Below are positions 1 to 50,551 of a DNA stretch of 50,551 nt, piece after piece (the first letter of the stretch is position 1; every line of letters begins with the position of its first letter). Made by a program: the position numbers and the translations under genes. This DNA comes from an uncultured Gilliamella sp. (GTDB lineage: Bacteria > Pseudomonadota > Gammaproteobacteria > Enterobacterales > Orbaceae): NCBI GenBank assembly GCA_946480175.1, contig CAMLIK010000010.1, positions 1-50,551 on the forward strand, in the 5' to 3' direction. The notes below the pieces were generated by a model. It saw only the letters and a program-made list of their open reading frames with translations, made no database searches and was not told the origin of the DNA.

Positions 1-287
1 GCCCAATAAGTTTAGCAATGGATTTAATCGGTGGAAAATGGAAAGGTGTAATCCTTTATTATTTACTTTCAGGGGAAAAACGATTTAGTGAGTTAAAGAT
101 ATTGGTTCCAGAAGTTACCGATATGACATTAAGCATTCAACTTAAAAAATTGGAACAAGATGGGCTTATTATTCGCCGTGTTTATGGCCAAAAACCACCA
201 CTTAAAGTGTTATATAAACTAACTCCACTTGGTGAAAAAGTTGGTCCCGCGCTTGAACAACTCTGTTTATGGGGTGAGGGAATTTAG
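1..287 (+). CDS. HxlR-family winged-helix transcriptional regulator, 5'-truncated by the window edge
   Basis: The reading frame is open to the left edge: in-frame codons before the first ATG (base 18) read P-I-S-L-A and continue into M-D-L-I-G-G-K-W-K, the classic start of the HxlR helix-turn-helix domain. The true start therefore lies outside the window. The visible part has the family order: GGKWKGVILYYLL (recognition region), KRFSELK, then LKKLEQDGLI and the wing segment RRVYGQKPPLKVLYKLTPLGE, ending in LCLWGEGI. HxlR proteins are small dimeric repressors or activators, often answering to reactive electrophiles or redox stress. Nothing here identifies the target, because the divergent or upstream gene it usually controls is not visible. 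Confidence 0.85.
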   Translation, partial: PISLAMDLIGGKWKGVILYYLLSGEKRFSELKILVPEVTDMTLSIQLKKLEQDGLIIRRVYGQKPPLKVLYKLTPLGEKVGPALEQLCLWGEGI

Positions 288-360
288 TTGTCATTTTTGC
301 CTTTTTAATTGTTAGTTTATTTGCAATGATTAATGATGAATTAAATTCTTACTCAAAAAA

Positions 361-390
361 TTTTGAGGAACGGGGTTTTTTAAGCCATAA
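361..390 (+). repeat. Dispersed intergenic repeat, copy 1
   Basis: The core TTGAGGAACGGGGTTTTT is shared exactly with copy 3 (about 49.18 kb) and, with two changes in the middle, with copy 2 (about 13.6 kb). This copy lies about 100 bases before serB in the sense orientation. The preceding bases form a short palindrome, CTCAAAA-aa-TTTTGAG (352-367), that is not kept in the other copies. Confidence 0.6.
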
Positions 391-486
391 AATTTAATCA
401 ATAACATCTTATCATCGTTACTTGGACAATCTTTGGCAGATATGGTAAATTCCGAATCTGTTTTGCACTTTTAAGACTCTCGAAAT

Positions 487-1461
487 ATGGCTTACACATT
501 AACCTATAGTGATCTCCCCGAAAATATACAATATTGGCAAGGTTTACCTTTATCTTTAAATGGTTGTGAAGTAGTTCCATTAGATTACAATGCCGGAAAA
601 ACCGGTTGGATTATTTATGGTAAAAAGTTAAATAAAACCTTGCTGTCAAAATTTCAAAGACAGTTGGCAATGCCGATGGTTGTGGTTTCTTCATGGAAAA
701 TTAAAACCTATCAAATTGTGCGTATTGCAGGGGTAATGCCGAAAAAAGCCAAATCAATTTCGTTAAGCTTAGGGATTGATGTTGCACCAATCGATAATTT
801 ACCAACCTTACATTCTCCAGGCTTATTGGTTATGGATATGGATTCAACCGCTATTGGTATTGAATGTATTGATGAGCTGGCAAAGCTACAAGGTGTTGGT
901 GAACAAGTTGCCGCGGTCACCGAGCTTGCTATGCGCGGTGAACTCGATTTTGCCACTAGCTTACGCAAACGCGTGGCAACTTTAAAAGGTGCAGAGCAAA
1001 CTATTTTAGATCAGGTAAAAGAGGGCTTACCATTAACCCCTGGATTAACTTATTTAGTTAAAGAGCTACATAAAAAAAATTGGCATGTTGCCATTGTTTC
1101 CGGGGGATTCACCTATTTTGCCAACCATTTAAAACAGAAGCTAAAACTAATAGATGCTCATGCTAATGAGTTAGAAATTAAAAAAGGTCAGTTAACTGGT
1201 AAAGTGATAGGGCAAATTGTTGATGCTAAATATAAAGCTCGAACGTTACAACAATTGGCGGCTTCTTTAGATATTCCGATTGAACAAACTGTTGCGATAG
1301 GTGATGGTGCCAATGATTTAATGATGATTAGAATTGCTGGACTTGGTGTTGCTTATCACGGCAAACCTAAAGTCGTTGAAAAAGCAAGAATTAGTATCAA
1401 TTATGCCGATTTGACTGGTTTATGGTGCATTTTATCTACCAGTTTATTAAGTGAAGGTTAG
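487..1461 (+). CDS. serB: Phosphoserine phosphatase SerB
   Basis: Last step of serine biosynthesis: hydrolyses O-phosphoserine to L-serine in the cytoplasm. The 324-residue product matches the enterobacterial length (322). An N-terminal ACT-like region (LPLSLNG, PLDYNAGKTGWIIYG) precedes the HAD phosphatase core. Its signature DMDST carries the nucleophile Asp117 and acid/base Asp119. HAD motif II is the SGGFT segment, and the Mg-binding motif is GDGANDL near residue 270. The ATG at 487 gives the expected N-terminus, though its ribosome site is weak. radA follows after only 9 bases and its ribosome site overlaps the serB stop, so the two are co-transcribed as in E. coli. Confidence 0.97.
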   Translation: MAYTLTYSDLPENIQYWQGLPLSLNGCEVVPLDYNAGKTGWIIYGKKLNKTLLSKFQRQLAMPMVVVSSWKIKTYQIVRIAGVMPKKAKSISLSLGIDVAPIDNLPTLHSPGLLVMDMDSTAIGIECIDELAKLQGVGEQVAAVTELAMRGELDFATSLRKRVATLKGAEQTILDQVKEGLPLTPGLTYLVKELHKKNWHVAIVSGGFTYFANHLKQKLKLIDAHANELEIKKGQLTGKVIGQIVDAKYKARTLQQLAASLDIPIEQTVAIGDGANDLMMIRIAGLGVAYHGKPKVVEKARISINYADLTGLWCILSTSLLSEG

Positions 1462-1470
1462 GAGAAAAAT

Positions 1471-2847
1471 TTGGCAAAAACCGTAAAGCGCGCTTATGTA
1501 TGTAATGATTGTGGCGCCGACTATCCTCGTTGGCAAGGTCAGTGTAGTGCTTGTCATGCTTGGAATACGATTACTGAAGTGAGGTTAGCTAGTACCTCAT
1601 CACGCAATGATCGATTAACCGGTTATGCTGGTGGTGCCGGGCAAACTAAAATCCAAAAATTATCTGAAATTAGTTTAGAGGCTTTACCTCGGTTTTCAAC
1701 TGGATTTTCTGAATTTGACCGCGTACTTGGCGGTGGTGTGGTACCAGGTAGTGCTATCTTAATTGGTGGTAATCCTGGTGCCGGTAAAAGTACTTTGTTA
1801 TTGCAAACAATGAGTAAATTGTCTGCACAAATGAATACACTCTATGTTACTGGTGAAGAGTCATTGCAACAAGTGGCAATGCGTGCCCATCGTTTAGGTT
1901 TACCTACTGATAATATTAATATGTTGTCTGAAACCAGTATCGAGCAGATCTGTTTATTGGCCGAACAATCTCAACCAAAATTAATGGTTATCGATTCAAT
2001 TCAAGTGATGCATCTTGCTGATATCCAATCTTCGCCAGGCAGTGTGGCACAAGTTCGTGAAACAGCAGCTTATTTAACCCGGTTTGCCAAAACCAAAGGA
2101 ATTGCCATTATCATGGTTGGCCATGTGACTAAAGATGGTTCGCTGGCTGGTCCTAAAGTCCTTGAACACTGTATTGACTGCTCGATTTTACTTGATGGTG
2201 ATGCGGATTCTCGATTTCGTACTTTGCGTAGCCATAAAAATCGGTTTGGAGCGGTAAATGAACTAGGTGTGTTTGCCATGACTGAACAAGGCTTGAAAGA
2301 GGTTAGTAATCCGTCAGCAATCTTTTTAAGTCGTGGTGAAGAGATGTTATCTGGTAGTTCAGTAATGGTGCTGTGGGAAGGCACTCGGCCCTTATTAGTT
2401 GAGATCCAAGCATTAGTTGATCACTCTGTTTATGGTAATCCAAGGCGAGTAACTGTCGGGCTTGATCAGAACCGATTGGCACTGTTATTGGCTGTTTTAC
2501 ATCGTCATGGTGGTTTACAAATGGCCGATCAGGATATTTTTGTTAATGTTGTCGGTGGGGTAAAAGTAACTGAAACGAGCGCTGATCTAGCATTAATTGC
2601 CGCATTGGTATCGAGTTTTCGCAATCGGCCTTTACCACAGGATGTGGTAATTTTTGGTGAAATAGGATTAGGTGGTGAAATCCGACCGGTACCAAGTGGT
2701 CAAGAGCGTATTTCAGAAGCGGCTAAACATGGCTTTAAAAAAGCGATAGTACCTATTGCCAATATGCCGAAAAAGAAACCAGAAAATATGCAGATCTTTG
2801 CGGTTAAGAAAGTATCTGAAGCACTAGATATTTTAAGTGATTTGTAA
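1471..2847 (+). CDS. radA: DNA repair protein RadA (RecA-like branch-migration ATPase)
   Basis: RadA (Sms) is a DnaB-like helicase/ATPase that drives branch migration during recombinational repair. The 458-residue sequence shows an N-terminal four-cysteine zinc finger (CNDCG at about residue 11 and CSACH at about 27). Walker A GNPGAGKST lies near residue 100, the RadA-specific KNRFG motif near 255, and a C-terminal Lon-protease-like domain follows (ADLALIAALVSSFRNRPL, GEIGLGGEIR). The start is TTG at 1471, preceded by a strong TTAGGAGAA site that contains the serB stop codon, so translation of the two genes is probably coupled. No alternative ATG fits the zinc finger. Confidence 0.97.
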   Translation: MAKTVKRAYVCNDCGADYPRWQGQCSACHAWNTITEVRLASTSSRNDRLTGYAGGAGQTKIQKLSEISLEALPRFSTGFSEFDRVLGGGVVPGSAILIGGNPGAGKSTLLLQTMSKLSAQMNTLYVTGEESLQQVAMRAHRLGLPTDNINMLSETSIEQICLLAEQSQPKLMVIDSIQVMHLADIQSSPGSVAQVRETAAYLTRFAKTKGIAIIMVGHVTKDGSLAGPKVLEHCIDCSILLDGDADSRFRTLRSHKNRFGAVNELGVFAMTEQGLKEVSNPSAIFLSRGEEMLSGSSVMVLWEGTRPLLVEIQALVDHSVYGNPRRVTVGLDQNRLALLLAVLHRHGGLQMADQDIFVNVVGGVKVTETSADLALIAALVSSFRNRPLPQDVVIFGEIGLGGEIRPVPSGQERISEAAKHGFKKAIVPIANMPKKKPENMQIFAVKKVSEALDILSDL

Positions 2848-2867
2848 GGCTTTTCTTGCTGAAAATA

Positions 2868-2919
2868 TTCCGCCGATTTAATTCTGCAATTTAATCTTAG
2901 AATTTAATTATCGGCGGAA
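2868..2919. terminator. Inverted repeat between convergent radA and ppnN, probable bidirectional terminator
   Basis: Perfect 10-bp arms TTCCGCCGAT (2868-2877) and ATCGGCGGAA (2910-2919) enclose an AT-rich stretch that can pair further (AATTCT with AGAATT). The GC-rich arms stand out in AT-rich DNA, and the position between converging stop codons fits a shared terminator. T-runs are short on both sides. Confidence 0.65.
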
Positions 2920-2941
2920 AAGAAGTTATTTAATTTTAGCG

Positions 2942-4318
2942 TTAATAACAAATTTCATAACAAGGTTGGTAAGCACTACCTCCAGGTAGCTTCATACGGT
3001 CTTGTTTTACATAGCTAAGTAGTAAATTATCTAATTGTTTCATAATCTCTGGATCACCTTGTAACTTATAGCGTCCATGTTCGGCAATTTGCTTCATACC
3101 GAATTCTTTTACATTACCGGCTACGATACCTGAGAAAGCTCGACGTAAGTCAGCTGCTAACATTTCAACAGGTTGATTTTTATGTAGATTAAGTGATGCC
3201 ATATTTTCATGGGTTGGTTCAAATGGATGCTGTAATGATTCATCGATTTTAAGTAACCAGTTAAATCCGTAAGCATCTCCAGTTGCTAAACGTGATGATT
3301 TAACCTGTTTGACGCCATGTTTCATGATGCGAGCGACTTGTTCCGGCGAATCAATGATAATTTCATACAGTTTAGTCGCTTCTTCACCTAAGGTGTTACG
3401 GATAAATTGGTCAATTGCAGCAAAATAATCTTCACACTCTTTGGGACCAGTTAAAATAATTGGTAAAGTTTGATTTTTATTAGCTGGATTGAGCATAATC
3501 CCCAAAATATAAAGCAATTCTTCCGCAGTACCTGGGCCTCCAGGAAAGATAACGATACCATGTGCCATACGCACAAAGGCTTCAAGTCTTTTTTCAATAT
3601 CCGGCATAATAATAAGTTCATTAACCAGTGCATTTGGTGGCTCTGCGGCAATAATGGATGGTTCGGTCATACCAATAAAACGACTATCTTTGATACGTTG
3701 TTGTGCATGACCAACAGCAGCACCTTTCATCGGGGCTTCCATAATTCCCGGACCACATCCAGTACAGATATTTAGTTCACGTAGCCCTAGTTGCATACCA
3801 ACTTGACGAGCATAATAATATTCGTTCTCGTTGATAGAATGGCCTCCCCAACAAACAATTAGGTTAGGTTCTTCACCAACATGTAGCGCATTGGCATTAC
3901 GTAGAATAGAAAAAACAAGATTAGTAATATAATAGGAGCGATCTTTTTCAAGCTTCTCGTTAGGTACCAAATGTTTAATCGCAATAATTTGGCCATTTAA
4001 AAAAAGAATATCACGTAAAACAGCAAACAGATTGGCTTGAATTGAGCGAATGATTCGTTTATCAACAAATGCACTTTCGGGCGCATTAATCAGTTCTAAT
4101 TTGACACCACGCTCTTTGCTGATAACGTTAATTTCGAAGGATTTAAATCTATCCAATAATTCTTGGGTATTATCTGTTTTACTGCCCGCATTAAGAGTGG
4201 CCAATGAACAATTTCTATATAATTGATAAAGTTCGCTATTTGCCGACTTTTTTAAAATATCGACTTCTGCTTGCGCAAGTAAATCCATTGATCCTAATGG
4301 ACTAATATGGGTAATCAT
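2942..4318 (-). CDS. ppnN: Nucleotide 5'-monophosphate nucleosidase PpnN (YgdH, LOG family)
   Basis: PpnN hydrolyses the N-glycosidic bond of purine and pyrimidine nucleoside monophosphates, releasing base plus ribose 5-phosphate; in E. coli it is stimulated by (p)ppGpp. The product closely parallels the 454-residue E. coli protein from [12 protein letters not shown] to the C-terminal CYEIC. The lysine-decarboxylase-like (LOG) core shows [16 protein letters not shown] and the phosphate-binding [13 protein letters not shown] motif. The reading frame opens 12 bases earlier, but the second Met (4318) matches the family start and has a GGAGG site six bases upstream, so it is used here. Single gene, convergent with radA. 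Confidence 0.95.
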
Positions 4319-4672
4319 CACAACCTCCATTTGACGGTTTTATCGACAAAAAATCATTATATATTCAAACAGAATAAAAAATAAGTAAATCTGATAATAA
4401 CCTAATTTATCAATTAAATTAATTTAACATGAAAATATGTAACTATTTTTTCAAATAGAATTTTTCAATATTACATTAACCAATGATTTAAATATCATTG
4501 TAGTAAAAAATTATCGCAATTTTAGTTATTAAATTACCTGATTGGCTTAGCGTTATCGATACTGAGTATATTAATAACCGTGTAGGATCTTAGATAAAAA
4601 TAAATTGTTTTTTATTAGATTGATATTAAATAATTGTCCATAGTCAAAAAATAAACGCTATGCTAGACTAAA
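4319..4672. other. AT-rich intergenic gap before moaA
   Basis: Divergent gap between ppnN and moaA. It must contain the ppnN promoter, and near 4655-4670 a possible extended -10 (TGCTAGACT) for moaA. I saw no convincing small gene or RNA in it apart from the leader structure annotated separately. Confidence 0.4.
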
Positions 4673-4767
4673 CCAAACTCTGAAGCTACTTTGCCTAAGT
4701 GATAATATTATTCATATGGTAATTTAGCCGCGGTATAGCTCAGAAATGGCTATGCTTCCCGATTTGG
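4673..4767 (+). promoter_or_regulatory. Structured moaA leader, candidate molybdenum-cofactor (Moco) riboswitch
   Basis: CCAAA (4673-4677) can pair with TTTGG (4763-4767), closing an element of about 95 nucleotides directly before moaA. Inside it are ACTT/AAGT around 4689 and a 7-bp stem GTATAGC (4733-4739) with GCTATGC (4749-4755) around a nine-base loop. In E. coli and many gammaproteobacteria the moa leader carries a Moco-responsive RNA of similar size and place. I could not align this to the family model, so the identity rests on position and folding potential. Confidence 0.4.
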
Positions 4768-4787
4768 ATAAGGTGTTTATTATATAT

Positions 4788-5762
4788 ATGCAATTAGTTG
4801 ATAATTATCAACGTCGATTCCAATATTTGCGCTTATCGATTACTGAACTTTGCAATTTTCAGTGCCAATATTGTTTACCTAATGGATATCGACCTAATAA
4901 AGATCATAAATTTTTATCGTTAAATGAAATTGATAATGTCATATCAACATTTACCGAACTTGGTGTGCATAAAATTCGCTTAACTGGTGGCGAACCGACT
5001 TTGCGTCGAGATTTTATGGATATTTTGTCAATTATTTCGGCTTACCCAAGTATTAAACAATTGGCAATTACCACCAATGGCTCACGATTATTAAAAAATG
5101 TCCATTATTGGCAACAAGCTGGGCTTAACGCTATTAATATTAGTATTGATAGTTTTTCTCCTTATATTTTTAAACGAATAACAGGCCAAGACAAACTCCA
5201 AGAGTTAATGCAAGGAGTTGAAAAATCATTAGATGTTGGTATTGAGAAAGTTAAAATTAATACCGTTCTAATGAAAAATATGAATGATCATCTGAGTGAT
5301 TATTTAGCTTGGATTAAACACCGACCAGTAGAATTACGTTTTATTGAGTTGATGGAGACAACCGAAAACCGTCAGTTATTTAATCACTATCATTTAGCTG
5401 GTCAAGCGATGGAGTCTCAACTTATTGAGCAAGGTTGGCAGTTACAAGCAAAAGAGGCATTATCTGGTCCTGCTAAAGTTTATGCTCATAGTGATTATAA
5501 AGGTAAAATTGGTTTAATTATGCCTTATTCGCAGGATTTTTGTAAAAGTTGCAACCGATTACGAGTTTCATCGCTTGGTAAATTATATTATTGTCTTTTT
5601 GGTGATGCAGCTGTTGATTTACGGGATTTGCTAAACAGTCCAGAACAGAAAGCACAACTTAAGGCACGTGTATTAGCTTCGCTATCAATAAAACCGGAAA
5701 AACATTTATTACATGAGCATAATCTAGGCATTACACCTAATTTATCTTATATCGGTGGTTAA
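4788..5762 (+). CDS. moaA: GTP 3',8-cyclase MoaA (molybdopterin biosynthesis, radical SAM)
   Basis: Catalyses the first step of molybdenum cofactor synthesis, turning GTP into 3',8-cyclo-GTP with two Fe-S clusters. The radical-SAM motif is CNFQCQYC near the N-terminus, followed by RLTGGEPTLR. The second cluster is formed by C-terminal cysteines (DFCKSCNRLR and YYCLFG). The family C-terminus ends in the conserved GG needed for activity (NLSYIGG). The frame opens at 4746, but those codons lie inside the structured leader and have no family match; ATG 4788 gives the usual MQLVDNYQRRF start. No moaB, C, D or E lies next to it. The last 21 bases overlap gluQ on the other strand. Confidence 0.94.
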   Translation: MQLVDNYQRRFQYLRLSITELCNFQCQYCLPNGYRPNKDHKFLSLNEIDNVISTFTELGVHKIRLTGGEPTLRRDFMDILSIISAYPSIKQLAITTNGSRLLKNVHYWQQAGLNAINISIDSFSPYIFKRITGQDKLQELMQGVEKSLDVGIEKVKINTVLMKNMNDHLSDYLAWIKHRPVELRFIELMETTENRQLFNHYHLAGQAMESQLIEQGWQLQAKEALSGPAKVYAHSDYKGKIGLIMPYSQDFCKSCNRLRVSSLGKLYYCLFGDAAVDLRDLLNSPEQKAQLKARVLASLSIKPEKHLLHEHNLGITPNLSYIGG

Positions 5763-6632
5763 CACTTGGTTTTGTTTCGGTACTTGGTTAATTTTCCAGT
5801 GAGTGATTGCCCAATCTAATAACTGTGTTTGTGAGGCATCTTGCCAATTGTTTGGCAATTGTTGACCTAAAAATTGTAGTGCTTGTGCAGTTAATAAATT
5901 CGCTTTTTTACTATCAATCGGGCTAGCATGGTTCTGTTTTGACAGTTTATTACCATGATTATCTAAAGCCAATGGTAAATGGCAGTAATTAGGAATAGTA
6001 AAATTAAATAATCGATAAAGCGAAATTTGTTTAGCGGTCACCGGCAGTAGATCAGCGCCGCGAACAATTTCAGTTATTCCTTGATAATTATCATCCAATA
6101 CTACAACTAAATTATAAGCAAATAGCCCATCTTTGCGATGAATAATAAAATCCTCTAAAGCATTAGCGGAATCAATAGTTTGTTGACCACGAATTTTATC
6201 AATGAAAGAAAAAACTGGCTGACTTTGCTTTAATCGAATAGCACATTGCTGTTGGTTAGTTGATGCTAACTGTCGCTCACGACAAAAGCCATCATATATC
6301 CCATTGCTAAGATTATGGATCCTTTGTCTGGTACAATCACAATAATAAGCTTTTTGCTGAGTAATGAGCGATTGTAATACGGCTCGATAACGCTCACTAC
6401 AATTTGATTGATATAAAACTTGGTCATCCCAATACAGCTCGAAAGCCTCTAAGGTTTTTAATATTAACGATGCGGCGCCTTTGACTTGCCGTGGTGGGTC
6501 AATATCTTCAATGCGAACAAGCCACTTACCAAAATTGGCTTTGGCTTGTAAGTAACTACCGAGAGCCGTCACCAATGAACCAAAATGTAATGGTCCAGAT
6601 GGTGAGGGGGCAAAACGACCAATATATTGCAT
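5742..6632 (-). CDS. gluQ: Glutamyl-Q tRNA(Asp) synthetase GluQRS
   Basis: A shortened glutamyl-tRNA synthetase paralogue that attaches glutamate to the queuosine base at position 34 of tRNA(Asp). It has the catalytic domain only: a HIGH-like FAPSPSGPLHFGSL at residues 7-20, a zinc-binding segment YYCDCTRQRI with a downstream Cys (GFCRER), and KLSKQNH as the KMSKS-equivalent. It is 296 residues long and lacks the anticodon-binding half, as expected for the family. It lies 35 bases downstream of dksA, the same pairing as in E. coli, so it is probably read from the dksA promoter. The 3' end overlaps moaA by 21 bases in convergent orientation. Confidence 0.95.
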   Translation of the reverse strand: MQYIGRFAPSPSGPLHFGSLVTALGSYLQAKANFGKWLVRIEDIDPPRQVKGAASLILKTLEAFELYWDDQVLYQSNCSERYRAVLQSLITQQKAYYCDCTRQRIHNLSNGIYDGFCRERQLASTNQQQCAIRLKQSQPVFSFIDKIRGQQTIDSANALEDFIIHRKDGLFAYNLVVVLDDNYQGITEIVRGADLLPVTAKQISLYRLFNFTIPNYCHLPLALDNHGNKLSKQNHASPIDSKKANLLTAQALQFLGQQLPNNWQDASQTQLLDWAITHWKINQVPKQNQVLTTDIR

Positions 6633-6667
6633 GGGCGTATTGAATAAAACAACGGTTTAAATGGAAA

Positions 6668-7123
6668 TTACATACCCATTTGTTTTTCACGAAGTTCAGC
6701 TAATGTTTTGCAATCAATACATAAATCAGCTGTCGGTCTTGCTTCTAAACGACGAATACCAATTTCAATACCGCATGATTCACAAAAACCAAAATCATCG
6801 GTTTCAATTTTCTTTAATGTCTTTTCAATTTTTTTGATCAATTTGCGTTCCCTGTCACGCGCTCTTAATTCTAAGCTAAACTCTTCTTCTTGAGTTGCGC
6901 GGTCAGCCGGATCTGGGAAATTTGCAGCCTCATCTTGCATGTGAGAAACTGTTTTACCCATTTCACCTTGTAACTGTGACAGCCATGCTTCTAAGATAAG
7001 TTTGAAATGTTTTAATTGCTTAGGATTCATATACTCTTCATCTTTTGCCTCTTTATAAGGCTCAAGCCCAGCAATAGCAAGCAGGCTAAGAGAAGATGTA
7101 TTTACTTTTTGCTCCTTTTTCAC
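6668..7123 (-). CDS. dksA: RNA polymerase-binding transcription factor DksA
   Basis: DksA enters the RNA polymerase secondary channel and works with ppGpp in the stringent response. The 151-residue protein has the coiled-coil region with the acidic tip segment [12 protein letters not shown], in which the DxxDxA residues act on polymerase. A C-terminal four-cysteine zinc finger follows (CESCG and CIDCK). Length and sequence match E. coli DksA closely. It is the first gene before gluQ; folK lies 136 bases upstream on the same strand. Confidence 0.97.
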
Positions 7124-7259
7124 AGCAATCCCCCTTAAGTACAGATTATTTGCGAGCGGTAAACTATAGCAATAATTTAGCCTTTGGCAAATTTTTTTTA
7201 TTATTTTTTTTGAGCCAAAAGTGCAGAATATTACAACTATATGTTATTAATAAGATTAA

Positions 7260-7745
7260 TTATTCGTCCCATTTTTTTAACTCATTTATAGGACATTTTG
7301 GAATTAAATTAAACAGCTTATCGTTATCAGGTAATATCAGATCAGGTGAAATATCAAATAAAGGATAAAGCACAAATTCTCTCTTTTTCATATGATAGTG
7401 TGGTATGGTAAGCCTTTCTGTATCTATAACTAAGTCATCATATAACAATATATCTAAATCTAATGTTCTTGCCCCCCAGCGATTTTCTTTACGGACTCTA
7501 CCTTGTGACTTCTCAATGGCTTGTAAATGATCTAATAGTGCTATTGGTGTCAGAGACGTGGTTAATTTGATGACTGCATTGAGATAATCATCTTGATCTT
7601 GTGGTCCCAATGGTTTGCTACGATAAAATGGCGAAATATCAGAAACAACTGTTTCAGGTAATTGTTTTAAGGCCGCAATAGCTTGATTAGCTTGCTCTAA
7701 TGGATTGTTAAGATTACTGCCTAAGGCAATATAACAAATTGACAT
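7260..7745 (-). CDS. folK: Hydroxymethyl-dihydropterin pyrophosphokinase FolK
   Basis: Transfers pyrophosphate from ATP to 6-hydroxymethyl-7,8-dihydropterin in folate synthesis. The 161-residue protein begins IALGSNLNNP, carries SPFYRSKPLGPQDQDDYLNA, and has the HPPK signature RWGARTLDLDILLY followed by LTIPHYHMKKREFVLYPL. In E. coli the order is dksA-gluQ-pcnB-folK; here pcnB is absent from between folK and dksA-gluQ. The gene may share a transcript with dksA, but the 136-base gap leaves room for a separate dksA promoter. Confidence 0.96.
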   Translation of the reverse strand: MSICYIALGSNLNNPLEQANQAIAALKQLPETVVSDISPFYRSKPLGPQDQDDYLNAVIKLTTSLTPIALLDHLQAIEKSQGRVRKENRWGARTLDLDILLYDDLVIDTERLTIPHYHMKKREFVLYPLFDISPDLILPDNDKLFNLIPKCPINELKKWDE

Positions 7746-7930
7746 AATTAGATGTATTTTTGTAATGTTAAAAGGTAGCGATATCTTAGCATATAAAATA
7801 TGTTATCTAGCTATATTGGTTAATAATGATTATTTCGAGTTATTAACATATAGCGATATAATCTTTTCATCGAATATTTATTATCCACTATTGGCTCAAT
7901 ATGTTATTGAGATTTAGATGAGAGTTTATA

Positions 7931-9289
7931 ATGCAATTAGGTCATAAATTGAGTTTGTTAATAAAAAATACGCCAATTATTGAACAACAGTCAGTCCTTG
8001 AATGTGCAATTAATGGGGTGATAGACTACTTTGCTAGTAGTTTGCAGGCATCTCATGAAACAAATGTTCAGAAATTACTAGCATGGATCAATGATGAAGG
8101 TGGCCATAATCGTGCTTGGTTAATTGGTCAAAAGAAACAAGCTACTAGTCGGCAAGCTGCATTATTTAATGGTTTTCAAGCTCATTGTTTAGATTATGAT
8201 GATGTGCATTCAGATGTACGTGGCCATCCATCAGCGGTTATCTTATCGGCTTTATTTGCGAGTATTCGCTTAGATGATTCATTAACCAATTTAGATGGAC
8301 GGCGTTTTTTAACTGCTTATGTAATTGGTATTGAAGTTATGGCCTTGTTGGGACGATGTGTTAATCCTGAACATTATGAAAAAGGCTGGCATGCAACAGT
8401 AACATTAGGGGGAATTGCTGCAACAGCCGCTATTTGTTATTTGTATGACGAACCATTTATTGCTCAAGCATTAACTTTAGCTGCTACACAAGCCTCCGGT
8501 ATGCGCTTATTGATGGGGACACCCATAAAGTTTTTACATGCTGGATTGGCAGCACAACATGCTATACAAGCTGTTGATTGGTTAAGAGCAGGTATTTCGG
8601 CAGATAAAGACTTTCTTGATGATAACTTAGGTTTTTTATCAATATATGGCCAAGGTAATGATGATTTAGATTTAACTGTGTGGGCAAAACCGTGGAAGAT
8701 TGTTAAACCCGGATTATGGTTTAAAACTTATTCATATTGTTCTGCTGCTTCATATATTGCTGATGCCGGTAAGTTACTGTATAAACATCCTAAATTTAAC
8801 GTGGATAATATTAAGCATATTACGCTTTTCTTTGCGCCTGTTAATAGTGATGCTGCGCTAATTTATAAACAGCCATTATCAGCTGAGCAGGGGCGTTTTT
8901 CAGCAGAATATATTTTGGCCTTAATTTTACTTGGTATTACGCCTGATTTTGAACAATTTACGGCAAAACCAATAGCTGACAATATCCAAAATTTAATGCA
9001 AAAAATGCAGCGTAGTTATGATATCCAATTATCCCCACATCCTGATGCATATAATAAACGTTATGTGGTTATTGAAATTGTCTTTGATAATAGCCAAAAA
9101 ATTAGTCAGCGAGTGGATATACCTAAGGGTTCACCGAAAAATCCATATAGTCAACAAGAACTGGCAGCCAAGTTATTTGCTGCATTGCCAAATGAAGTTA
9201 AAGCCCAACAATTATTGACCGATATTCATGCTTTAGCTAATGGTATGGATATTAAACAATTGCTGAGGTCGCATTGGCAAAGGCTTTAA
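7931..9289 (+). CDS. MmgE/PrpD-family protein (YxeQ-like)
   Basis: A 452-residue protein of the MmgE/PrpD fold, the family of 2-methylcitrate dehydratase. Visible features are the N-terminal all-helical half (QAALFNGFQAHCLDYDDVH, GHPSAVILSALFA) and GWHATVTLGGIAATAA. A C-terminal alpha/beta domain contains HITLFFAPVNSDA. PrpD itself is longer (about 480) and sits with prpBC, which are not here. The gene faces a lyase-acetyltransferase-ABC transporter operon across 48 bases. In Bacillus an MmgE/PrpD protein (YxeQ) is part of the yxe locus for S-(2-succino)cysteine use, so the same role is proposed. The exact reaction of YxeQ-type proteins is not known to me. Confidence 0.75.
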   Translation: MQLGHKLSLLIKNTPIIEQQSVLECAINGVIDYFASSLQASHETNVQKLLAWINDEGGHNRAWLIGQKKQATSRQAALFNGFQAHCLDYDDVHSDVRGHPSAVILSALFASIRLDDSLTNLDGRRFLTAYVIGIEVMALLGRCVNPEHYEKGWHATVTLGGIAATAAICYLYDEPFIAQALTLAATQASGMRLLMGTPIKFLHAGLAAQHAIQAVDWLRAGISADKDFLDDNLGFLSIYGQGNDDLDLTVWAKPWKIVKPGLWFKTYSYCSAASYIADAGKLLYKHPKFNVDNIKHITLFFAPVNSDAALIYKQPLSAEQGRFSAEYILALILLGITPDFEQFTAKPIADNIQNLMQKMQRSYDIQLSPHPDAYNKRYVVIEIVFDNSQKISQRVDIPKGSPKNPYSQQELAAKLFAALPNEVKAQQLLTDIHALANGMDIKQLLRSHWQRL

Positions 9290-9337
9290 TTTCTCATATC
9301 AAACTATAAATAACTTAATTAGGTTATAAAGATAAGT

Positions 9338-10093
9338 TTAGATTTCAAAATCAATCTCATCAGAAAGTTGTCGCAAAAAGCGTTGGGTTAACTCATGTTG
9401 TGGATTATCAATCAATGATTTTGCTTGCCCTTCTTCAACGATAACGCCATCTGACATAAAGATGATACGATCGGCGACATATTTGGCAAACTCCATCTCG
9501 TGGGTCACTATCAACATAGTAATGTTGTCTTTGGCCAGTTTTAGCATCACTTGCAAGACTTCATGTACTCGTTCGGGATCTAATGCAGAAGTTGGTTCGT
9601 CAAATAATAGGACTTTAGGTCTAACCGCTAATGCCCTAGCAATAGCAACACGTTGTTGTTGTCCACCTGATAAGGTGATTGGGTATTGATTAGCGTAAGC
9701 TAGCATGCCAACACGCTCTAACAATGATACCCCATACTGTTTGGCTTCATCTTTAGCCATTTTTTGGCTGACAACTAATGGATAAGTAATATTTTCTAAT
9801 GCAGTTTTATTTTTAAATAAATTATAGTGTTGAAAAACCATTGCCGACTGTTTGCGTAGGTTAGTTTCTTGCTTGTGATTATAATGTTCACAATTAAGTA
9901 TGGTTTTATCAATACGGATAGTCCCAGTATTTGGTTTTTCAAGTAAATTAAGGCAACGCAATAAAGTTGATTTTCCAGAGCCTGATGGTCCAATAATTGC
10001 AACTACTTCACCTTGTTTAATACTGAGATTTATTTCTTTTAATACTTCATTATTGCCAAATCGTTTAGATAAATGAGATACATTAATCATCAT
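9338..10093 (-). CDS. Polar amino-acid ABC transporter, ATP-binding subunit (TcyN/YxeO-like)
   Basis: The 251-residue ATPase has Walker A GPSGSGKST (residues 35-43), Q-loop VFQHYNLF, signature LSGGQQQRVAIARAL, Walker B VLLFDEPTSALDP and the switch histidine in VTHEMEFA. These are the hallmarks of the GlnQ/HisP/TcyN family that energises import of polar amino acids and sulfur-containing relatives. It is the last gene of the five-gene operon, seven bases after the permease stop. The ligand is not fixed by the ATPase; the neighbouring lyase and acetyltransferase point to a modified amino acid such as succinated cysteine. Confidence 0.92.
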   Translation of the reverse strand: MMINVSHLSKRFGNNEVLKEINLSIKQGEVVAIIGPSGSGKSTLLRCLNLLEKPNTGTIRIDKTILNCEHYNHKQETNLRKQSAMVFQHYNLFKNKTALENITYPLVVSQKMAKDEAKQYGVSLLERVGMLAYANQYPITLSGGQQQRVAIARALAVRPKVLLFDEPTSALDPERVHEVLQVMLKLAKDNITMLIVTHEMEFAKYVADRIIFMSDGVIVEEGQAKSLIDNPQHELTQRFLRQLSDEIDFEI

Positions 10094-10100
10094 GCTCTCC

Positions 10101-10772
10101 TTAACGATGATATGGTTTAGTCAGCTTACGTTCTAGCTGCTTTTGTAACCATGAATAGGCTACAACTGTTAGCCAGTAAACAATACCGACGGCTAAATAA
10201 GTTTCAAAATAGAGGAAAGAATTTGCGGTTAACATTTTTCCTGCCGCTAATAGTTCTTGTACGCCGACAAAAAATGCGACAGACGAATCTTTAAGTAATG
10301 AAATAAACATATTACCGGTATTTGGTAAAGCATTGACCATCGCTTGCGGTAATATGATGCCTCGATAAACTTGGATAGTACTTAATCCAGAGGTTAATCC
10401 TGCCTCTTTTTGCCCATGGTCCACTGACGCTAAGCCTGCACGAAAGATTTCGGCTAAATAAGCGGAATATTTTAAGCTAAAACAGATGATTGCTGCGGTA
10501 GTTGCTCCCATTTGTTTCATAATTGGAAATATTTGTGGTAAACCATAGTAAATAATAAACAATAGAACAACTGAGGGAATACCACGAAATAAAGAGATAA
10601 ACAGCGCCAAACAAGAATCAATAATAACAATCTTATTGTTTCTAATCAGTGCGATTGTAAGCCCCAATACAATGGCAAACATAATTGAGACAATCGCAAT
10701 AAAAAGTGTAACCGGCAGATACGGTAATATCTGCGGGAATACACTAACAAAATAGTTTATATTGAAATTCAT
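10101..10772 (-). CDS. Polar amino-acid ABC transporter, permease subunit (TcyL/YxeN-like)
   Basis: A 223-residue inner-membrane permease of the HisM/GlnP type. It has several hydrophobic helices, with the first at about residues 17-40 (LPVTLFIAIVSIMFAIVLGL). The cytoplasmic EAA-type loop (QKEAGLTSGLSTIQVYRGIILPQA) contacts the ATPase. A single permease gene suggests a homodimeric channel. Its ATG overlaps the stop of the binding-protein gene by 4 bases, a mark of translational coupling. Confidence 0.92.
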   Translation of the reverse strand: MNFNINYFVSVFPQILPYLPVTLFIAIVSIMFAIVLGLTIALIRNNKIVIIDSCLALFISLFRGIPSVVLLFIIYYGLPQIFPIMKQMGATTAAIICFSLKYSAYLAEIFRAGLASVDHGQKEAGLTSGLSTIQVYRGIILPQAMVNALPNTGNMFISLLKDSSVAFFVGVQELLAAGKMLTANSFLYFETYLAVGIVYWLTVVAYSWLQKQLERKLTKPYHR

Positions 10773-11551
10773 GAGGTAATATCTTCACCAAAATATTTAA
10801 TTGATAGATTTTTCAATGTACCATTAGCACGTAGTTTTTCGATCACTTGATTAAATTTTTCGCGTAAAGCTTTACCTTTTTCATCCTTATTAAAAGGAAA
10901 AGCAACTTGTTCAATCGTGATTGGATTGCCAACTAACTTAAATGGTAGATTTTTTCGTTTGATCTCCGCCAATAAGATGGGTTTGGAATTGACATAGCCA
11001 TCGACTCGTTGAAATTCAGCATCGTGCATTGCACCATCTCGAGTTTCATAAGTTTTGATGGTGATTTCGTTATTTGGAAATGCCTTTTTAAGGTTATTGA
11101 TATGATTTGAACCAAGTACTCCAGCGATAGTTTTGCCATTAAAATCAGTTAACTGATTAATGTTGTTATTGTCTTTATGAGTAACAATTTGACTGCCATA
11201 AAAACTATAGGCTTGAGTAAAATCATATTTTGCTTGTCGAGCTGGAGTTACCGCTACTGCATTTGCTATTGTATCTAAACGGCCAGAGTCAAATTGCCCC
11301 ATTAATCCACCAAACTCAGCAATTACCCATTCAACTTTATAACCTAATTCATTGGCAATTGCTTCGGTCACTTCAACATCAAATCCAATTAACTTACCAT
11401 CTTGTTTATAACCATTAGGGTAACTTTGGCCAGTAGAGCCTACTTTGATAATATTTTGTTCACTCACCTGATTGTTAGATTGATTATCACAACCAATTAA
11501 GCTTAGGCTGGCTAATAAAATCGCAGAAAACAGCGTTATTATTCTTTTCAT
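10769..11551 (-). CDS. Amino-acid ABC transporter substrate-binding lipoprotein (TcyJ/YxeM-like)
   Basis: A 260-residue periplasmic solute-binding protein of the polar amino-acid family (SBP_bac_3). It begins with a lipoprotein signal peptide ending in the lipobox LIGC (Cys at about residue 21), so it should be anchored in a membrane. The family core is visible: DGKLIGFDVEVTEAIANELG, the ligand-pocket segment RQAKYDFTQAYSFYG and GKTIAGVLGSNH. The start overlaps the end of the acetyltransferase gene by one base. Binding specificity cannot be read from sequence; cystine-type or S-substituted cysteine ligands are the best guess from family and neighbours. Confidence 0.9.
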   Translation of the reverse strand: MKRIITLFSAILLASLSLIGCDNQSNNQVSEQNIIKVGSTGQSYPNGYKQDGKLIGFDVEVTEAIANELGYKVEWVIAEFGGLMGQFDSGRLDTIANAVAVTPARQAKYDFTQAYSFYGSQIVTHKDNNNINQLTDFNGKTIAGVLGSNHINNLKKAFPNNEITIKTYETRDGAMHDAEFQRVDGYVNSKPILLAEIKRKNLPFKLVGNPITIEQVAFPFNKDEKGKALREKFNQVIEKLRANGTLKNLSIKYFGEDITS

Positions 11552-12072
11552 TATCGATTACTCCTTTTCTTCCATTCGCAATAGTTTTGGTTATTTAATA
11601 TTTTTTCAAAATAAAGGGTAGTATGATCACTAGTTAAATCTGCTTGCCCAATTTGTTGATAGCCTTTTTGGCGATATATTTTGGCTAGCCATGGATGATT
11701 GGCTGCTGTACCTAAAGTTACTGCTGGCAGTTTAAGTTGATTAATTAAGATTTCTTTTTCAACCCAATCCCATAAAGCATTACCATATCCTTGACCTTTA
11801 TAAGCTGGATCGGTTGCAAACCAGCCTAAATGAGGTAATCCATAAGGACCTGGGTTATTTCCCCATGGCATGCGAATACTGAGTGTGGATATCAATTTAT
11901 GATCTTTTTCAAATAGATAAACTGGATTCGAATCAATATGTTGAATTATCTCTTCTGCTTCGACCGTTGCTGCAGCAAAATGGATGCCTAATTGTGACGT
12001 AGCTTGATAGGCTCGGTGCAATAATTGCTGATATGCTCTAATATCGGAACGGTTGATTAAGCGAAAGCTCAT
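11551..12072 (-). CDS. GNAT-family N-acetyltransferase (YxeL-like)
   Basis: A 173-residue GNAT protein. The acetyl-CoA pyrophosphate-binding motif A is visible as YKGQGYGNALWDWVE (Q/RxxGxG/A). It is preceded by the beta-4 strand LGWFATDPAY and followed by VTLGTAANHPWLAKIYRQKGYQ, the usual C-terminal motif B. It overlaps the lyase gene by 4 bases and the binding-protein gene by 1, so it is made in step with both. In Bacillus the yxe acetyltransferase acts on S-(2-succino)cysteine. Here the neighbouring genes support acetylation of an imported amino-acid adduct, but no substrate residue is diagnostic. Confidence 0.85.
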   Translation of the reverse strand: MSFRLINRSDIRAYQQLLHRAYQATSQLGIHFAAATVEAEEIIQHIDSNPVYLFEKDHKLISTLSIRMPWGNNPGPYGLPHLGWFATDPAYKGQGYGNALWDWVEKEILINQLKLPAVTLGTAANHPWLAKIYRQKGYQQIGQADLTSDHTTLYFEKILNNQNYCEWKKRSNR

Positions 12073-13430
12073 AATAATACTCCGCTATGCTCGGCATATT
12101 TAATGACTTGTTCGACTTTTTCTGCTGCACTGCCGAGATAATTAATTGGATCTAACCAATTATCAAGTTCAGTTTCAGTAAAGTGTTTATTTAAACGAGG
12201 ATCGGCTAATAATACTGATTTAAATGGTCGATTTTGTTCAAATGCCTGCATAGCGTTTTCATAAACCAAATGATGAGCGGTTTGTTTGCCTAAACGTTTG
12301 CCAATTTCAAACATCACTTTTTCTGATAACAGTAGGCCATTTTGTTTTGTCAAATTAGCTAACATTTGATCGGCATTTACCTTTAAACCTTTTAACACCG
12401 CTAAAGCCGTTTGTAATTGTGCCGAAATATAAAGATTGATTTCCGGAAGCGCAATCCATTCTGCTCGCCAGCTCATGGCATCTCGTTCATGTTCAACTTT
12501 CATTGATTCATGAATAAGTGCCACACTTTTTAATAGAGGGGCTGTAAGACTAGCTAATCCTTCTAATGCGGCTGGATTACGTTTATGTGGCATGGTGGTT
12601 GAGCCAATTTTACCGTCGGAAAAAGGCTCTTCGACTTCGTTAATTTCGGTTCGCATAAGGTTGTAAAATTCGTTACCTATTTTGCCAAGGGTGCCACTAA
12701 TCAGGGCAATAACTGAAGCGTATTCTGAAAAACGGTCACGAGCCGCTTGCCAACCTATATTTGGCGTGTTGAGTCCTAGTAACGTTAGTGCTCTCTGCTC
12801 AACTTGTGGGCCGCGTTCTCCCATTGAAGCGTAAGTACAAATAGCCCCACTAATATTGCCGACTAAAACGCGTTGTTTTATCTCAGATAAACGTTGTAAA
12901 TGGCGAACAAATTCATCTAACCAAACGGCTAATTTGAAGCCAAATGTCGTCGGTAGGGCTTGCATCCCATGGGTACGGCCAACCATAGGTAAATATTGAT
13001 ATTGTTTAGCTAACAATTTTAATTGATTGGCAATTAATTTAGTATCACGCTCAATGATAGCGAATGATTGTTGTATCTGCAGGGCAGTTGCTGTATCAAC
13101 AATATCTTGAGTGGTTGCGCCATAATGAATGTATTCACCGGCATCGCCAACCTGTTTTTGCAAAGCGTTGATTGTTGACATTAGTGAATGTTTGGCTTTG
13201 GCTGCCTCTTCGGCAAGTTGTTCAAGGGATAATTTTGATGCATCCGCTTTGGCAATAATGGTATCAGCAATCTCAGCAGGAATAACCCCTAAGTCACCTT
13301 GTGCTTTTGCCAAAGCCACTTCGACTTTTACTTGCTTCTCCAAACGATTTTGCTCAGACCATATCTGACGCATTTCGCTAGTACCAAAATTATTACCTAA
13401 AATTAAAAAATCTAAAATATGCGATGCCAC
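12069..13430 (-). CDS. Aspartase/fumarase-superfamily lyase (adenylosuccinate-lyase-like; candidate S-(2-succino)cysteine lyase)
   Basis: A 453-residue enzyme of the superfamily that eliminates fumarate from succinyl-adducts. The three conserved regions are HYGATTQD (residues 102-109), MVGRTHGMQALP (149-160, catalytic His) and the signature GSTTMPHKRNP (276-286). It resembles the PcaB/adenylosuccinate-lyase-like group rather than housekeeping PurB. The start is GTG at 13430 with a TGAGGAT site upstream; MASHILD is a typical start for this group. It leads a tight operon with an acetyltransferase and an amino-acid ABC importer, with no purine or protocatechuate genes nearby. A role in cleaving a succinylated thiol or amine to fumarate plus amino acid is inferred. 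Confidence 0.85.
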   Translation of the reverse strand: MASHILDFLILGNNFGTSEMRQIWSEQNRLEKQVKVEVALAKAQGDLGVIPAEIADTIIAKADASKLSLEQLAEEAAKAKHSLMSTINALQKQVGDAGEYIHYGATTQDIVDTATALQIQQSFAIIERDTKLIANQLKLLAKQYQYLPMVGRTHGMQALPTTFGFKLAVWLDEFVRHLQRLSEIKQRVLVGNISGAICTYASMGERGPQVEQRALTLLGLNTPNIGWQAARDRFSEYASVIALISGTLGKIGNEFYNLMRTEINEVEEPFSDGKIGSTTMPHKRNPAALEGLASLTAPLLKSVALIHESMKVEHERDAMSWRAEWIALPEINLYISAQLQTALAVLKGLKVNADQMLANLTKQNGLLLSEKVMFEIGKRLGKQTAHHLVYENAMQAFEQNRPFKSVLLADPRLNKHFTETELDNWLDPINYLGSAAEKVEQVIKYAEHSGVLL

Positions 13431-13732
13431 AAAACTATCCTCAATAAAAATGCTATAACTTATTGAACAATTATTATTAATTATTGAGTTAACGTCTAAT
13501 AGCCAATTGATCTAATGATATAACTAAAAAGAATAACAGAAATAATGATTGAATAAATCATATGAATTTATTGTTTAACACATTGGTTATTTGATAAAAA
13601 TTTTGAGGAGAGGGGTTTTTAAAGCTTATAACAGAGAATGTTTCACCTATAGTTAATGTGTAGTGATGGCTAAGATCAATTCGGGGCTTAACACATAGTT
13701 TTGATTGAGGTTATAAGAGAATTTTTTATGGT
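13431..13732. other. Gap upstream of the lyase operon
   Basis: AT-rich interval that should carry the lyase-operon promoter on the minus strand. Apart from repeat copy 2 (13598-13626) and the aspC terminator, I see no gene or clear operator in it. Confidence 0.4.
13598..13626 (+). repeat. Dispersed intergenic repeat, copy 2
   Basis: Reads TTTTGAGGAGAGGGGTTTTT, against TTTTGAGGAACGGGGTTTTT in copy 1. It keeps the preceding A-run and a following AAAGC/TAAGCC-like stretch. It lies about 170 bases upstream of the lyase operon but in antisense orientation to it. Confidence 0.55.
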
Positions 13733-13785
13733 TAAAAAATCGAATACATTGGTGATTAAATTTTACATTAACGGCCAATGTATTC
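13733..13785 (-). terminator. Rho-independent terminator of aspC
   Basis: On the minus strand, just after the aspC stop, an 11-bp perfect stem (GAATACATTGG, 13742-13752, with CCAATGTATTC, 13775-13785) is followed by a run of six T. This is a convincing intrinsic terminator. Confidence 0.8.
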
Positions 13786-13814
13786 AACTGTATTTAATAT
13801 ATGAAACAGGTATG

Positions 13815-14990
13815 CTATAAAACGTCGACAATTGATTCACAAAGTCTAGACATATTATCGATAGTCATTCCGGCGACATTGATTCGTCCTGAATTAACAA
13901 TATAAATACCATAATCATTACGCAATTTAAGTACTTGTTCTTCAGTTAAACCACTAAATGAAAACATACCGTTTTGTTTGGCAATAAAACTAAAATCTTG
14001 GTTGGCACCTTTATCTTGCAGCGTTTTCACAAATAGTTGGCGCATACGATGAATACGTTGACGCATGCCTGTTAATTCATCAATCCACTCTTCTTTTAAT
14101 TCAGCATTGTTTAATATATAAGAGACAATTTTAGCGCCATGCGCGGGTGGATTGGAGTAATTAGCTCTGATAATGGTTTTGACCTGACTAAATGCCCGAT
14201 CAGCAATTTCGCTATCCGCAGCAATTAAAGTGAATGCACCAACACGCTCATTATATAGACCGAAATTTTTTGAGTAAGAGCTAGCGATTAGTAGTTCAGG
14301 TTGATTATTCGCAAACAATCTTAGTCCATATACGTCTTCTTCTATACCTTGGCCAAACCCTTGATAAGCGAGGTCAAATAATGGTAACCAACCATTTTTT
14401 AAGGCTAACTCTGAAATCGCTTGCCATTGTTCTGGAGTCGGATCGATACCGGTAGGGTTATGGCAGCAACCATGAAATAGCACGGCTTCGCCGGCGACAA
14501 CTTGATTTAAATCACTCATTAAACCATCAAAATCGAGGCTTCGAGTTTGAGCATCATAATAACGGTATTCTCGAACTTCTAATCCCGCAGTTTGAAAAAC
14601 GCTGCGATGATTAGGCCACGATGGGTTGCTTATCCAAACTCGTTTTATTTTCGTACGGCGAGATAAAAAATCTGCCATAATGCGTAATGCACCGGTTCCG
14701 CCAGGGGCTTGCGCAGTTCTCGCTCGTTGATTTTCACTACCGAACAGTAAGACTTGAGTGGCAATATTAAATGAATTAACACCATCAATGGGTAAATAGC
14801 TTTTTGTAGTTTCATCATCTAGCAATAGATGCTCAGCTTTTTTTACACTTTCTAAAATAGGTGTTTGGGTGGTTTCATCTTTATAAACACCAACACTTAA
14901 ATTAATTTTGTTGGTGCGTTCATCCTTGTTGTAGAGATCCGCTAAGCCTAAAATAGGATCTGCTGGTGCTGCTAATAAATATTCAAACAT
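13815..14990 (-). CDS. aspC: Aspartate aminotransferase AspC
   Basis: PLP enzyme of fold type I, subgroup I-alpha, interconverting aspartate/2-oxoglutarate and oxaloacetate/glutamate. It is 391 residues long (E. coli 396). Visible motifs are LSVGVYKDE, the substrate-loop region [18 protein letters not shown] (residues 173-181) and the PLP-lysine segment [16 protein letters not shown] with Lys241. The sequence is closer to AspC than to TyrB; the second family member at the right edge is TyrB. It stands alone with its own terminator and a 136-base gap to syd upstream. Confidence 0.95.
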
Positions 14991-15126
14991 AAGTTACCTA
15001 TTTCTTTTAGTGACACTTATTGCATTATATACACATTGTTTGGCAAGTTACAATTTGTAAACCACAATGCACTTGGCACTTGAACCTCATTTGTACCACA
15101 GCTTAGTAATTATCGAAAGCTAATTA

Positions 15127-15660
15127 TTATGCTATAACGATAAGTTTTTCAAGAAATGTTGCTAAATTAGATGATAATGTTGTCAATTGCCCAGTTATTA
15201 AATCTTCTTTAACCACTTCACCTGTCAAATTATTTAATGCGACGATTTCAGTATCTTCATTGGTTGAGGCGATAAAAATGGTCGGTGTTCGCTTTAATTT
15301 TTTTTGTTGCGATAGGTGAGCAATTAAATTTTTTTCTAAATTTGAAAAGTCATCATCATTCCACGCTTGCAACAAAATTAAATTAACGTCAGCAAATTTT
15401 GCTGTCAGATTTGCCGCGTATTGTGTACCGTAAAATGTATGTGCACTTGGGTGGATTTTGATGTTAATAACTTGTTCTACTATGGTTAAATCTCTTGGAG
15501 GATTAAGTAAAAAAGGTTGCCAATAAACGGCAAGATTTTTAGTTTTGATAATGCAAGGCGAGGGTAAACCATGTAATTCTTCACTTTGTGGTGCATGTTC
15601 AAATTGAGCGATCCAACGCTGGGTAAAATCAAGCAATGCTACTTTTTCAGGCGATTCCAT
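15127..15660 (-). CDS. syd: SecY-interacting protein Syd
   Basis: Syd is a small cytoplasmic protein peripheral to the membrane that binds SecY and is thought to check proper SecYEG assembly. The 177-residue sequence tracks E. coli Syd (181) along its whole length: DFTQRW, SEELHGLPSPCI, YWQP, IHPSAHTFYGTQYA, LLQAWNDDDF, ENLIAHL and NLTGEV are all recognisable. Acidic residues, used in binding basic SecY loops, are spread through it. It is divergent from rne across a 741-base gap; this neighbour relation is not the E. coli one. Confidence 0.93.
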   Translation of the reverse strand: MESPEKVALLDFTQRWIAQFEHAPQSEELHGLPSPCIIKTKNLAVYWQPFLLNPPRDLTIVEQVINIKIHPSAHTFYGTQYAANLTAKFADVNLILLQAWNDDDFSNLEKNLIAHLSQQKKLKRTPTIFIASTNEDTEIVALNNLTGEVVKEDLITGQLTTLSSNLATFLEKLIVIA

Positions 15661-16401
15661 AACTAAATATTATCTTATAGTTCATTTTATGATCGATAGT
15701 TGTTTAATATTATACGGACTAAATTGGCATATACATAATTGTTAAAGTTAAGTTTTTAAATTCATTAAATGCGTTATAAATCGATATAAAAAATTTGCCA
15801 AATTCATCTCCAATTAAATGATGAAAAATTAGTGATTAAAGCCTTTTTTATTGTGTTTTCAGTCTAATTTTAGGGTAGTACAAAACCAGTATTAAATTGT
15901 TTATAAAATAGTCAGTTTAATTTACTTGCTATCCGTTGCTGAAACGTGAATAATAGACACGGATATTTTATCCATGTAATGCAGCAATGGCGTTAGACAT
16001 TACAGTTTGTCAAAATAAAATAGCGTAAGTAGAATTATTATAATTAATTAATATGTTTATTTTAAACAATCATATAAAGATTTAGTGGTTTGTTAAATTG
16101 TAGAAAAATAGAATTTGCAAACTCATCATTGAAATAATATCAATAATTGTATGTTTAGTGGTGTTCAAAAAGTGCATAGGTGTTTTGAATGTAATATTAC
16201 CTCTAAAAAGTGTATTGATGTTGGATAAGTTATACTGATTTCACATAAAATAATAACAAAAATAACACAAATAAAATAATGAATACGGTATAAAAAATAT
16301 TTAAGTAAGTACTATTGTTTATCATTGTTAAAAATAAGCGTTTATTGTTAATAATAAAATTCTACCTACAGTTAATTTAGATTAATGAAGAGTGTAGAAT
16401 A
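15661..16401. other. Long AT-rich gap between syd and rne, presumed rne promoter and leader region
   Basis: In E. coli the rne transcript has a leader of about 360 nucleotides that senses RNase E activity, so a long gap here is expected. I see one strong structured block (15933-15990, listed separately) and a -10-like TATACT at 16231-16236. The rest is low-complexity A+T with no plausible gene. Confidence 0.5.
15933..15990 (+). promoter_or_regulatory. Structured element in the rne leader region, candidate autoregulatory hairpins
   Basis: An outer 9-bp stem CCGTTGCTG (15933-15941) with CAGCAATGG (15982-15990) encloses an inner hairpin GGATA-ttt-TATCC (15961-15973) flanked by pairing ACA/TGT. 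It is the only GC-containing, strongly foldable block in the gap. E. coli rne is autoregulated through leader hairpins, so this is a reasonable counterpart; it requires a promoter upstream of 15933, which I could not pin down. Confidence 0.45.
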
Positions 16402-19047
16402 ATGAAAAGAATGCTAATCAACGCAACCCAGCAAGAAGAGCTGCGTGTTGCCCTTGTTGATGGCCAACGCTTGTATGATTTAGATATCGAAAGCCTTGGT
16501 CACGAACAAAAAAAAGCCAATATTTATAAAGGCAAAATCACTAAAATCAATCCCAGTTTAGAAGCTGCATTTGTCTCTTACGGTGGTGAACGAGATGGTT
16601 TTTTACCTCTAAAAGAGATTGCTGAAAGCTATTTCCCTTCCAATATCTCTGGTCGTCGCAGTATTAAACATTTACAAGAAGGCCAAGAAGTTCTTATTCA
16701 AATAGAAAAAGAAATTCGTGGTAAAAAAGGTGCTGCTTTAACGACTTATATTAGTTTAGCCGGTAGCTATTTAGTTTTAATGCCAAATGATCCTAGAGCC
16801 GGTGGCGTTTCTCGTCGTATTGAAGGTGAAGAACGTGCTGACCTTAAGCGTATTATTGATGCGCTAGAAAAACCAAAGGGTATGGGCGTTATTGCTAGAA
16901 CCGCTGGTGTTGGTAAAAGCCAAGAAGAGTTGCAACAGGATTTGAACGCTTTAGTCAACTATTGGACTGCGATTCAAAATGAATCTAAAAATCATCCAGC
17001 GCCAAGTTTAATCCATAAAGAAAGCGATATTATTACTCGCGCATTCCGTGATTACCTCCGTGATGATGTTGGTGATATTCTCATTGATAATCCAAAAGTA
17101 CTTGAAATTGCTAAAAAACGATTAGCTGATTTAGGCCGAGTTGAGTATGTTAGTCGCCTAAAACTTTATGAGGGTGATGTACCATTATTCAATCATTTCC
17201 AAATTGAAGGGCAGATCGAATCAGCATTCCAACGTGAAGTTCGATTACCATCTGGTGGCTCTATTGTTATTGATGCGACCGAAGCATTAACTGCTATTGA
17301 TATCAACTCAGCGAAATCTATCCGTGGTAGCGATATTGAAGAGACTGCATTTAATACTAACCTTGAAGCAGCGGAAGAGATTGCTCGTCAATTACGCTTA
17401 CGTGATTTAGGTGGTTTAATTGTTATCGATTTTATCGATATGACGCCAATCCGTAATCAACGTGAAGTTGAAAATCGCTTGAAAGAGGCGATGAAAACTG
17501 ACCGAGCAAGAATTCAAACCACACGTATTTCTCGTTTTGGTCTACTTGAGATGTCTCGCCAACGTTTAAGCCCTTCGTTGCGTGAAGCTACTCACCATAT
17601 TTGTCCTCGTTGCCAAGGAACAGGTACGGTTCGTGATAATAATTCATTATCACTTTCAATTCTTCGCTTAATTCAAGAAGAAGCGATGAAAGATAATACC
17701 GTGCAAATTGACGTGATTGTGCCAGTGCCAATTGCCAGTTATTTGCTTAATGAAAAACGTCGAGCGATTACCAATATCGAAAGAATGCATCCAGATGTGA
17801 AAGTCGTTATTGCTGGCGATGAAGAGATGGAAACGCCACTTTATAAAGTCATTCGTAAACGCAGTGGTGAAGAGACCGATGTACTAAGTTACAATTTACC
17901 TAAACTCATTCGTGAACTTGAAGAAGAGGAAGAAGATCAAGTTGCTGAATCGGTGGTAGAACAAGCAGTATTATCTGGCCCTAAAGTCGAAGCAAGCAAA
18001 GCATCTAAAACGAAAGTGGAACCGAAACAAGTTGAAAAATCTACAGGTTTATTTGGTGGTTTGTTTAAGAAAATTAGGCAGTTATTTATCTCTGAAAAGG
18101 ATCAGCCGAAGCCAGAAGTTAAGCCTCAGCCAAATAAACGACGAGATAACCAACGTTCAAATAATCGACGTCAGCGTAATAATCGTAATAATTCAGCTAC
18201 TAATAATACAACAACTGAAGATGTTAAAGAGACTACGCGTCCTAATCGTCGTACCAAACAAAATAATAATTCATCTAATGTGGCAAATAACATTAAAGCC
18301 GATAAAGTAGCTAATGAGACAGCACAACCAAAACAAAAAGAAGCAAAACCAAGGCGACAACAACGTACATTAACCAAGAGTGTTCGAGTTAAAAATAGTG
18401 ATACGTCAGTGCAAGTTGAAAAAGAGCGTATTATTATTCCAACTTTATTATTGCCGGTTATTGCTCCTGAAACTGAGGATAATAATGTCGCTAGCGATTC
18501 ACAACCGAAACGTCAACGACGAACCTCACGACATTTGCGAATGAATGCCCCTCGGCCTAAACGACGTGGTAAAAATACTGAATTAAAACAGTCAGCAATG
18601 CCATTACAGTTTGCCGCTGCGTCGTTAGAGCTTGCTTTAGGCCGCGTAACAGTTGATTATAGTCAAATTAGTCATGATGAGCCGAGTAATGCTGTTCGCG
18701 TGATCCCTACACTTTTATTACCAATTGTAATTAAAGATGATATAGATAACGTTAAACAAGTCGTTGCTCTTGAATCTAAAACCAATGTTACTACAACTTC
18801 TAATCCATCTGATATTGAGAAACAGCCTACAGATCAGGTAATTACGATGTCTAAAGCTGATCTTGCTGCGGGTTATTCATCATCAGTAATGACTAAGGCT
18901 CCAGCTCCAGATTATGTGCAATCCGATAGTGGAATAAAGACACGAAAAGAGTTGGATTATCGTTATGACGGTAAAGGTAATGCTGGTGGATTAAGCGCTC
19001 AAGATCATGCTTATGCAGCAGCAAGTAAACCAGTTATACCTGATTAG
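16402..19047 (+). CDS. rne: Ribonuclease E (degradosome endoribonuclease)
   Basis: Essential endonuclease for mRNA decay and rRNA/tRNA processing. It is 881 residues, shorter than the E. coli 1061. The catalytic half is intact: S1 domain (INPSLEAAFVSYGGERDGFLP), 5'-sensor and DNase-I-like regions with the active-site aspartates in AIDINSAKS and GGLIVIDFIDM, and the zinc-link CPRCQGTG (Cys401, Cys404). GLFGGLFKKIRQLF at about residues 548-561 looks like the amphipathic membrane anchor. An Arg/Asn-rich RNA-binding stretch follows (about 575-720). The tail keeps MTKAPAPDYV and YDGKGNAGG, matching the E. coli PNPase-binding end. The motif IPTLLLP occurs twice (679-685, 768-774). The ATG is preceded by a modest GAAGAG-type site. 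Confidence 0.96.
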   Translation: MKRMLINATQQEELRVALVDGQRLYDLDIESLGHEQKKANIYKGKITKINPSLEAAFVSYGGERDGFLPLKEIAESYFPSNISGRRSIKHLQEGQEVLIQIEKEIRGKKGAALTTYISLAGSYLVLMPNDPRAGGVSRRIEGEERADLKRIIDALEKPKGMGVIARTAGVGKSQEELQQDLNALVNYWTAIQNESKNHPAPSLIHKESDIITRAFRDYLRDDVGDILIDNPKVLEIAKKRLADLGRVEYVSRLKLYEGDVPLFNHFQIEGQIESAFQREVRLPSGGSIVIDATEALTAIDINSAKSIRGSDIEETAFNTNLEAAEEIARQLRLRDLGGLIVIDFIDMTPIRNQREVENRLKEAMKTDRARIQTTRISRFGLLEMSRQRLSPSLREATHHICPRCQGTGTVRDNNSLSLSILRLIQEEAMKDNTVQIDVIVPVPIASYLLNEKRRAITNIERMHPDVKVVIAGDEEMETPLYKVIRKRSGEETDVLSYNLPKLIRELEEEEEDQVAESVVEQAVLSGPKVEASKASKTKVEPKQVEKSTGLFGGLFKKIRQLFISEKDQPKPEVKPQPNKRRDNQRSNNRRQRNNRNNSATNNTTTEDVKETTRPNRRTKQNNNSSNVANNIKADKVANETAQPKQKEAKPRRQQRTLTKSVRVKNSDTSVQVEKERIIIPTLLLPVIAPETEDNNVASDSQPKRQRRTSRHLRMNAPRPKRRGKNTELKQSAMPLQFAAASLELALGRVTVDYSQISHDEPSNAVRVIPTLLLPIVIKDDIDNVKQVVALESKTNVTTTSNPSDIEKQPTDQVITMSKADLAAGYSSSVMTKAPAPDYVQSDSGIKTRKELDYRYDGKGNAGGLSAQDHAYAAASKPVIPD

Positions 19048-19058
19048 CAGATAGCTAA

Positions 19059-19092
19059 AACAACGGTGATGGATGTCACCGTTGTTTTTTTA
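19059..19092 (+). terminator. Rho-independent terminator of rne
   Basis: An 11-bp stem AACAACGGTGA (19059-19069) and TCACCGTTGTT (19076-19086) with a six-base loop is followed by a T-run. It separates rne from sapB. Confidence 0.85.
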
Positions 19093-19111
19093 CTCACAAT
19101 AAAGATAGACA

Positions 19112-20041
19112 ATGATTATCTATATTTTAAAAAAAATAGTGACGTTTTTATTTATTATCTGCTTACTTGCTCAGATTAGCTTCTGTCTGGTCTACTTTGC
19201 CCCTCAATCTATTTTTAGTAATTTGACTTTTATTGATGCTTATAGTGTTTTTTTTAAACAGTTACTACAAGGTCAATTTAAATTAGCATCGGGTGAGATT
19301 TTACCATTTTTAGATACCTTGTTAACAACGTTTGAACTTTGTATTTTAGCCCTGCTTGTCGCGTTACTTATTGGACTACCTTTAGGTATTTTTCTTGGTT
19401 TAAGTAATGTAAATTGGTTGAATGCGACTATTCGATTAGGTTGTTTGATATTTTATTCTTGCCCGATTGTGATGTTGGCAACGATAGTGATGTTTTATCT
19501 CTCGTCGACATGGCCGATTTCAATGAACTTTGATATTTCACCATCAATAACAGGTAGCTCTTTGCTTGAGATTTTAATTTCATCAAGGTCAGATAAGTTA
19601 ACAGCCTTGTTAGATCAACTTCACTATTTACTTTTGCCAACTATTATTTTAGCTATTCAGCCAAGTATTATGACCATTCAACTAGTGAGTGAAAACGTTA
19701 AAAATACCTCAAGGCAAAATTATATTAAAATGGCAATTATTCGGGAGCGTTCACCGTTTAAAATATTACGTCGGCATTTATTACCCAATTCAATTCCGGC
19801 AACAATTCCACAATTGACTTATAACACCACGACTTTACTGTTTTTGACCATAGTGGTTGAAATTTTGTTTAATCGAATTGGTTTAGGTCAATGGTTGATG
19901 ATGGCTTATCGTAATCATAATTATTTTATTATTGCGATAGCACTTTTTGCGTGTGGAACGGTAATTAGTTTATTGACTTTATTAGGCGAGATAACAGCTG
20001 TTGCTATTTATCCATTACGTCATAAGGAACATTATGTCTAG
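19112..20041 (+). CDS. sapB: SapB-like ABC permease (peptide/putrescine Sap system)
   Basis: A 309-residue inner-membrane permease of the DppB type. It has an N-terminal helix (residues 8-30), further hydrophobic segments and the cytoplasmic EAA loop around RQNYIKMAIIRERSPFKILRRHLLPN. The C-terminus PLRHKEHYV is nearly the E. coli SapB ending. It forms a channel with SapC. In Salmonella and Haemophilus the Sap system is linked to antimicrobial-peptide resistance; in E. coli SapBCDF has been reported to export putrescine. No sapA (binding protein) precedes it; the upstream gene is rne behind a terminator, so the promoter lies in about 25-60 bases. It overlaps sapC by 8 bases. Confidence 0.88.
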   Translation: MIIYILKKIVTFLFIICLLAQISFCLVYFAPQSIFSNLTFIDAYSVFFKQLLQGQFKLASGEILPFLDTLLTTFELCILALLVALLIGLPLGIFLGLSNVNWLNATIRLGCLIFYSCPIVMLATIVMFYLSSTWPISMNFDISPSITGSSLLEILISSRSDKLTALLDQLHYLLLPTIILAIQPSIMTIQLVSENVKNTSRQNYIKMAIIRERSPFKILRRHLLPNSIPATIPQLTYNTTTLLFLTIVVEILFNRIGLGQWLMMAYRNHNYFIIAIALFACGTVISLLTLLGEITAVAIYPLRHKEHYV

Positions 20042-20894
20042 GATAATTCAGTTAGGTAAGCGAATAAATTCATGCTTCCATAGGCTCCATAGCAATTTAT
20101 ACCTTATCGTGAGCTTTTATGGAATTTTAGCGATTGCTTTTATTGCGTTATCAACCAAGTGGTTTTTTCATGCTCATTTGAATCCTATTTATGCAACGTC
20201 ATTACCGCCAGCTTGGTGGCCTAATGGTGATATTAATCATATATTAGGTACTACTGAGCAAGGGCAAGATATTTTTGACTATTTATTAATCGGTTATCGG
20301 TCAACGATTTCAATGACCTTAAAAGCAGTTTTTTATGTCATCATAATCGGCGGGATGATTAACTATTTAATGTTCTTTGTCGCATTTATTCGACCGTTTA
20401 TCTTATTTATCTTTAGATTCTTTATGGTTGTGCCACCATTATTGGGTGTGATTGTAATTAGTTTGCTATTAGAAGATGATATTACCAATATCTTAGTGAT
20501 CATTGGTTTATCTTATGCGCCACGGTTTATTTATAATATCCATCAACGTGTTATTAAAGAGTGGAATAAAACTTACATCACCGCTTATCGACTTGATGGT
20601 TTATCTTCATTTTCTATTTTAAATCATTATATTGTACCTAATATCCTACCGGTTTATTTGACCGAGATAGTGTCATTATTTGGTTCGGTTATTTTAGCTA
20701 TCACAACCATTACGTTTTTAGGCTTTGCGAATGATTTTTCTCGACCTGATTTAGGCATGATGATGTTTAAGATGAAAGACATAATGGATGTTAATTTATT
20801 GGCCTTTTTAGCTCCAGGAATTGCCGTCTGTGTTACGATTATTTTGGTTTATTTATTCAATTTTGGATTATATGGTCAGCGAGTAGGGCATTAA
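20034..20894 (+). CDS. sapC: SapC-like ABC permease
   Basis: The second permease of the Sap system, 286 residues from the ATG at 20034. This start has an AAGGAAC site and overlaps the sapB stop (ATGTCTAG); an earlier in-frame ATG at 20001 is less likely. It shows the DppC-type layout: an N-terminal helix, a periplasmic segment with [29 protein letters not shown], then a membrane domain with the EAA-loop equivalent [25 protein letters not shown]. The match to E. coli SapC (PPSWSRYGE...LGTDDLGRDV, AVRLDGAS) is clear though divergent. sapD follows after 2 bases. Confidence 0.87.
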
Positions 20895-20896
20895 TC

Positions 20897-21886
20897 ATGG
20901 CACTATTAGACATTCGTAATTTAACTATTGAATTTATTACTCCTGATGGCCTGTTACGGGCGATTGATCGCGTCAATTTAAAACTATCAGAAGGCGAAAT
21001 TCGAGGTCTAGTTGGTGAATCAGGTTCAGGTAAAAGTTTAATTGCTAAAGCGATACTTGGTGTCACTAATCATAATTGGAAGATTTCTGCTGATCGCTTC
21101 TATTTTAATGATGTTGATTTATTGAAGTTGACACCGAAACAACGGCGAAAAGTGATTAGTAATAATATATCCATGGTATTTCAAGAGCCACAATCTTGTT
21201 TAGATCCATCTATGAAAATCGGCCAACAATTAATTGAGGCCATTCCGCGAAGAACATTTAAAGGTCATTGGTGGCAACGACTGTTTTGGCGTAAGCATCG
21301 CGCGATTGAGTTACTACATCGTGTTGGGATTAAAGATCATAAAGAAATACTTAAATCATACCCATTTGAATTAACCGAAGGCGAATGTCAAAAAGTGATG
21401 ATCGCTATAGCATTAGCTAATCAACCTAAATTACTGATTGCCGATGAACCAACCAATGCCATGGAAGCGACAACCGAAGCGCAAATATTTCGTTTGCTTG
21501 CGAGTATGAATCAAAATATGGGGACGACTATTTTACTGATTAGCCATGATTTGCAAATGGTTACTCGCTGGACTGATCGTATCAATGTCCTATATTGCGG
21601 ACAAACTGTTGAGATTGCTGATAGTGAAGATTTGATTAAATCACCTTATCACCCTTATACTCAGGCATTGATTTATGCTATTCCTGATTTTGGTAAAGCG
21701 ATGCCTCATAAAAGCCCTTTAAATACCTTACCTGGCGTTATTCCATCATTGGAACATTTACCCATTGGTTGTCGATTGGGGCCTCGTTGTCCTTATGCAC
21801 AAAAAAAATGTATACAAGCACCAGAACTTATCCCAATTAAAGATCATTCGGTGGCCTGTCATTTTCCATTAAATACTGATGAGTAG
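20897..21886 (+). CDS. sapD: SapD-like ABC transporter ATP-binding protein
   Basis: A 329-residue ATPase very close to E. coli SapD. Walker A is GESGSGKS (residues 40-47), the Q-loop is [12 protein letters not shown], and Walker B is LLIADEPTN. As in SapD, the ABC signature is the non-canonical LTEGECQK rather than LSGGQ. The C-terminal oligopeptide-transporter domain has the cysteine cluster ([15 protein letters not shown] and ACHF), which in some DppD/OppD relatives binds an Fe-S cluster. SapD also supports Trk potassium uptake in E. coli. It follows sapC after 2 bases and precedes sapF by 15. Confidence 0.95.
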
Positions 21887-21901
21887 TTATAGGAATAGTT
21901 A

Positions 21902-22714
21902 ATGAACCCAATATTAAAAGTCCGAAATTTATCAAAGCGATTTAAAATTCCTAAAGGACTCTTTGGTCATTTACAAATTGATGCTGTCAAACCTTTGTCA
22001 TTTTCGCTAAATGAAGGGAAAACGTTAGCCATAATTGGACAAAATGGTTCCGGAAAATCGACATTAGCTAAAATGCTGGTTGGTATGATTAAACCTGATA
22101 GTGGCGATATTTGGATTGATGGTAACAAAGTAGAATATGGCGATTTTGGCCATCGTTCGCAACTGATACGCATGATATTTCAACATGTTGAAAGTTCATT
22201 TGATCCACGGCTTCGTATTGGTCAATTACTTGAAATTCCACTTAAACGCAATACCAATTTTAGTGTTCACGAACGAGAAAAATTGATTAGTGACGTTTTA
22301 AAACAAGTGGGCTTATTGCCTGAACACGCATCTTATTATCCGTCAGTGATGGCGGCAGGGCAAAAACAACGCGTTGCGTTAGCTAGAGCCTTAATTTTAA
22401 AACCGAAAGTGATTATTCTTGATGAAGCTTTAGCAGCTTTAGACATCTCAATGCGTTCACAAATTGTTAATTTAATGCTGTCGCTACAACAAGAACAAAA
22501 TATATCTTATGTCTATGTCACACAAGATATTGGTATGATGAAACATATTAGTGACCAAATTTTAGTTATGCATAATGGTGATTTGGTTGAATATGGTAGC
22601 ACTGCTGAAGTTCTGGCTTCGCCACTAAATGAAATTACACAAAAACTTATCAATAGCTATTTTGGTGAGGCATTAACCGCAGATACTTGGCGGACCGATA
22701 CCCGAGCTATTTAA
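21902..22714 (+). CDS. sapF: SapF-like ABC transporter ATP-binding protein
   Basis: The second ATPase of the Sap system, 270 residues (E. coli 268). Walker A is GQNGSGKST (46-54), the Q-loop is IFQHVESSFDPR, and the signature region MAAGQKQRVALARAL replaces LSGGQ. Walker B is VIILDEALAALD, where the usual Pro after DE is Ala, a feature shared with E. coli SapF. It is the last gene of the sapBCDF operon. The start has an AGGA site (TAGGAATAGTTAATG). I saw no strong intrinsic terminator in the 200 bases before metA. Confidence 0.93.
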   Translation: MNPILKVRNLSKRFKIPKGLFGHLQIDAVKPLSFSLNEGKTLAIIGQNGSGKSTLAKMLVGMIKPDSGDIWIDGNKVEYGDFGHRSQLIRMIFQHVESSFDPRLRIGQLLEIPLKRNTNFSVHEREKLISDVLKQVGLLPEHASYYPSVMAAGQKQRVALARALILKPKVIILDEALAALDISMRSQIVNLMLSLQQEQNISYVYVTQDIGMMKHISDQILVMHNGDLVEYGSTAEVLASPLNEITQKLINSYFGEALTADTWRTDTRAI

Positions 22715-22821
22715 ATCCACTTCTTTGCTATATAGATTATCTGTAACATTTAAACCCAATTAGTCTGCTATTATTCTGATTTTGTTTGAAATATACTACC
22801 TATTATTGCTAATAAAAACGC

Positions 22822-22850
22822 TCGACAAATTATCTAAAACCCACTATATT
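22822..22850 (+). promoter_or_regulatory. Probable metA sigma-70 promoter
   Basis: A -35 box TCGACA (22822-22827) and a -10 box TATATT (22845-22850) are separated by exactly 17 bases; each differs from consensus at one position. Transcription would start close to the MetJ boxes. Confidence 0.6.
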
Positions 22851-22859
22851 TAGCTATAC

Positions 22860-22875
22860 AGATTTCTAGACGTCT
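22860..22875 (+). promoter_or_regulatory. Tandem MetJ operator (met boxes)
   Basis: Two adjoining 8-base met boxes: AGATTTCT (22860-22867, 6 of 8) and a perfect AGACGTCT (22868-22875). MetJ dimers bind side by side on such arrays with S-adenosylmethionine as corepressor. The position, ten bases after the -10 box, would block initiation of metA. Confidence 0.8.
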
Positions 22876-22915
22876 ATTTGAAAATTATAAAAAGTAATTA
22901 ATAGGAGCTTTTGAT

Positions 22916-23848
22916 ATGCCTATATGTATTCCTGATTCATTACCGGCAGTAGATGTATTACGTAATGAAAATGTATTTGTGATGACTGCAACGCGGGCTA
23001 ATACTCAAGAAATTCGCCCACTAAAGCTTCTTTTTTTAAATTTGATGCCTAAAAAAATCGAAACTGAAAATCAGTTTTTACGGTTACTCTCTAATTCATC
23101 TTTACAGGTGAATATTCAGTTATTAAGAATAGATCAGCGTGAATCCAAAAATACGCCAATAGAACATCTGAATAGCTTTTATTGTGATTTTGAAGATATT
23201 CGTGAACAGAATTTTGATGGACTTATTATTACTGGAGCGCCATTAGGTAAAGTCGCTTTTTCAGATGTTGTGTATTGGCCTAAATTAGCTGAAATTATTA
23301 CTTGGGCGAAAGATCATGTAACCTCAACCATGTTTGTTTGTTGGGCGGTGCAAGCGGCATTAAATGTCTTATATGATTTACCTAAATTCACCCGTTCACA
23401 AAAGTTATCCGGTGTTTATCAACACCAAATCTTGCAACCAAATGCGATTTTAACCCGTGGTTTTGATGATACATTTTTAGCACCACATTCTCGTAATGCT
23501 GATTTTCCAATTGATAAAATTAAAAACTATACCGATTTAAACATCTTAGCTGAGTCAGATATAACTGGCCCATACTTAATGGCAACCGCTGATAAACGAA
23601 TGGCGTTTGTTACTGGGCATCCAGAATATGATTCATTTACTTTGGCTAATGAGTATTATCGTGACTTGAAAGCGGGTATAAACCCTGAAATCCCTTTTAA
23701 TTATTTCCCAGAAAATAATCCTAATTTAACTCCGAAAGCAACATGGCGAAGTCATGCTTATTTACTATTTAGTAATTGGCTCAACTATTATGTTTATCAA
23801 TTAACGCCATTTGATTTAACGACTCGTAATTTAACAATTGATGATTAA
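22916..23848 (+). CDS. metA: Homoserine O-succinyltransferase MetA
   Basis: First committed step of methionine synthesis, acylating homoserine from succinyl-CoA. The 310-residue protein matches E. coli MetA (309) throughout: [15 protein letters not shown], the [18 protein letters not shown] block, the catalytic-Cys segment [13 protein letters not shown], and the C-terminal His/Glu dyad region VTGHPEYD. Family members may use acetyl- or succinyl-CoA; similarity to the enterobacterial enzyme favours succinyl. It is preceded by a GGAGCT ribosome site, a sigma-70 promoter and tandem MetJ boxes, so repression by methionine is likely. Confidence 0.96.
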
Positions 23849-23856
23849 CTTTAATG

Positions 23857-23891
23857 ATAGATGGACTTATTAAATGAATAACTCCATCTAT
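23857..23891. terminator. Bidirectional terminator between metA and fucO
   Basis: A stem ATAGATGGA (23857-23865) and TCCATCTAT (23883-23891) continues inward with TTATT/AATAA across a single mismatch, leaving a five-base loop. It sits between converging genes; the T-runs are imperfect. Confidence 0.65.
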
Positions 23892-23928
23892 TTGATAATT
23901 ATTAAATATTGTTAATTATGTTAAGTAA

Positions 23929-25080
23929 TTAAAAAACTAAGTGATATAGTTCTTCAATATCTGCTATATTTGTCTCTCTTGGATTTCCTTGTGTACATAC
24001 ATCAGCATACGCTGCTTCGGCTAATGCTTTTATGTCTTCCTTCTTCACACCAACCATATGTAAGTTTGTTGGAATTTTGACATCATTATTTAATTGGAAA
24101 ACGGCATTCACGGCTGCATTTCGAGCATCTTCAATTGTCATATCTTCACTATTTTTTATCCCCATTGCTTTGGCTATATGCCGATATTTTTCACCGGTGT
24201 ACGGCGCATTATATTGCATGATATGAGGAAGTAATATTGCATTTGCAACACCATGAGGAACATTATAAAAAGCACCTAATGGATGTGCCATACCATGAAC
24301 TAAGCCGAGACCAACATTTGAGAATCCCATTCCAGCAATATATTGACCTAAAGCCATTTGTTCAACGCCATTGAGATCACCATTCACCGAATCGCGTAGT
24401 GAACGAGAGATAATTTCAATGGCTTTTAAATGAAACATGTCACTCATCTCCCATGCACCTTTTGTGATATAGCCTTCTATTGCATGAGTCAGTGCATCAA
24501 TCCCCGTTGCTGCTTTTAAACTGGCTGGCATACTCATCATCATATTCGGATCAACTAAAGTGAGAACCGGTATATCGTGAGGATCTACACAAACAAATTT
24601 TCTTTTATTCTCTTCATCGGTAATCACATAATTGATAGTCACTTCCGCTGCTGTTCCTGATGTGGTCGGAATTGCAATGATTGGGATAGACGGTTTTTTG
24701 GTTTGCGCTAAACCTTCTAAACTACGAATATCAGAAAATTCAGGATTATTTATTACAATTCCAATCGCTTTGGCGGTATCTTGCGGTGAACCACCACCAA
24801 TCGCTATTAGATAATCTGCATTTGATTGCTTAAATATCTCTATGCCTTGTTTTACTATACTAATTGTTGGATTCGGCATAACTTCATCAAATATTTGATA
24901 ATCTAATTCTGCCGAATCAAGTAACTCAGTAACCTTAGTTGCAACTTTAAATTTAATCAGCTCTTTATCAGTAACCACTAAAGCTTTTTGATAGCCACGT
25001 TTTTTTACTTCATCGATAATATTATTGATTGAATTCACCCCAAAATATGCGGTTTGATTCAAAATCATTCTATAACTCAT
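23929..25080 (-). CDS. fucO: L-1,2-propanediol oxidoreductase / lactaldehyde reductase FucO
   Basis: Iron-dependent group III alcohol dehydrogenase, 383 residues (E. coli FucO 382), which reduces L-lactaldehyde to 1,2-propanediol with NADH. It has the NAD-binding GGGSPQDTAKAIG. The metal-binding histidines lie in DALTHAIEGY and in the segment from GLVHGMAHPLGAF to NVPHGVANA. The sequence is almost FucO-specific (YQKALVVTDK, KRKFVCVDPHDIP, NPRET near the end). It is the last gene of the rhamnonate operon, 18 bases after rhmA, with a GAGGT ribosome site. It disposes of the lactaldehyde released by RhmA and regenerates NAD. There is no fucose operon nearby. Confidence 0.94.
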   Translation of the reverse strand: MSYRMILNQTAYFGVNSINNIIDEVKKRGYQKALVVTDKELIKFKVATKVTELLDSAELDYQIFDEVMPNPTISIVKQGIEIFKQSNADYLIAIGGGSPQDTAKAIGIVINNPEFSDIRSLEGLAQTKKPSIPIIAIPTTSGTAAEVTINYVITDEENKRKFVCVDPHDIPVLTLVDPNMMMSMPASLKAATGIDALTHAIEGYITKGAWEMSDMFHLKAIEIISRSLRDSVNGDLNGVEQMALGQYIAGMGFSNVGLGLVHGMAHPLGAFYNVPHGVANAILLPHIMQYNAPYTGEKYRHIAKAMGIKNSEDMTIEDARNAAVNAVFQLNNDVKIPTNLHMVGVKKEDIKALAEAAYADVCTQGNPRETNIADIEELYHLVF

Positions 25081-25098
25081 TTTTTACCTCTTTCTTTA

Positions 25099-25905
25099 TT
25101 AATATGCAACTGAAGATGATTTATTGGGGCTTTTTAACTGTTTAAACTGTTTTAATCGTTCATCAATCGCCTGCATATACAGCATTGTATCCACACCTAC
25201 AGCAACGAAATTTGCCCCCCATGAGATACATTTTTGCGCCATTTCGATATCAACCGCTAAAAATCCAGCCGCTTTACCTAATTGCCTAATCCTTTTAATT
25301 GTTTTTTCAATTATTTTTTGTACATCTCGATGTCCAGCATTATTTGGATAACCTAAGGATGCGGATAAATCGGCAGGGCCAATAAATACGCCATCTACCC
25401 CGTCGGTCATAACAATTTCATCAAGATTTTCGAGTGCTTTTTTACTTTCAACTTGTACTAACAGACAGAGTGAATCGTTGACTTGTTGCATGTACTTTTC
25501 AATTTTTCCCCAGCGGGCAGCTCTTGCTACACTAGCGCCTACGCCACGGGCTCCTTCGGGCGGATAACGTGTCGCTGAAACTACTGCTTTTGCTTGTTCA
25601 CCTGTTTCAACCATTGGTATTAATAATGTCTGAGAACCAATATCTAAAATCTGTTTTATGTTAGCTTGACTGCCTTCTAAAGGGCGCACGACAGGATGAC
25701 TGGCATATGGAGCGATTGCTTGTAATTGGGTGAGTAATGTTTGTGCTGTATTTGGCGCATGTTCACCATCAAGTAGTAACCAATCATATTCTGAGGTTGC
25801 AGCAATTTCAGCCATATAAGATGTCGCTGAAGATAACCAAAGGCCAATTTGTAAATTTCCTTTGGTAATTTCTTGCTTGAATTTGTTTTCCAATAGTTTT
25901 TTCAT
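25099..25905 (-). CDS. rhmA: 2-keto-3-deoxy-L-rhamnonate aldolase RhmA
   Basis: Class II (metal-dependent) aldolase of the HpcH/HpaI family that splits 2-keto-3-deoxy-L-rhamnonate into pyruvate and L-lactaldehyde. It is 268 residues (E. coli YfaU/RhmA 267). Motifs include [27 protein letters not shown] (catalytic His), [33 protein letters not shown], the metal-ligand Glu in [12 protein letters not shown], and [20 protein letters not shown]. The match to RhmA is stronger than to GarL or HpaI. Its ATG follows an AGGAATAAC site, 55 bases after rhmT. Confidence 0.95.
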
Positions 25906-25960
25906 TATGTTATTCCTAATGTATTAGGAGCTTATTGATAAAATCAATAAGCTCAGTTGG

Positions 25961-27226
25961 TTAACTATTTTTGTTAGTTTGTTTTAGCATGAATATAGTT
26001 ATAGTGCCGATTATTGTTATCAGTGCTAAAGTTAGTAAGCCTGCTATATTGTTATTAAAAAGCGTTTCTGCTTTTACACGAATAATTGGTGCTAAAAAAC
26101 CACCAAATGCACCAAACATATTAATAAATCCTATGCCTGCTGCTAGGGCTGCTCCAGATAACAGGTTCGTTGGTATAGTCCAAAAAACAGGTTGTACCGC
26201 AATAAAACCAATCGCTGCAAAACAAAGGGCAATAATTGCAATGCTAGGACTTGCAAGTGCAGAAATTCCAATACCTAAACCTGCTACCAATAATGTTATC
26301 GCAGCGATATTTCTTCTTTCTCCAACTTTGTCTGAGTATCGAGGAATAAAATAAGTACCGAATAATGCTGCAATCCAAGGAATTGCTGCGACCAGTGAGG
26401 CTTTAAAACCAACTGTTGTTCCCATTAATTGGGCAACTTGCGTTGGTAAAAAGAAAATAAGCCCGTAAACACTAATTTGAATTATCATGTAAATAATAGC
26501 TAGATGCCAAACAGTGACATTACTGATAGCATCGATTATTTTAGATGTTGTTTTTACACTCTCTTCTGATGATAATTTTTCTTGTAACGCTTGTTTTTCA
26601 TTTTCATTTAAAAATCTAGCATTACTGATGTTGTCATCAAGGTAAATAAACGTGACAACACCAGCTATAACAGCAAGAATACCTTCAATAATAAACATCC
26701 AGTACCAACCTGGGTGATCTAAAAAGCCATGCATTTCTAATAAAGCACCAGATAGCGGTGAGCCAAATGTTAGCGCTAAAGGTGCTCCCATATAAAATAA
26801 CCCCATTATTCCTGCGCGATGCTTTTGTGGGAACCATTGCGAAGTTAAATAGATCATCCCCGGGAAGAAACCGGCTTCCGCCATACCAAGCATTACACGA
26901 ACAGTTAAAAATTTCCATTCGGAATCAGCATAAGCCATGGCGGCGGATAATAATCCCCATACTAAAGTTGTACCACCAATCCAGTAACGAGCACCAAATT
27001 TACGCATTAATAAATTGGCAGGTGCGCCTAAAAAAGCATAAGCTACGAAGAAAATACCAGCTCCAAATGCAAATGCTTCATTACTTAGCCCTGTATCTAA
27101 TTGATATGCCGATTTGGCAAAGCCAATATTTGCACGGTCTAAAAATGCTAATACGTAGAGTATTAACATGAATGGAACCAGTCTTAAACGGGTTTTGCTT
27201 ACCGCTTTTTCGAGAATATTAGACAT
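25961..27226 (-). CDS. rhmT: L-rhamnonate MFS transporter RhmT
   Basis: A 421-residue major facilitator of the anion:cation symporter type, with about 12 hydrophobic segments. The N-terminal FLDRANIGFAKSAYQ is the ACS-family motif in TM1 and the following loop, and the first half contains GMAEAGFFPGMIYL and SQWFPQKHRAGIMGLFYMGAPLA. Its place between rhmD and rhmA is that of E. coli yfaV/rhmT, supporting rhamnonate as substrate. The ribosome site on the minus strand is unusually G-rich (GGAGAGGGGGG). A strong hairpin lies between rhmD and this gene and may tune its expression. Confidence 0.9.
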   Translation of the reverse strand: MSNILEKAVSKTRLRLVPFMLILYVLAFLDRANIGFAKSAYQLDTGLSNEAFAFGAGIFFVAYAFLGAPANLLMRKFGARYWIGGTTLVWGLLSAAMAYADSEWKFLTVRVMLGMAEAGFFPGMIYLTSQWFPQKHRAGIMGLFYMGAPLALTFGSPLSGALLEMHGFLDHPGWYWMFIIEGILAVIAGVVTFIYLDDNISNARFLNENEKQALQEKLSSEESVKTTSKIIDAISNVTVWHLAIIYMIIQISVYGLIFFLPTQVAQLMGTTVGFKASLVAAIPWIAALFGTYFIPRYSDKVGERRNIAAITLLVAGLGIGISALASPSIAIIALCFAAIGFIAVQPVFWTIPTNLLSGAALAAGIGFINMFGAFGGFLAPIIRVKAETLFNNNIAGLLTLALITIIGTITIFMLKQTNKNS

Positions 27227-27307
27227 AAAAAACCCCCCTCTCCATAAAAATGACAGAGATATAAATAATGTGCAGATGAGGAAAATAATTTTATTTAATC
27301 TAAAATC

Positions 27308-27334
27308 GCAGTTTTAAATTCCTTTTAAAACTGC
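27308..27334 (-). other. Intercistronic hairpin between rhmD and rhmT
   Basis: Perfect 11-bp arms GCAGTTTTAAA (27308-27318) and TTTAAAACTGC (27324-27334) with a five-base loop, inside the rhm operon. There is no T-run after it on the minus strand, so it looks more like an mRNA-stabilising or attenuating structure than a full terminator. Confidence 0.6.
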
Positions 27335-27371
27335 AATAAATCAATAAATAAACTTCTTTTTCCTCATATAA

Positions 27372-28577
27372 TTAATGAGAATAAGGACGAATTAATTTAC
27401 ATTCACGATTTAATTCAACACCAAATCCAGGTTTATCCAGTACCGATTTATGAATTTTTCCATTTACAGGAACCGGTTCATCAATCAATATTGGATCAAA
27501 TTGTGGACGGAGTGTTGAACAATCCGGACTTGTCATTAAAAACTCACTAAATGGGGTATTTGTAAAGGTAATTACTGCATGGTGAGAATAAACGGATGAA
27601 CCATGAGGTACGACCAGCTGTCCTTTTGATTTCGCAATTGCAGCAATTTCAAGTAAGGTGGTTAAGCCACCACACCAACCAACATCTGGTTGCATGATAT
27701 CAATGCCAGTTTCAGATAATGTTCTAAATGATTGAATTGTTCCATGATGTTCACCAGATGTGACCATCATTCCTGGCGGTGCATTGCGTTTTAACTCTCG
27801 GTATCCTTCATATTGTTGTGGAGGTAAACATTCTTCAATCCATTTTAAGTTATAAGGTGCACAAGCATAAGCAAGTTTTGTGGCATAATTTACGTCTTGA
27901 CTCATCCAGCAATCAAGCATGAGCCAAAAATCAGGTCCACACTTTTCGCGCATGCCGGCAACCATTTGCGCATCCTTTTTAATGCCTTGATCACCGTCAT
28001 GTGGTCCCCAATGGGTAGGCATCTTGCCACCAATAAAGCCAATCTCTTTTGCCAAATCAGGTCGAGCACCAGTTGCATAAAATTGAATTTCATCACGGAC
28101 TGCACCACCTAATAATTTATATACAGGTAGATCAGTCACTTTACCAAATAGATCCCAAAGAGCTAAATCAACGCAGGATATCGTGTTCATCACTAAACCA
28201 CCTGAACCAGAATAATACATGGTGGCATTCATCATTTGGTCGTGAATTAGTTTGATATCAGAAACACATTTTCCTTCAATAAATCTATTTAGATGTTTTT
28301 CAACAATAAAACATCCCATTTCTCCGCCAGTTGATACGGCAAAGCCAATTTGTCCATTATCAGCTTCAACTTCGACAATAAGTGTTCCAAGAACGTTAAT
28401 ACCAAAAGATTGACGTGATTGTTCATAGTCTTTATACTTACTCATTGGCGTGGCGATATGGTCGTCGATCCAGTGGTGGCCGCCCTGATCGTGATAGTCT
28501 GCCCCGCCACTACCTTTCTCGGCGGTTGCTCCTCCCATAAAATAAGCTCTTACTTCTTTTATTTTTGGTAGCTTCAT
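27372..28577 (-). CDS. rhmD: L-rhamnonate dehydratase RhmD
   Basis: Enolase-superfamily enzyme (mandelate-racemase subgroup) converting L-rhamnonate to 2-keto-3-deoxy-L-rhamnonate with Mg. It is 401 residues (E. coli RhmD/YfaW 405) and very similar along its length. The RhmD-specific N-terminus has [31 protein letters not shown]; the metal ligands lie in LMLDCWMSQ and [10 protein letters not shown], with SGEHHG following; the catalytic His is in [12 protein letters not shown]. It starts 28 bases after rhmR on the same strand, so regulator and enzyme share a transcript. Confidence 0.97.
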
Positions 28578-28605
28578 TTAATTTCTCCTTTAAAAGTTAC
28601 AAAAA

Positions 28606-29364
28606 TTATTCGTACATAAGACAACCCAATTCTTTTGAGATATCTTTTGCACATTCCTTGATTTTAATCGTAATTTGCGGTAATACATGGTCGGTTATTT
28701 GAAATGTTGTTCCTACAGCCGATATTGCCGCAGCAATATTATTTTGTGCATTAAATATAGGTGCCGCTATGCATCTGATATTGATATAATCTTCTTCATT
28801 ATCAAAACTACAACCTTGTTGACGAATCTTGGCCAATTCAGCATGTAATGAACTGATGGACATAATTGTATTTGCGGTTTTTTGTTCAAAAGAAAGTTGG
28901 TTAACGATTTCAGATATTTTTTCGCTAGGTTGGAAGGCTAATAAGCATTTACCGACGCCAGAACGATAAAGCGATACTTGTTTTCCTACATAAGAACGAA
29001 CACTGATTGTGCTGTGTGATTCACATTTCAAAATATAATAAGCGGTTTTGTTATCTAAAATTCCTAAATGAGTTAAAAGCCCGGTATTATTGGTTAATCT
29101 GGCAAGATGTTTTTTGGCTATTTCTCTAATATCAAAACAATTTGAAGCAAGCTCACCTAATTCGACTAATTTGATCCATAAAAAATAATCACCATTCTGA
29201 TCTTGTTTAATAAATTGATATGACTTTAGTTCTTCTAGTAAAAGATAAGCAGAACTTTTAGGTATTTGTAGGCCATTGATTATTTCTGCAGCACTGCATC
29301 TACCTTTAGACGAGATAAAGTTAAGTATTTTGATTGTTCTTTGTAAAGCGGGTACTTTAGACAT
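28606..29364 (-). CDS. rhmR: IclR-family regulator of rhamnonate catabolism (RhmR/YfaX-like)
   Basis: A 252-residue IclR protein. Residues 1-65 form the winged helix-turn-helix (PALQRTIKILNFISSKGRCSAAEII...IPKSSAYLLLEEL). The remainder is the GAF-like effector domain (YRSGVGKCLLAF, GCSFDNEEDYINIRCIAAPIFN, AAISAVGTTF). In E. coli the rhm genes also carry an IclR-type gene. Here it is the first gene of its own operon, with TCCT-N-TATATTG motifs before its start that may be its operators. The symbol is assigned from context; the ligand, presumably rhamnonate or its keto-deoxy product, is inferred. Confidence 0.85.
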   Translation of the reverse strand: MSKVPALQRTIKILNFISSKGRCSAAEIINGLQIPKSSAYLLLEELKSYQFIKQDQNGDYFLWIKLVELGELASNCFDIREIAKKHLARLTNNTGLLTHLGILDNKTAYYILKCESHSTISVRSYVGKQVSLYRSGVGKCLLAFQPSEKISEIVNQLSFEQKTANTIMSISSLHAELAKIRQQGCSFDNEEDYINIRCIAAPIFNAQNNIAAAISAVGTTFQITDHVLPQITIKIKECAKDISKELGCLMYE

Positions 29365-29366
29365 AC

Positions 29367-29403
29367 ATTCCTATATATTGTACTTTTATCCTGTATATTG
29401 GAT
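29367..29403 (-). promoter_or_regulatory. Candidate IclR-type operators overlapping the rhmR start region
   Basis: ATTCCTATATATTG (29367-29380) and ATCCTGTATATTGGAT (29388-29403) share TCCT-N-TATATTG with the two arms of the palindrome at 29496-29541. They are spaced 20 bases apart, about two DNA turns. The second is itself an imperfect dyad with ATCC/GGAT ends. The first also contains the rhmR ribosome site on the minus strand (AGGAAT), so part of the match may be coincidental. Confidence 0.45.
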
Positions 29404-29495
29404 AAGTAGATTTTACGTTTATCAAATCTTAGCACAACTATTTAATCGCATAATTGTGAACTTGATCATAAAAAATATATAATTAACAATCGGTT

Positions 29496-29541
29496 ATTCC
29501 TTTATATTGGAATTTTTGGGGTCGTTCCAATATAAAGGAAT
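29496..29541. promoter_or_regulatory. Perfect 17-bp inverted repeat upstream of rhmR
   Basis: Arms ATTCCTTTATATTGGAA (29496-29512) and TTCCAATATAAAGGAAT (29525-29541) pair perfectly around a 12-base spacer, about 130 bases upstream of rhmR. Each arm is an imperfect dyad with TTCC/GGAA ends, like IclR-family operators. No T-run follows, so a terminator is unlikely on either strand. Confidence 0.5.
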
Positions 29542-29672
29542 TTAAAATAGTCTAATTTATAAGATGTCTTAAATTTGAGTGTTGTGATTTAAATTGAAAT
29601 GATGAAATAGGGTGGTTTTTAATTAGAAACGATTTAGTAGTATGAATAAAATAACATGCAAATATTAGTTAG

Positions 29673-29704
29673 ATGGTATAGACTCCTCAATTATTTTTAC
29701 AAAT
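29673..29704. repeat. 32-bp direct repeat, copy 1
   Basis: Identical over 32 bases to 29894-29925 (begins ATGGTATAGACTCC, ends TTTTTACAAAT), with weaker similarity for another 30-35 bases on the right. The copies are 221 bases apart in the same orientation. Confidence 0.75.
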
Positions 29705-29893
29705 AAACTTCATCAATCAAAGCAAAGATAATAATTATCTGAAAAAATAATTAACCAATAAGAATATTGATTGATAAAGATTAAGACATACCACATATTG
29801 GCAATAACCCTGGTTAAAGGTTAATGTTAATACATCTTTACTCATTTCTGCACGTTTTTATGAGTAGTTTACTCATACTTAAAACTTAATAAC

Positions 29894-29925
29894 ATGGTAT
29901 AGACTCCTCAATTATTTTTACAAAT
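29894..29925. repeat. 32-bp direct repeat, copy 2
   Basis: Second exact copy. On the minus strand it reads TTGAGGAG-tctatacc-ATG, a good ribosome site and start codon, but the frame it opens stops after eight codons. Copy 1 has lost the ATG. This looks like a duplicated gene start or the edge of a decayed element. Confidence 0.7.
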
Positions 29926-29977
29926 CAAATTCAGTAACTCGAACCAAAGTAATTATATTTCTATGAGAGATATGTTT

Positions 29978-30754
29978 TTATTGTTTTTCTGCTGCTATTA
30001 AGAACATTGGCGTTGAATGGTAATTAATTTGTTCAATTTCATCCCAAACTATCTTTGATATATCGTTTTCAATATGAATATTTTTATAACCGATTGATTG
30101 TAGAATATTCATATCCCATTCGGGTCTGATTTTTTGACTTAACGGTAGTAATCTGGCGATCCGTTCCATTTCGTAGGTATCGGTTTGTCGATAATGATCG
30201 TCTATACCACAATTGGCTGTATTTTCTCGGTCTTGCATGTATTGTGAATGAAGATCTTTATTAAAAAGGAATAAGTACCAGTTTGCATCAAAATTAAGTA
30301 ATTTTCCTTTAGAATTTAGTACTCGAAACCATTCTTGATAAGCTACTGTGGGATTACTTAGGTTCCAAGTTACATTACGTAATACAATTAAATCAAAATG
30401 ATTATCGTCAAACGGTAAGCAATGAACATCTGATAAAACAAAATTCACTTTTACCTGATATTGAGAGGCATTGTCTTTTGCTTGATCTATCATCGCTTGA
30501 GTAACGTCAACCGCGGTTACTTCATGGCCAGCTAAAGCTAAGGTAATCGCCAAAAAACCAGGACCGCCTCCAATGTCTAATATTCGTAATTTATTTTTGT
30601 TAGGAGCATGGTTTAAAATTAGCTTTTGCCAGATTTTTCTTTTATCCGTTGCTAGTTCATCTTGGTTAGTTTGGCTGTATCCTTTAGCTCGGTTTGTCCA
30701 ATAGATAATAAGATCTTGCAAAAGATTATCATCATTATTATTTGCTATTAGCAC
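29978..30754 (-). CDS. Class I SAM-dependent methyltransferase (Methyltransf_11/25 type), substrate unknown
   Basis: A 258-residue Rossmann-fold methyltransferase. Motif I is ILDIGGGPGFLAITLA (about residues 60-75), motif post-I VTAVDVTQAMIDQA, motif II-like FVLSDVHCLPFDDNHFDLIVLRNVTWNL, and motif III WFRVLNSKGKLLNFDANWYL. Such proteins act on small molecules or lipids; similar stand-alone genes are common near metal or sugar transport loci, but no partner is adjacent here. It is not in the neighbouring sugar-acid operons: gaps of 208 and about 600 bases separate it from them. The translated start follows a region with weak ribosome-site signal (start codon GTG). No function is proposed. Confidence 0.8.
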   Translation of the reverse strand: MLIANNNDDNLLQDLIIYWTNRAKGYSQTNQDELATDKRKIWQKLILNHAPNKNKLRILDIGGGPGFLAITLALAGHEVTAVDVTQAMIDQAKDNASQYQVKVNFVLSDVHCLPFDDNHFDLIVLRNVTWNLSNPTVAYQEWFRVLNSKGKLLNFDANWYLFLFNKDLHSQYMQDRENTANCGIDDHYRQTDTYEMERIARLLPLSQKIRPEWDMNILQSIGYKNIHIENDISKIVWDEIEQINYHSTPMFLIAAEKQ

Positions 30755-30925
30755 TTAGTTTCTCGCGTTTTTAAATAATTTTTAATTGTGAGACAGGTAG
30801 TATAATCATTATTACTCGATAAAATAATATCTACTACTATAACTTTATAGATAAGTTTTTTAGTATTAGGAATAGGGTATTATTTGAAATAGCTAAAAGT
30901 AAATTTTGGTGCGAATAATTTGAAA

Positions 30926-30949
30926 TGCCACCAATGTAGATAGGTGGCA
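30926..30949 (-). terminator. Terminator of the pentonate operon
   Basis: A 7-bp GC-rich stem TGCCACC (30926-30932) and GGTGGCA (30943-30949) lies just after the dehydratase stop on the minus strand, followed by TTTCAAATT. The T-run is interrupted, so strength is uncertain. Confidence 0.6.
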
Positions 30950-30962
30950 CTTTATATCAATT

Positions 30963-32675
30963 TTATTCTATATAGGCACCGGCCATTAATGATTTAGCTC
31001 TTTCTGTATATTGTTTAAACACACCTTTTCGTTTTGAATAATCGGGAGGTGTCCATTTTTGCTTACGTTTAGTAAATATTTCAGCAATTTCTTCTGCAGA
31101 TTTAATTTCACCATTAATACCAATAATATTAAGTTTTCTAGCATGCACATCAATTTCGACAATATCATTATCTTCAACAAGTGCAATTGGACCGCCATCC
31201 GCAGCTTCAGGAGATACGTGACCAATGCATGGACCATGTGTTGCTCCCGAAAAACGTCCATCGGTGACCAATGCGACACTACCATTAAGACGCTTATCAA
31301 AGACAATTGCATCAGTGGTCATTAGCATTTCTGGCGCACCTGAACCTTTTGGCCCTTCATAACAAATGAAAATAACATCACCAGGATTAACCTTATTATT
31401 AATAATAGCCTCTTGAGCTGCTTCTTCCGAATTATAAACTTTGGCAGGTCCAGTATGTTTATGCATATCAGGACTACAGGCAGTATATTTTATAACTGCA
31501 CCATCTGGCGCTATATTGCCTTTTAAAACAGCGATGGATCCCATTTTTTCTTTGTTAGGTTTACGAATTAAATCATTTCGTTCTAATTTGTAATTATGCA
31601 AATAGCCTAAATTACGGTCAAAGAAACCGGTTTGCTGCATCATTTCCAAATTATCACCTAAAGACTGTCCTGTAACTGTCATTACATCAAGATCGAGTAA
31701 ATCCTTAATCATCCATTGAACCATTGGAATACCGCCGGCAAACCATAATAGTTCTGTTACGTATTTTCCACTTGGCTGTACATTGGTAAGGTATGGTACG
31801 GTGTTATTAATTCGATCAAATACATCTGCGGTTAATTCAAATCCTGATGCATGTGCGATAGCCGGTAAATGAATAAGCGCATTTGTACTACCACTGATAG
31901 CAGCGTGTACTTTAATGGCATTTTCAAATGCAGCAGGTGTAAGTATTTTACGAGAGGTTATTCCTTCTTTAGCTAGATACATGGCATGGTGGCCTGCAGA
32001 TCTGGCCATCCTACGAATTTCAGACATTGTCGATGGTGCTAATGCGCTTCCAGGTAATGCTAAGCCAAGTGCTTCTGACATACATTGCATTGTACTTGCG
32101 GTACCCATGAATTGACATGCTCCAGCGGTAGGGCAACCACACCTTTGTAAGGTTTGAATCTGTCTTATATCAATTTCACCTTTTTTATATTGTGCTGTGG
32201 CACCGCCTAAGTCTGATGTCGTCATATTAGGAGCCGGGCGCATTGAACCACCAGGAACATGAACTAACGGTATGTCAAGTCGTGCAGCAGCAATAAGGTG
32301 AGCAGGTACTGATTTATCACAACTAGAAATAAGTACTGCTGCATCATACGGTATGACAGAACCATGAATTTCGACCATATTAGCAATCGCTTCTCTTGAT
32401 GCTAAGATATAATTCATACCATCATGACCTTGTCCCCAGCCATCACATATATCAGTAACATGGCTACGTACTGAACGACCGCCTCGTTCATGCACGCCAA
32501 GAACAACTTCATAACCTAAACTATCAAGATGATAACTACCCGGATGACTTTCTCCATAACAGTCATCAATAAGAACTTGTGGTTTTTCAGTATCTTCAAC
32601 GGTATAATTCATGCCCATTCGTAATGCATCTAATTGTGACCATAGATCTCTGGCAAATTTACATTTTTGTTGCAT
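30963..32675 (-). CDS. IlvD/Edd-family sugar-acid dehydratase (probable pentonate dehydratase)
   Basis: An Fe-S, Mg-dependent dehydratase of the dihydroxy-acid dehydratase family, 570 residues from ATG 32675, which has a GGAGG site; the frame opens at an upstream TTG that is less likely. Cluster cysteines lie in IDDCYGESHP, SSCDKSVPAH and the CPTAGACQFMGTASTMQ motif. Mg/active-site segments are GSTNALIHLPAIAH and DGRFSGATHGPCIGHVSPEA. Length and motifs resemble L-arabinonate/D-xylonate dehydratases more than the 610-residue IlvD. It lies downstream of a DapA-type aldolase and an MFS carrier in one operon, which supports a pentonate (arabinonate or xylonate) rather than branched-chain amino-acid synthesis. 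Confidence 0.88.
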   Translation of the reverse strand: MQQKCKFARDLWSQLDALRMGMNYTVEDTEKPQVLIDDCYGESHPGSYHLDSLGYEVVLGVHERGGRSVRSHVTDICDGWGQGHDGMNYILASREAIANMVEIHGSVIPYDAAVLISSCDKSVPAHLIAAARLDIPLVHVPGGSMRPAPNMTTSDLGGATAQYKKGEIDIRQIQTLQRCGCPTAGACQFMGTASTMQCMSEALGLALPGSALAPSTMSEIRRMARSAGHHAMYLAKEGITSRKILTPAAFENAIKVHAAISGSTNALIHLPAIAHASGFELTADVFDRINNTVPYLTNVQPSGKYVTELLWFAGGIPMVQWMIKDLLDLDVMTVTGQSLGDNLEMMQQTGFFDRNLGYLHNYKLERNDLIRKPNKEKMGSIAVLKGNIAPDGAVIKYTACSPDMHKHTGPAKVYNSEEAAQEAIINNKVNPGDVIFICYEGPKGSGAPEMLMTTDAIVFDKRLNGSVALVTDGRFSGATHGPCIGHVSPEAADGGPIALVEDNDIVEIDVHARKLNIIGINGEIKSAEEIAEIFTKRKQKWTPPDYSKRKGVFKQYTERAKSLMAGAYIE

Positions 32676-32702
32676 AATTTCCTCCAATGCTTTTTTAATT
32701 TT

Positions 32703-33971
32703 TTATTTTGTTGGTTTTGCGGTTACAGCAGGTAGCGTGAATAATAGAATAATTGCAATGATTAAAGCCCCAACTAAGGTATATAGTCCTGCATTTTTAC
32801 TTACGGTAACGGTTAATAAACCAACTAGATATGGCCCGATAAATCCTCCTAGATTACCAAGGGCATTGATTGTTCCTCGTACTCCACCTAAAACATTTGA
32901 TGGGAATAGTAATGGGGGTAAAGTCCAGAATGGCCCAGCATATGCTTGTAGGAAAAAACCACAGAGAACCATCATTCCATATGCAAGCCATGTGTTATTT
33001 TCTAATAATATTGATAAAGTTAAACAGATAGCAAAACCAATCATTGGAATTGCGGTATATAATCTACGATTCATGGTTTGGTCACATAATTTAGCAATAT
33101 AATATTGTCCAAAAATGCAAAGAATGTATGGTGCTGCGGTTAATAGTCCAACAATAGACATACCACTACCGGTTAATTGTTTAATTAACATTGGCATCCA
33201 AAGGGCAAAACCGTAAAAACCAATTTGGAAGAAGAAATAGATAGCAACCAGTTTCCATAAGTTGATACTACTTAATACTGTTTTAACACTTGCTTTGTCA
33301 TCTAATTTTATAAGCGCTTTATCTTCGGCAAATTGTTGGTTTAACCAATTTAATTCTTTAGGATCTAGCCATTTAGCTTGATGAGGATAATCAGAAACAA
33401 GAGGCATCCAAACAAAGAGTAATGCTAAAGATATAATACCTTCAATGATAAACATTTCTCTCCATCCCCAAGCTTCAATTAACCAGCCAGATAGAGGGCC
33501 TGTAATAATAGATGCGGCAGCTAAATTCATTTGGAAAAATGCAATTGCTCTAGCTCTTTCATGATTTGGAAACCAATGCCCAATCAATGCCAATATAGCA
33601 GGGTATACCCCCCCTTCAGCTATCCCCAATATAAAACGTATGATAAGTAATTGAACGGGATCACGAACAAATCCTGTTATTGCAGCAAAACCGCCCCAAA
33701 TAACTATAGTCCATGCGATAAATTTTTTTGCACTATAGCGTTCAGCGATTTGACCACCGGGAATTTGTAAAAATATATAGCCAATAAAAAAGATCCCTGC
33801 GACAAGACCTGCGAAAGATGCGGTCATACCTAAATCTTTATTCATTCCTCCGGCAATACCAATGGCTATATTTGTTCTGTCCATATATGCCACGATATAC
33901 ACCAGAATGGTAGCCGGAATTATATGTTTCCAACGCCCTTTAGGAATTGTTTTGTCTTCTGTATTATTCAT
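32703..33971 (-). CDS. MFS sugar-acid transporter (anion:cation symporter family)
   Basis: A 422-residue permease with about 12 transmembrane segments. The ACS-family start VYIVAYMDRTNIAIGIAGGMNKD, then QIPGGQIAERYSAKKFI and GIAEGGVYPAILALIGHWFPNHERARAIAFFQ, resemble RhmT (25961-27226) and hexuronate/galactonate carriers. It sits between the dehydratase (15 bases or so after it) and the aldolase (14 bases before it) in the minus-strand operon, so it probably imports the sugar acid they consume. The start has a GGAGGC site. It is a clear relative of rhmT but not a recent duplicate. Confidence 0.88.
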   Translation of the reverse strand: MNNTEDKTIPKGRWKHIIPATILVYIVAYMDRTNIAIGIAGGMNKDLGMTASFAGLVAGIFFIGYIFLQIPGGQIAERYSAKKFIAWTIVIWGGFAAITGFVRDPVQLLIIRFILGIAEGGVYPAILALIGHWFPNHERARAIAFFQMNLAAASIITGPLSGWLIEAWGWREMFIIEGIISLALLFVWMPLVSDYPHQAKWLDPKELNWLNQQFAEDKALIKLDDKASVKTVLSSINLWKLVAIYFFFQIGFYGFALWMPMLIKQLTGSGMSIVGLLTAAPYILCIFGQYYIAKLCDQTMNRRLYTAIPMIGFAICLTLSILLENNTWLAYGMMVLCGFFLQAYAGPFWTLPPLLFPSNVLGGVRGTINALGNLGGFIGPYLVGLLTVTVSKNAGLYTLVGALIIAIILLFTLPAVTAKPTK

Positions 33972-33985
33972 ATGGATGCCTCCAA

Positions 33986-34903
33986 TTATTTATTTATAAT
34001 AGGAATTTGAGCAGACTCTAATACTTGAATTAATAAGTCTTTTTTGTTTTTTGGTAGTTTTGTTACCGGCGCTAAAACCTCAGTTGAAATATCTACTCCG
34101 ATTAGCTTGATAGCTTGTTTAATAACCCCAAAGAAAGGCGATTCAATCGCATAAACCGGCATTAATTTTGCTAATTGACGCTGTAATTTAAATGCGGTTT
34201 GGTAATCTTTTTCAATGAATGCGTTATAAATTCCCTTGGTAATTTTCGGGGCGAAATTAAATGTTGCAGGAATGCCACCATGACCACCAAGAATAAGCGT
34301 GTCTAACATATATTCATCAAATCCACTGAAGATGATAAAATCAGGACGGAAGGCGTGAACTCTGTTGATGACTTCTCGGGTATGGCTTATGTTATCAATG
34401 GTGTCTTTCAAACCAATAATATTTGGCTGATCCTTGGCTAATCGAGTAATAACATCAATACCAATATCTTGACCGGTTAATGTAGGGAAATTGTAAAGTA
34501 GCACTGGTATATCAAGATTTTCAGCGACAGTTTTATAATGGTGATAAATGGCTTCACTATTTAATAAAGCATAATATGGATTAACCACTAAAACGGCATC
34601 TGCGCCTATTTGTGCTGCATGCTGACCATATTCAATAGTTTCTTTGGTACTTGGACTGGATATTCCAATCATAACTGGAATGCGTTTATTAATATGCTTT
34701 ACCGCAAATTCAGCAACTTCAAGTCGTAGTTTCGGTGGCATATGACAAAATTCACCACCACTCCCTAAAATCAAAACGCCATCAGCTTCACTATCGATCA
34801 GATGATCTAATAGATTAGCCATTCCTTTTTTATCCAGTTCCCCATGTTTATCTACAATTGTCGGCACGGGTGGAAATATCCCTTTAAATTTTGCTAAACT
34901 CAT
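33986..34903 (-). CDS. DapA/NanA-family aldolase (probable 2-keto-3-deoxy-pentonate aldolase, YjhH/YagE-like)
   Basis: A 305-residue class I aldolase of the dihydrodipicolinate synthase/N-acetylneuraminate lyase family. Motifs are GVLILGSGGEFCHM, the Tyr in VLLYNFPTLTGQD, and the Schiff-base lysine in NIIGLKDTIDN. The resemblance to E. coli YjhH/YagE (LYNFPDLTGQDL, GIKDTIDS) predicts cleavage of a 2-keto-3-deoxy-pentonate into pyruvate and glycolaldehyde. The frame opens at 34921, but ATG 34903 follows GGAGAAGAA and matches family starts. First gene of the operon; a divergent iron alcohol dehydrogenase across 205 bases would reduce the aldehyde. Confidence 0.88.
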   Translation of the reverse strand: MSLAKFKGIFPPVPTIVDKHGELDKKGMANLLDHLIDSEADGVLILGSGGEFCHMPPKLRLEVAEFAVKHINKRIPVMIGISSPSTKETIEYGQHAAQIGADAVLVVNPYYALLNSEAIYHHYKTVAENLDIPVLLYNFPTLTGQDIGIDVITRLAKDQPNIIGLKDTIDNISHTREVINRVHAFRPDFIIFSGFDEYMLDTLILGGHGGIPATFNFAPKITKGIYNAFIEKDYQTAFKLQRQLAKLMPVYAIESPFFGVIKQAIKLIGVDISTEVLAPVTKLPKNKKDLLIQVLESAQIPIINK

Positions 34904-34969
34904 TTCTTCTCCTTTGTTCATAATACGGAACTTTATTTCTTTCTTGTGAACGGATTATTGAGGAAAAAA

Positions 34970-34997
34970 TTTTGAATTGCAATGCATTAATTCAAAA
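34970..34997. promoter_or_regulatory. Inverted repeat in the divergent aldolase/dehydrogenase promoter region, candidate operator
   Basis: Arms TTTTGAATT (34970-34978) and AATTCAAAA (34989-34997) are separated by 10 bases, forming a 28-base dyad between divergent genes of the pentonate module. This is a natural site for the local IclR regulator to control both sides. The motif differs from the TCCT-N-TATATTG set at rhmR. Confidence 0.45.
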
Positions 34998-35043
34998 GAA
35001 AATTAATTTTGTGATCTTCCTCTCATTGTAAAAAATAATTTTT

Positions 35044-35070
35044 TTGGCAAGTTTGTTTTTTCCGTATAAT
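35044..35070 (+). promoter_or_regulatory. Possible promoter of the pentonate-module alcohol dehydrogenase
   Basis: A perfect -10 TATAAT (35065-35070) lies 57 bases before the gene start, with TTGGCA (35044-35049) 15 bases upstream; the spacer is shorter than the ideal 17. Confidence 0.5.
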
Positions 35071-35126
35071 GAAATTAAGTTCTTTTTGTGGAATTTTTTG
35101 AAATTTGATTAATTTAAGAGGTAAAT

Positions 35127-36269
35127 ATGATTTATTACATTCCACCCGTTAATTTATTAGGAAAAGGATGTCTATCTGAGTTAGGGGTACCGGTTAAAAA
35201 ACTAAATTGTCAAAAGGCATTTGTGGTTAGTGACAAGTTTTTAGTGGGTAATGGAACGGTAGATAGAGTAGTTGATATTTTAGCCAAAGAGGGAATTGAA
35301 TCGGTTATTTTTTATGATGTTAAACCAAATCCTACCGTTGCTAATGTTGAAAATGCACTAAAATTATGCCAAGAATCTAAATGTGATTTTGTGGTTTCCA
35401 TTGGTGGTGGATCACCTCAGGATTGTGGTAAAGCGGTTGCGGTGTTAGCGACTAATGGTGGCAAAATTACCGATTATGAAGGGATGCATAAAAGTAAACA
35501 TAAATGTTTACCTATCGTGGCAATAGCAACCACCGCAGGTACATCTGCCGAAGTTACCATCAATTACGTGATTACTGATGAAAGCAGACACGTAAAAATG
35601 ATTATGGTCGATCCAAATACACTGGCATCAATAACGGTTAGTGATCCCGATTTAATGATTTCTAAACCAGCAAATTTAACCGCAGCAACCGGTATGGATG
35701 CATTAACTCATGCAATAGAAGCGGTGGTAGCTAAAGGGGCGATGGATGTCACTGATTCGACCGCACTATATGCAATTGGTCAAACCTTTAAATATTTAGC
35801 GCGCGCGGTTAAAAATGGTAACGATATTGAAGCCAGAGAACAAATGAGTTATGCCTGCTTTTTAAACGGTATTGCTTTTAGTAATGCTGGTCTAGGTAAT
35901 GTGCATGCGATGGCACATCAACTAGGTGGTCTTTATGATTTACCTCATGGGGTCTGTAATGCGATGCTATTATCGGTAGTTGAAAAGGAGAATGCGAAAC
36001 ATGCACCAGAAAAATTTAGAGCGATTGCCGATACAATTGGATTTGACACTAAAGATAAAACCGACCAAGAATGTGTTGATTATGTGATAAAAAGAATTGA
36101 AGATTTAGCGCAAGAAGTTGGTATTCCTAAATCATTGAAGGAGTTAGGCGTTGATAATCCTGATTTTGAGTTATTGGCGGAAAATTCAATGAAAGATGCT
36201 TGTGCCGGTGCTAATCCCGTCTTTTTTGATAAACAAAAGCTTATTGAGCTATTTAAGAAGATAGCTTAA
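35127..36269 (+). CDS. Iron-containing alcohol dehydrogenase (probable glycolaldehyde reductase, FucO/YiaY relative)
   Basis: A 380-residue group III dehydrogenase. It has the NAD-binding IGGGSPQDCGKAV, metal ligands in DALTHAIEAVVA, and the His pair spanning VHAMAHQLGG to LPHGVCNA. It is related to fucO at 23929-25080 but differs in many places and is closer to the YiaY/DhaT branch. It is divergent from the DapA-type aldolase, and an IclR gene lies convergently 52 bases downstream. Reduction of the glycolaldehyde from the aldolase to ethylene glycol, with NADH oxidation, is inferred from context; other short aldehydes are possible. It starts after a GAGGTAAAT ribosome site. Confidence 0.88.
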   Translation: MIYYIPPVNLLGKGCLSELGVPVKKLNCQKAFVVSDKFLVGNGTVDRVVDILAKEGIESVIFYDVKPNPTVANVENALKLCQESKCDFVVSIGGGSPQDCGKAVAVLATNGGKITDYEGMHKSKHKCLPIVAIATTAGTSAEVTINYVITDESRHVKMIMVDPNTLASITVSDPDLMISKPANLTAATGMDALTHAIEAVVAKGAMDVTDSTALYAIGQTFKYLARAVKNGNDIEAREQMSYACFLNGIAFSNAGLGNVHAMAHQLGGLYDLPHGVCNAMLLSVVEKENAKHAPEKFRAIADTIGFDTKDKTDQECVDYVIKRIEDLAQEVGIPKSLKELGVDNPDFELLAENSMKDACAGANPVFFDKQKLIELFKKIA

Positions 36270-36321
36270 TGAGTTATGGATTAAAATAGTTAAAATAATA
36301 TTGAATCATTATGATTCAATA

Positions 36322-37074
36322 TTATTGAAACTTGCTAGTCAGTTGTTGACATGCTTTACGCACTAGCTCTGAATATTTTTCGATCTTCTCTACCGGTAGT
36401 TGAAAAAGCACACCAGAAATACTAATCGCTGCAATTGGTTCATGATTTTTATTAAAAATTGGAGCAGCGATACAATGGACACCTTTTACATCTTCTTGAT
36501 TGTCATAGGCCCAACCTTGCGAGCGAATTTTCGCTAGCTCTTTTTTTAACAGTTTTTTGCTGGTAATTGTGGTGTCGGTATATTTAACCAATTTATCTTC
36601 TGGTATAAGTTGATCGATTTTCTCATCTGGCAACCAAGCTATCAATGCTTTACCAATACCGGAACTATGCAAGGGTAATTTTTTACCTATCCAAGTGCGA
36701 ATACCGATAGCTTGGTCATTTTCAATTTTTGCAATATAGACTGAATATAGACCATCTAACACACCTAGATGGCAAGTTAAGTTGGTTTGATCTCTTAATT
36801 TTGACATCAATGGTTCCGCTATTTTTGTGATATCAAACTGTTCCAGCGATTTATCACCCCATTCATGCAATTTTAATCCAAGATAATATTGGTTCTGATC
36901 TTGACGCAAAATACCATGCATGACTAATGCATTAAGTAGTGTTGAAGTGCTGCTTTTAGGTAAATTAAGGTCCTGAAATATCTGACTAAAAGTTGCGCCT
37001 TTGTGATTACCTAAATAATCACAAATGCGTACTATTTTATCTAATGCAGGTACTAGAGTTTGAATATTTGGCAT
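36322..37074 (-). CDS. IclR-family regulator, paralogue of RhmR
   Basis: A 250-residue IclR protein with N-terminal winged helix (PALDKIVRICDYLGNHKGATFSQI...LPKSSTSTLLNAL) and effector domain (LHSSGIGKALIAWLPDEK, GWAYDNQEDVKGVHCIAAPIFN, AAISISGVLFQL). Many segments align directly with RhmR, such as HLGVLDG against HLGILDN and NEEDYINIRC against NQEDVKGVHC, so the two are duplicates that have diverged. It presumably controls the adjacent pentonate genes. It is read convergently towards the dehydrogenase and divergently from pgi. Confidence 0.88.
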   Translation of the reverse strand: MPNIQTLVPALDKIVRICDYLGNHKGATFSQIFQDLNLPKSSTSTLLNALVMHGILRQDQNQYYLGLKLHEWGDKSLEQFDITKIAEPLMSKLRDQTNLTCHLGVLDGLYSVYIAKIENDQAIGIRTWIGKKLPLHSSGIGKALIAWLPDEKIDQLIPEDKLVKYTDTTITSKKLLKKELAKIRSQGWAYDNQEDVKGVHCIAAPIFNKNHEPIAAISISGVLFQLPVEKIEKYSELVRKACQQLTSKFQ

Positions 37075-37268
37075 GAAATATCCTAATATAATAATGTCAA
37101 AAATTTAGTTATTTTATTGGTACTAATTAGTTAGAAAATTATTTTTTGAACGGTTATATGTATAAAATAGCTTATCCTTAACATTATATTCAAGTTATTT
37201 GATTAGGAAAAGAAAATAACTTTTATTATTTTTTATTTTAACTTAATTTGAAAGAATAAATCCTTATC

Positions 37269-37297
37269 TTGCATCATGTTAGGCATAGTTATATTAT
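37269..37297 (+). promoter_or_regulatory. Possible pgi promoter
   Basis: TTGCAT (37269-37274) and TATTAT (37292-37297) with a 17-base spacer lie 35 bases before pgi. An alternative extended -10 (TGCTATATT, 37307-37315) follows. Both are moderate matches. Confidence 0.4.
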
Positions 37298-37331
37298 GGT
37301 TAATAGTGCTATATTAATAAAGGAATAAGTT

Positions 37332-38981
37332 ATGTTAAAGTCAATTGATCCAACTACCACTTCCGCCTGGAAGTCCCTTCAAGCTAGTTATCAAAATCAT
37401 CACGATAAAACCATTGCCCAAATTCTAAAAGATGAACCTAAACGAGTTGAAAAGTTAAGCATTCCTTTTGAAGATGAGTTCTTGGTTGATCTTTCCAAAA
37501 ATCGTTTAACGCAAGAGACATTAGAAATTCTTTATAAACTTGCTGATGAATGTGATTTAAATGGTGCAATTAAGGCAATGTACAGCGGTGAAAAAATTAA
37601 TCGCACAGAAAACCGAGCCGTTTTGCATGTTGCGCTACGTAATGTATCAAACTCACCAATTTATGTTGATGGTAAAAATGTTATGGATGATGTCAATGCA
37701 GTGCTTGCTAAGATGGAGTCCTTTAGTGAAAAAATTATTCGTGGTGAGTGGAAAGGTTATACCGGTAAAGCAATTACCGATGTTGTTAATATCGGCATTG
37801 GTGGTTCTGATTTAGGACCACATATGATAACTGAGGCGCTGAGACCTTATAAAAATCATTTAACTATGCATTTTGTTTCTAATGTTGATGGAACACATAT
37901 TGTTGAAGCTTTAAAAGGTTTAAATCCAGAAACAACTTTATTTTTAGTTGCCTCAAAAACGTTTACAACTCAAGAAACCATGACCAATGCTCAAACGGCT
38001 CGTCAATGGTTACTTGATTCGGCAAAAGATGCGAAAGCCGTTGCGCTTCACTTTGTTGCGTTATCAACTAACGCTAAAGAAGTTGAAAAATTTGGTATTG
38101 ATACGGCCAATATGTTTGAATTTTGGGATTGGGTAGGTGGTCGTTATTCTTCTTGGTCAGCTATCGGTTTATCAATTGTTCTTTCAATTGGCTTTGAAAA
38201 CTTTAAACAGTTTTTAGCTGGTGGCCATGCAATGGATAAACATTTCCAAAGCGCACCAATTGATAAAAATATTCCCACTTTACTTGCTTTAATTGGTATT
38301 TGGTACAATAATTTTTATGGTGCAGAAACCGAAGCAATTCTACCTTATGATCAATACATGCATCGTTTTGCGGCTTACTTCCAGCAAGGTAATATGGAGT
38401 CGAATGGTAAAAGTGTTGATCGTAATGGTAACAAAACTGGTTATACAACTGGTCCGATTATTTGGGGGGAGCCAGGAACAAATGGCCAACATGCCTTTTA
38501 TCAATTAATTCATCAGGGTACTAAACTTATCCCTTGTGATTTTATTGCGCCTGCAATTAGTCATAATCCAGTTAGCGATCATCATCCTAAGTTACTTTCT
38601 AACTTTTTTGCCCAAACAGAAGCTTTAGCTTTTGGTAAGACAGCACAACAAGTAGAACAAGAGTTTCTTGCTTCTGGTAAAAAACTCGATGAAGTTAAGT
38701 CAATTATTCCTTTTAAAGTCTTCGAAGGTAACAAACCGACAAACTCTATTTTAGTTAAAAAAATCACGCCTTATACATTAGGAGCACTAGTTGCGATGTA
38801 TGAACACAAGATCTTTACCCAAGGTATTATTCTTAATATCTTTAGTTTTGATCAATGGGGAGTTGAGCTTGGTAAGCAATTAGCTGGCCGAATTTTACCG
38901 GAATTAGCTGATGATAAACCGGTTAATTCTCATGATGATTCTACTAATAATCTAATTAATCAATACAAGAAATGGCGTTAA
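37332..38981 (+). CDS. pgi: Glucose-6-phosphate isomerase
   Basis: Interconverts glucose 6-phosphate and fructose 6-phosphate in glycolysis. It is 549 residues, the same as the E. coli enzyme. Family signatures are visible: [50 protein letters not shown], the catalytic Glu in [11 protein letters not shown], the His in [19 protein letters not shown], and the C-terminal active-site Lys region [13 protein letters not shown]. The gene has an AAGGAATAAG ribosome site and stands alone, sharing a bidirectional terminator with crr. Confidence 0.98.
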
Positions 38982-39008
38982 CAACTATTTTGCCAATTGA
39001 ATGAATAG

Positions 39009-39041
39009 AAAAAACCTTCAGTCTGAACTGAAGGTTTTTTT
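39009..39041. terminator. Bidirectional rho-independent terminator between pgi and crr
   Basis: An A-run, the stem AACCTTCAGT/ACTGAAGGTT with loop CTGA, and a T-run make a symmetrical intrinsic terminator serving both converging genes. Confidence 0.9.
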
Positions 39042-39049
39042 ATAACTGA

Positions 39050-39553
39050 TTATTTTTTTACACGCATTATTGGCGTTTTACCCGCTTCAACTGAGCCAGT
39101 TAGTTTAGTTAATTCAACTATTGTATCCATATTTGAAACAACAACCGGGGTTAGTACTGATTTGGCTTTACTTTCAAGTAAAGGTAGATCAATTTCAATG
39201 ATGGTATCACCAATTTTAACTTGTTGTCCTTCTTCAGCAACACGAGTAAAACCTTCACCTTTTAGCTCAACGGTATCTATGCCAAAGTGAACAAAAAGCT
39301 CGATACCTTCATCTGACTCAATCGCAAAAGCATGATTGGTATCAAAGATTTTGCCAATTTTACCATTTAATGGTGCGACAATTTTGTTGCCAGATGGTTT
39401 AATTGCAACGCCATCACCAACGATTTTCTCAGCAAAAACAACATCGGGCACATCTTCGATTTTAACAATTTCACCACTAAGAGGTGCAATAACTTCGGTG
39501 CTATTTTTATTATCATCAGATACAAATTGCTTTATTTTATCAAATAGACCCAT
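39050..39553 (-). CDS. crr: PTS glucose-specific EIIA component
   Basis: Cytoplasmic EIIA-Glc, 167 residues (E. coli 169), which relays phosphate from HPr to sugar permeases and regulates adenylate cyclase and non-PTS carriers. The phosphorylated residue is His89 in [11 protein letters not shown]; the second active-site histidine is His74 in NHAFAIES. The N-terminal amphipathic segment [14 protein letters not shown] used for membrane binding is kept. It is the last gene of ptsH-ptsI-crr, 9 bases after ptsI, and ends at a bidirectional terminator. Confidence 0.97.
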
Positions 39554-39562
39554 CGTTGACTC

Positions 39563-41290
39563 CTAACAAATTTGCTTTTCAGCAGTATATTTTTCAATTA
39601 AATCGGTTACTTCATTAGCTGTTGCTTTTTCAAGAACCGTATCAGCAAAATTCTTCGCTTCTTCATAATTAGTATTACGAATTAATTTTTTAATTTTAGG
39701 AATTGATACTGCACTCATACTAAACTCATCAAGCCCCATTCCTAGTAATAAAATTGTTGCTCTTTCATCACCAGCAAGCTCACCACACATTCCTGTCCAT
39801 TTCCCTTCTTTGTGAGATGCATCAATGACATTTTTAATTAATGTTAATACTGATGGCGAAAGTGGATTATAAAGATGTGAAATAAGTTCATTACCACGGT
39901 CAACTGCAAGCGTATATTGAGTTAAATCGTTAGTACCAATACTAAAAAAGTCAACTTCTTTAGCTAAGTGACGAGCAATGACCGCAGCGGCAGGCGTTTC
40001 GATCATAACACCGATTTCGATGTTTTTATCAAATGCTTTACCTTCAGAGGTTAATTGTTCTTTAAGGATATTGATTTCAGATTTTAAAATACGAATTTCT
40101 TCAACCGAAATAATCATCGGGAACATAATGCGTAATTTACCGAATGCAGAGGCACGTAAAATTGCACGTAACTGGGCATGTAATATTTCTTTACGGTCTA
40201 AACAAATACGAATTGCTCGCCAACCTAAAAATGGATTTTCTTCTTTTGGTAAATGCATATAAGGTACATCTTTATCACCACCAATATCCATGGTACGAAC
40301 AATAACCGATAGGCCATTAGTTGATTCAGCAACTTCTTTATATGCTTTGAATTGTTCGTCTTCATTAGGATACGCATCACGATCCATAAATAAGAATTCA
40401 GTGCGATAAAGACCAACACCTTCATAACCATTACGATCGGCACCAGCAATATCACGAACTGTACCGATATTGGCACAAATTTCCACTTGATGACCATCAA
40501 GCGTTACAGCTGGTAAGTCTTTTAATTTTGCTAACTCTTCTTTATCAGCAAGATATTTGGTTTGAACTTGTTTTAATTTTTCTTCAGTTGCGTGATCTGG
40601 ATTAATGTAGATAGCGTTGTTGATGGCATCTAAAATAACAAAATCACCCTGTTTAATTGCTTGTGTTGCATTAGATGTACCAACGATTGCTGGAATTTCT
40701 AATGAACGAGCCATGATAGATGTATGTGAAGTACGACCACCGGCATCAGTGATGAAACCTAATACCATATCTAAATTTAATTGCGCAGTTTCAGATGGCG
40801 TTAAATCAGTCGCAACTAAAATACAAGGTTGGCTAATAGCACTTAAATCAACAATTTCAATACCTAAAATATTTTTTAGCAATCGTTTACCAATATCTCG
40901 AATATCGGCAGCACGTTCTTTTAGATATTCATCATCTAGGTTCTCTAACTCTTTTGCTTGGGTTTCAAATACAGATTGGACAGCAGCATCGGCACTTGAG
41001 TGTTTACTTTTGATTCGTGAAATCACTTCTTGTTCAAGATCTTCATCTTCAAGAAGCATGATATGACCTTCAAAAATGGCAGCTTTATCTTCACCTAGAG
41101 TGGTTTTTGCTCGCTCCATGATAGCATGTAATTGTACGCTTGATTTTTCACGAGCTTCTTTAAAGCGATCAATTTCAGAGTCAATTTTGTTATCAAGAAT
41201 TTGCCTATTATTAATAACAATAGGTTCTTCTTTTAATAATAGCGCTTTTGCAAAAGCGATACCTGGGGAAACAAGTATACCTGATACCAT
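39563..41290 (-). CDS. ptsI: PTS phosphotransferase enzyme I
   Basis: Autophosphorylates from phosphoenolpyruvate and passes phosphate to HPr. The 575-residue length equals that of E. coli EI. The active His189 lies in [15 protein letters not shown], the same number as in E. coli. The C-terminal PEP-binding barrel shows [52 protein letters not shown] and the catalytic Cys in GMCGELAGD. It lies between ptsH (52-base gap) and crr. Confidence 0.98.
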
Positions 41291-41342
41291 AACATTTAAT
41301 CCTTATCTAATATTAAAACCATTCAACGCTAATATGGGAGTA

Positions 41343-41600
41343 TTATTCCAATTCAGGAATTAATTTTACTAAATGATCTACTGCTTCTTTTTCATCCTCA
41401 CCTTCGGCTGAAATAGTAATAGTAGTACCTTGAGTTAATCCTAGTGTTTGTAATTTGAATAAGCTCTTAGCACTAGCGCTTTTTCCATTTGATGTGACAG
41501 TAATTTCAGAATTGAAGTTTTTAGCTTCCTTTACAAATTGTGCAGCAGGGCGGGTATGAAGACCGTTCGACGCAATAATAGTTACATCTTGCTTATACAT
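41343..41600 (-). CDS. ptsH: PTS phosphocarrier protein HPr
   Basis: Small phosphocarrier of 85 residues, exactly the E. coli length when started at ATG 41600. The frame opens 33 bases earlier, but MYKQDVTI matches the family and has a GGGAG site nine bases upstream. His15 (NGLHTRPA) is phosphorylated by enzyme I, and the Ser46 region ([14 protein letters not shown]) is conserved. It is the first gene of the pts operon. Confidence 0.97.
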
Positions 41601-41740
41601 AATTATTTTACTCCCAAAAATATATTTGTTCATGCGACAATATAAATAAAAACAGCTTGAAAGGCTAGTAAGATTTCACAGATATGTGACAATTAGTCAA
41701 TCTTATTGGCGATAATCTACAAAGTCAGCTGATATATTTA

Positions 41741-42073
41741 TCAATATTGGTAAATCCGAATTACCTTATCACTACATTTTTTAAATTCAACCTGCCCGTG
41801 AATTCCTCGTTTGATATTTTCAAATACGATTTCTTCACTTCCATCTAGTTGTGAGGCACGGATTTCGTCTCGGCAAAAAGTTTCGAACTTATCAAGTTCT
41901 TGTTCACTATTGCCTAGCTGATAATTTTTAGGTAAATTTTGGCTGGTTATATAGGTATTTGTTTTATTTTGCACATCAATAACAATCACACCTTTATTTT
42001 GTACCCATGAACTACAAGCAGTTAATGATATGGCTATGCATAGCGATGTTAAAATTAATCTAATAATGTTCAA
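41741..42073 (-). CDS. Small putative lipoprotein, function unknown
   Basis: The longest frame reaches 42181, but the likely start is TTG at 42073, with an AAGGAA site six bases upstream. It gives a 110-residue protein with an N-terminal hydrophobic signal and lipobox LTAC (Cys at about residue 20). The mature part has no motif I recognise; it has two later cysteines (FCRDE and KKCSD) that could form a disulfide, and KGVIVIDVQNKTNTYIT looks like a beta-rich segment. It is divergent from ygfB with the pts promoter region behind it. No homology-based function is proposed. Confidence 0.6.
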   Translation of the reverse strand: MNIIRLILTSLCIAISLTACSSWVQNKGVIVIDVQNKTNTYITSQNLPKNYQLGNSEQELDKFETFCRDEIRASQLDGSEEIVFENIKRGIHGQVEFKKCSDKVIRIYQY

Positions 42074-42199
42074 AATAATTCCTTTATAAAGCACAATAAC
42101 CTGTTTATTATTTACAACTAGGCATAAATTATATACTAATAATGCGTGAAAGTGCAGGGGGTGTATTTTCACCATTATCACAAAACTAAGGTGGAGTTA

Positions 42200-42742
42200 A
42201 TGACTGATAGCAAGATTTATGATGAGCTTAATCGTCAACTTATTCAAAATAAAATTGGCATAACCGCAGCTGAATTACATGGATTCTTATCAGGCCTATT
42301 GGCTGGAGGGAATTATGACGAAAGCTGGAAAGTGTTAGCTCAAGACATGTTGAATGATGGGCAAAAGATTGCAGATCCTTTAAATAAGGAAATTGAAAAA
42401 TTATATCATTCAACTAAACAACAACTTATTGATGAGAATTTTGAGTTTCAACTGTTGCTTAGTGAACAAGATTTGTTTACCCAAATTGATGATTTAGTTG
42501 GCTGGGTAAATCATTTTTTATTAGGTATTGGTTTAGTTCAACCTAAACTTAATCGAGTTAAAGGCGATGTAGGTGAAGCAATATATGACCTAAGGCAAAT
42601 AGCTAAACTCGGTTATGATGAAGATGAAGATCAACAAGAGTTAGCTTTTGCATTTGAGGAGATAAAAGAGTACGTTAGAATTACGGCGATGTTCTGTTTT
42701 GATGAATTTAATGAACCTGATATTACGCCAACTCTTCACTAA
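42200..42742 (+). CDS. ygfB: UPF0149 family protein YgfB
   Basis: A 180-residue all-helical protein of the UPF0149/YecA-like family. ATG 42200 follows a strong AAGGTGGAG site, while the upstream extension to 42146 lacks family similarity. Conserved features are AAELHGFLSGLLAGG, VGWVNHFLLGIGL, GDVGEAIYDLRQIAKLGYDEDED and the C-terminal EEIKEYVRITAMFCFDE. The YgfB homologue in Pseudomonas has been linked to control of ampD-like genes; the general function is poorly known. It is followed after 33 bases by pepP, the same order as in E. coli. Confidence 0.92.
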   Translation: MTDSKIYDELNRQLIQNKIGITAAELHGFLSGLLAGGNYDESWKVLAQDMLNDGQKIADPLNKEIEKLYHSTKQQLIDENFEFQLLLSEQDLFTQIDDLVGWVNHFLLGIGLVQPKLNRVKGDVGEAIYDLRQIAKLGYDEDEDQQELAFAFEEIKEYVRITAMFCFDEFNEPDITPTLH

Positions 42743-42775
42743 AAAGCAGTATTATTAATCATTAAGGTAAACGTT

Positions 42776-44083
42776 ATGATAGATATTGATACAGAACTGT
42801 TAGCTCGACGAAATAAATTATTGGCGCAGATGCAGCCAAATAGCATTGCCTTATTTTTTGCCTCACCAGAAGTTAGGCGAAGTAATGATACTCATTATCC
42901 TTATCGACAAGACAGTGATTTTTGGTATTTTACTTTTTTTGCCGAGCCTGAAGCGCTTTTTGTGATAATTAAACAGCAAGACGGTCAACCACGATATATT
43001 TTATTCAATCGTAAAAAAGATCCTTTAGCTGAAACATGGACCGGATATCGCTTAGGTCAGCAGGCTGCATTAGAAAAAATTTGCGTAGATGAAGCTTATC
43101 TTTTTGATGATATTAATAACGTTTTGCCAAATTTAATTAATGGAAAGGCCGCCATTTATCATGCTGACCAGCTTTATCATTATGCTGACGAGATAATTAA
43201 AAAAACGCTTAATACTTTACGGCAAGGCGGTCGATTCAAACTTTCAGCGCCAAGCATAGTTATTGATTGGCGACCAATCGTTCACGAAATGCGCATGTTT
43301 AAGTCTGAATATGAAATCGCCATTTTACGTCAAGCCTGTGAAATCAGTGCAAAAGCACATATTAGGGCAATGCAAAAGTGTCAGCCTAATTGGTATGAGT
43401 ATCAATTAGAAGCTGAAATCTTACATGAGTTTGCTTGGCATGGTGCGCGTTCACCATCCTATAACACTATCGTTGGTGGTGGTAATAATGGCTGTATATT
43501 GCATTATGAAAATAATAGCGACCAATTGAAAAATGGCGATTTAGTCTTAATTGATGCTGGCTGTGAATACCAGTATTATGCTGGGGACATCACCCGAACA
43601 TTTCCGGTTAATGGTAAATTTAATCAAGCTCAACGAGAAATATATGACCTAGTATTAACAGCACAATATGCCGCTATCAAATCATTAAAACCAGGTACCT
43701 CAATATCCTTAGTTAATCAAGAAATTATTCGAATTATGGTTGAAGGGTTAGTTAAGCTGGGAATTATGCAAGGTGATGTTGGAACATTGATTGCAGATAA
43801 AGCCTACTTGGCATTTTATATGCATGGTTTAGGTCATTGGTTAGGTATTGATGTGCATGATGTCGGTAGCGATCGTGATCGCATACTTGCACCGGGGATG
43901 GTTTTAACGGTTGAACCTGGACTTTATATTAATAAAGATGCTGATGTGCCTGAACGTTATCAAGGTATCGGGATTCGTATTGAAGACAACATTTTGATTA
44001 CTCAATCGGGCAATGAAGTTTTAACAGCAATGGTACCAAAAGAGCCACAGCAAATTGAACTTTTAATGCAAAACAATAAATAA
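42776..44083 (+). CDS. pepP: Xaa-Pro aminopeptidase PepP
   Basis: Aminopeptidase P removes N-terminal residues before proline, using two Mn ions. The 435-residue protein (E. coli 441) has the N-terminal creatinase-like domain (SDFWYFTFFAEPEALFVI) and the pita-bread metallopeptidase domain. Metal ligands lie in LIDAGCEYQYYAGDITRTFPV (two Asp), GLGHWLGIDVHD (His), VEPGLYI (Glu) and GIRIEDNI (Glu). It is co-transcribed with ygfB and ends at a strong terminator. In E. coli ubiH follows, but here the next gene is tonB on the other strand. Confidence 0.96.
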   Translation: MIDIDTELLARRNKLLAQMQPNSIALFFASPEVRRSNDTHYPYRQDSDFWYFTFFAEPEALFVIIKQQDGQPRYILFNRKKDPLAETWTGYRLGQQAALEKICVDEAYLFDDINNVLPNLINGKAAIYHADQLYHYADEIIKKTLNTLRQGGRFKLSAPSIVIDWRPIVHEMRMFKSEYEIAILRQACEISAKAHIRAMQKCQPNWYEYQLEAEILHEFAWHGARSPSYNTIVGGGNNGCILHYENNSDQLKNGDLVLIDAGCEYQYYAGDITRTFPVNGKFNQAQREIYDLVLTAQYAAIKSLKPGTSISLVNQEIIRIMVEGLVKLGIMQGDVGTLIADKAYLAFYMHGLGHWLGIDVHDVGSDRDRILAPGMVLTVEPGLYINKDADVPERYQGIGIRIEDNILITQSGNEVLTAMVPKEPQQIELLMQNNK

Positions 44084-44096
44084 ACTGAAGGAAGGC

Positions 44097-44132
44097 GCGC
44101 TAATCTCGAATGATGAGATTAGCGCTTTTTTT
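44097..44132 (+). terminator. Rho-independent terminator of ygfB-pepP
   Basis: A perfect 11-bp stem GCGCTAATCTC (44097-44107) and GAGATTAGCGC (44115-44125) with a seven-base loop is followed by seven T. Confidence 0.93.
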
Positions 44133-44162
44133 AAAGAAAAAAATTGGCTAATGACCTATTGA

Positions 44163-44996
44163 TTAACCTAAACTAATTGAACTGTCACGATTAAAGATAA
44201 TCTTCATTTTGATATCTTTACCAGCAATTGGTTTGTATTTCCATGTTTTCATTGCTGTGATCACTGAGCGATTAAAAATATTATTGGGTTGAGCTTCAAT
44301 AATTCTAATATTTTCAACTCGTCCTTCACTATTTACATCAAACATGACAATAACATGACCTTCTAAGCGCATGTCTAGTGCTCTTCTTGGATATTCTGGG
44401 CGATTTCGGCTAATCGGTGTTGGATTGCCTGAATATTGTTGACTATTAGATATTTTAGGTGCAACTGAAGTATTTGCCACATTATCACTTATCGCGTCTT
44501 GTCTTACTTGTTGACGAGATGATTTTTGTGTAGGTGGTTTTTTCTTTTTTGGTTTCGGTTTTGGTTTTACTATTGTTGGTTTATCCGGTTCAACAGTCGG
44601 TTTTTCGGGTTCTTTTTCCGGTGGAGGCTCAGGTGTTTCTTCTTTAACAACTTCAGGTTCTACAACAGGTTCAACGGGTTGCTCTTCGATAGGTTTATTA
44701 TCTATGATTTCACTGTTTTCAGCACCTTGAATATCAGGTGTATTTTCAACTAATGATTGTTCTGGGGCTGCTAATTGAGTAAGGTCAACCATTACGGCTT
44801 TAATTGAATCATCACCTTCATCAACCATGATGTTATTTGCAAACAACGCCGAGCTAAATAATAATCCTAATAAAAGTAGATGTGATATCACAGCGACAGA
44901 TGCAAATACATATATATAATTATCCTGTTGCTTCTTAGCAATAGGTGATTGTGGCTCTCTTTCTGTATTGATATCTATATCAAAATTGATCTTCAT
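44163..44996 (-). CDS. tonB: TonB energy-transducing protein
   Basis: Inner-membrane protein that, with ExbBD, drives outer-membrane siderophore and cobalamin receptors. It is 277 residues with a single N-terminal membrane helix (about 30-52), a long Pro/Glu then Pro/Lys-rich periplasmic spacer (about 90-155: EPEK, VEPDKP, KPKPKPKKKK), and a C-terminal TonB domain (about 195-277). That domain shows RNRPEYPRRALDMRLEGHVIVMFDVNSEGRV and FNRSVITAMKTWKYKP. No exbB/exbD adjoins it. I found no clear Fur box by eye just upstream, although the region (GAAAATGCTTATCATTTGTAG on the plus strand, 45035-45055) has Fur-like AT-rich hexamers. Confidence 0.95.
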   Translation of the reverse strand: MKINFDIDINTEREPQSPIAKKQQDNYIYVFASVAVISHLLLLGLLFSSALFANNIMVDEGDDSIKAVMVDLTQLAAPEQSLVENTPDIQGAENSEIIDNKPIEEQPVEPVVEPEVVKEETPEPPPEKEPEKPTVEPDKPTIVKPKPKPKKKKPPTQKSSRQQVRQDAISDNVANTSVAPKISNSQQYSGNPTPISRNRPEYPRRALDMRLEGHVIVMFDVNSEGRVENIRIIEAQPNNIFNRSVITAMKTWKYKPIAGKDIKMKIIFNRDSSISLG

Positions 44997-45151
44997 AGCA
45001 GTAATAATTTTTCTCTTAGGGCAAGTATTCTAAATGAAAATGCTTATCATTTGTAGCATTTTTTTAAATATGATTTATCAATAACTTGTTGCTTAAAAAT
45101 ATTTATCAGATAATAGTAAATAAATATTTCCCATTTTTAGCGGTTAGACTG

Positions 45152-46135
45152 ATGAATAATCCATCGATAAAACAAATACTCGATCTAGTGCAAGATGATT
45201 TAGTTAAGGTTAATGAAGTAATACAAGCAGAGCTCAGTTCCGATGTTGTATTAATCAATCAATTAGGTAATTATATCATCAGCAGTGGTGGTAAGCGTAT
45301 TCGCCCAGTTATTGCGTTGCTAATCGCCAAAGCACTTAATTATCATGGTGATAAGCATATTATTACTGCAGCTTTTATCGAATTTATTCACACAGCGACT
45401 TTGTTACATGATGATGTTGTTGATGAATCTGCTTTACGACGAGGTAAGTCAACGGCTAATGCATTATTTGGTAATGCTGCCAGTGTTTTAGTTGGTGATT
45501 ATATTTACACTAGATCTTTCCAAATGATGGTACGCACCGAATCATTCAAAGTATTGAATATAATGTCTGAAGCAACGAATGTTATTGCCGAAGGTGAAGT
45601 TCAACAACTTATTAATTGTAATGATCCTGATATTACTAAAGAGCAATATCTACAAGTTATCTACCGTAAAACAGCAAGGCTCTTTGAAGCAACTTCACAT
45701 TCAGCAGCGGTATTAGCCGGTGCAACACCTGAGCAGGAAGTTGCCCTGCAAGAATATGGTAAATATTTGGGGACAGCCTTTCAAATTATTGATGATTTAT
45801 TAGACTATAGTGCTGATAGTAATCAAAAATTAGGTAAAAATTTAGGGGATGATCTCAATGAAGGTAAACCAACTTTACCATTATTACATGCCATGCATCA
45901 TGCTAATTCAGAAGATGCGACATTAATTCGTCAAGCCATTGAGCAAGGAAATGGTCGCCATTTATTAGATCACATTTTAAAAGTGATGCAGTTGTGTGGA
46001 TCACTTGAATTCACTTTGAAAACGGCTCAACAAGAAGCCGATAAAGCCTTTAATGTTATTTCAATCTTACCGGATTCTCCTTATAAAAAAGCCCTACAAG
46101 ATCTGGCATTGTTATCAGTAAAAAGGGAAAACTAG
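45152..46135 (+). CDS. ispB: Octaprenyl diphosphate synthase IspB
   Basis: Makes the long isoprenoid side chain of ubiquinone/menaquinone from FPP and IPP. It is 327 residues from ATG 45152 (E. coli 323); the frame opens at 45086 but the extra 22 residues have no counterpart. The two Asp-rich motifs are LLHDDVVDESALRRG (first DDxxD) and IIDDLLDYSAD (second). GGKRIRP binds IPP, and FGNAASVLVGDYIYTR matches E. coli IspB almost exactly. Single gene; its usual neighbours rplU-rpmA are not here. Confidence 0.95.
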   Translation: MNNPSIKQILDLVQDDLVKVNEVIQAELSSDVVLINQLGNYIISSGGKRIRPVIALLIAKALNYHGDKHIITAAFIEFIHTATLLHDDVVDESALRRGKSTANALFGNAASVLVGDYIYTRSFQMMVRTESFKVLNIMSEATNVIAEGEVQQLINCNDPDITKEQYLQVIYRKTARLFEATSHSAAVLAGATPEQEVALQEYGKYLGTAFQIIDDLLDYSADSNQKLGKNLGDDLNEGKPTLPLLHAMHHANSEDATLIRQAIEQGNGRHLLDHILKVMQLCGSLEFTLKTAQQEADKAFNVISILPDSPYKKALQDLALLSVKREN

Positions 46136-46290
46136 ACGTGATGTGATATTTTTAAAAACGCTTTTGATGCAATTTGTTTAATAACAATGTGTTTCAGCTA
46201 GATATCGTAATAATCTTAAATTGATTTTACATTGCTATGCAAACAAATTACGCCCCTTTATTTGCAATTATTTCAATCAAGGTAGTTATT

Positions 46291-47163
46291 ATGTTCAAGA
46301 GATCTTGGCCAGTTTTTTTAATTTTTATTTCGATGATATCTGTACAAGCAAGTGCTTCATTTGCTAAATACTTGTTCCCTGTACTCGGGCCAGAGGCGAT
46401 GACGGCTTGGCGTCTATTTTTCTCGGCAATTTTATTGGTAATAATCTTTAAACCTTGGCGTAAAACCATTACTAAATCAGCCATAAAATATATTATTTTG
46501 TATGGGATAGCGATGGGATGTATGAATTTGTCTTTTTACAATGCGATATCTCGAATCCCTTTAGGTATCGCTGTTGCAATTGAATTGACTGGCCCAATTA
46601 TGGTGGCGATGTTTTCTGGACGACGATTAGCTGATTTTATTTGGTTAGGTATAGCAATAATTGGACTAGTAATGTTGCTACCTATTCATCAGGCCTCTAA
46701 TGATTTAGATCCTGTTGGTATCTTACTAGCTTTATGTGCAGGAAGCTGCTGGGCTGGTTATATTCTTTTTGGGCGTAAAGCCGGTGAAATTTATGGCGCA
46801 TCAAGTGTAGCGGTAGGTTCAATTGTTGCTTCGCTATTACTTTTTCCAATTGGTGTATGGCAAAGTGGTAGTACAATGTTTTCCTTAGACATTTTGCCAT
46901 TAGCTTTTATGGTTTCACTATTAGCATCAGCCATTCCATATGGTCTTGATATGATCGCTCTGCCACGATTACCGGCACAAACTTTTAGTACTCTAATGAG
47001 TTTATCGCCGGTATTTGCTGCGTTTTCCGGATTAATTGTTTTGCACGAACAGTTAACACATTACCAATGGTTGGCTATCATGTTTATTATTGTTTCATCG
47101 ATTGGTACGGTATTAACTATGCATCGTCCAAGCAAAATTAAAGCAATAAATCGAGAAAATTAA
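46291..47163 (+). CDS. rhtA: Threonine/homoserine exporter RhtA (EamA/DMT family)
   Basis: A 290-residue inner-membrane exporter with ten hydrophobic helices in two EamA repeats. ATG 46291 follows an AAGGTAG site; the earlier in-frame ATG at 46237 adds 18 unmatched residues. Similarity to E. coli RhtA is clear: SVQASASFAKYLFP, IPLGIAVAIELTGPIMVAMFSGRR, GSCWAGYILFGRKAG, IPYGLDMIALPRLPAQTFSTLMSLSPVFAA. RhtA exports threonine and homoserine and relieves their toxicity. Single gene, convergent with ffh. Confidence 0.9.
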   Translation: MFKRSWPVFLIFISMISVQASASFAKYLFPVLGPEAMTAWRLFFSAILLVIIFKPWRKTITKSAIKYIILYGIAMGCMNLSFYNAISRIPLGIAVAIELTGPIMVAMFSGRRLADFIWLGIAIIGLVMLLPIHQASNDLDPVGILLALCAGSCWAGYILFGRKAGEIYGASSVAVGSIVASLLLFPIGVWQSGSTMFSLDILPLAFMVSLLASAIPYGLDMIALPRLPAQTFSTLMSLSPVFAAFSGLIVLHEQLTHYQWLAIMFIIVSSIGTVLTMHRPSKIKAINREN

Positions 47164-47174
47164 GTTTATTGAAA

Positions 47175-47202
47175 TACTATCGCGCCAAGCTGCGCGATAG
47201 TA
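47175..47202. terminator. Strong inverted repeat between rhtA and ffh
   Basis: Perfect 11-bp arms TACTATCGCGC (47175-47185) and GCGCGATAGTA (47192-47202) with a six-base loop sit between converging genes. Neither side has a proper T-run, so it may be a terminator aided by Rho or a 3'-end protecting structure. Confidence 0.6.
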
Positions 47203-47230
47203 ATAAATTGAAAGAAAGAGAAATAAAACG

Positions 47231-48598
47231 TTATCGAGGTGGGAAACCCATGCCGCCGCCCATTAACCCTTTCATTTGACGCATCATCTTCATCATGCCG
47301 CCACCTTTCATTTTTTTCATCATCTTTTGCATATCTTCAAACTGTTTAAGTAGCTTGTTGACATCTTGCACTTGTGTGCCTGAACCATTAGCAATACGGC
47401 GTTTTCGTGAGCCTTTTATGATTTCTGGATTTGCACGTTCTTTTAATGTCATGGAGCCAATTATCGCTTCCATCTTGATGGTGATTTTATCATCCATTTG
47501 TGCTTTGATATGGTCGGGAAGTTGTCCCACACCGGGTAGTTTGGCTAGCATTGCGCCCATTCCGCCCATATTACGCATTTGTCGTAGTTGATCTTGAAAG
47601 TCATTAAAATCAAACTTATCGCCTTTTTTAAGTTTTTTGGCAATTTTTTCTGCTTTTTCACGATCAACATTACTCTGTAATTCTTCGATTAAAGAAAGAA
47701 CATCACCCATGCCTAAAATACGCGAAGCAATGCGGTCAGGATAAAAAGGCTCTAATGCATCAGTTTTTTCACCCATCCCTAAGAATTTGATCGGTTTACC
47801 TGTGATATGGCGGATTGATAATGCTGCCCCCCCACGAGCATCACCATCAACTTTAGTTAAAATAACACCGGTTAGTGGTAAGGCATCATTAAATGCTTTA
47901 GCTGTATTGGCGGCATCTTGCCCTGTCATTGCATCGACAACAAATAGCGTTTCAATTGGATTGATTGCATCATGTAGCGCTTTGATTTCATCCATCATCT
48001 CGCTATCAACATGCAATCGACCCGCAGTATCGACAATAAGCACATCAAAGAACTGTAGTTTGGCATGCGAAATGGCTTTGTTAACAATATCAACTGGTTT
48101 TTGTTTTATATCTGATGGGAAGAACTCAACATTAATCGCTTTCGCCAGTGTTTCTAATTGTTTTATCGCTGCGGGACGATAAACATCAGCAGAGACAACT
48201 AAGACTTTCTTTTTCTGTTTTTCTTTTAAGAATTTTGCCAGTTTAGCCACGCTAGTTGTTTTACCGGCACCTTGCAAGCCAGCCATTAGTATAACCGCTG
48301 GAGGCTGGGTAGCTAAGTTAAGTGTACTGTTAACTTCGCCCATTGCGCTGGTAAGTTCGGCTTGAACTATTTTAATAAATTCTTGGCCAGGTGTTAGGCT
48401 TTTATTAACATCTAAACCGACGGCTTTTTGTTTAACTTGGTTAATAAATTCTCGTACTACAGGTAAGGCAACATCGGCTTCAAGTAATGCCATGCGCACA
48501 TCGCGCAACGCATCTTTAATATTATCTTCAGACAGACGCCCGCGACCACTAATATTGCGAAATGTCTGTGATAAACGATCAGTTAAATTCTCAAACAT
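47231..48598 (-). CDS. ffh: Signal recognition particle protein Ffh
   Basis: GTPase of the bacterial SRP that targets inner-membrane proteins co-translationally. It is 455 residues from ATG 48598 (MFENLTDRLSQTFRNISG; GAG ribosome site). The N domain includes ALLEADVALPVVREF; the G domain has GLQGAGKTTSVAKLA, VSADVYRPAAIKQLE, DTAGRLHVD and TKVDGDARGGAAL. The C-terminal M domain ends in a Met-rich finger loop and tail (MQKMMKKMKGGGMMKMMRQMKG) that binds signal peptides and 4.5S RNA. Four extra upstream codons from a TTG are unlikely to be used. Confidence 0.97.
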   Translation of the reverse strand: MFENLTDRLSQTFRNISGRGRLSEDNIKDALRDVRMALLEADVALPVVREFINQVKQKAVGLDVNKSLTPGQEFIKIVQAELTSAMGEVNSTLNLATQPPAVILMAGLQGAGKTTSVAKLAKFLKEKQKKKVLVVSADVYRPAAIKQLETLAKAINVEFFPSDIKQKPVDIVNKAISHAKLQFFDVLIVDTAGRLHVDSEMMDEIKALHDAINPIETLFVVDAMTGQDAANTAKAFNDALPLTGVILTKVDGDARGGAALSIRHITGKPIKFLGMGEKTDALEPFYPDRIASRILGMGDVLSLIEELQSNVDREKAEKIAKKLKKGDKFDFNDFQDQLRQMRNMGGMGAMLAKLPGVGQLPDHIKAQMDDKITIKMEAIIGSMTLKERANPEIIKGSRKRRIANGSGTQVQDVNKLLKQFEDMQKMMKKMKGGGMMKMMRQMKGLMGGGMGFPPR

Positions 48599-48744
48599 AC
48601 TAACTCTCAATAAATGAAAAAATTTTCACCTATCATATCAGAAAATTGGCAGAAGTCCCATGATCATCAATTTACTACGACTTGACACGAAATTGGGTTC
48701 CTGTTGAAATGAGAACCATAATAAAATGAAAGGAGAAATCATAT

Positions 48745-49128
48745 ATGGTAAAAGTTGTTAATACTGATAAAGCCCCTGCAGCTATTGGTCCTTATGTGCA
48801 AGGCGTTGATTTGGGGAATATGTTATTTGCCTCGGGTCAAATTCCAATTAATCCAGCAACAGGTGAGATGCCAACTTGCGTGAAAGAACAAACTAAACAG
48901 AGTTTAGCGAATGTAAAAGCGATTATAACTGAAGCGGGTTATCAAGTTAAAAATATCGTTAAAACAACAATTTTTTTAGCAGATATGAATGATTTTGCGC
49001 AAGTGAATAGTGTCTATGAGGCATTTTTTAACGAGAACCAAGCAACATTCCCGGCACGTTCTTGTGTACAAGTTGCTCGCATCCCTAAAGATGCAAAAGT
49101 TGAAATAGAAGTTATCGCTGTAAAATAA
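48745..49128 (+). CDS. ridA: RidA family enamine/imine deaminase
   Basis: A 127-residue YjgF/YER057c/UK114 protein that hydrolyses reactive 2-aminoacrylate and related imines made by PLP enzymes, protecting other PLP enzymes. Conserved features are AIGPYVQGVDLGNMLFASGQIPINP, the family signature FPARSCVQVARIPKDAKVEIE with the carboxylate-binding Arg, and the terminal IEVIAVK. It has an AAAGGAGAAAT ribosome site and stands alone, with the tyrB aminotransferase downstream on the same strand. Confidence 0.95.
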   Translation: MVKVVNTDKAPAAIGPYVQGVDLGNMLFASGQIPINPATGEMPTCVKEQTKQSLANVKAIITEAGYQVKNIVKTTIFLADMNDFAQVNSVYEAFFNENQATFPARSCVQVARIPKDAKVEIEVIAVK

Positions 49129-49138
49129 GTGCGTTAAA

Positions 49139-49166
49139 TTTGTTAGCATCAAGAGGTGCTAACAAA
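49139..49166. terminator. Hairpin after ridA
   Basis: A 12-bp stem with one G-T wobble (TTTGTTAGCATC with GGTGCTAACAAA) and loop AAGA lies 10 bases after the ridA stop. The bases after it on the plus strand are A-rich, so intrinsic termination of ridA would be weak. Confidence 0.5.
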
Positions 49167-49170
49167 ATAA

Positions 49171-49202
49171 AAAAGTTGAGGAACGGGGTTTTTGAGGCAT
49201 TT
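49171..49202 (+). repeat. Dispersed intergenic repeat, copy 3
   Basis: Contains TTGAGGAACGGGGTTTTT, identical to copy 1 over 18 bases, flanked by an A-run on the left and GAGGCATTTTTT on the right. It lies about 200 bases before tyrB in sense orientation. Confidence 0.6.
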
Positions 49203-49395
49203 TTTACTTAATTTACCCATTTTTTGTCACCGACTTCTCATGTTTTTATATTCAAATCAGTTTTTAATAAAAATCGATTTCATTATCCTAACATTATTTA
49301 TATTTAAACTGTTATTTAGTGATTGATTGCCAATTAAGTTGGTGCAATAATCTACAATTATACATTGATATTTACTAATTAATTAGGTTGAGAAA

Positions 49396-50551
49396 ATGTT
49401 TGGAAAAGTAGAGTCGTACGCGGGTGATCCAATCTTATCATTAGTCGCTGAATTTAATAATGACCAGCGTGAGAATAAGATCAATTTAAGTATTGGTTAT
49501 TATTATGATGAAAACAGTATAGTTCCGCAATTATCTTGCATAAAAACGGCTCGTGACTATATTTATCATCATCAACAAGGCGCACAACTTTATTTGCCGA
49601 TGAGTGGCTTACCGAGTTATTGTCAAGCGATCCAATCGCTACTTTTTGGTGAAGATAGTCCTGCTTTTCAAGCACAGCGAATCGCCACTATTCAGACTTT
49701 GGGCGGATCAGGGGCACTGAAAGTCGGTGCTGACTTTTTATATCGCTATTTTCCCGATTCGCAAGTGTGGGTTAGTGATCCAACTTGGGAAAATCATATT
49801 GCTATTTTCAATGGAGCAGGCTTTAAGGTGAATAAGTATCCTTATTTTGATCCAGAGACTTGTGGCGTGAAATTTGATGCTATGCTTGAAACACTAAATA
49901 CCTTACCGGCTAAAAGTATCGTGTTATTGCATCCTTGCTGTCATAACCCAACAGGCGCTGATTTAACACAACAACAGTGGGATGACGTGATTGAGGTTTT
50001 ACAAAAACGTGATCTTATCCCATTTATGGATATTGCTTACCAAGGTTTTGGTGAATCTATTGAAAGTGATAGTTATGCAATAAAAAAAGTCGCCGAGCAA
50101 GGCTTGTGTGGTTTTATCAGTAATTCGTTTTCTAAAACATTCTCACTTTACGGTGAACGGGTAGGTGGTTTATCGGTTTTATGTGATGATAGCCAAGTGG
50201 CTAATCGGGTGTTTGGTCAATTGCAAGCAACGGTTCGCCGAAATTATTCTAGCCCAGCCGCTTATGGTGCTCAGTTAGTTTCATATGTATTAAACAATGC
50301 TGAACTTAAGGCTTTATGGTTTAAAGAAGTTGAATCGATGCGTAACCGTATTGTTAGCATGCGTTCAACTTTAGTTGATTTATTAAAAACAGCAGCACCT
50401 AAACAGAATTTTGATTATTTACTCAAACAAAGAGGTATGTTTAGTTACACCGGTTTTTCTAAAGAGCAAGTCGCACAACTAAAAGATGATTTCGCTGTTT
50501 ATTTGGTGGGCAGCGGAAGAATGTGTGTGGCGGGATTAAATCACCATAATA
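49396..50551 (+). CDS. tyrB: Aromatic-amino-acid aminotransferase TyrB, 3'-truncated by the window edge
   Basis: Open reading frame from ATG 49396 to the right edge without a stop (385 codons seen; E. coli TyrB has 397). It follows TyrB closely: [75 protein letters not shown] and the PLP-lysine segment [17 protein letters not shown] with Lys247, the same number as in E. coli. It makes tyrosine and phenylalanine and can also work on leucine or aspartate. It is a paralogue of aspC at 13815-14990. No clear TyrR box was found upstream. Confidence 0.95.

Follow-up and report, generated by a model that had tools for sequence, protein, structure and literature searches.

A lyase-type scm (yxe) locus in Gilliamella and a proposed epimerase role for its MmgE/PrpD protein, YxeQ

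Introduction

Succination is a widespread and stable kind of cysteine damage. A locus in a 50,551-nucleotide stretch of DNA from an uncultured Gilliamella sp. (the window) raises the question of whether this bacterium recovers cysteine from S-(2-succino)cysteine (2SC) and, if so, what an MmgE/PrpD-family protein would contribute to the route. An earlier note on this DNA described the locus as yxe-like with a lyase of the fumarate-releasing type, and mentioned a lyase-based variant from an Enterococcus. That variant is real: the pathway using S-(2-succino) lyase (2SL) was published in 2022 (Hillmann 2022, PMC9706529). The lyase-based route is not new, 2SL having been counted there in 27 of 102 yxe loci; new here is the recognition of the MmgE/PrpD protein as YxeQ, for which we propose an epimerase role. 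In the open-licence literature, searched without the 2018 B. subtilis paper, no assigned function was found for YxeQ. In that literature nothing was found on Gilliamella with succinated cysteine, the matches listed for the name ScmQ were unrelated by title, and those listed for diastereomers of succinated cysteine held nothing relevant, although the spelling of the terms may miss some.

Results

The arrangement described in the earlier note, an MmgE/PrpD gene facing an operon of lyase, GNAT acetyltransferase, and ABC importer, was confirmed, with six ORFs in place. The yxeQ/scmQ homologue (positions 7931..9289, plus strand) encodes a 452-aa protein with Pfam domains MmgE_PrpD_N and MmgE_PrpD_C that is 41.5% identical to B. 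spizizenii YxeQ. It is convergent with the minus-strand lyase operon, 48 bases separating the two transcription units. The operon comprises the gene of a 453-aa 2SL homologue with a GTG start (12069..13430; Lyase_1, ADSL_C), a yxeL homologue for a GNAT acetyltransferase, the proposed 2SC N-acetylase (11551..12072; Acetyltransf_1; 44 to 46% identical to YxeL), a yxeM homologue for the substrate-binding lipoprotein (10769..11551; SBP_bac_3; 52 to 61% to YxeM), a yxeN homologue for the permease (10101..10772; BPD_transp_1; 56 to 57% to YxeN), and a yxeO homologue for the ATPase (9338..10093; ABC_tran; 58 to 59% to Bacillus and Enterococcus YxeO). Its description as overlapping holds for three of the four junctions (4, 1, and 4 bases) but not for the ATPase gene, which follows a 7-base gap. 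On NCBIfam models, the importer subunits scored highest as cystine transporters, though under cut-off, and the best models for the ATPase were TcyN and GlnQ, both below cut-off.

A yxe/scm locus has been defined as a cluster of at least three of the five components YxeK, YxeL, YxeMNO, YxeP, and YxeQ (PMC9706529). Homologues of three of them (YxeL, YxeMNO, and YxeQ) are adjacent in Gilliamella; the locus contains no YxeK-like ORF, a Lyase_1 protein standing there instead, and no ORF for the M20 deacetylase YxeP, a usual component that the definition does not require. The gene cluster belongs to the 2SL kind of yxe/scm locus, in which the lyase replaces the monooxygenase YxeK, and its MmgE/PrpD protein is YxeQ. 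Alignment with YxeL, YxeM, YxeN, YxeO, YxeQ, and the Enterococcus lyase, as the earlier note had suggested, gave homologues for all.

The locus of Enterococcus italicus DSM 15952 (L122), the strain with a verified 2SL (PMC9706529), likewise holds 2SL, YxeL, YxeM, YxeN, YxeO, and YxeQ homologues. The Gilliamella lyase is 61.5% identical to its scm-linked lyase, which we equated with the verified enzyme by strain, locus, and elimination and not via an accession; the corresponding values are 57 to 61% for the importer, 46% for the GNAT protein, and 40% for YxeQ. The E. italicus locus adds an M20 deacetylase and reads in one direction throughout, whereas that of Gilliamella is without the deacetylase and has yxeQ convergent. 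In the B. subtilis yxe/scm operon (compared as that of B. spizizenii, L107), the YxeL, YxeM, YxeN, YxeO, and YxeQ homologues are 41 to 58% identical; there, YxeK performs the cleavage, giving oxaloacetate, and YxeP is encoded in the operon, whereas the Gilliamella locus lacks both. Two Pantoea plasmid loci (L187 and L188) and two genomes of the order (L204 and L205) carry lyases 70 to 75% identical to that of Gilliamella in the same lyase-GNAT-importer order, but with YxeP present and YxeQ absent, the reverse of the situation in Gilliamella.

Of 44 family genomes, 30 have the lyase: it accompanies the MmgE/PrpD protein in 29 and stands alone, in decayed form, in 1, while the other 14 have neither; such a patchy occurrence indicates that the lyase is not a housekeeping enzyme. 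When the flanks were compared by blastn, the block at 7798..13810 proved absent from three relatives (G017, G018, and G023), in which folK is followed directly by an aspC-like gene, all six genes being missing as one block between flanks of 89 to 97% identity. Since the homologues recur together in many genomes and are absent as one block from close relatives, the gene set is more than a chance assembly. Of the 30 family genomes with the lyase, 22 gave no match to CysI, the assimilatory sulfite reductase (two of these 22, the source genome of the window and G034, are less than 90% complete). CysI above cut-off was present in 8/30 lyase-bearing versus 4/14 lyase-free genomes, and the idea of its absence as a driver was dropped for want of a clear statistical link.

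Upstream of the lyase gene lies a conserved element (13493..13527, minus strand), a candidate for the operon's regulated promoter region, which overlaps a weak promoter match (9/12). Of the 37 rows examined, several of which represent the same genome twice, 31 carry its 9-base core, TATTAGACG, upstream of the lyase gene. Neither promoter-like matches (20 observed versus 27.0 in shuffles) nor terminator-like matches (4 versus 4.6) were enriched, and Rfam, at gathering score, returned no RNA family for the locus.

Homology and phylogeny support the assignment of the lyase to the fumarate-releasing type. Firm clustering with PurB, ArgH, or PcaB, which the earlier note had named as evidence against its proposal, was not seen; instead, the Gilliamella lyase fell within the scm-linked 2SL clade (28 rows, 94/86; a 20-row part including E. 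italicus, 99/90), apart from all three, and it keeps the catalytic SS-loop (GSTTMPHKRNP at 276 to 286). One could still take it for a housekeeping enzyme, as it exceeds the cut-off of the NCBIfam purB model (390 versus 326.2 bits) and its Pantoea orthologues are annotated purB, but the E. italicus scm lyase exceeds that cut-off as well. A separate PurB (778 bits, PRK09285) and a separate ArgH are encoded elsewhere in the same genome, and together with the tree and the patchy occurrence, they rule out PurB, ArgH, or PcaB as its identity, leaving this reading a negligible probability. By kinship with the E. italicus enzyme, the Gilliamella protein is predicted to have 2SL activity on 2SC or N-acetyl-2SC (2SNAC).

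In the earlier note, the lyase was thought to release fumarate directly from an imported thiol. This is unlikely, since the locus retains the GNAT gene and the preference of the two characterised 2SL enzymes for N-acetylated substrate is about 60-fold and 320-fold (PMC9706529); acetylation before cleavage is the more plausible order. The monooxygenase and the deacetylase are indeed missing from the locus, as had been noted, but for the deacetylase this does not extend to the genome, in which nine M20 genes lie elsewhere, the best being 47% identical to a scm-linked YxeP. The best candidate, G000:C92, adjoins MetN- and MetQ-like genes; it did not track the lyase across the family and was dropped as a co-inherited partner, while staying a candidate. 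B. subtilis has three redundant N-acetylcysteine deacetylases (PMC12757645).

As for YxeQ, the protein of the B. spizizenii operon matches PDB 7BRA end to end (907 bits), and the "B. subtilis IRG1" of PDB entries 7BRA and 7E9D is YxeQ. PMC7347537 names 7BRA a cis-aconitate decarboxylase (CAD) from homology and docking, whereas PMC12290011 reports no evidence of such activity and no grouping with CAD. A structure search with Gilliamella YxeQ returned 7bra and 7e9d as the best matches, then iminodisuccinate (IDS) epimerase. Fold comparison did not separate the two candidate functions (TM 0.87 for IDS epimerase versus 0.85 to 0.88 for CAD), and IDS epimerase is just 27 to 28% identical to YxeQ. 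The residues H99, Y149, H154, K200, and K265 are conserved in YxeQ, H99 in 94/94 rows and Y149 in 93/94. At ten compared active-site positions, including H99 and Y149, YxeQ is identical to IDS epimerase (PDB 2HP0 and 2HP3), with which it also shares the MmgE/PrpD fold, whereas mouse CAD differs from both at three of them (R97, Y149, and C270); in the tree, a 92/93 branch separates it from IDS epimerase and the YxeQ rows. YxeQ thus has the residues that mark the MmgE/PrpD epimerase type (IDS epimerase and methylsuccinate isomerase), namely, a two-base His/Tyr pair and carboxylate-binding residues. On residues and tree, we judged CAD activity unlikely for YxeQ, the fold search favouring neither function.

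The company kept by YxeQ bears on its substrate. Among 78 loci selected by YxeQ alone, the lyase adjoins in 32 and YxeK in 38, and the two never occur together; a Niallia plasmid carries both, and three cases of co-occurrence have been reported (PMC9706529). Along the YxeQ tree, the partner label switches between lyase and YxeK three times, at least two of the switches being forced. That YxeQ is paired with two cleaving enzymes that are unrelated and yield different C4 products points to a common upstream substrate. Active site and partner swapping suit a succinyl C2-epimerase better than a decarboxylase. Lyase-MmgE/PrpD neighbours in Proteus (L191) and Variovorax (L190) were dropped as support, those MmgE/PrpD proteins being without the tyrosine base.

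Discussion

We consider the locus to be a 2SL-type scm (yxe) system for salvage of 2SC and, leaving the YxeQ step aside, give this reading a probability of about 0.83. All substrates and reactions proposed for Gilliamella are predictions from homology. The ABC importer would bring in 2SC, the GNAT protein would convert it to 2SNAC, the lyase would split the fumarate-damaged cysteine for recovery of the amino acid, and an M20 deacetylase encoded outside the locus would liberate cysteine. YxeQ (ScmQ), we propose with confidence only slightly better than even, is a 2SC/2SNAC epimerase, which would invert the succinyl C2 by two-base proton transfer through H99 and Y149. Both products of the uncatalysed addition of fumarate to the thiol could then reach a stereoselective cleaving enzyme, be it 2SL or YxeK.

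The most serious competing view accepts 2SC as the substrate and makes YxeQ a decarboxylase, another lyase-type enzyme, or an enzyme acting on a side product; we hold it to be somewhat less probable than epimerization, yet a substantial contender. It draws on the lyase loci of Pantoea, L204, and L205, whose lack of YxeQ counts against a YxeQ step, on a Dickeya enzyme that functions in B. subtilis (PMC9706529), on the name given to 7BRA, and on TM-scores to CAD as high as those to IDS epimerase. The R97, Y149, and C270 shared with IDS epimerase but not with CAD, the position of PMC12290011 on 7BRA, and the pairing with two unrelated cleaving enzymes weigh against it.

The same ten residues that favour an epimerase would also suit a locus for an N-succinyl compound (something like iminodisuccinate, or a different N-(2-succino) amino acid) processed by a C-N lyase and an epimerase, as reported for Agrobacterium BY6. 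Going by the title of Cokesa 2004, IDS epimerase works on a C-N adduct and is partnered by a C-N lyase, the epimerase and a stereoselective C-N lyase being required for all stereoisomers of iminodisuccinate. We regard such a locus as improbable for Gilliamella, where the closest counterparts of the lyase, GNAT protein, and importer are the scm genes of E. italicus, with a lyase that uses 2SNAC (PMC9706529), and the importer subunits are best, albeit below cut-off, on cystine-transporter models. Still less credible is a lyase that mainly makes thiol-fumarate adducts, trapping fumarate or protecting thiols. Equilibria of the characterised 2SL enzymes do favour the adduct (Kc of about 0.005 to 0.007; PMC9706529), and XcbD, 3-sulfopropionylcysteine synthase (NCBIfam NF052536), is a model of the aspartase/fumarase superfamily whose name refers to C-S chemistry; both the Gilliamella lyase and the E. 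italicus scm lyase reach 450 bits on it, under the cut-off of 600. Against adduct making, importer and acetylase genes share the operon with the lyase, and 2SL genes enable a B. subtilis yxeK mutant to grow on 2SC (PMC9706529).

An epimerase function for YxeQ would add to both published 2SC pathways a step absent from their schemes, give this scm gene a function, and re-assign 7BRA ("IRG1"), filed as an itaconate-making enzyme. In that case, salvage of succinated cysteine would be a natural counterpart, with sulfur, of the iminodisuccinate pair of epimerase and stereoselective lyase. Automatic annotation of such lyases as purB hides the pathway. For Gilliamella, the salvage reading places a cassette for undoing cysteine succination in a bee-gut bacterium; its role in the ecology of the gut may lie in scavenging organic sulfur, which could matter in the lyase-bearing genomes with no CysI match.

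Gene content and class of the locus

Six genes lie between positions 7931 and 13430 of the window, which is contig 10 of a 2.54-Mb assembly (173 contigs, 86.25% complete) of Gilliamella, a bee-gut symbiont. As assigned with Pfam, a plus-strand MmgE/PrpD gene faces a minus-strand operon encoding a lyase, a GNAT acetyltransferase and the substrate-binding protein, permease and ATPase of an importer. Their identities to the Enterococcus italicus scm (yxe) operon are 61% (YxeM, binding protein), 57% (YxeN, permease), 59% (YxeO, ATPase), 46% (YxeL, GNAT) and 40% (YxeQ, MmgE/PrpD), and those to Bacillus spizizenii are 52, 56, 58, 44 and 41.5% in the same order. The top NCBIfam scores of the importer subunits were to cystine-transporter models, all under cut-off. 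A yxe locus is defined in PMC9706529 by the clustering of three of five components; the window locus falls under this definition and is of the kind in which an S-(2-succino) lyase (2SL) replaces the monooxygenase YxeK, 2SL being present in 27 of the 102 yxe loci described there. The earlier note had proposed a yxe-like locus with a fumarate-releasing lyase, and the gene set, the identities to E. italicus and B. spizizenii and the lyase tree described below bear this out. The locus is well supported as a further instance of the already known 2SL type.

Identity of the lyase

The lyase scored 390 bits against TIGR00928 purB (cut-off 326.2) and fell under the cut-offs of PRK08937 (469 versus 626), XcbD (450 versus 600) and PcaB (PRK09053, 397 versus 595). 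Since the purB cut-off is passed and the E. italicus scm lyase has a nearly identical profile (purB 368, PRK08937 484, XcbD 450, PcaB 400), automatic annotation will name such lyases 'purB'. Public records label the scm-type 2SL genes of two Pantoea plasmids (L187 and L188) purB adenylosuccinate lyase; a chemotaxis receptor gene comes after each cluster. The other two Lyase_1 genes in the window genome are ArgH (675 bits, TIGR00838) and PurB (778 bits, PRK09285).

E. italicus DSM 15952 is the strain used for 2SL by Hillmann 2022 (PMC9706529). Its genome gave three Lyase_1 matches: ArgH (L161), PurB (L168) and one linked to scm, which is the verified 2SL, as identified by elimination and the paper's description rather than by accession. 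Across 452 residues, this enzyme and the window lyase share 61.5% identity. Examined for clustering with PurB, ArgH or PcaB, a tree of 41 lyases gave none: the window lyase was separate from all three, inside a 28-row scm-linked group (support 94/86) and a 20-row part of it shared with the E. italicus enzyme (99/90), in a tree with several long outgroup branches and weakly supported PurB (80/91) and PcaB (85/52) groupings. The SS-loop GS(S/T)TMP(H/Q)KRNP was conserved in 58 of 58 lyase rows, several of which are one genome fetched twice.

Order of acetylation and the deacetylase

N-acetyl-S-(2-succino)cysteine (2SNAC) is reported to be favoured over S-(2-succino)cysteine (2SC) about 60-fold by the Dickeya 2SL and about 320-fold by the Enterococcus 2SL (PMC9706529). 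Because the published enzymes prefer 2SNAC, acetylation before cleavage is the likely order at the window locus, and direct cleavage of the imported thiol, as suggested earlier, is disfavoured.

No homologue of the M20 deacetylase YxeP was detected in the Orbaceae loci examined; the three Pasteurellaceae loci (L083, L084 and L087) carry one. Nine M20 genes were found in the window genome, three of which match a scm-linked YxeP at E < 1e-50 (top identity, 47%). The top match, the M20 amidohydrolase gene G000:C92:6006-7175 (L208), adjoins MetN-like and MetQ-like genes and may encode a deacetylase of N-acetylcysteine or N-acetylmethionine. Both lyase-bearing and lyase-free genomes have orthologues of this gene, and some lyase carriers do not; since the orthologues do not track the lyase, a part in the pathway is only possible. 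Bacillus subtilis is described as having three redundant N-acetylcysteine deacetylases (PMC12757645).

Distribution and surroundings of the locus

Three close relatives (G017, G018 and G023) are without window bases 7798-13810 as one block, folK being followed directly by the aspC-like gene, and their flanks are 89-97% identical to the window in nucleotides. Both flank genes adjoin the locus in 15 genus-mate loci (L034-L047, L053) and in 17 Gilliamella-record loci (L065-L081), mostly from the same genomes. The genus exception, 'Orbaceae bacterium ESL0721' (G030; L050, L086), has the locus without these flanks, as do other Orbaceae genera. Two copies are decaying: in G025 (L052) the lyase is in three pieces and YxeQ was not found, and in G042 (L051) YxeQ contains an internal stop and is split into two parts.

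Of the 44 genomes in the family sample, 30 carry the lyase; YxeQ was found in 29, each of them a lyase carrier. An even order sample (n = 345) gave 20 genomes with the lyase (E <= 1e-140) and 17 with YxeQ (E <= 1e-60), again all among the former. Among the remaining three, L206 holds a divergent YxeQ-like gene in its locus, and no YxeQ was found within the 18 kb examined at L204 and L205. Because some genomes, and close relatives of others, recur between the samples, these counts are not independent events.

A conserved element with the core TATTAGACG immediately precedes the lyase gene (13493-13527, minus strand) and is found at the same place in Gilliamella loci; it may be a regulator-dependent promoter. 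The core is present in 31 of 37 rows examined; of the six that lack it, two (L041 and L078) come from a single genome and the other four are loci outside the folK/aspC site. Elsewhere in the window, a molybdenum cofactor riboswitch (RF01055, 4666-4791, plus strand; 47.8 bits versus a gathering score of 36) overlaps the start of a MoaA-like ORF as called (4746-5762, named by eye), so the true start codon is probably further in.

YxeQ and its partner enzymes

The YxeQ of the B. spizizenii operon gave full-length alignments of 907 bits with both 7bra and 7e9d (the latter titled as an H102A mutant), versus 204 bits with iminodisuccinate (IDS) epimerase and at most 86 bits with decarboxylases. By sequence, 7BRA is YxeQ. 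In the 7BRA paper a decarboxylase was assigned from homology and docking, and both epimerase bases are described as conserved in the 7BRA protein, not in mammalian IRG1 (PMC7347537). Elsewhere, this protein is stated to show no evidence of enzymatic activity and probably to catalyse another, unknown reaction (PMC12290011). YxeQ is entered as of unknown function in PMC9706529, whose main text has zero words beginning with stereo, epimer or diastereo; the scm pathway is called completely characterised in PMC12757645, where ScmQ (YxeQ) is unnamed. In the open-licence literature searched, we found no paper linking the 7BRA structure work, the doubt in PMC12290011 and the YxeQ of the scm pathway.

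H99 and Y149 of the window YxeQ are the equivalents of the two epimerase bases, conserved in 94 and 93 of 94 YxeQ rows, respectively (several rows being one genome fetched twice). All ten compared active-site residues are identical in IDS epimerase, and mouse cis-aconitate decarboxylase deviates at three of them (R97, Y149 and C270). The predicted fold (mean pLDDT, 93.3) matched 7bra best (TM 0.92), followed by IDS epimerase (TM 0.87; 27-28% identity) and decarboxylases (0.85-0.88; 21-22%), values that do not separate epimerase from decarboxylase by fold alone; 2-methylcitrate dehydratases came after the decarboxylases.

YxeQ-like proteins of Roseomonas (L234), Rhizobium (L235) and Erwinia (L237) plasmids conserve all ten residues. 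Their genes adjoin an amino acid importer and a luciferase-type (LLM-class) flavin monooxygenase, a class taken from annotation, with Pfam run for Roseomonas; no acetyltransferase or amidohydrolase is annotated within about 4 kb. These clusters perhaps serve a related salvage of a different succinyl compound. A different cluster in a Proteus mirabilis record (L191:2014-7818), with a broken relative on an Escherichia coli plasmid (L192), combines a related lyase, a cystathionine beta-lyase-type enzyme, a DcuC-type carrier and an MmgE/PrpD protein without the tyrosine base.

Named genomes were searched with a profile based largely on YxeQ, giving 89 pattern matches, 81 of them confirmed; the best 80 of the 81 yielded 78 loci. 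Near YxeQ were a lyase in 32, YxeK in 38 and neither in 8, including one (L064) with its lyase cut by the contig end; none of the 78 had both. Outside this set, a Niallia taxi megaplasmid (L189, 7001-13715) carries lyase, YxeK and YxeP in one scm cluster without YxeQ. When 42 YxeQ rows left after dereplication (22 lyase, 15 YxeK, 5 neither) were placed on a tree, three changes of the partner label were needed, at least two of them forced by starred branches. The two partners are unrelated cleaving enzymes whose C4 products differ (fumarate versus oxaloacetate); upstream they have in common 2SC and 2SNAC, both 2-substituted succinates. The 29.9-kb Staphylococcus cohnii plasmid CP027421.1 (L196) bears a YxeK-type cluster including YxeQ, so the pathway can be mobile.

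A possible epimerase step

We put the odds that YxeQ is an epimerase at about even. Uncatalysed thiol addition to fumarate creates a new stereocentre, for which both configurations are expected, and lyases of this superfamily are stereospecific. For iminodisuccinate, a pair of an epimerase and a stereoselective lyase has reportedly been described, going by the title of a 2004 report by Cokesa. Chemically made Ac-2SC (maleic anhydride route) is reported to give three peaks of equal mass, suggested to be structural isomers or enantiomers (PMC11820211). According to Hillmann 2022, succinated compounds were made with 2SL itself after its discovery (PMC9706529); such a substrate, if a single diastereomer, could hide the stereochemical issue in that work.

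Counted against an epimerase is the existence of 2SL loci without a YxeQ gene, namely the Pantoea loci, L204 and L205. If YxeQ is indeed a dedicated epimerase, both diastereomers of 2SC and 2SNAC would become usable.
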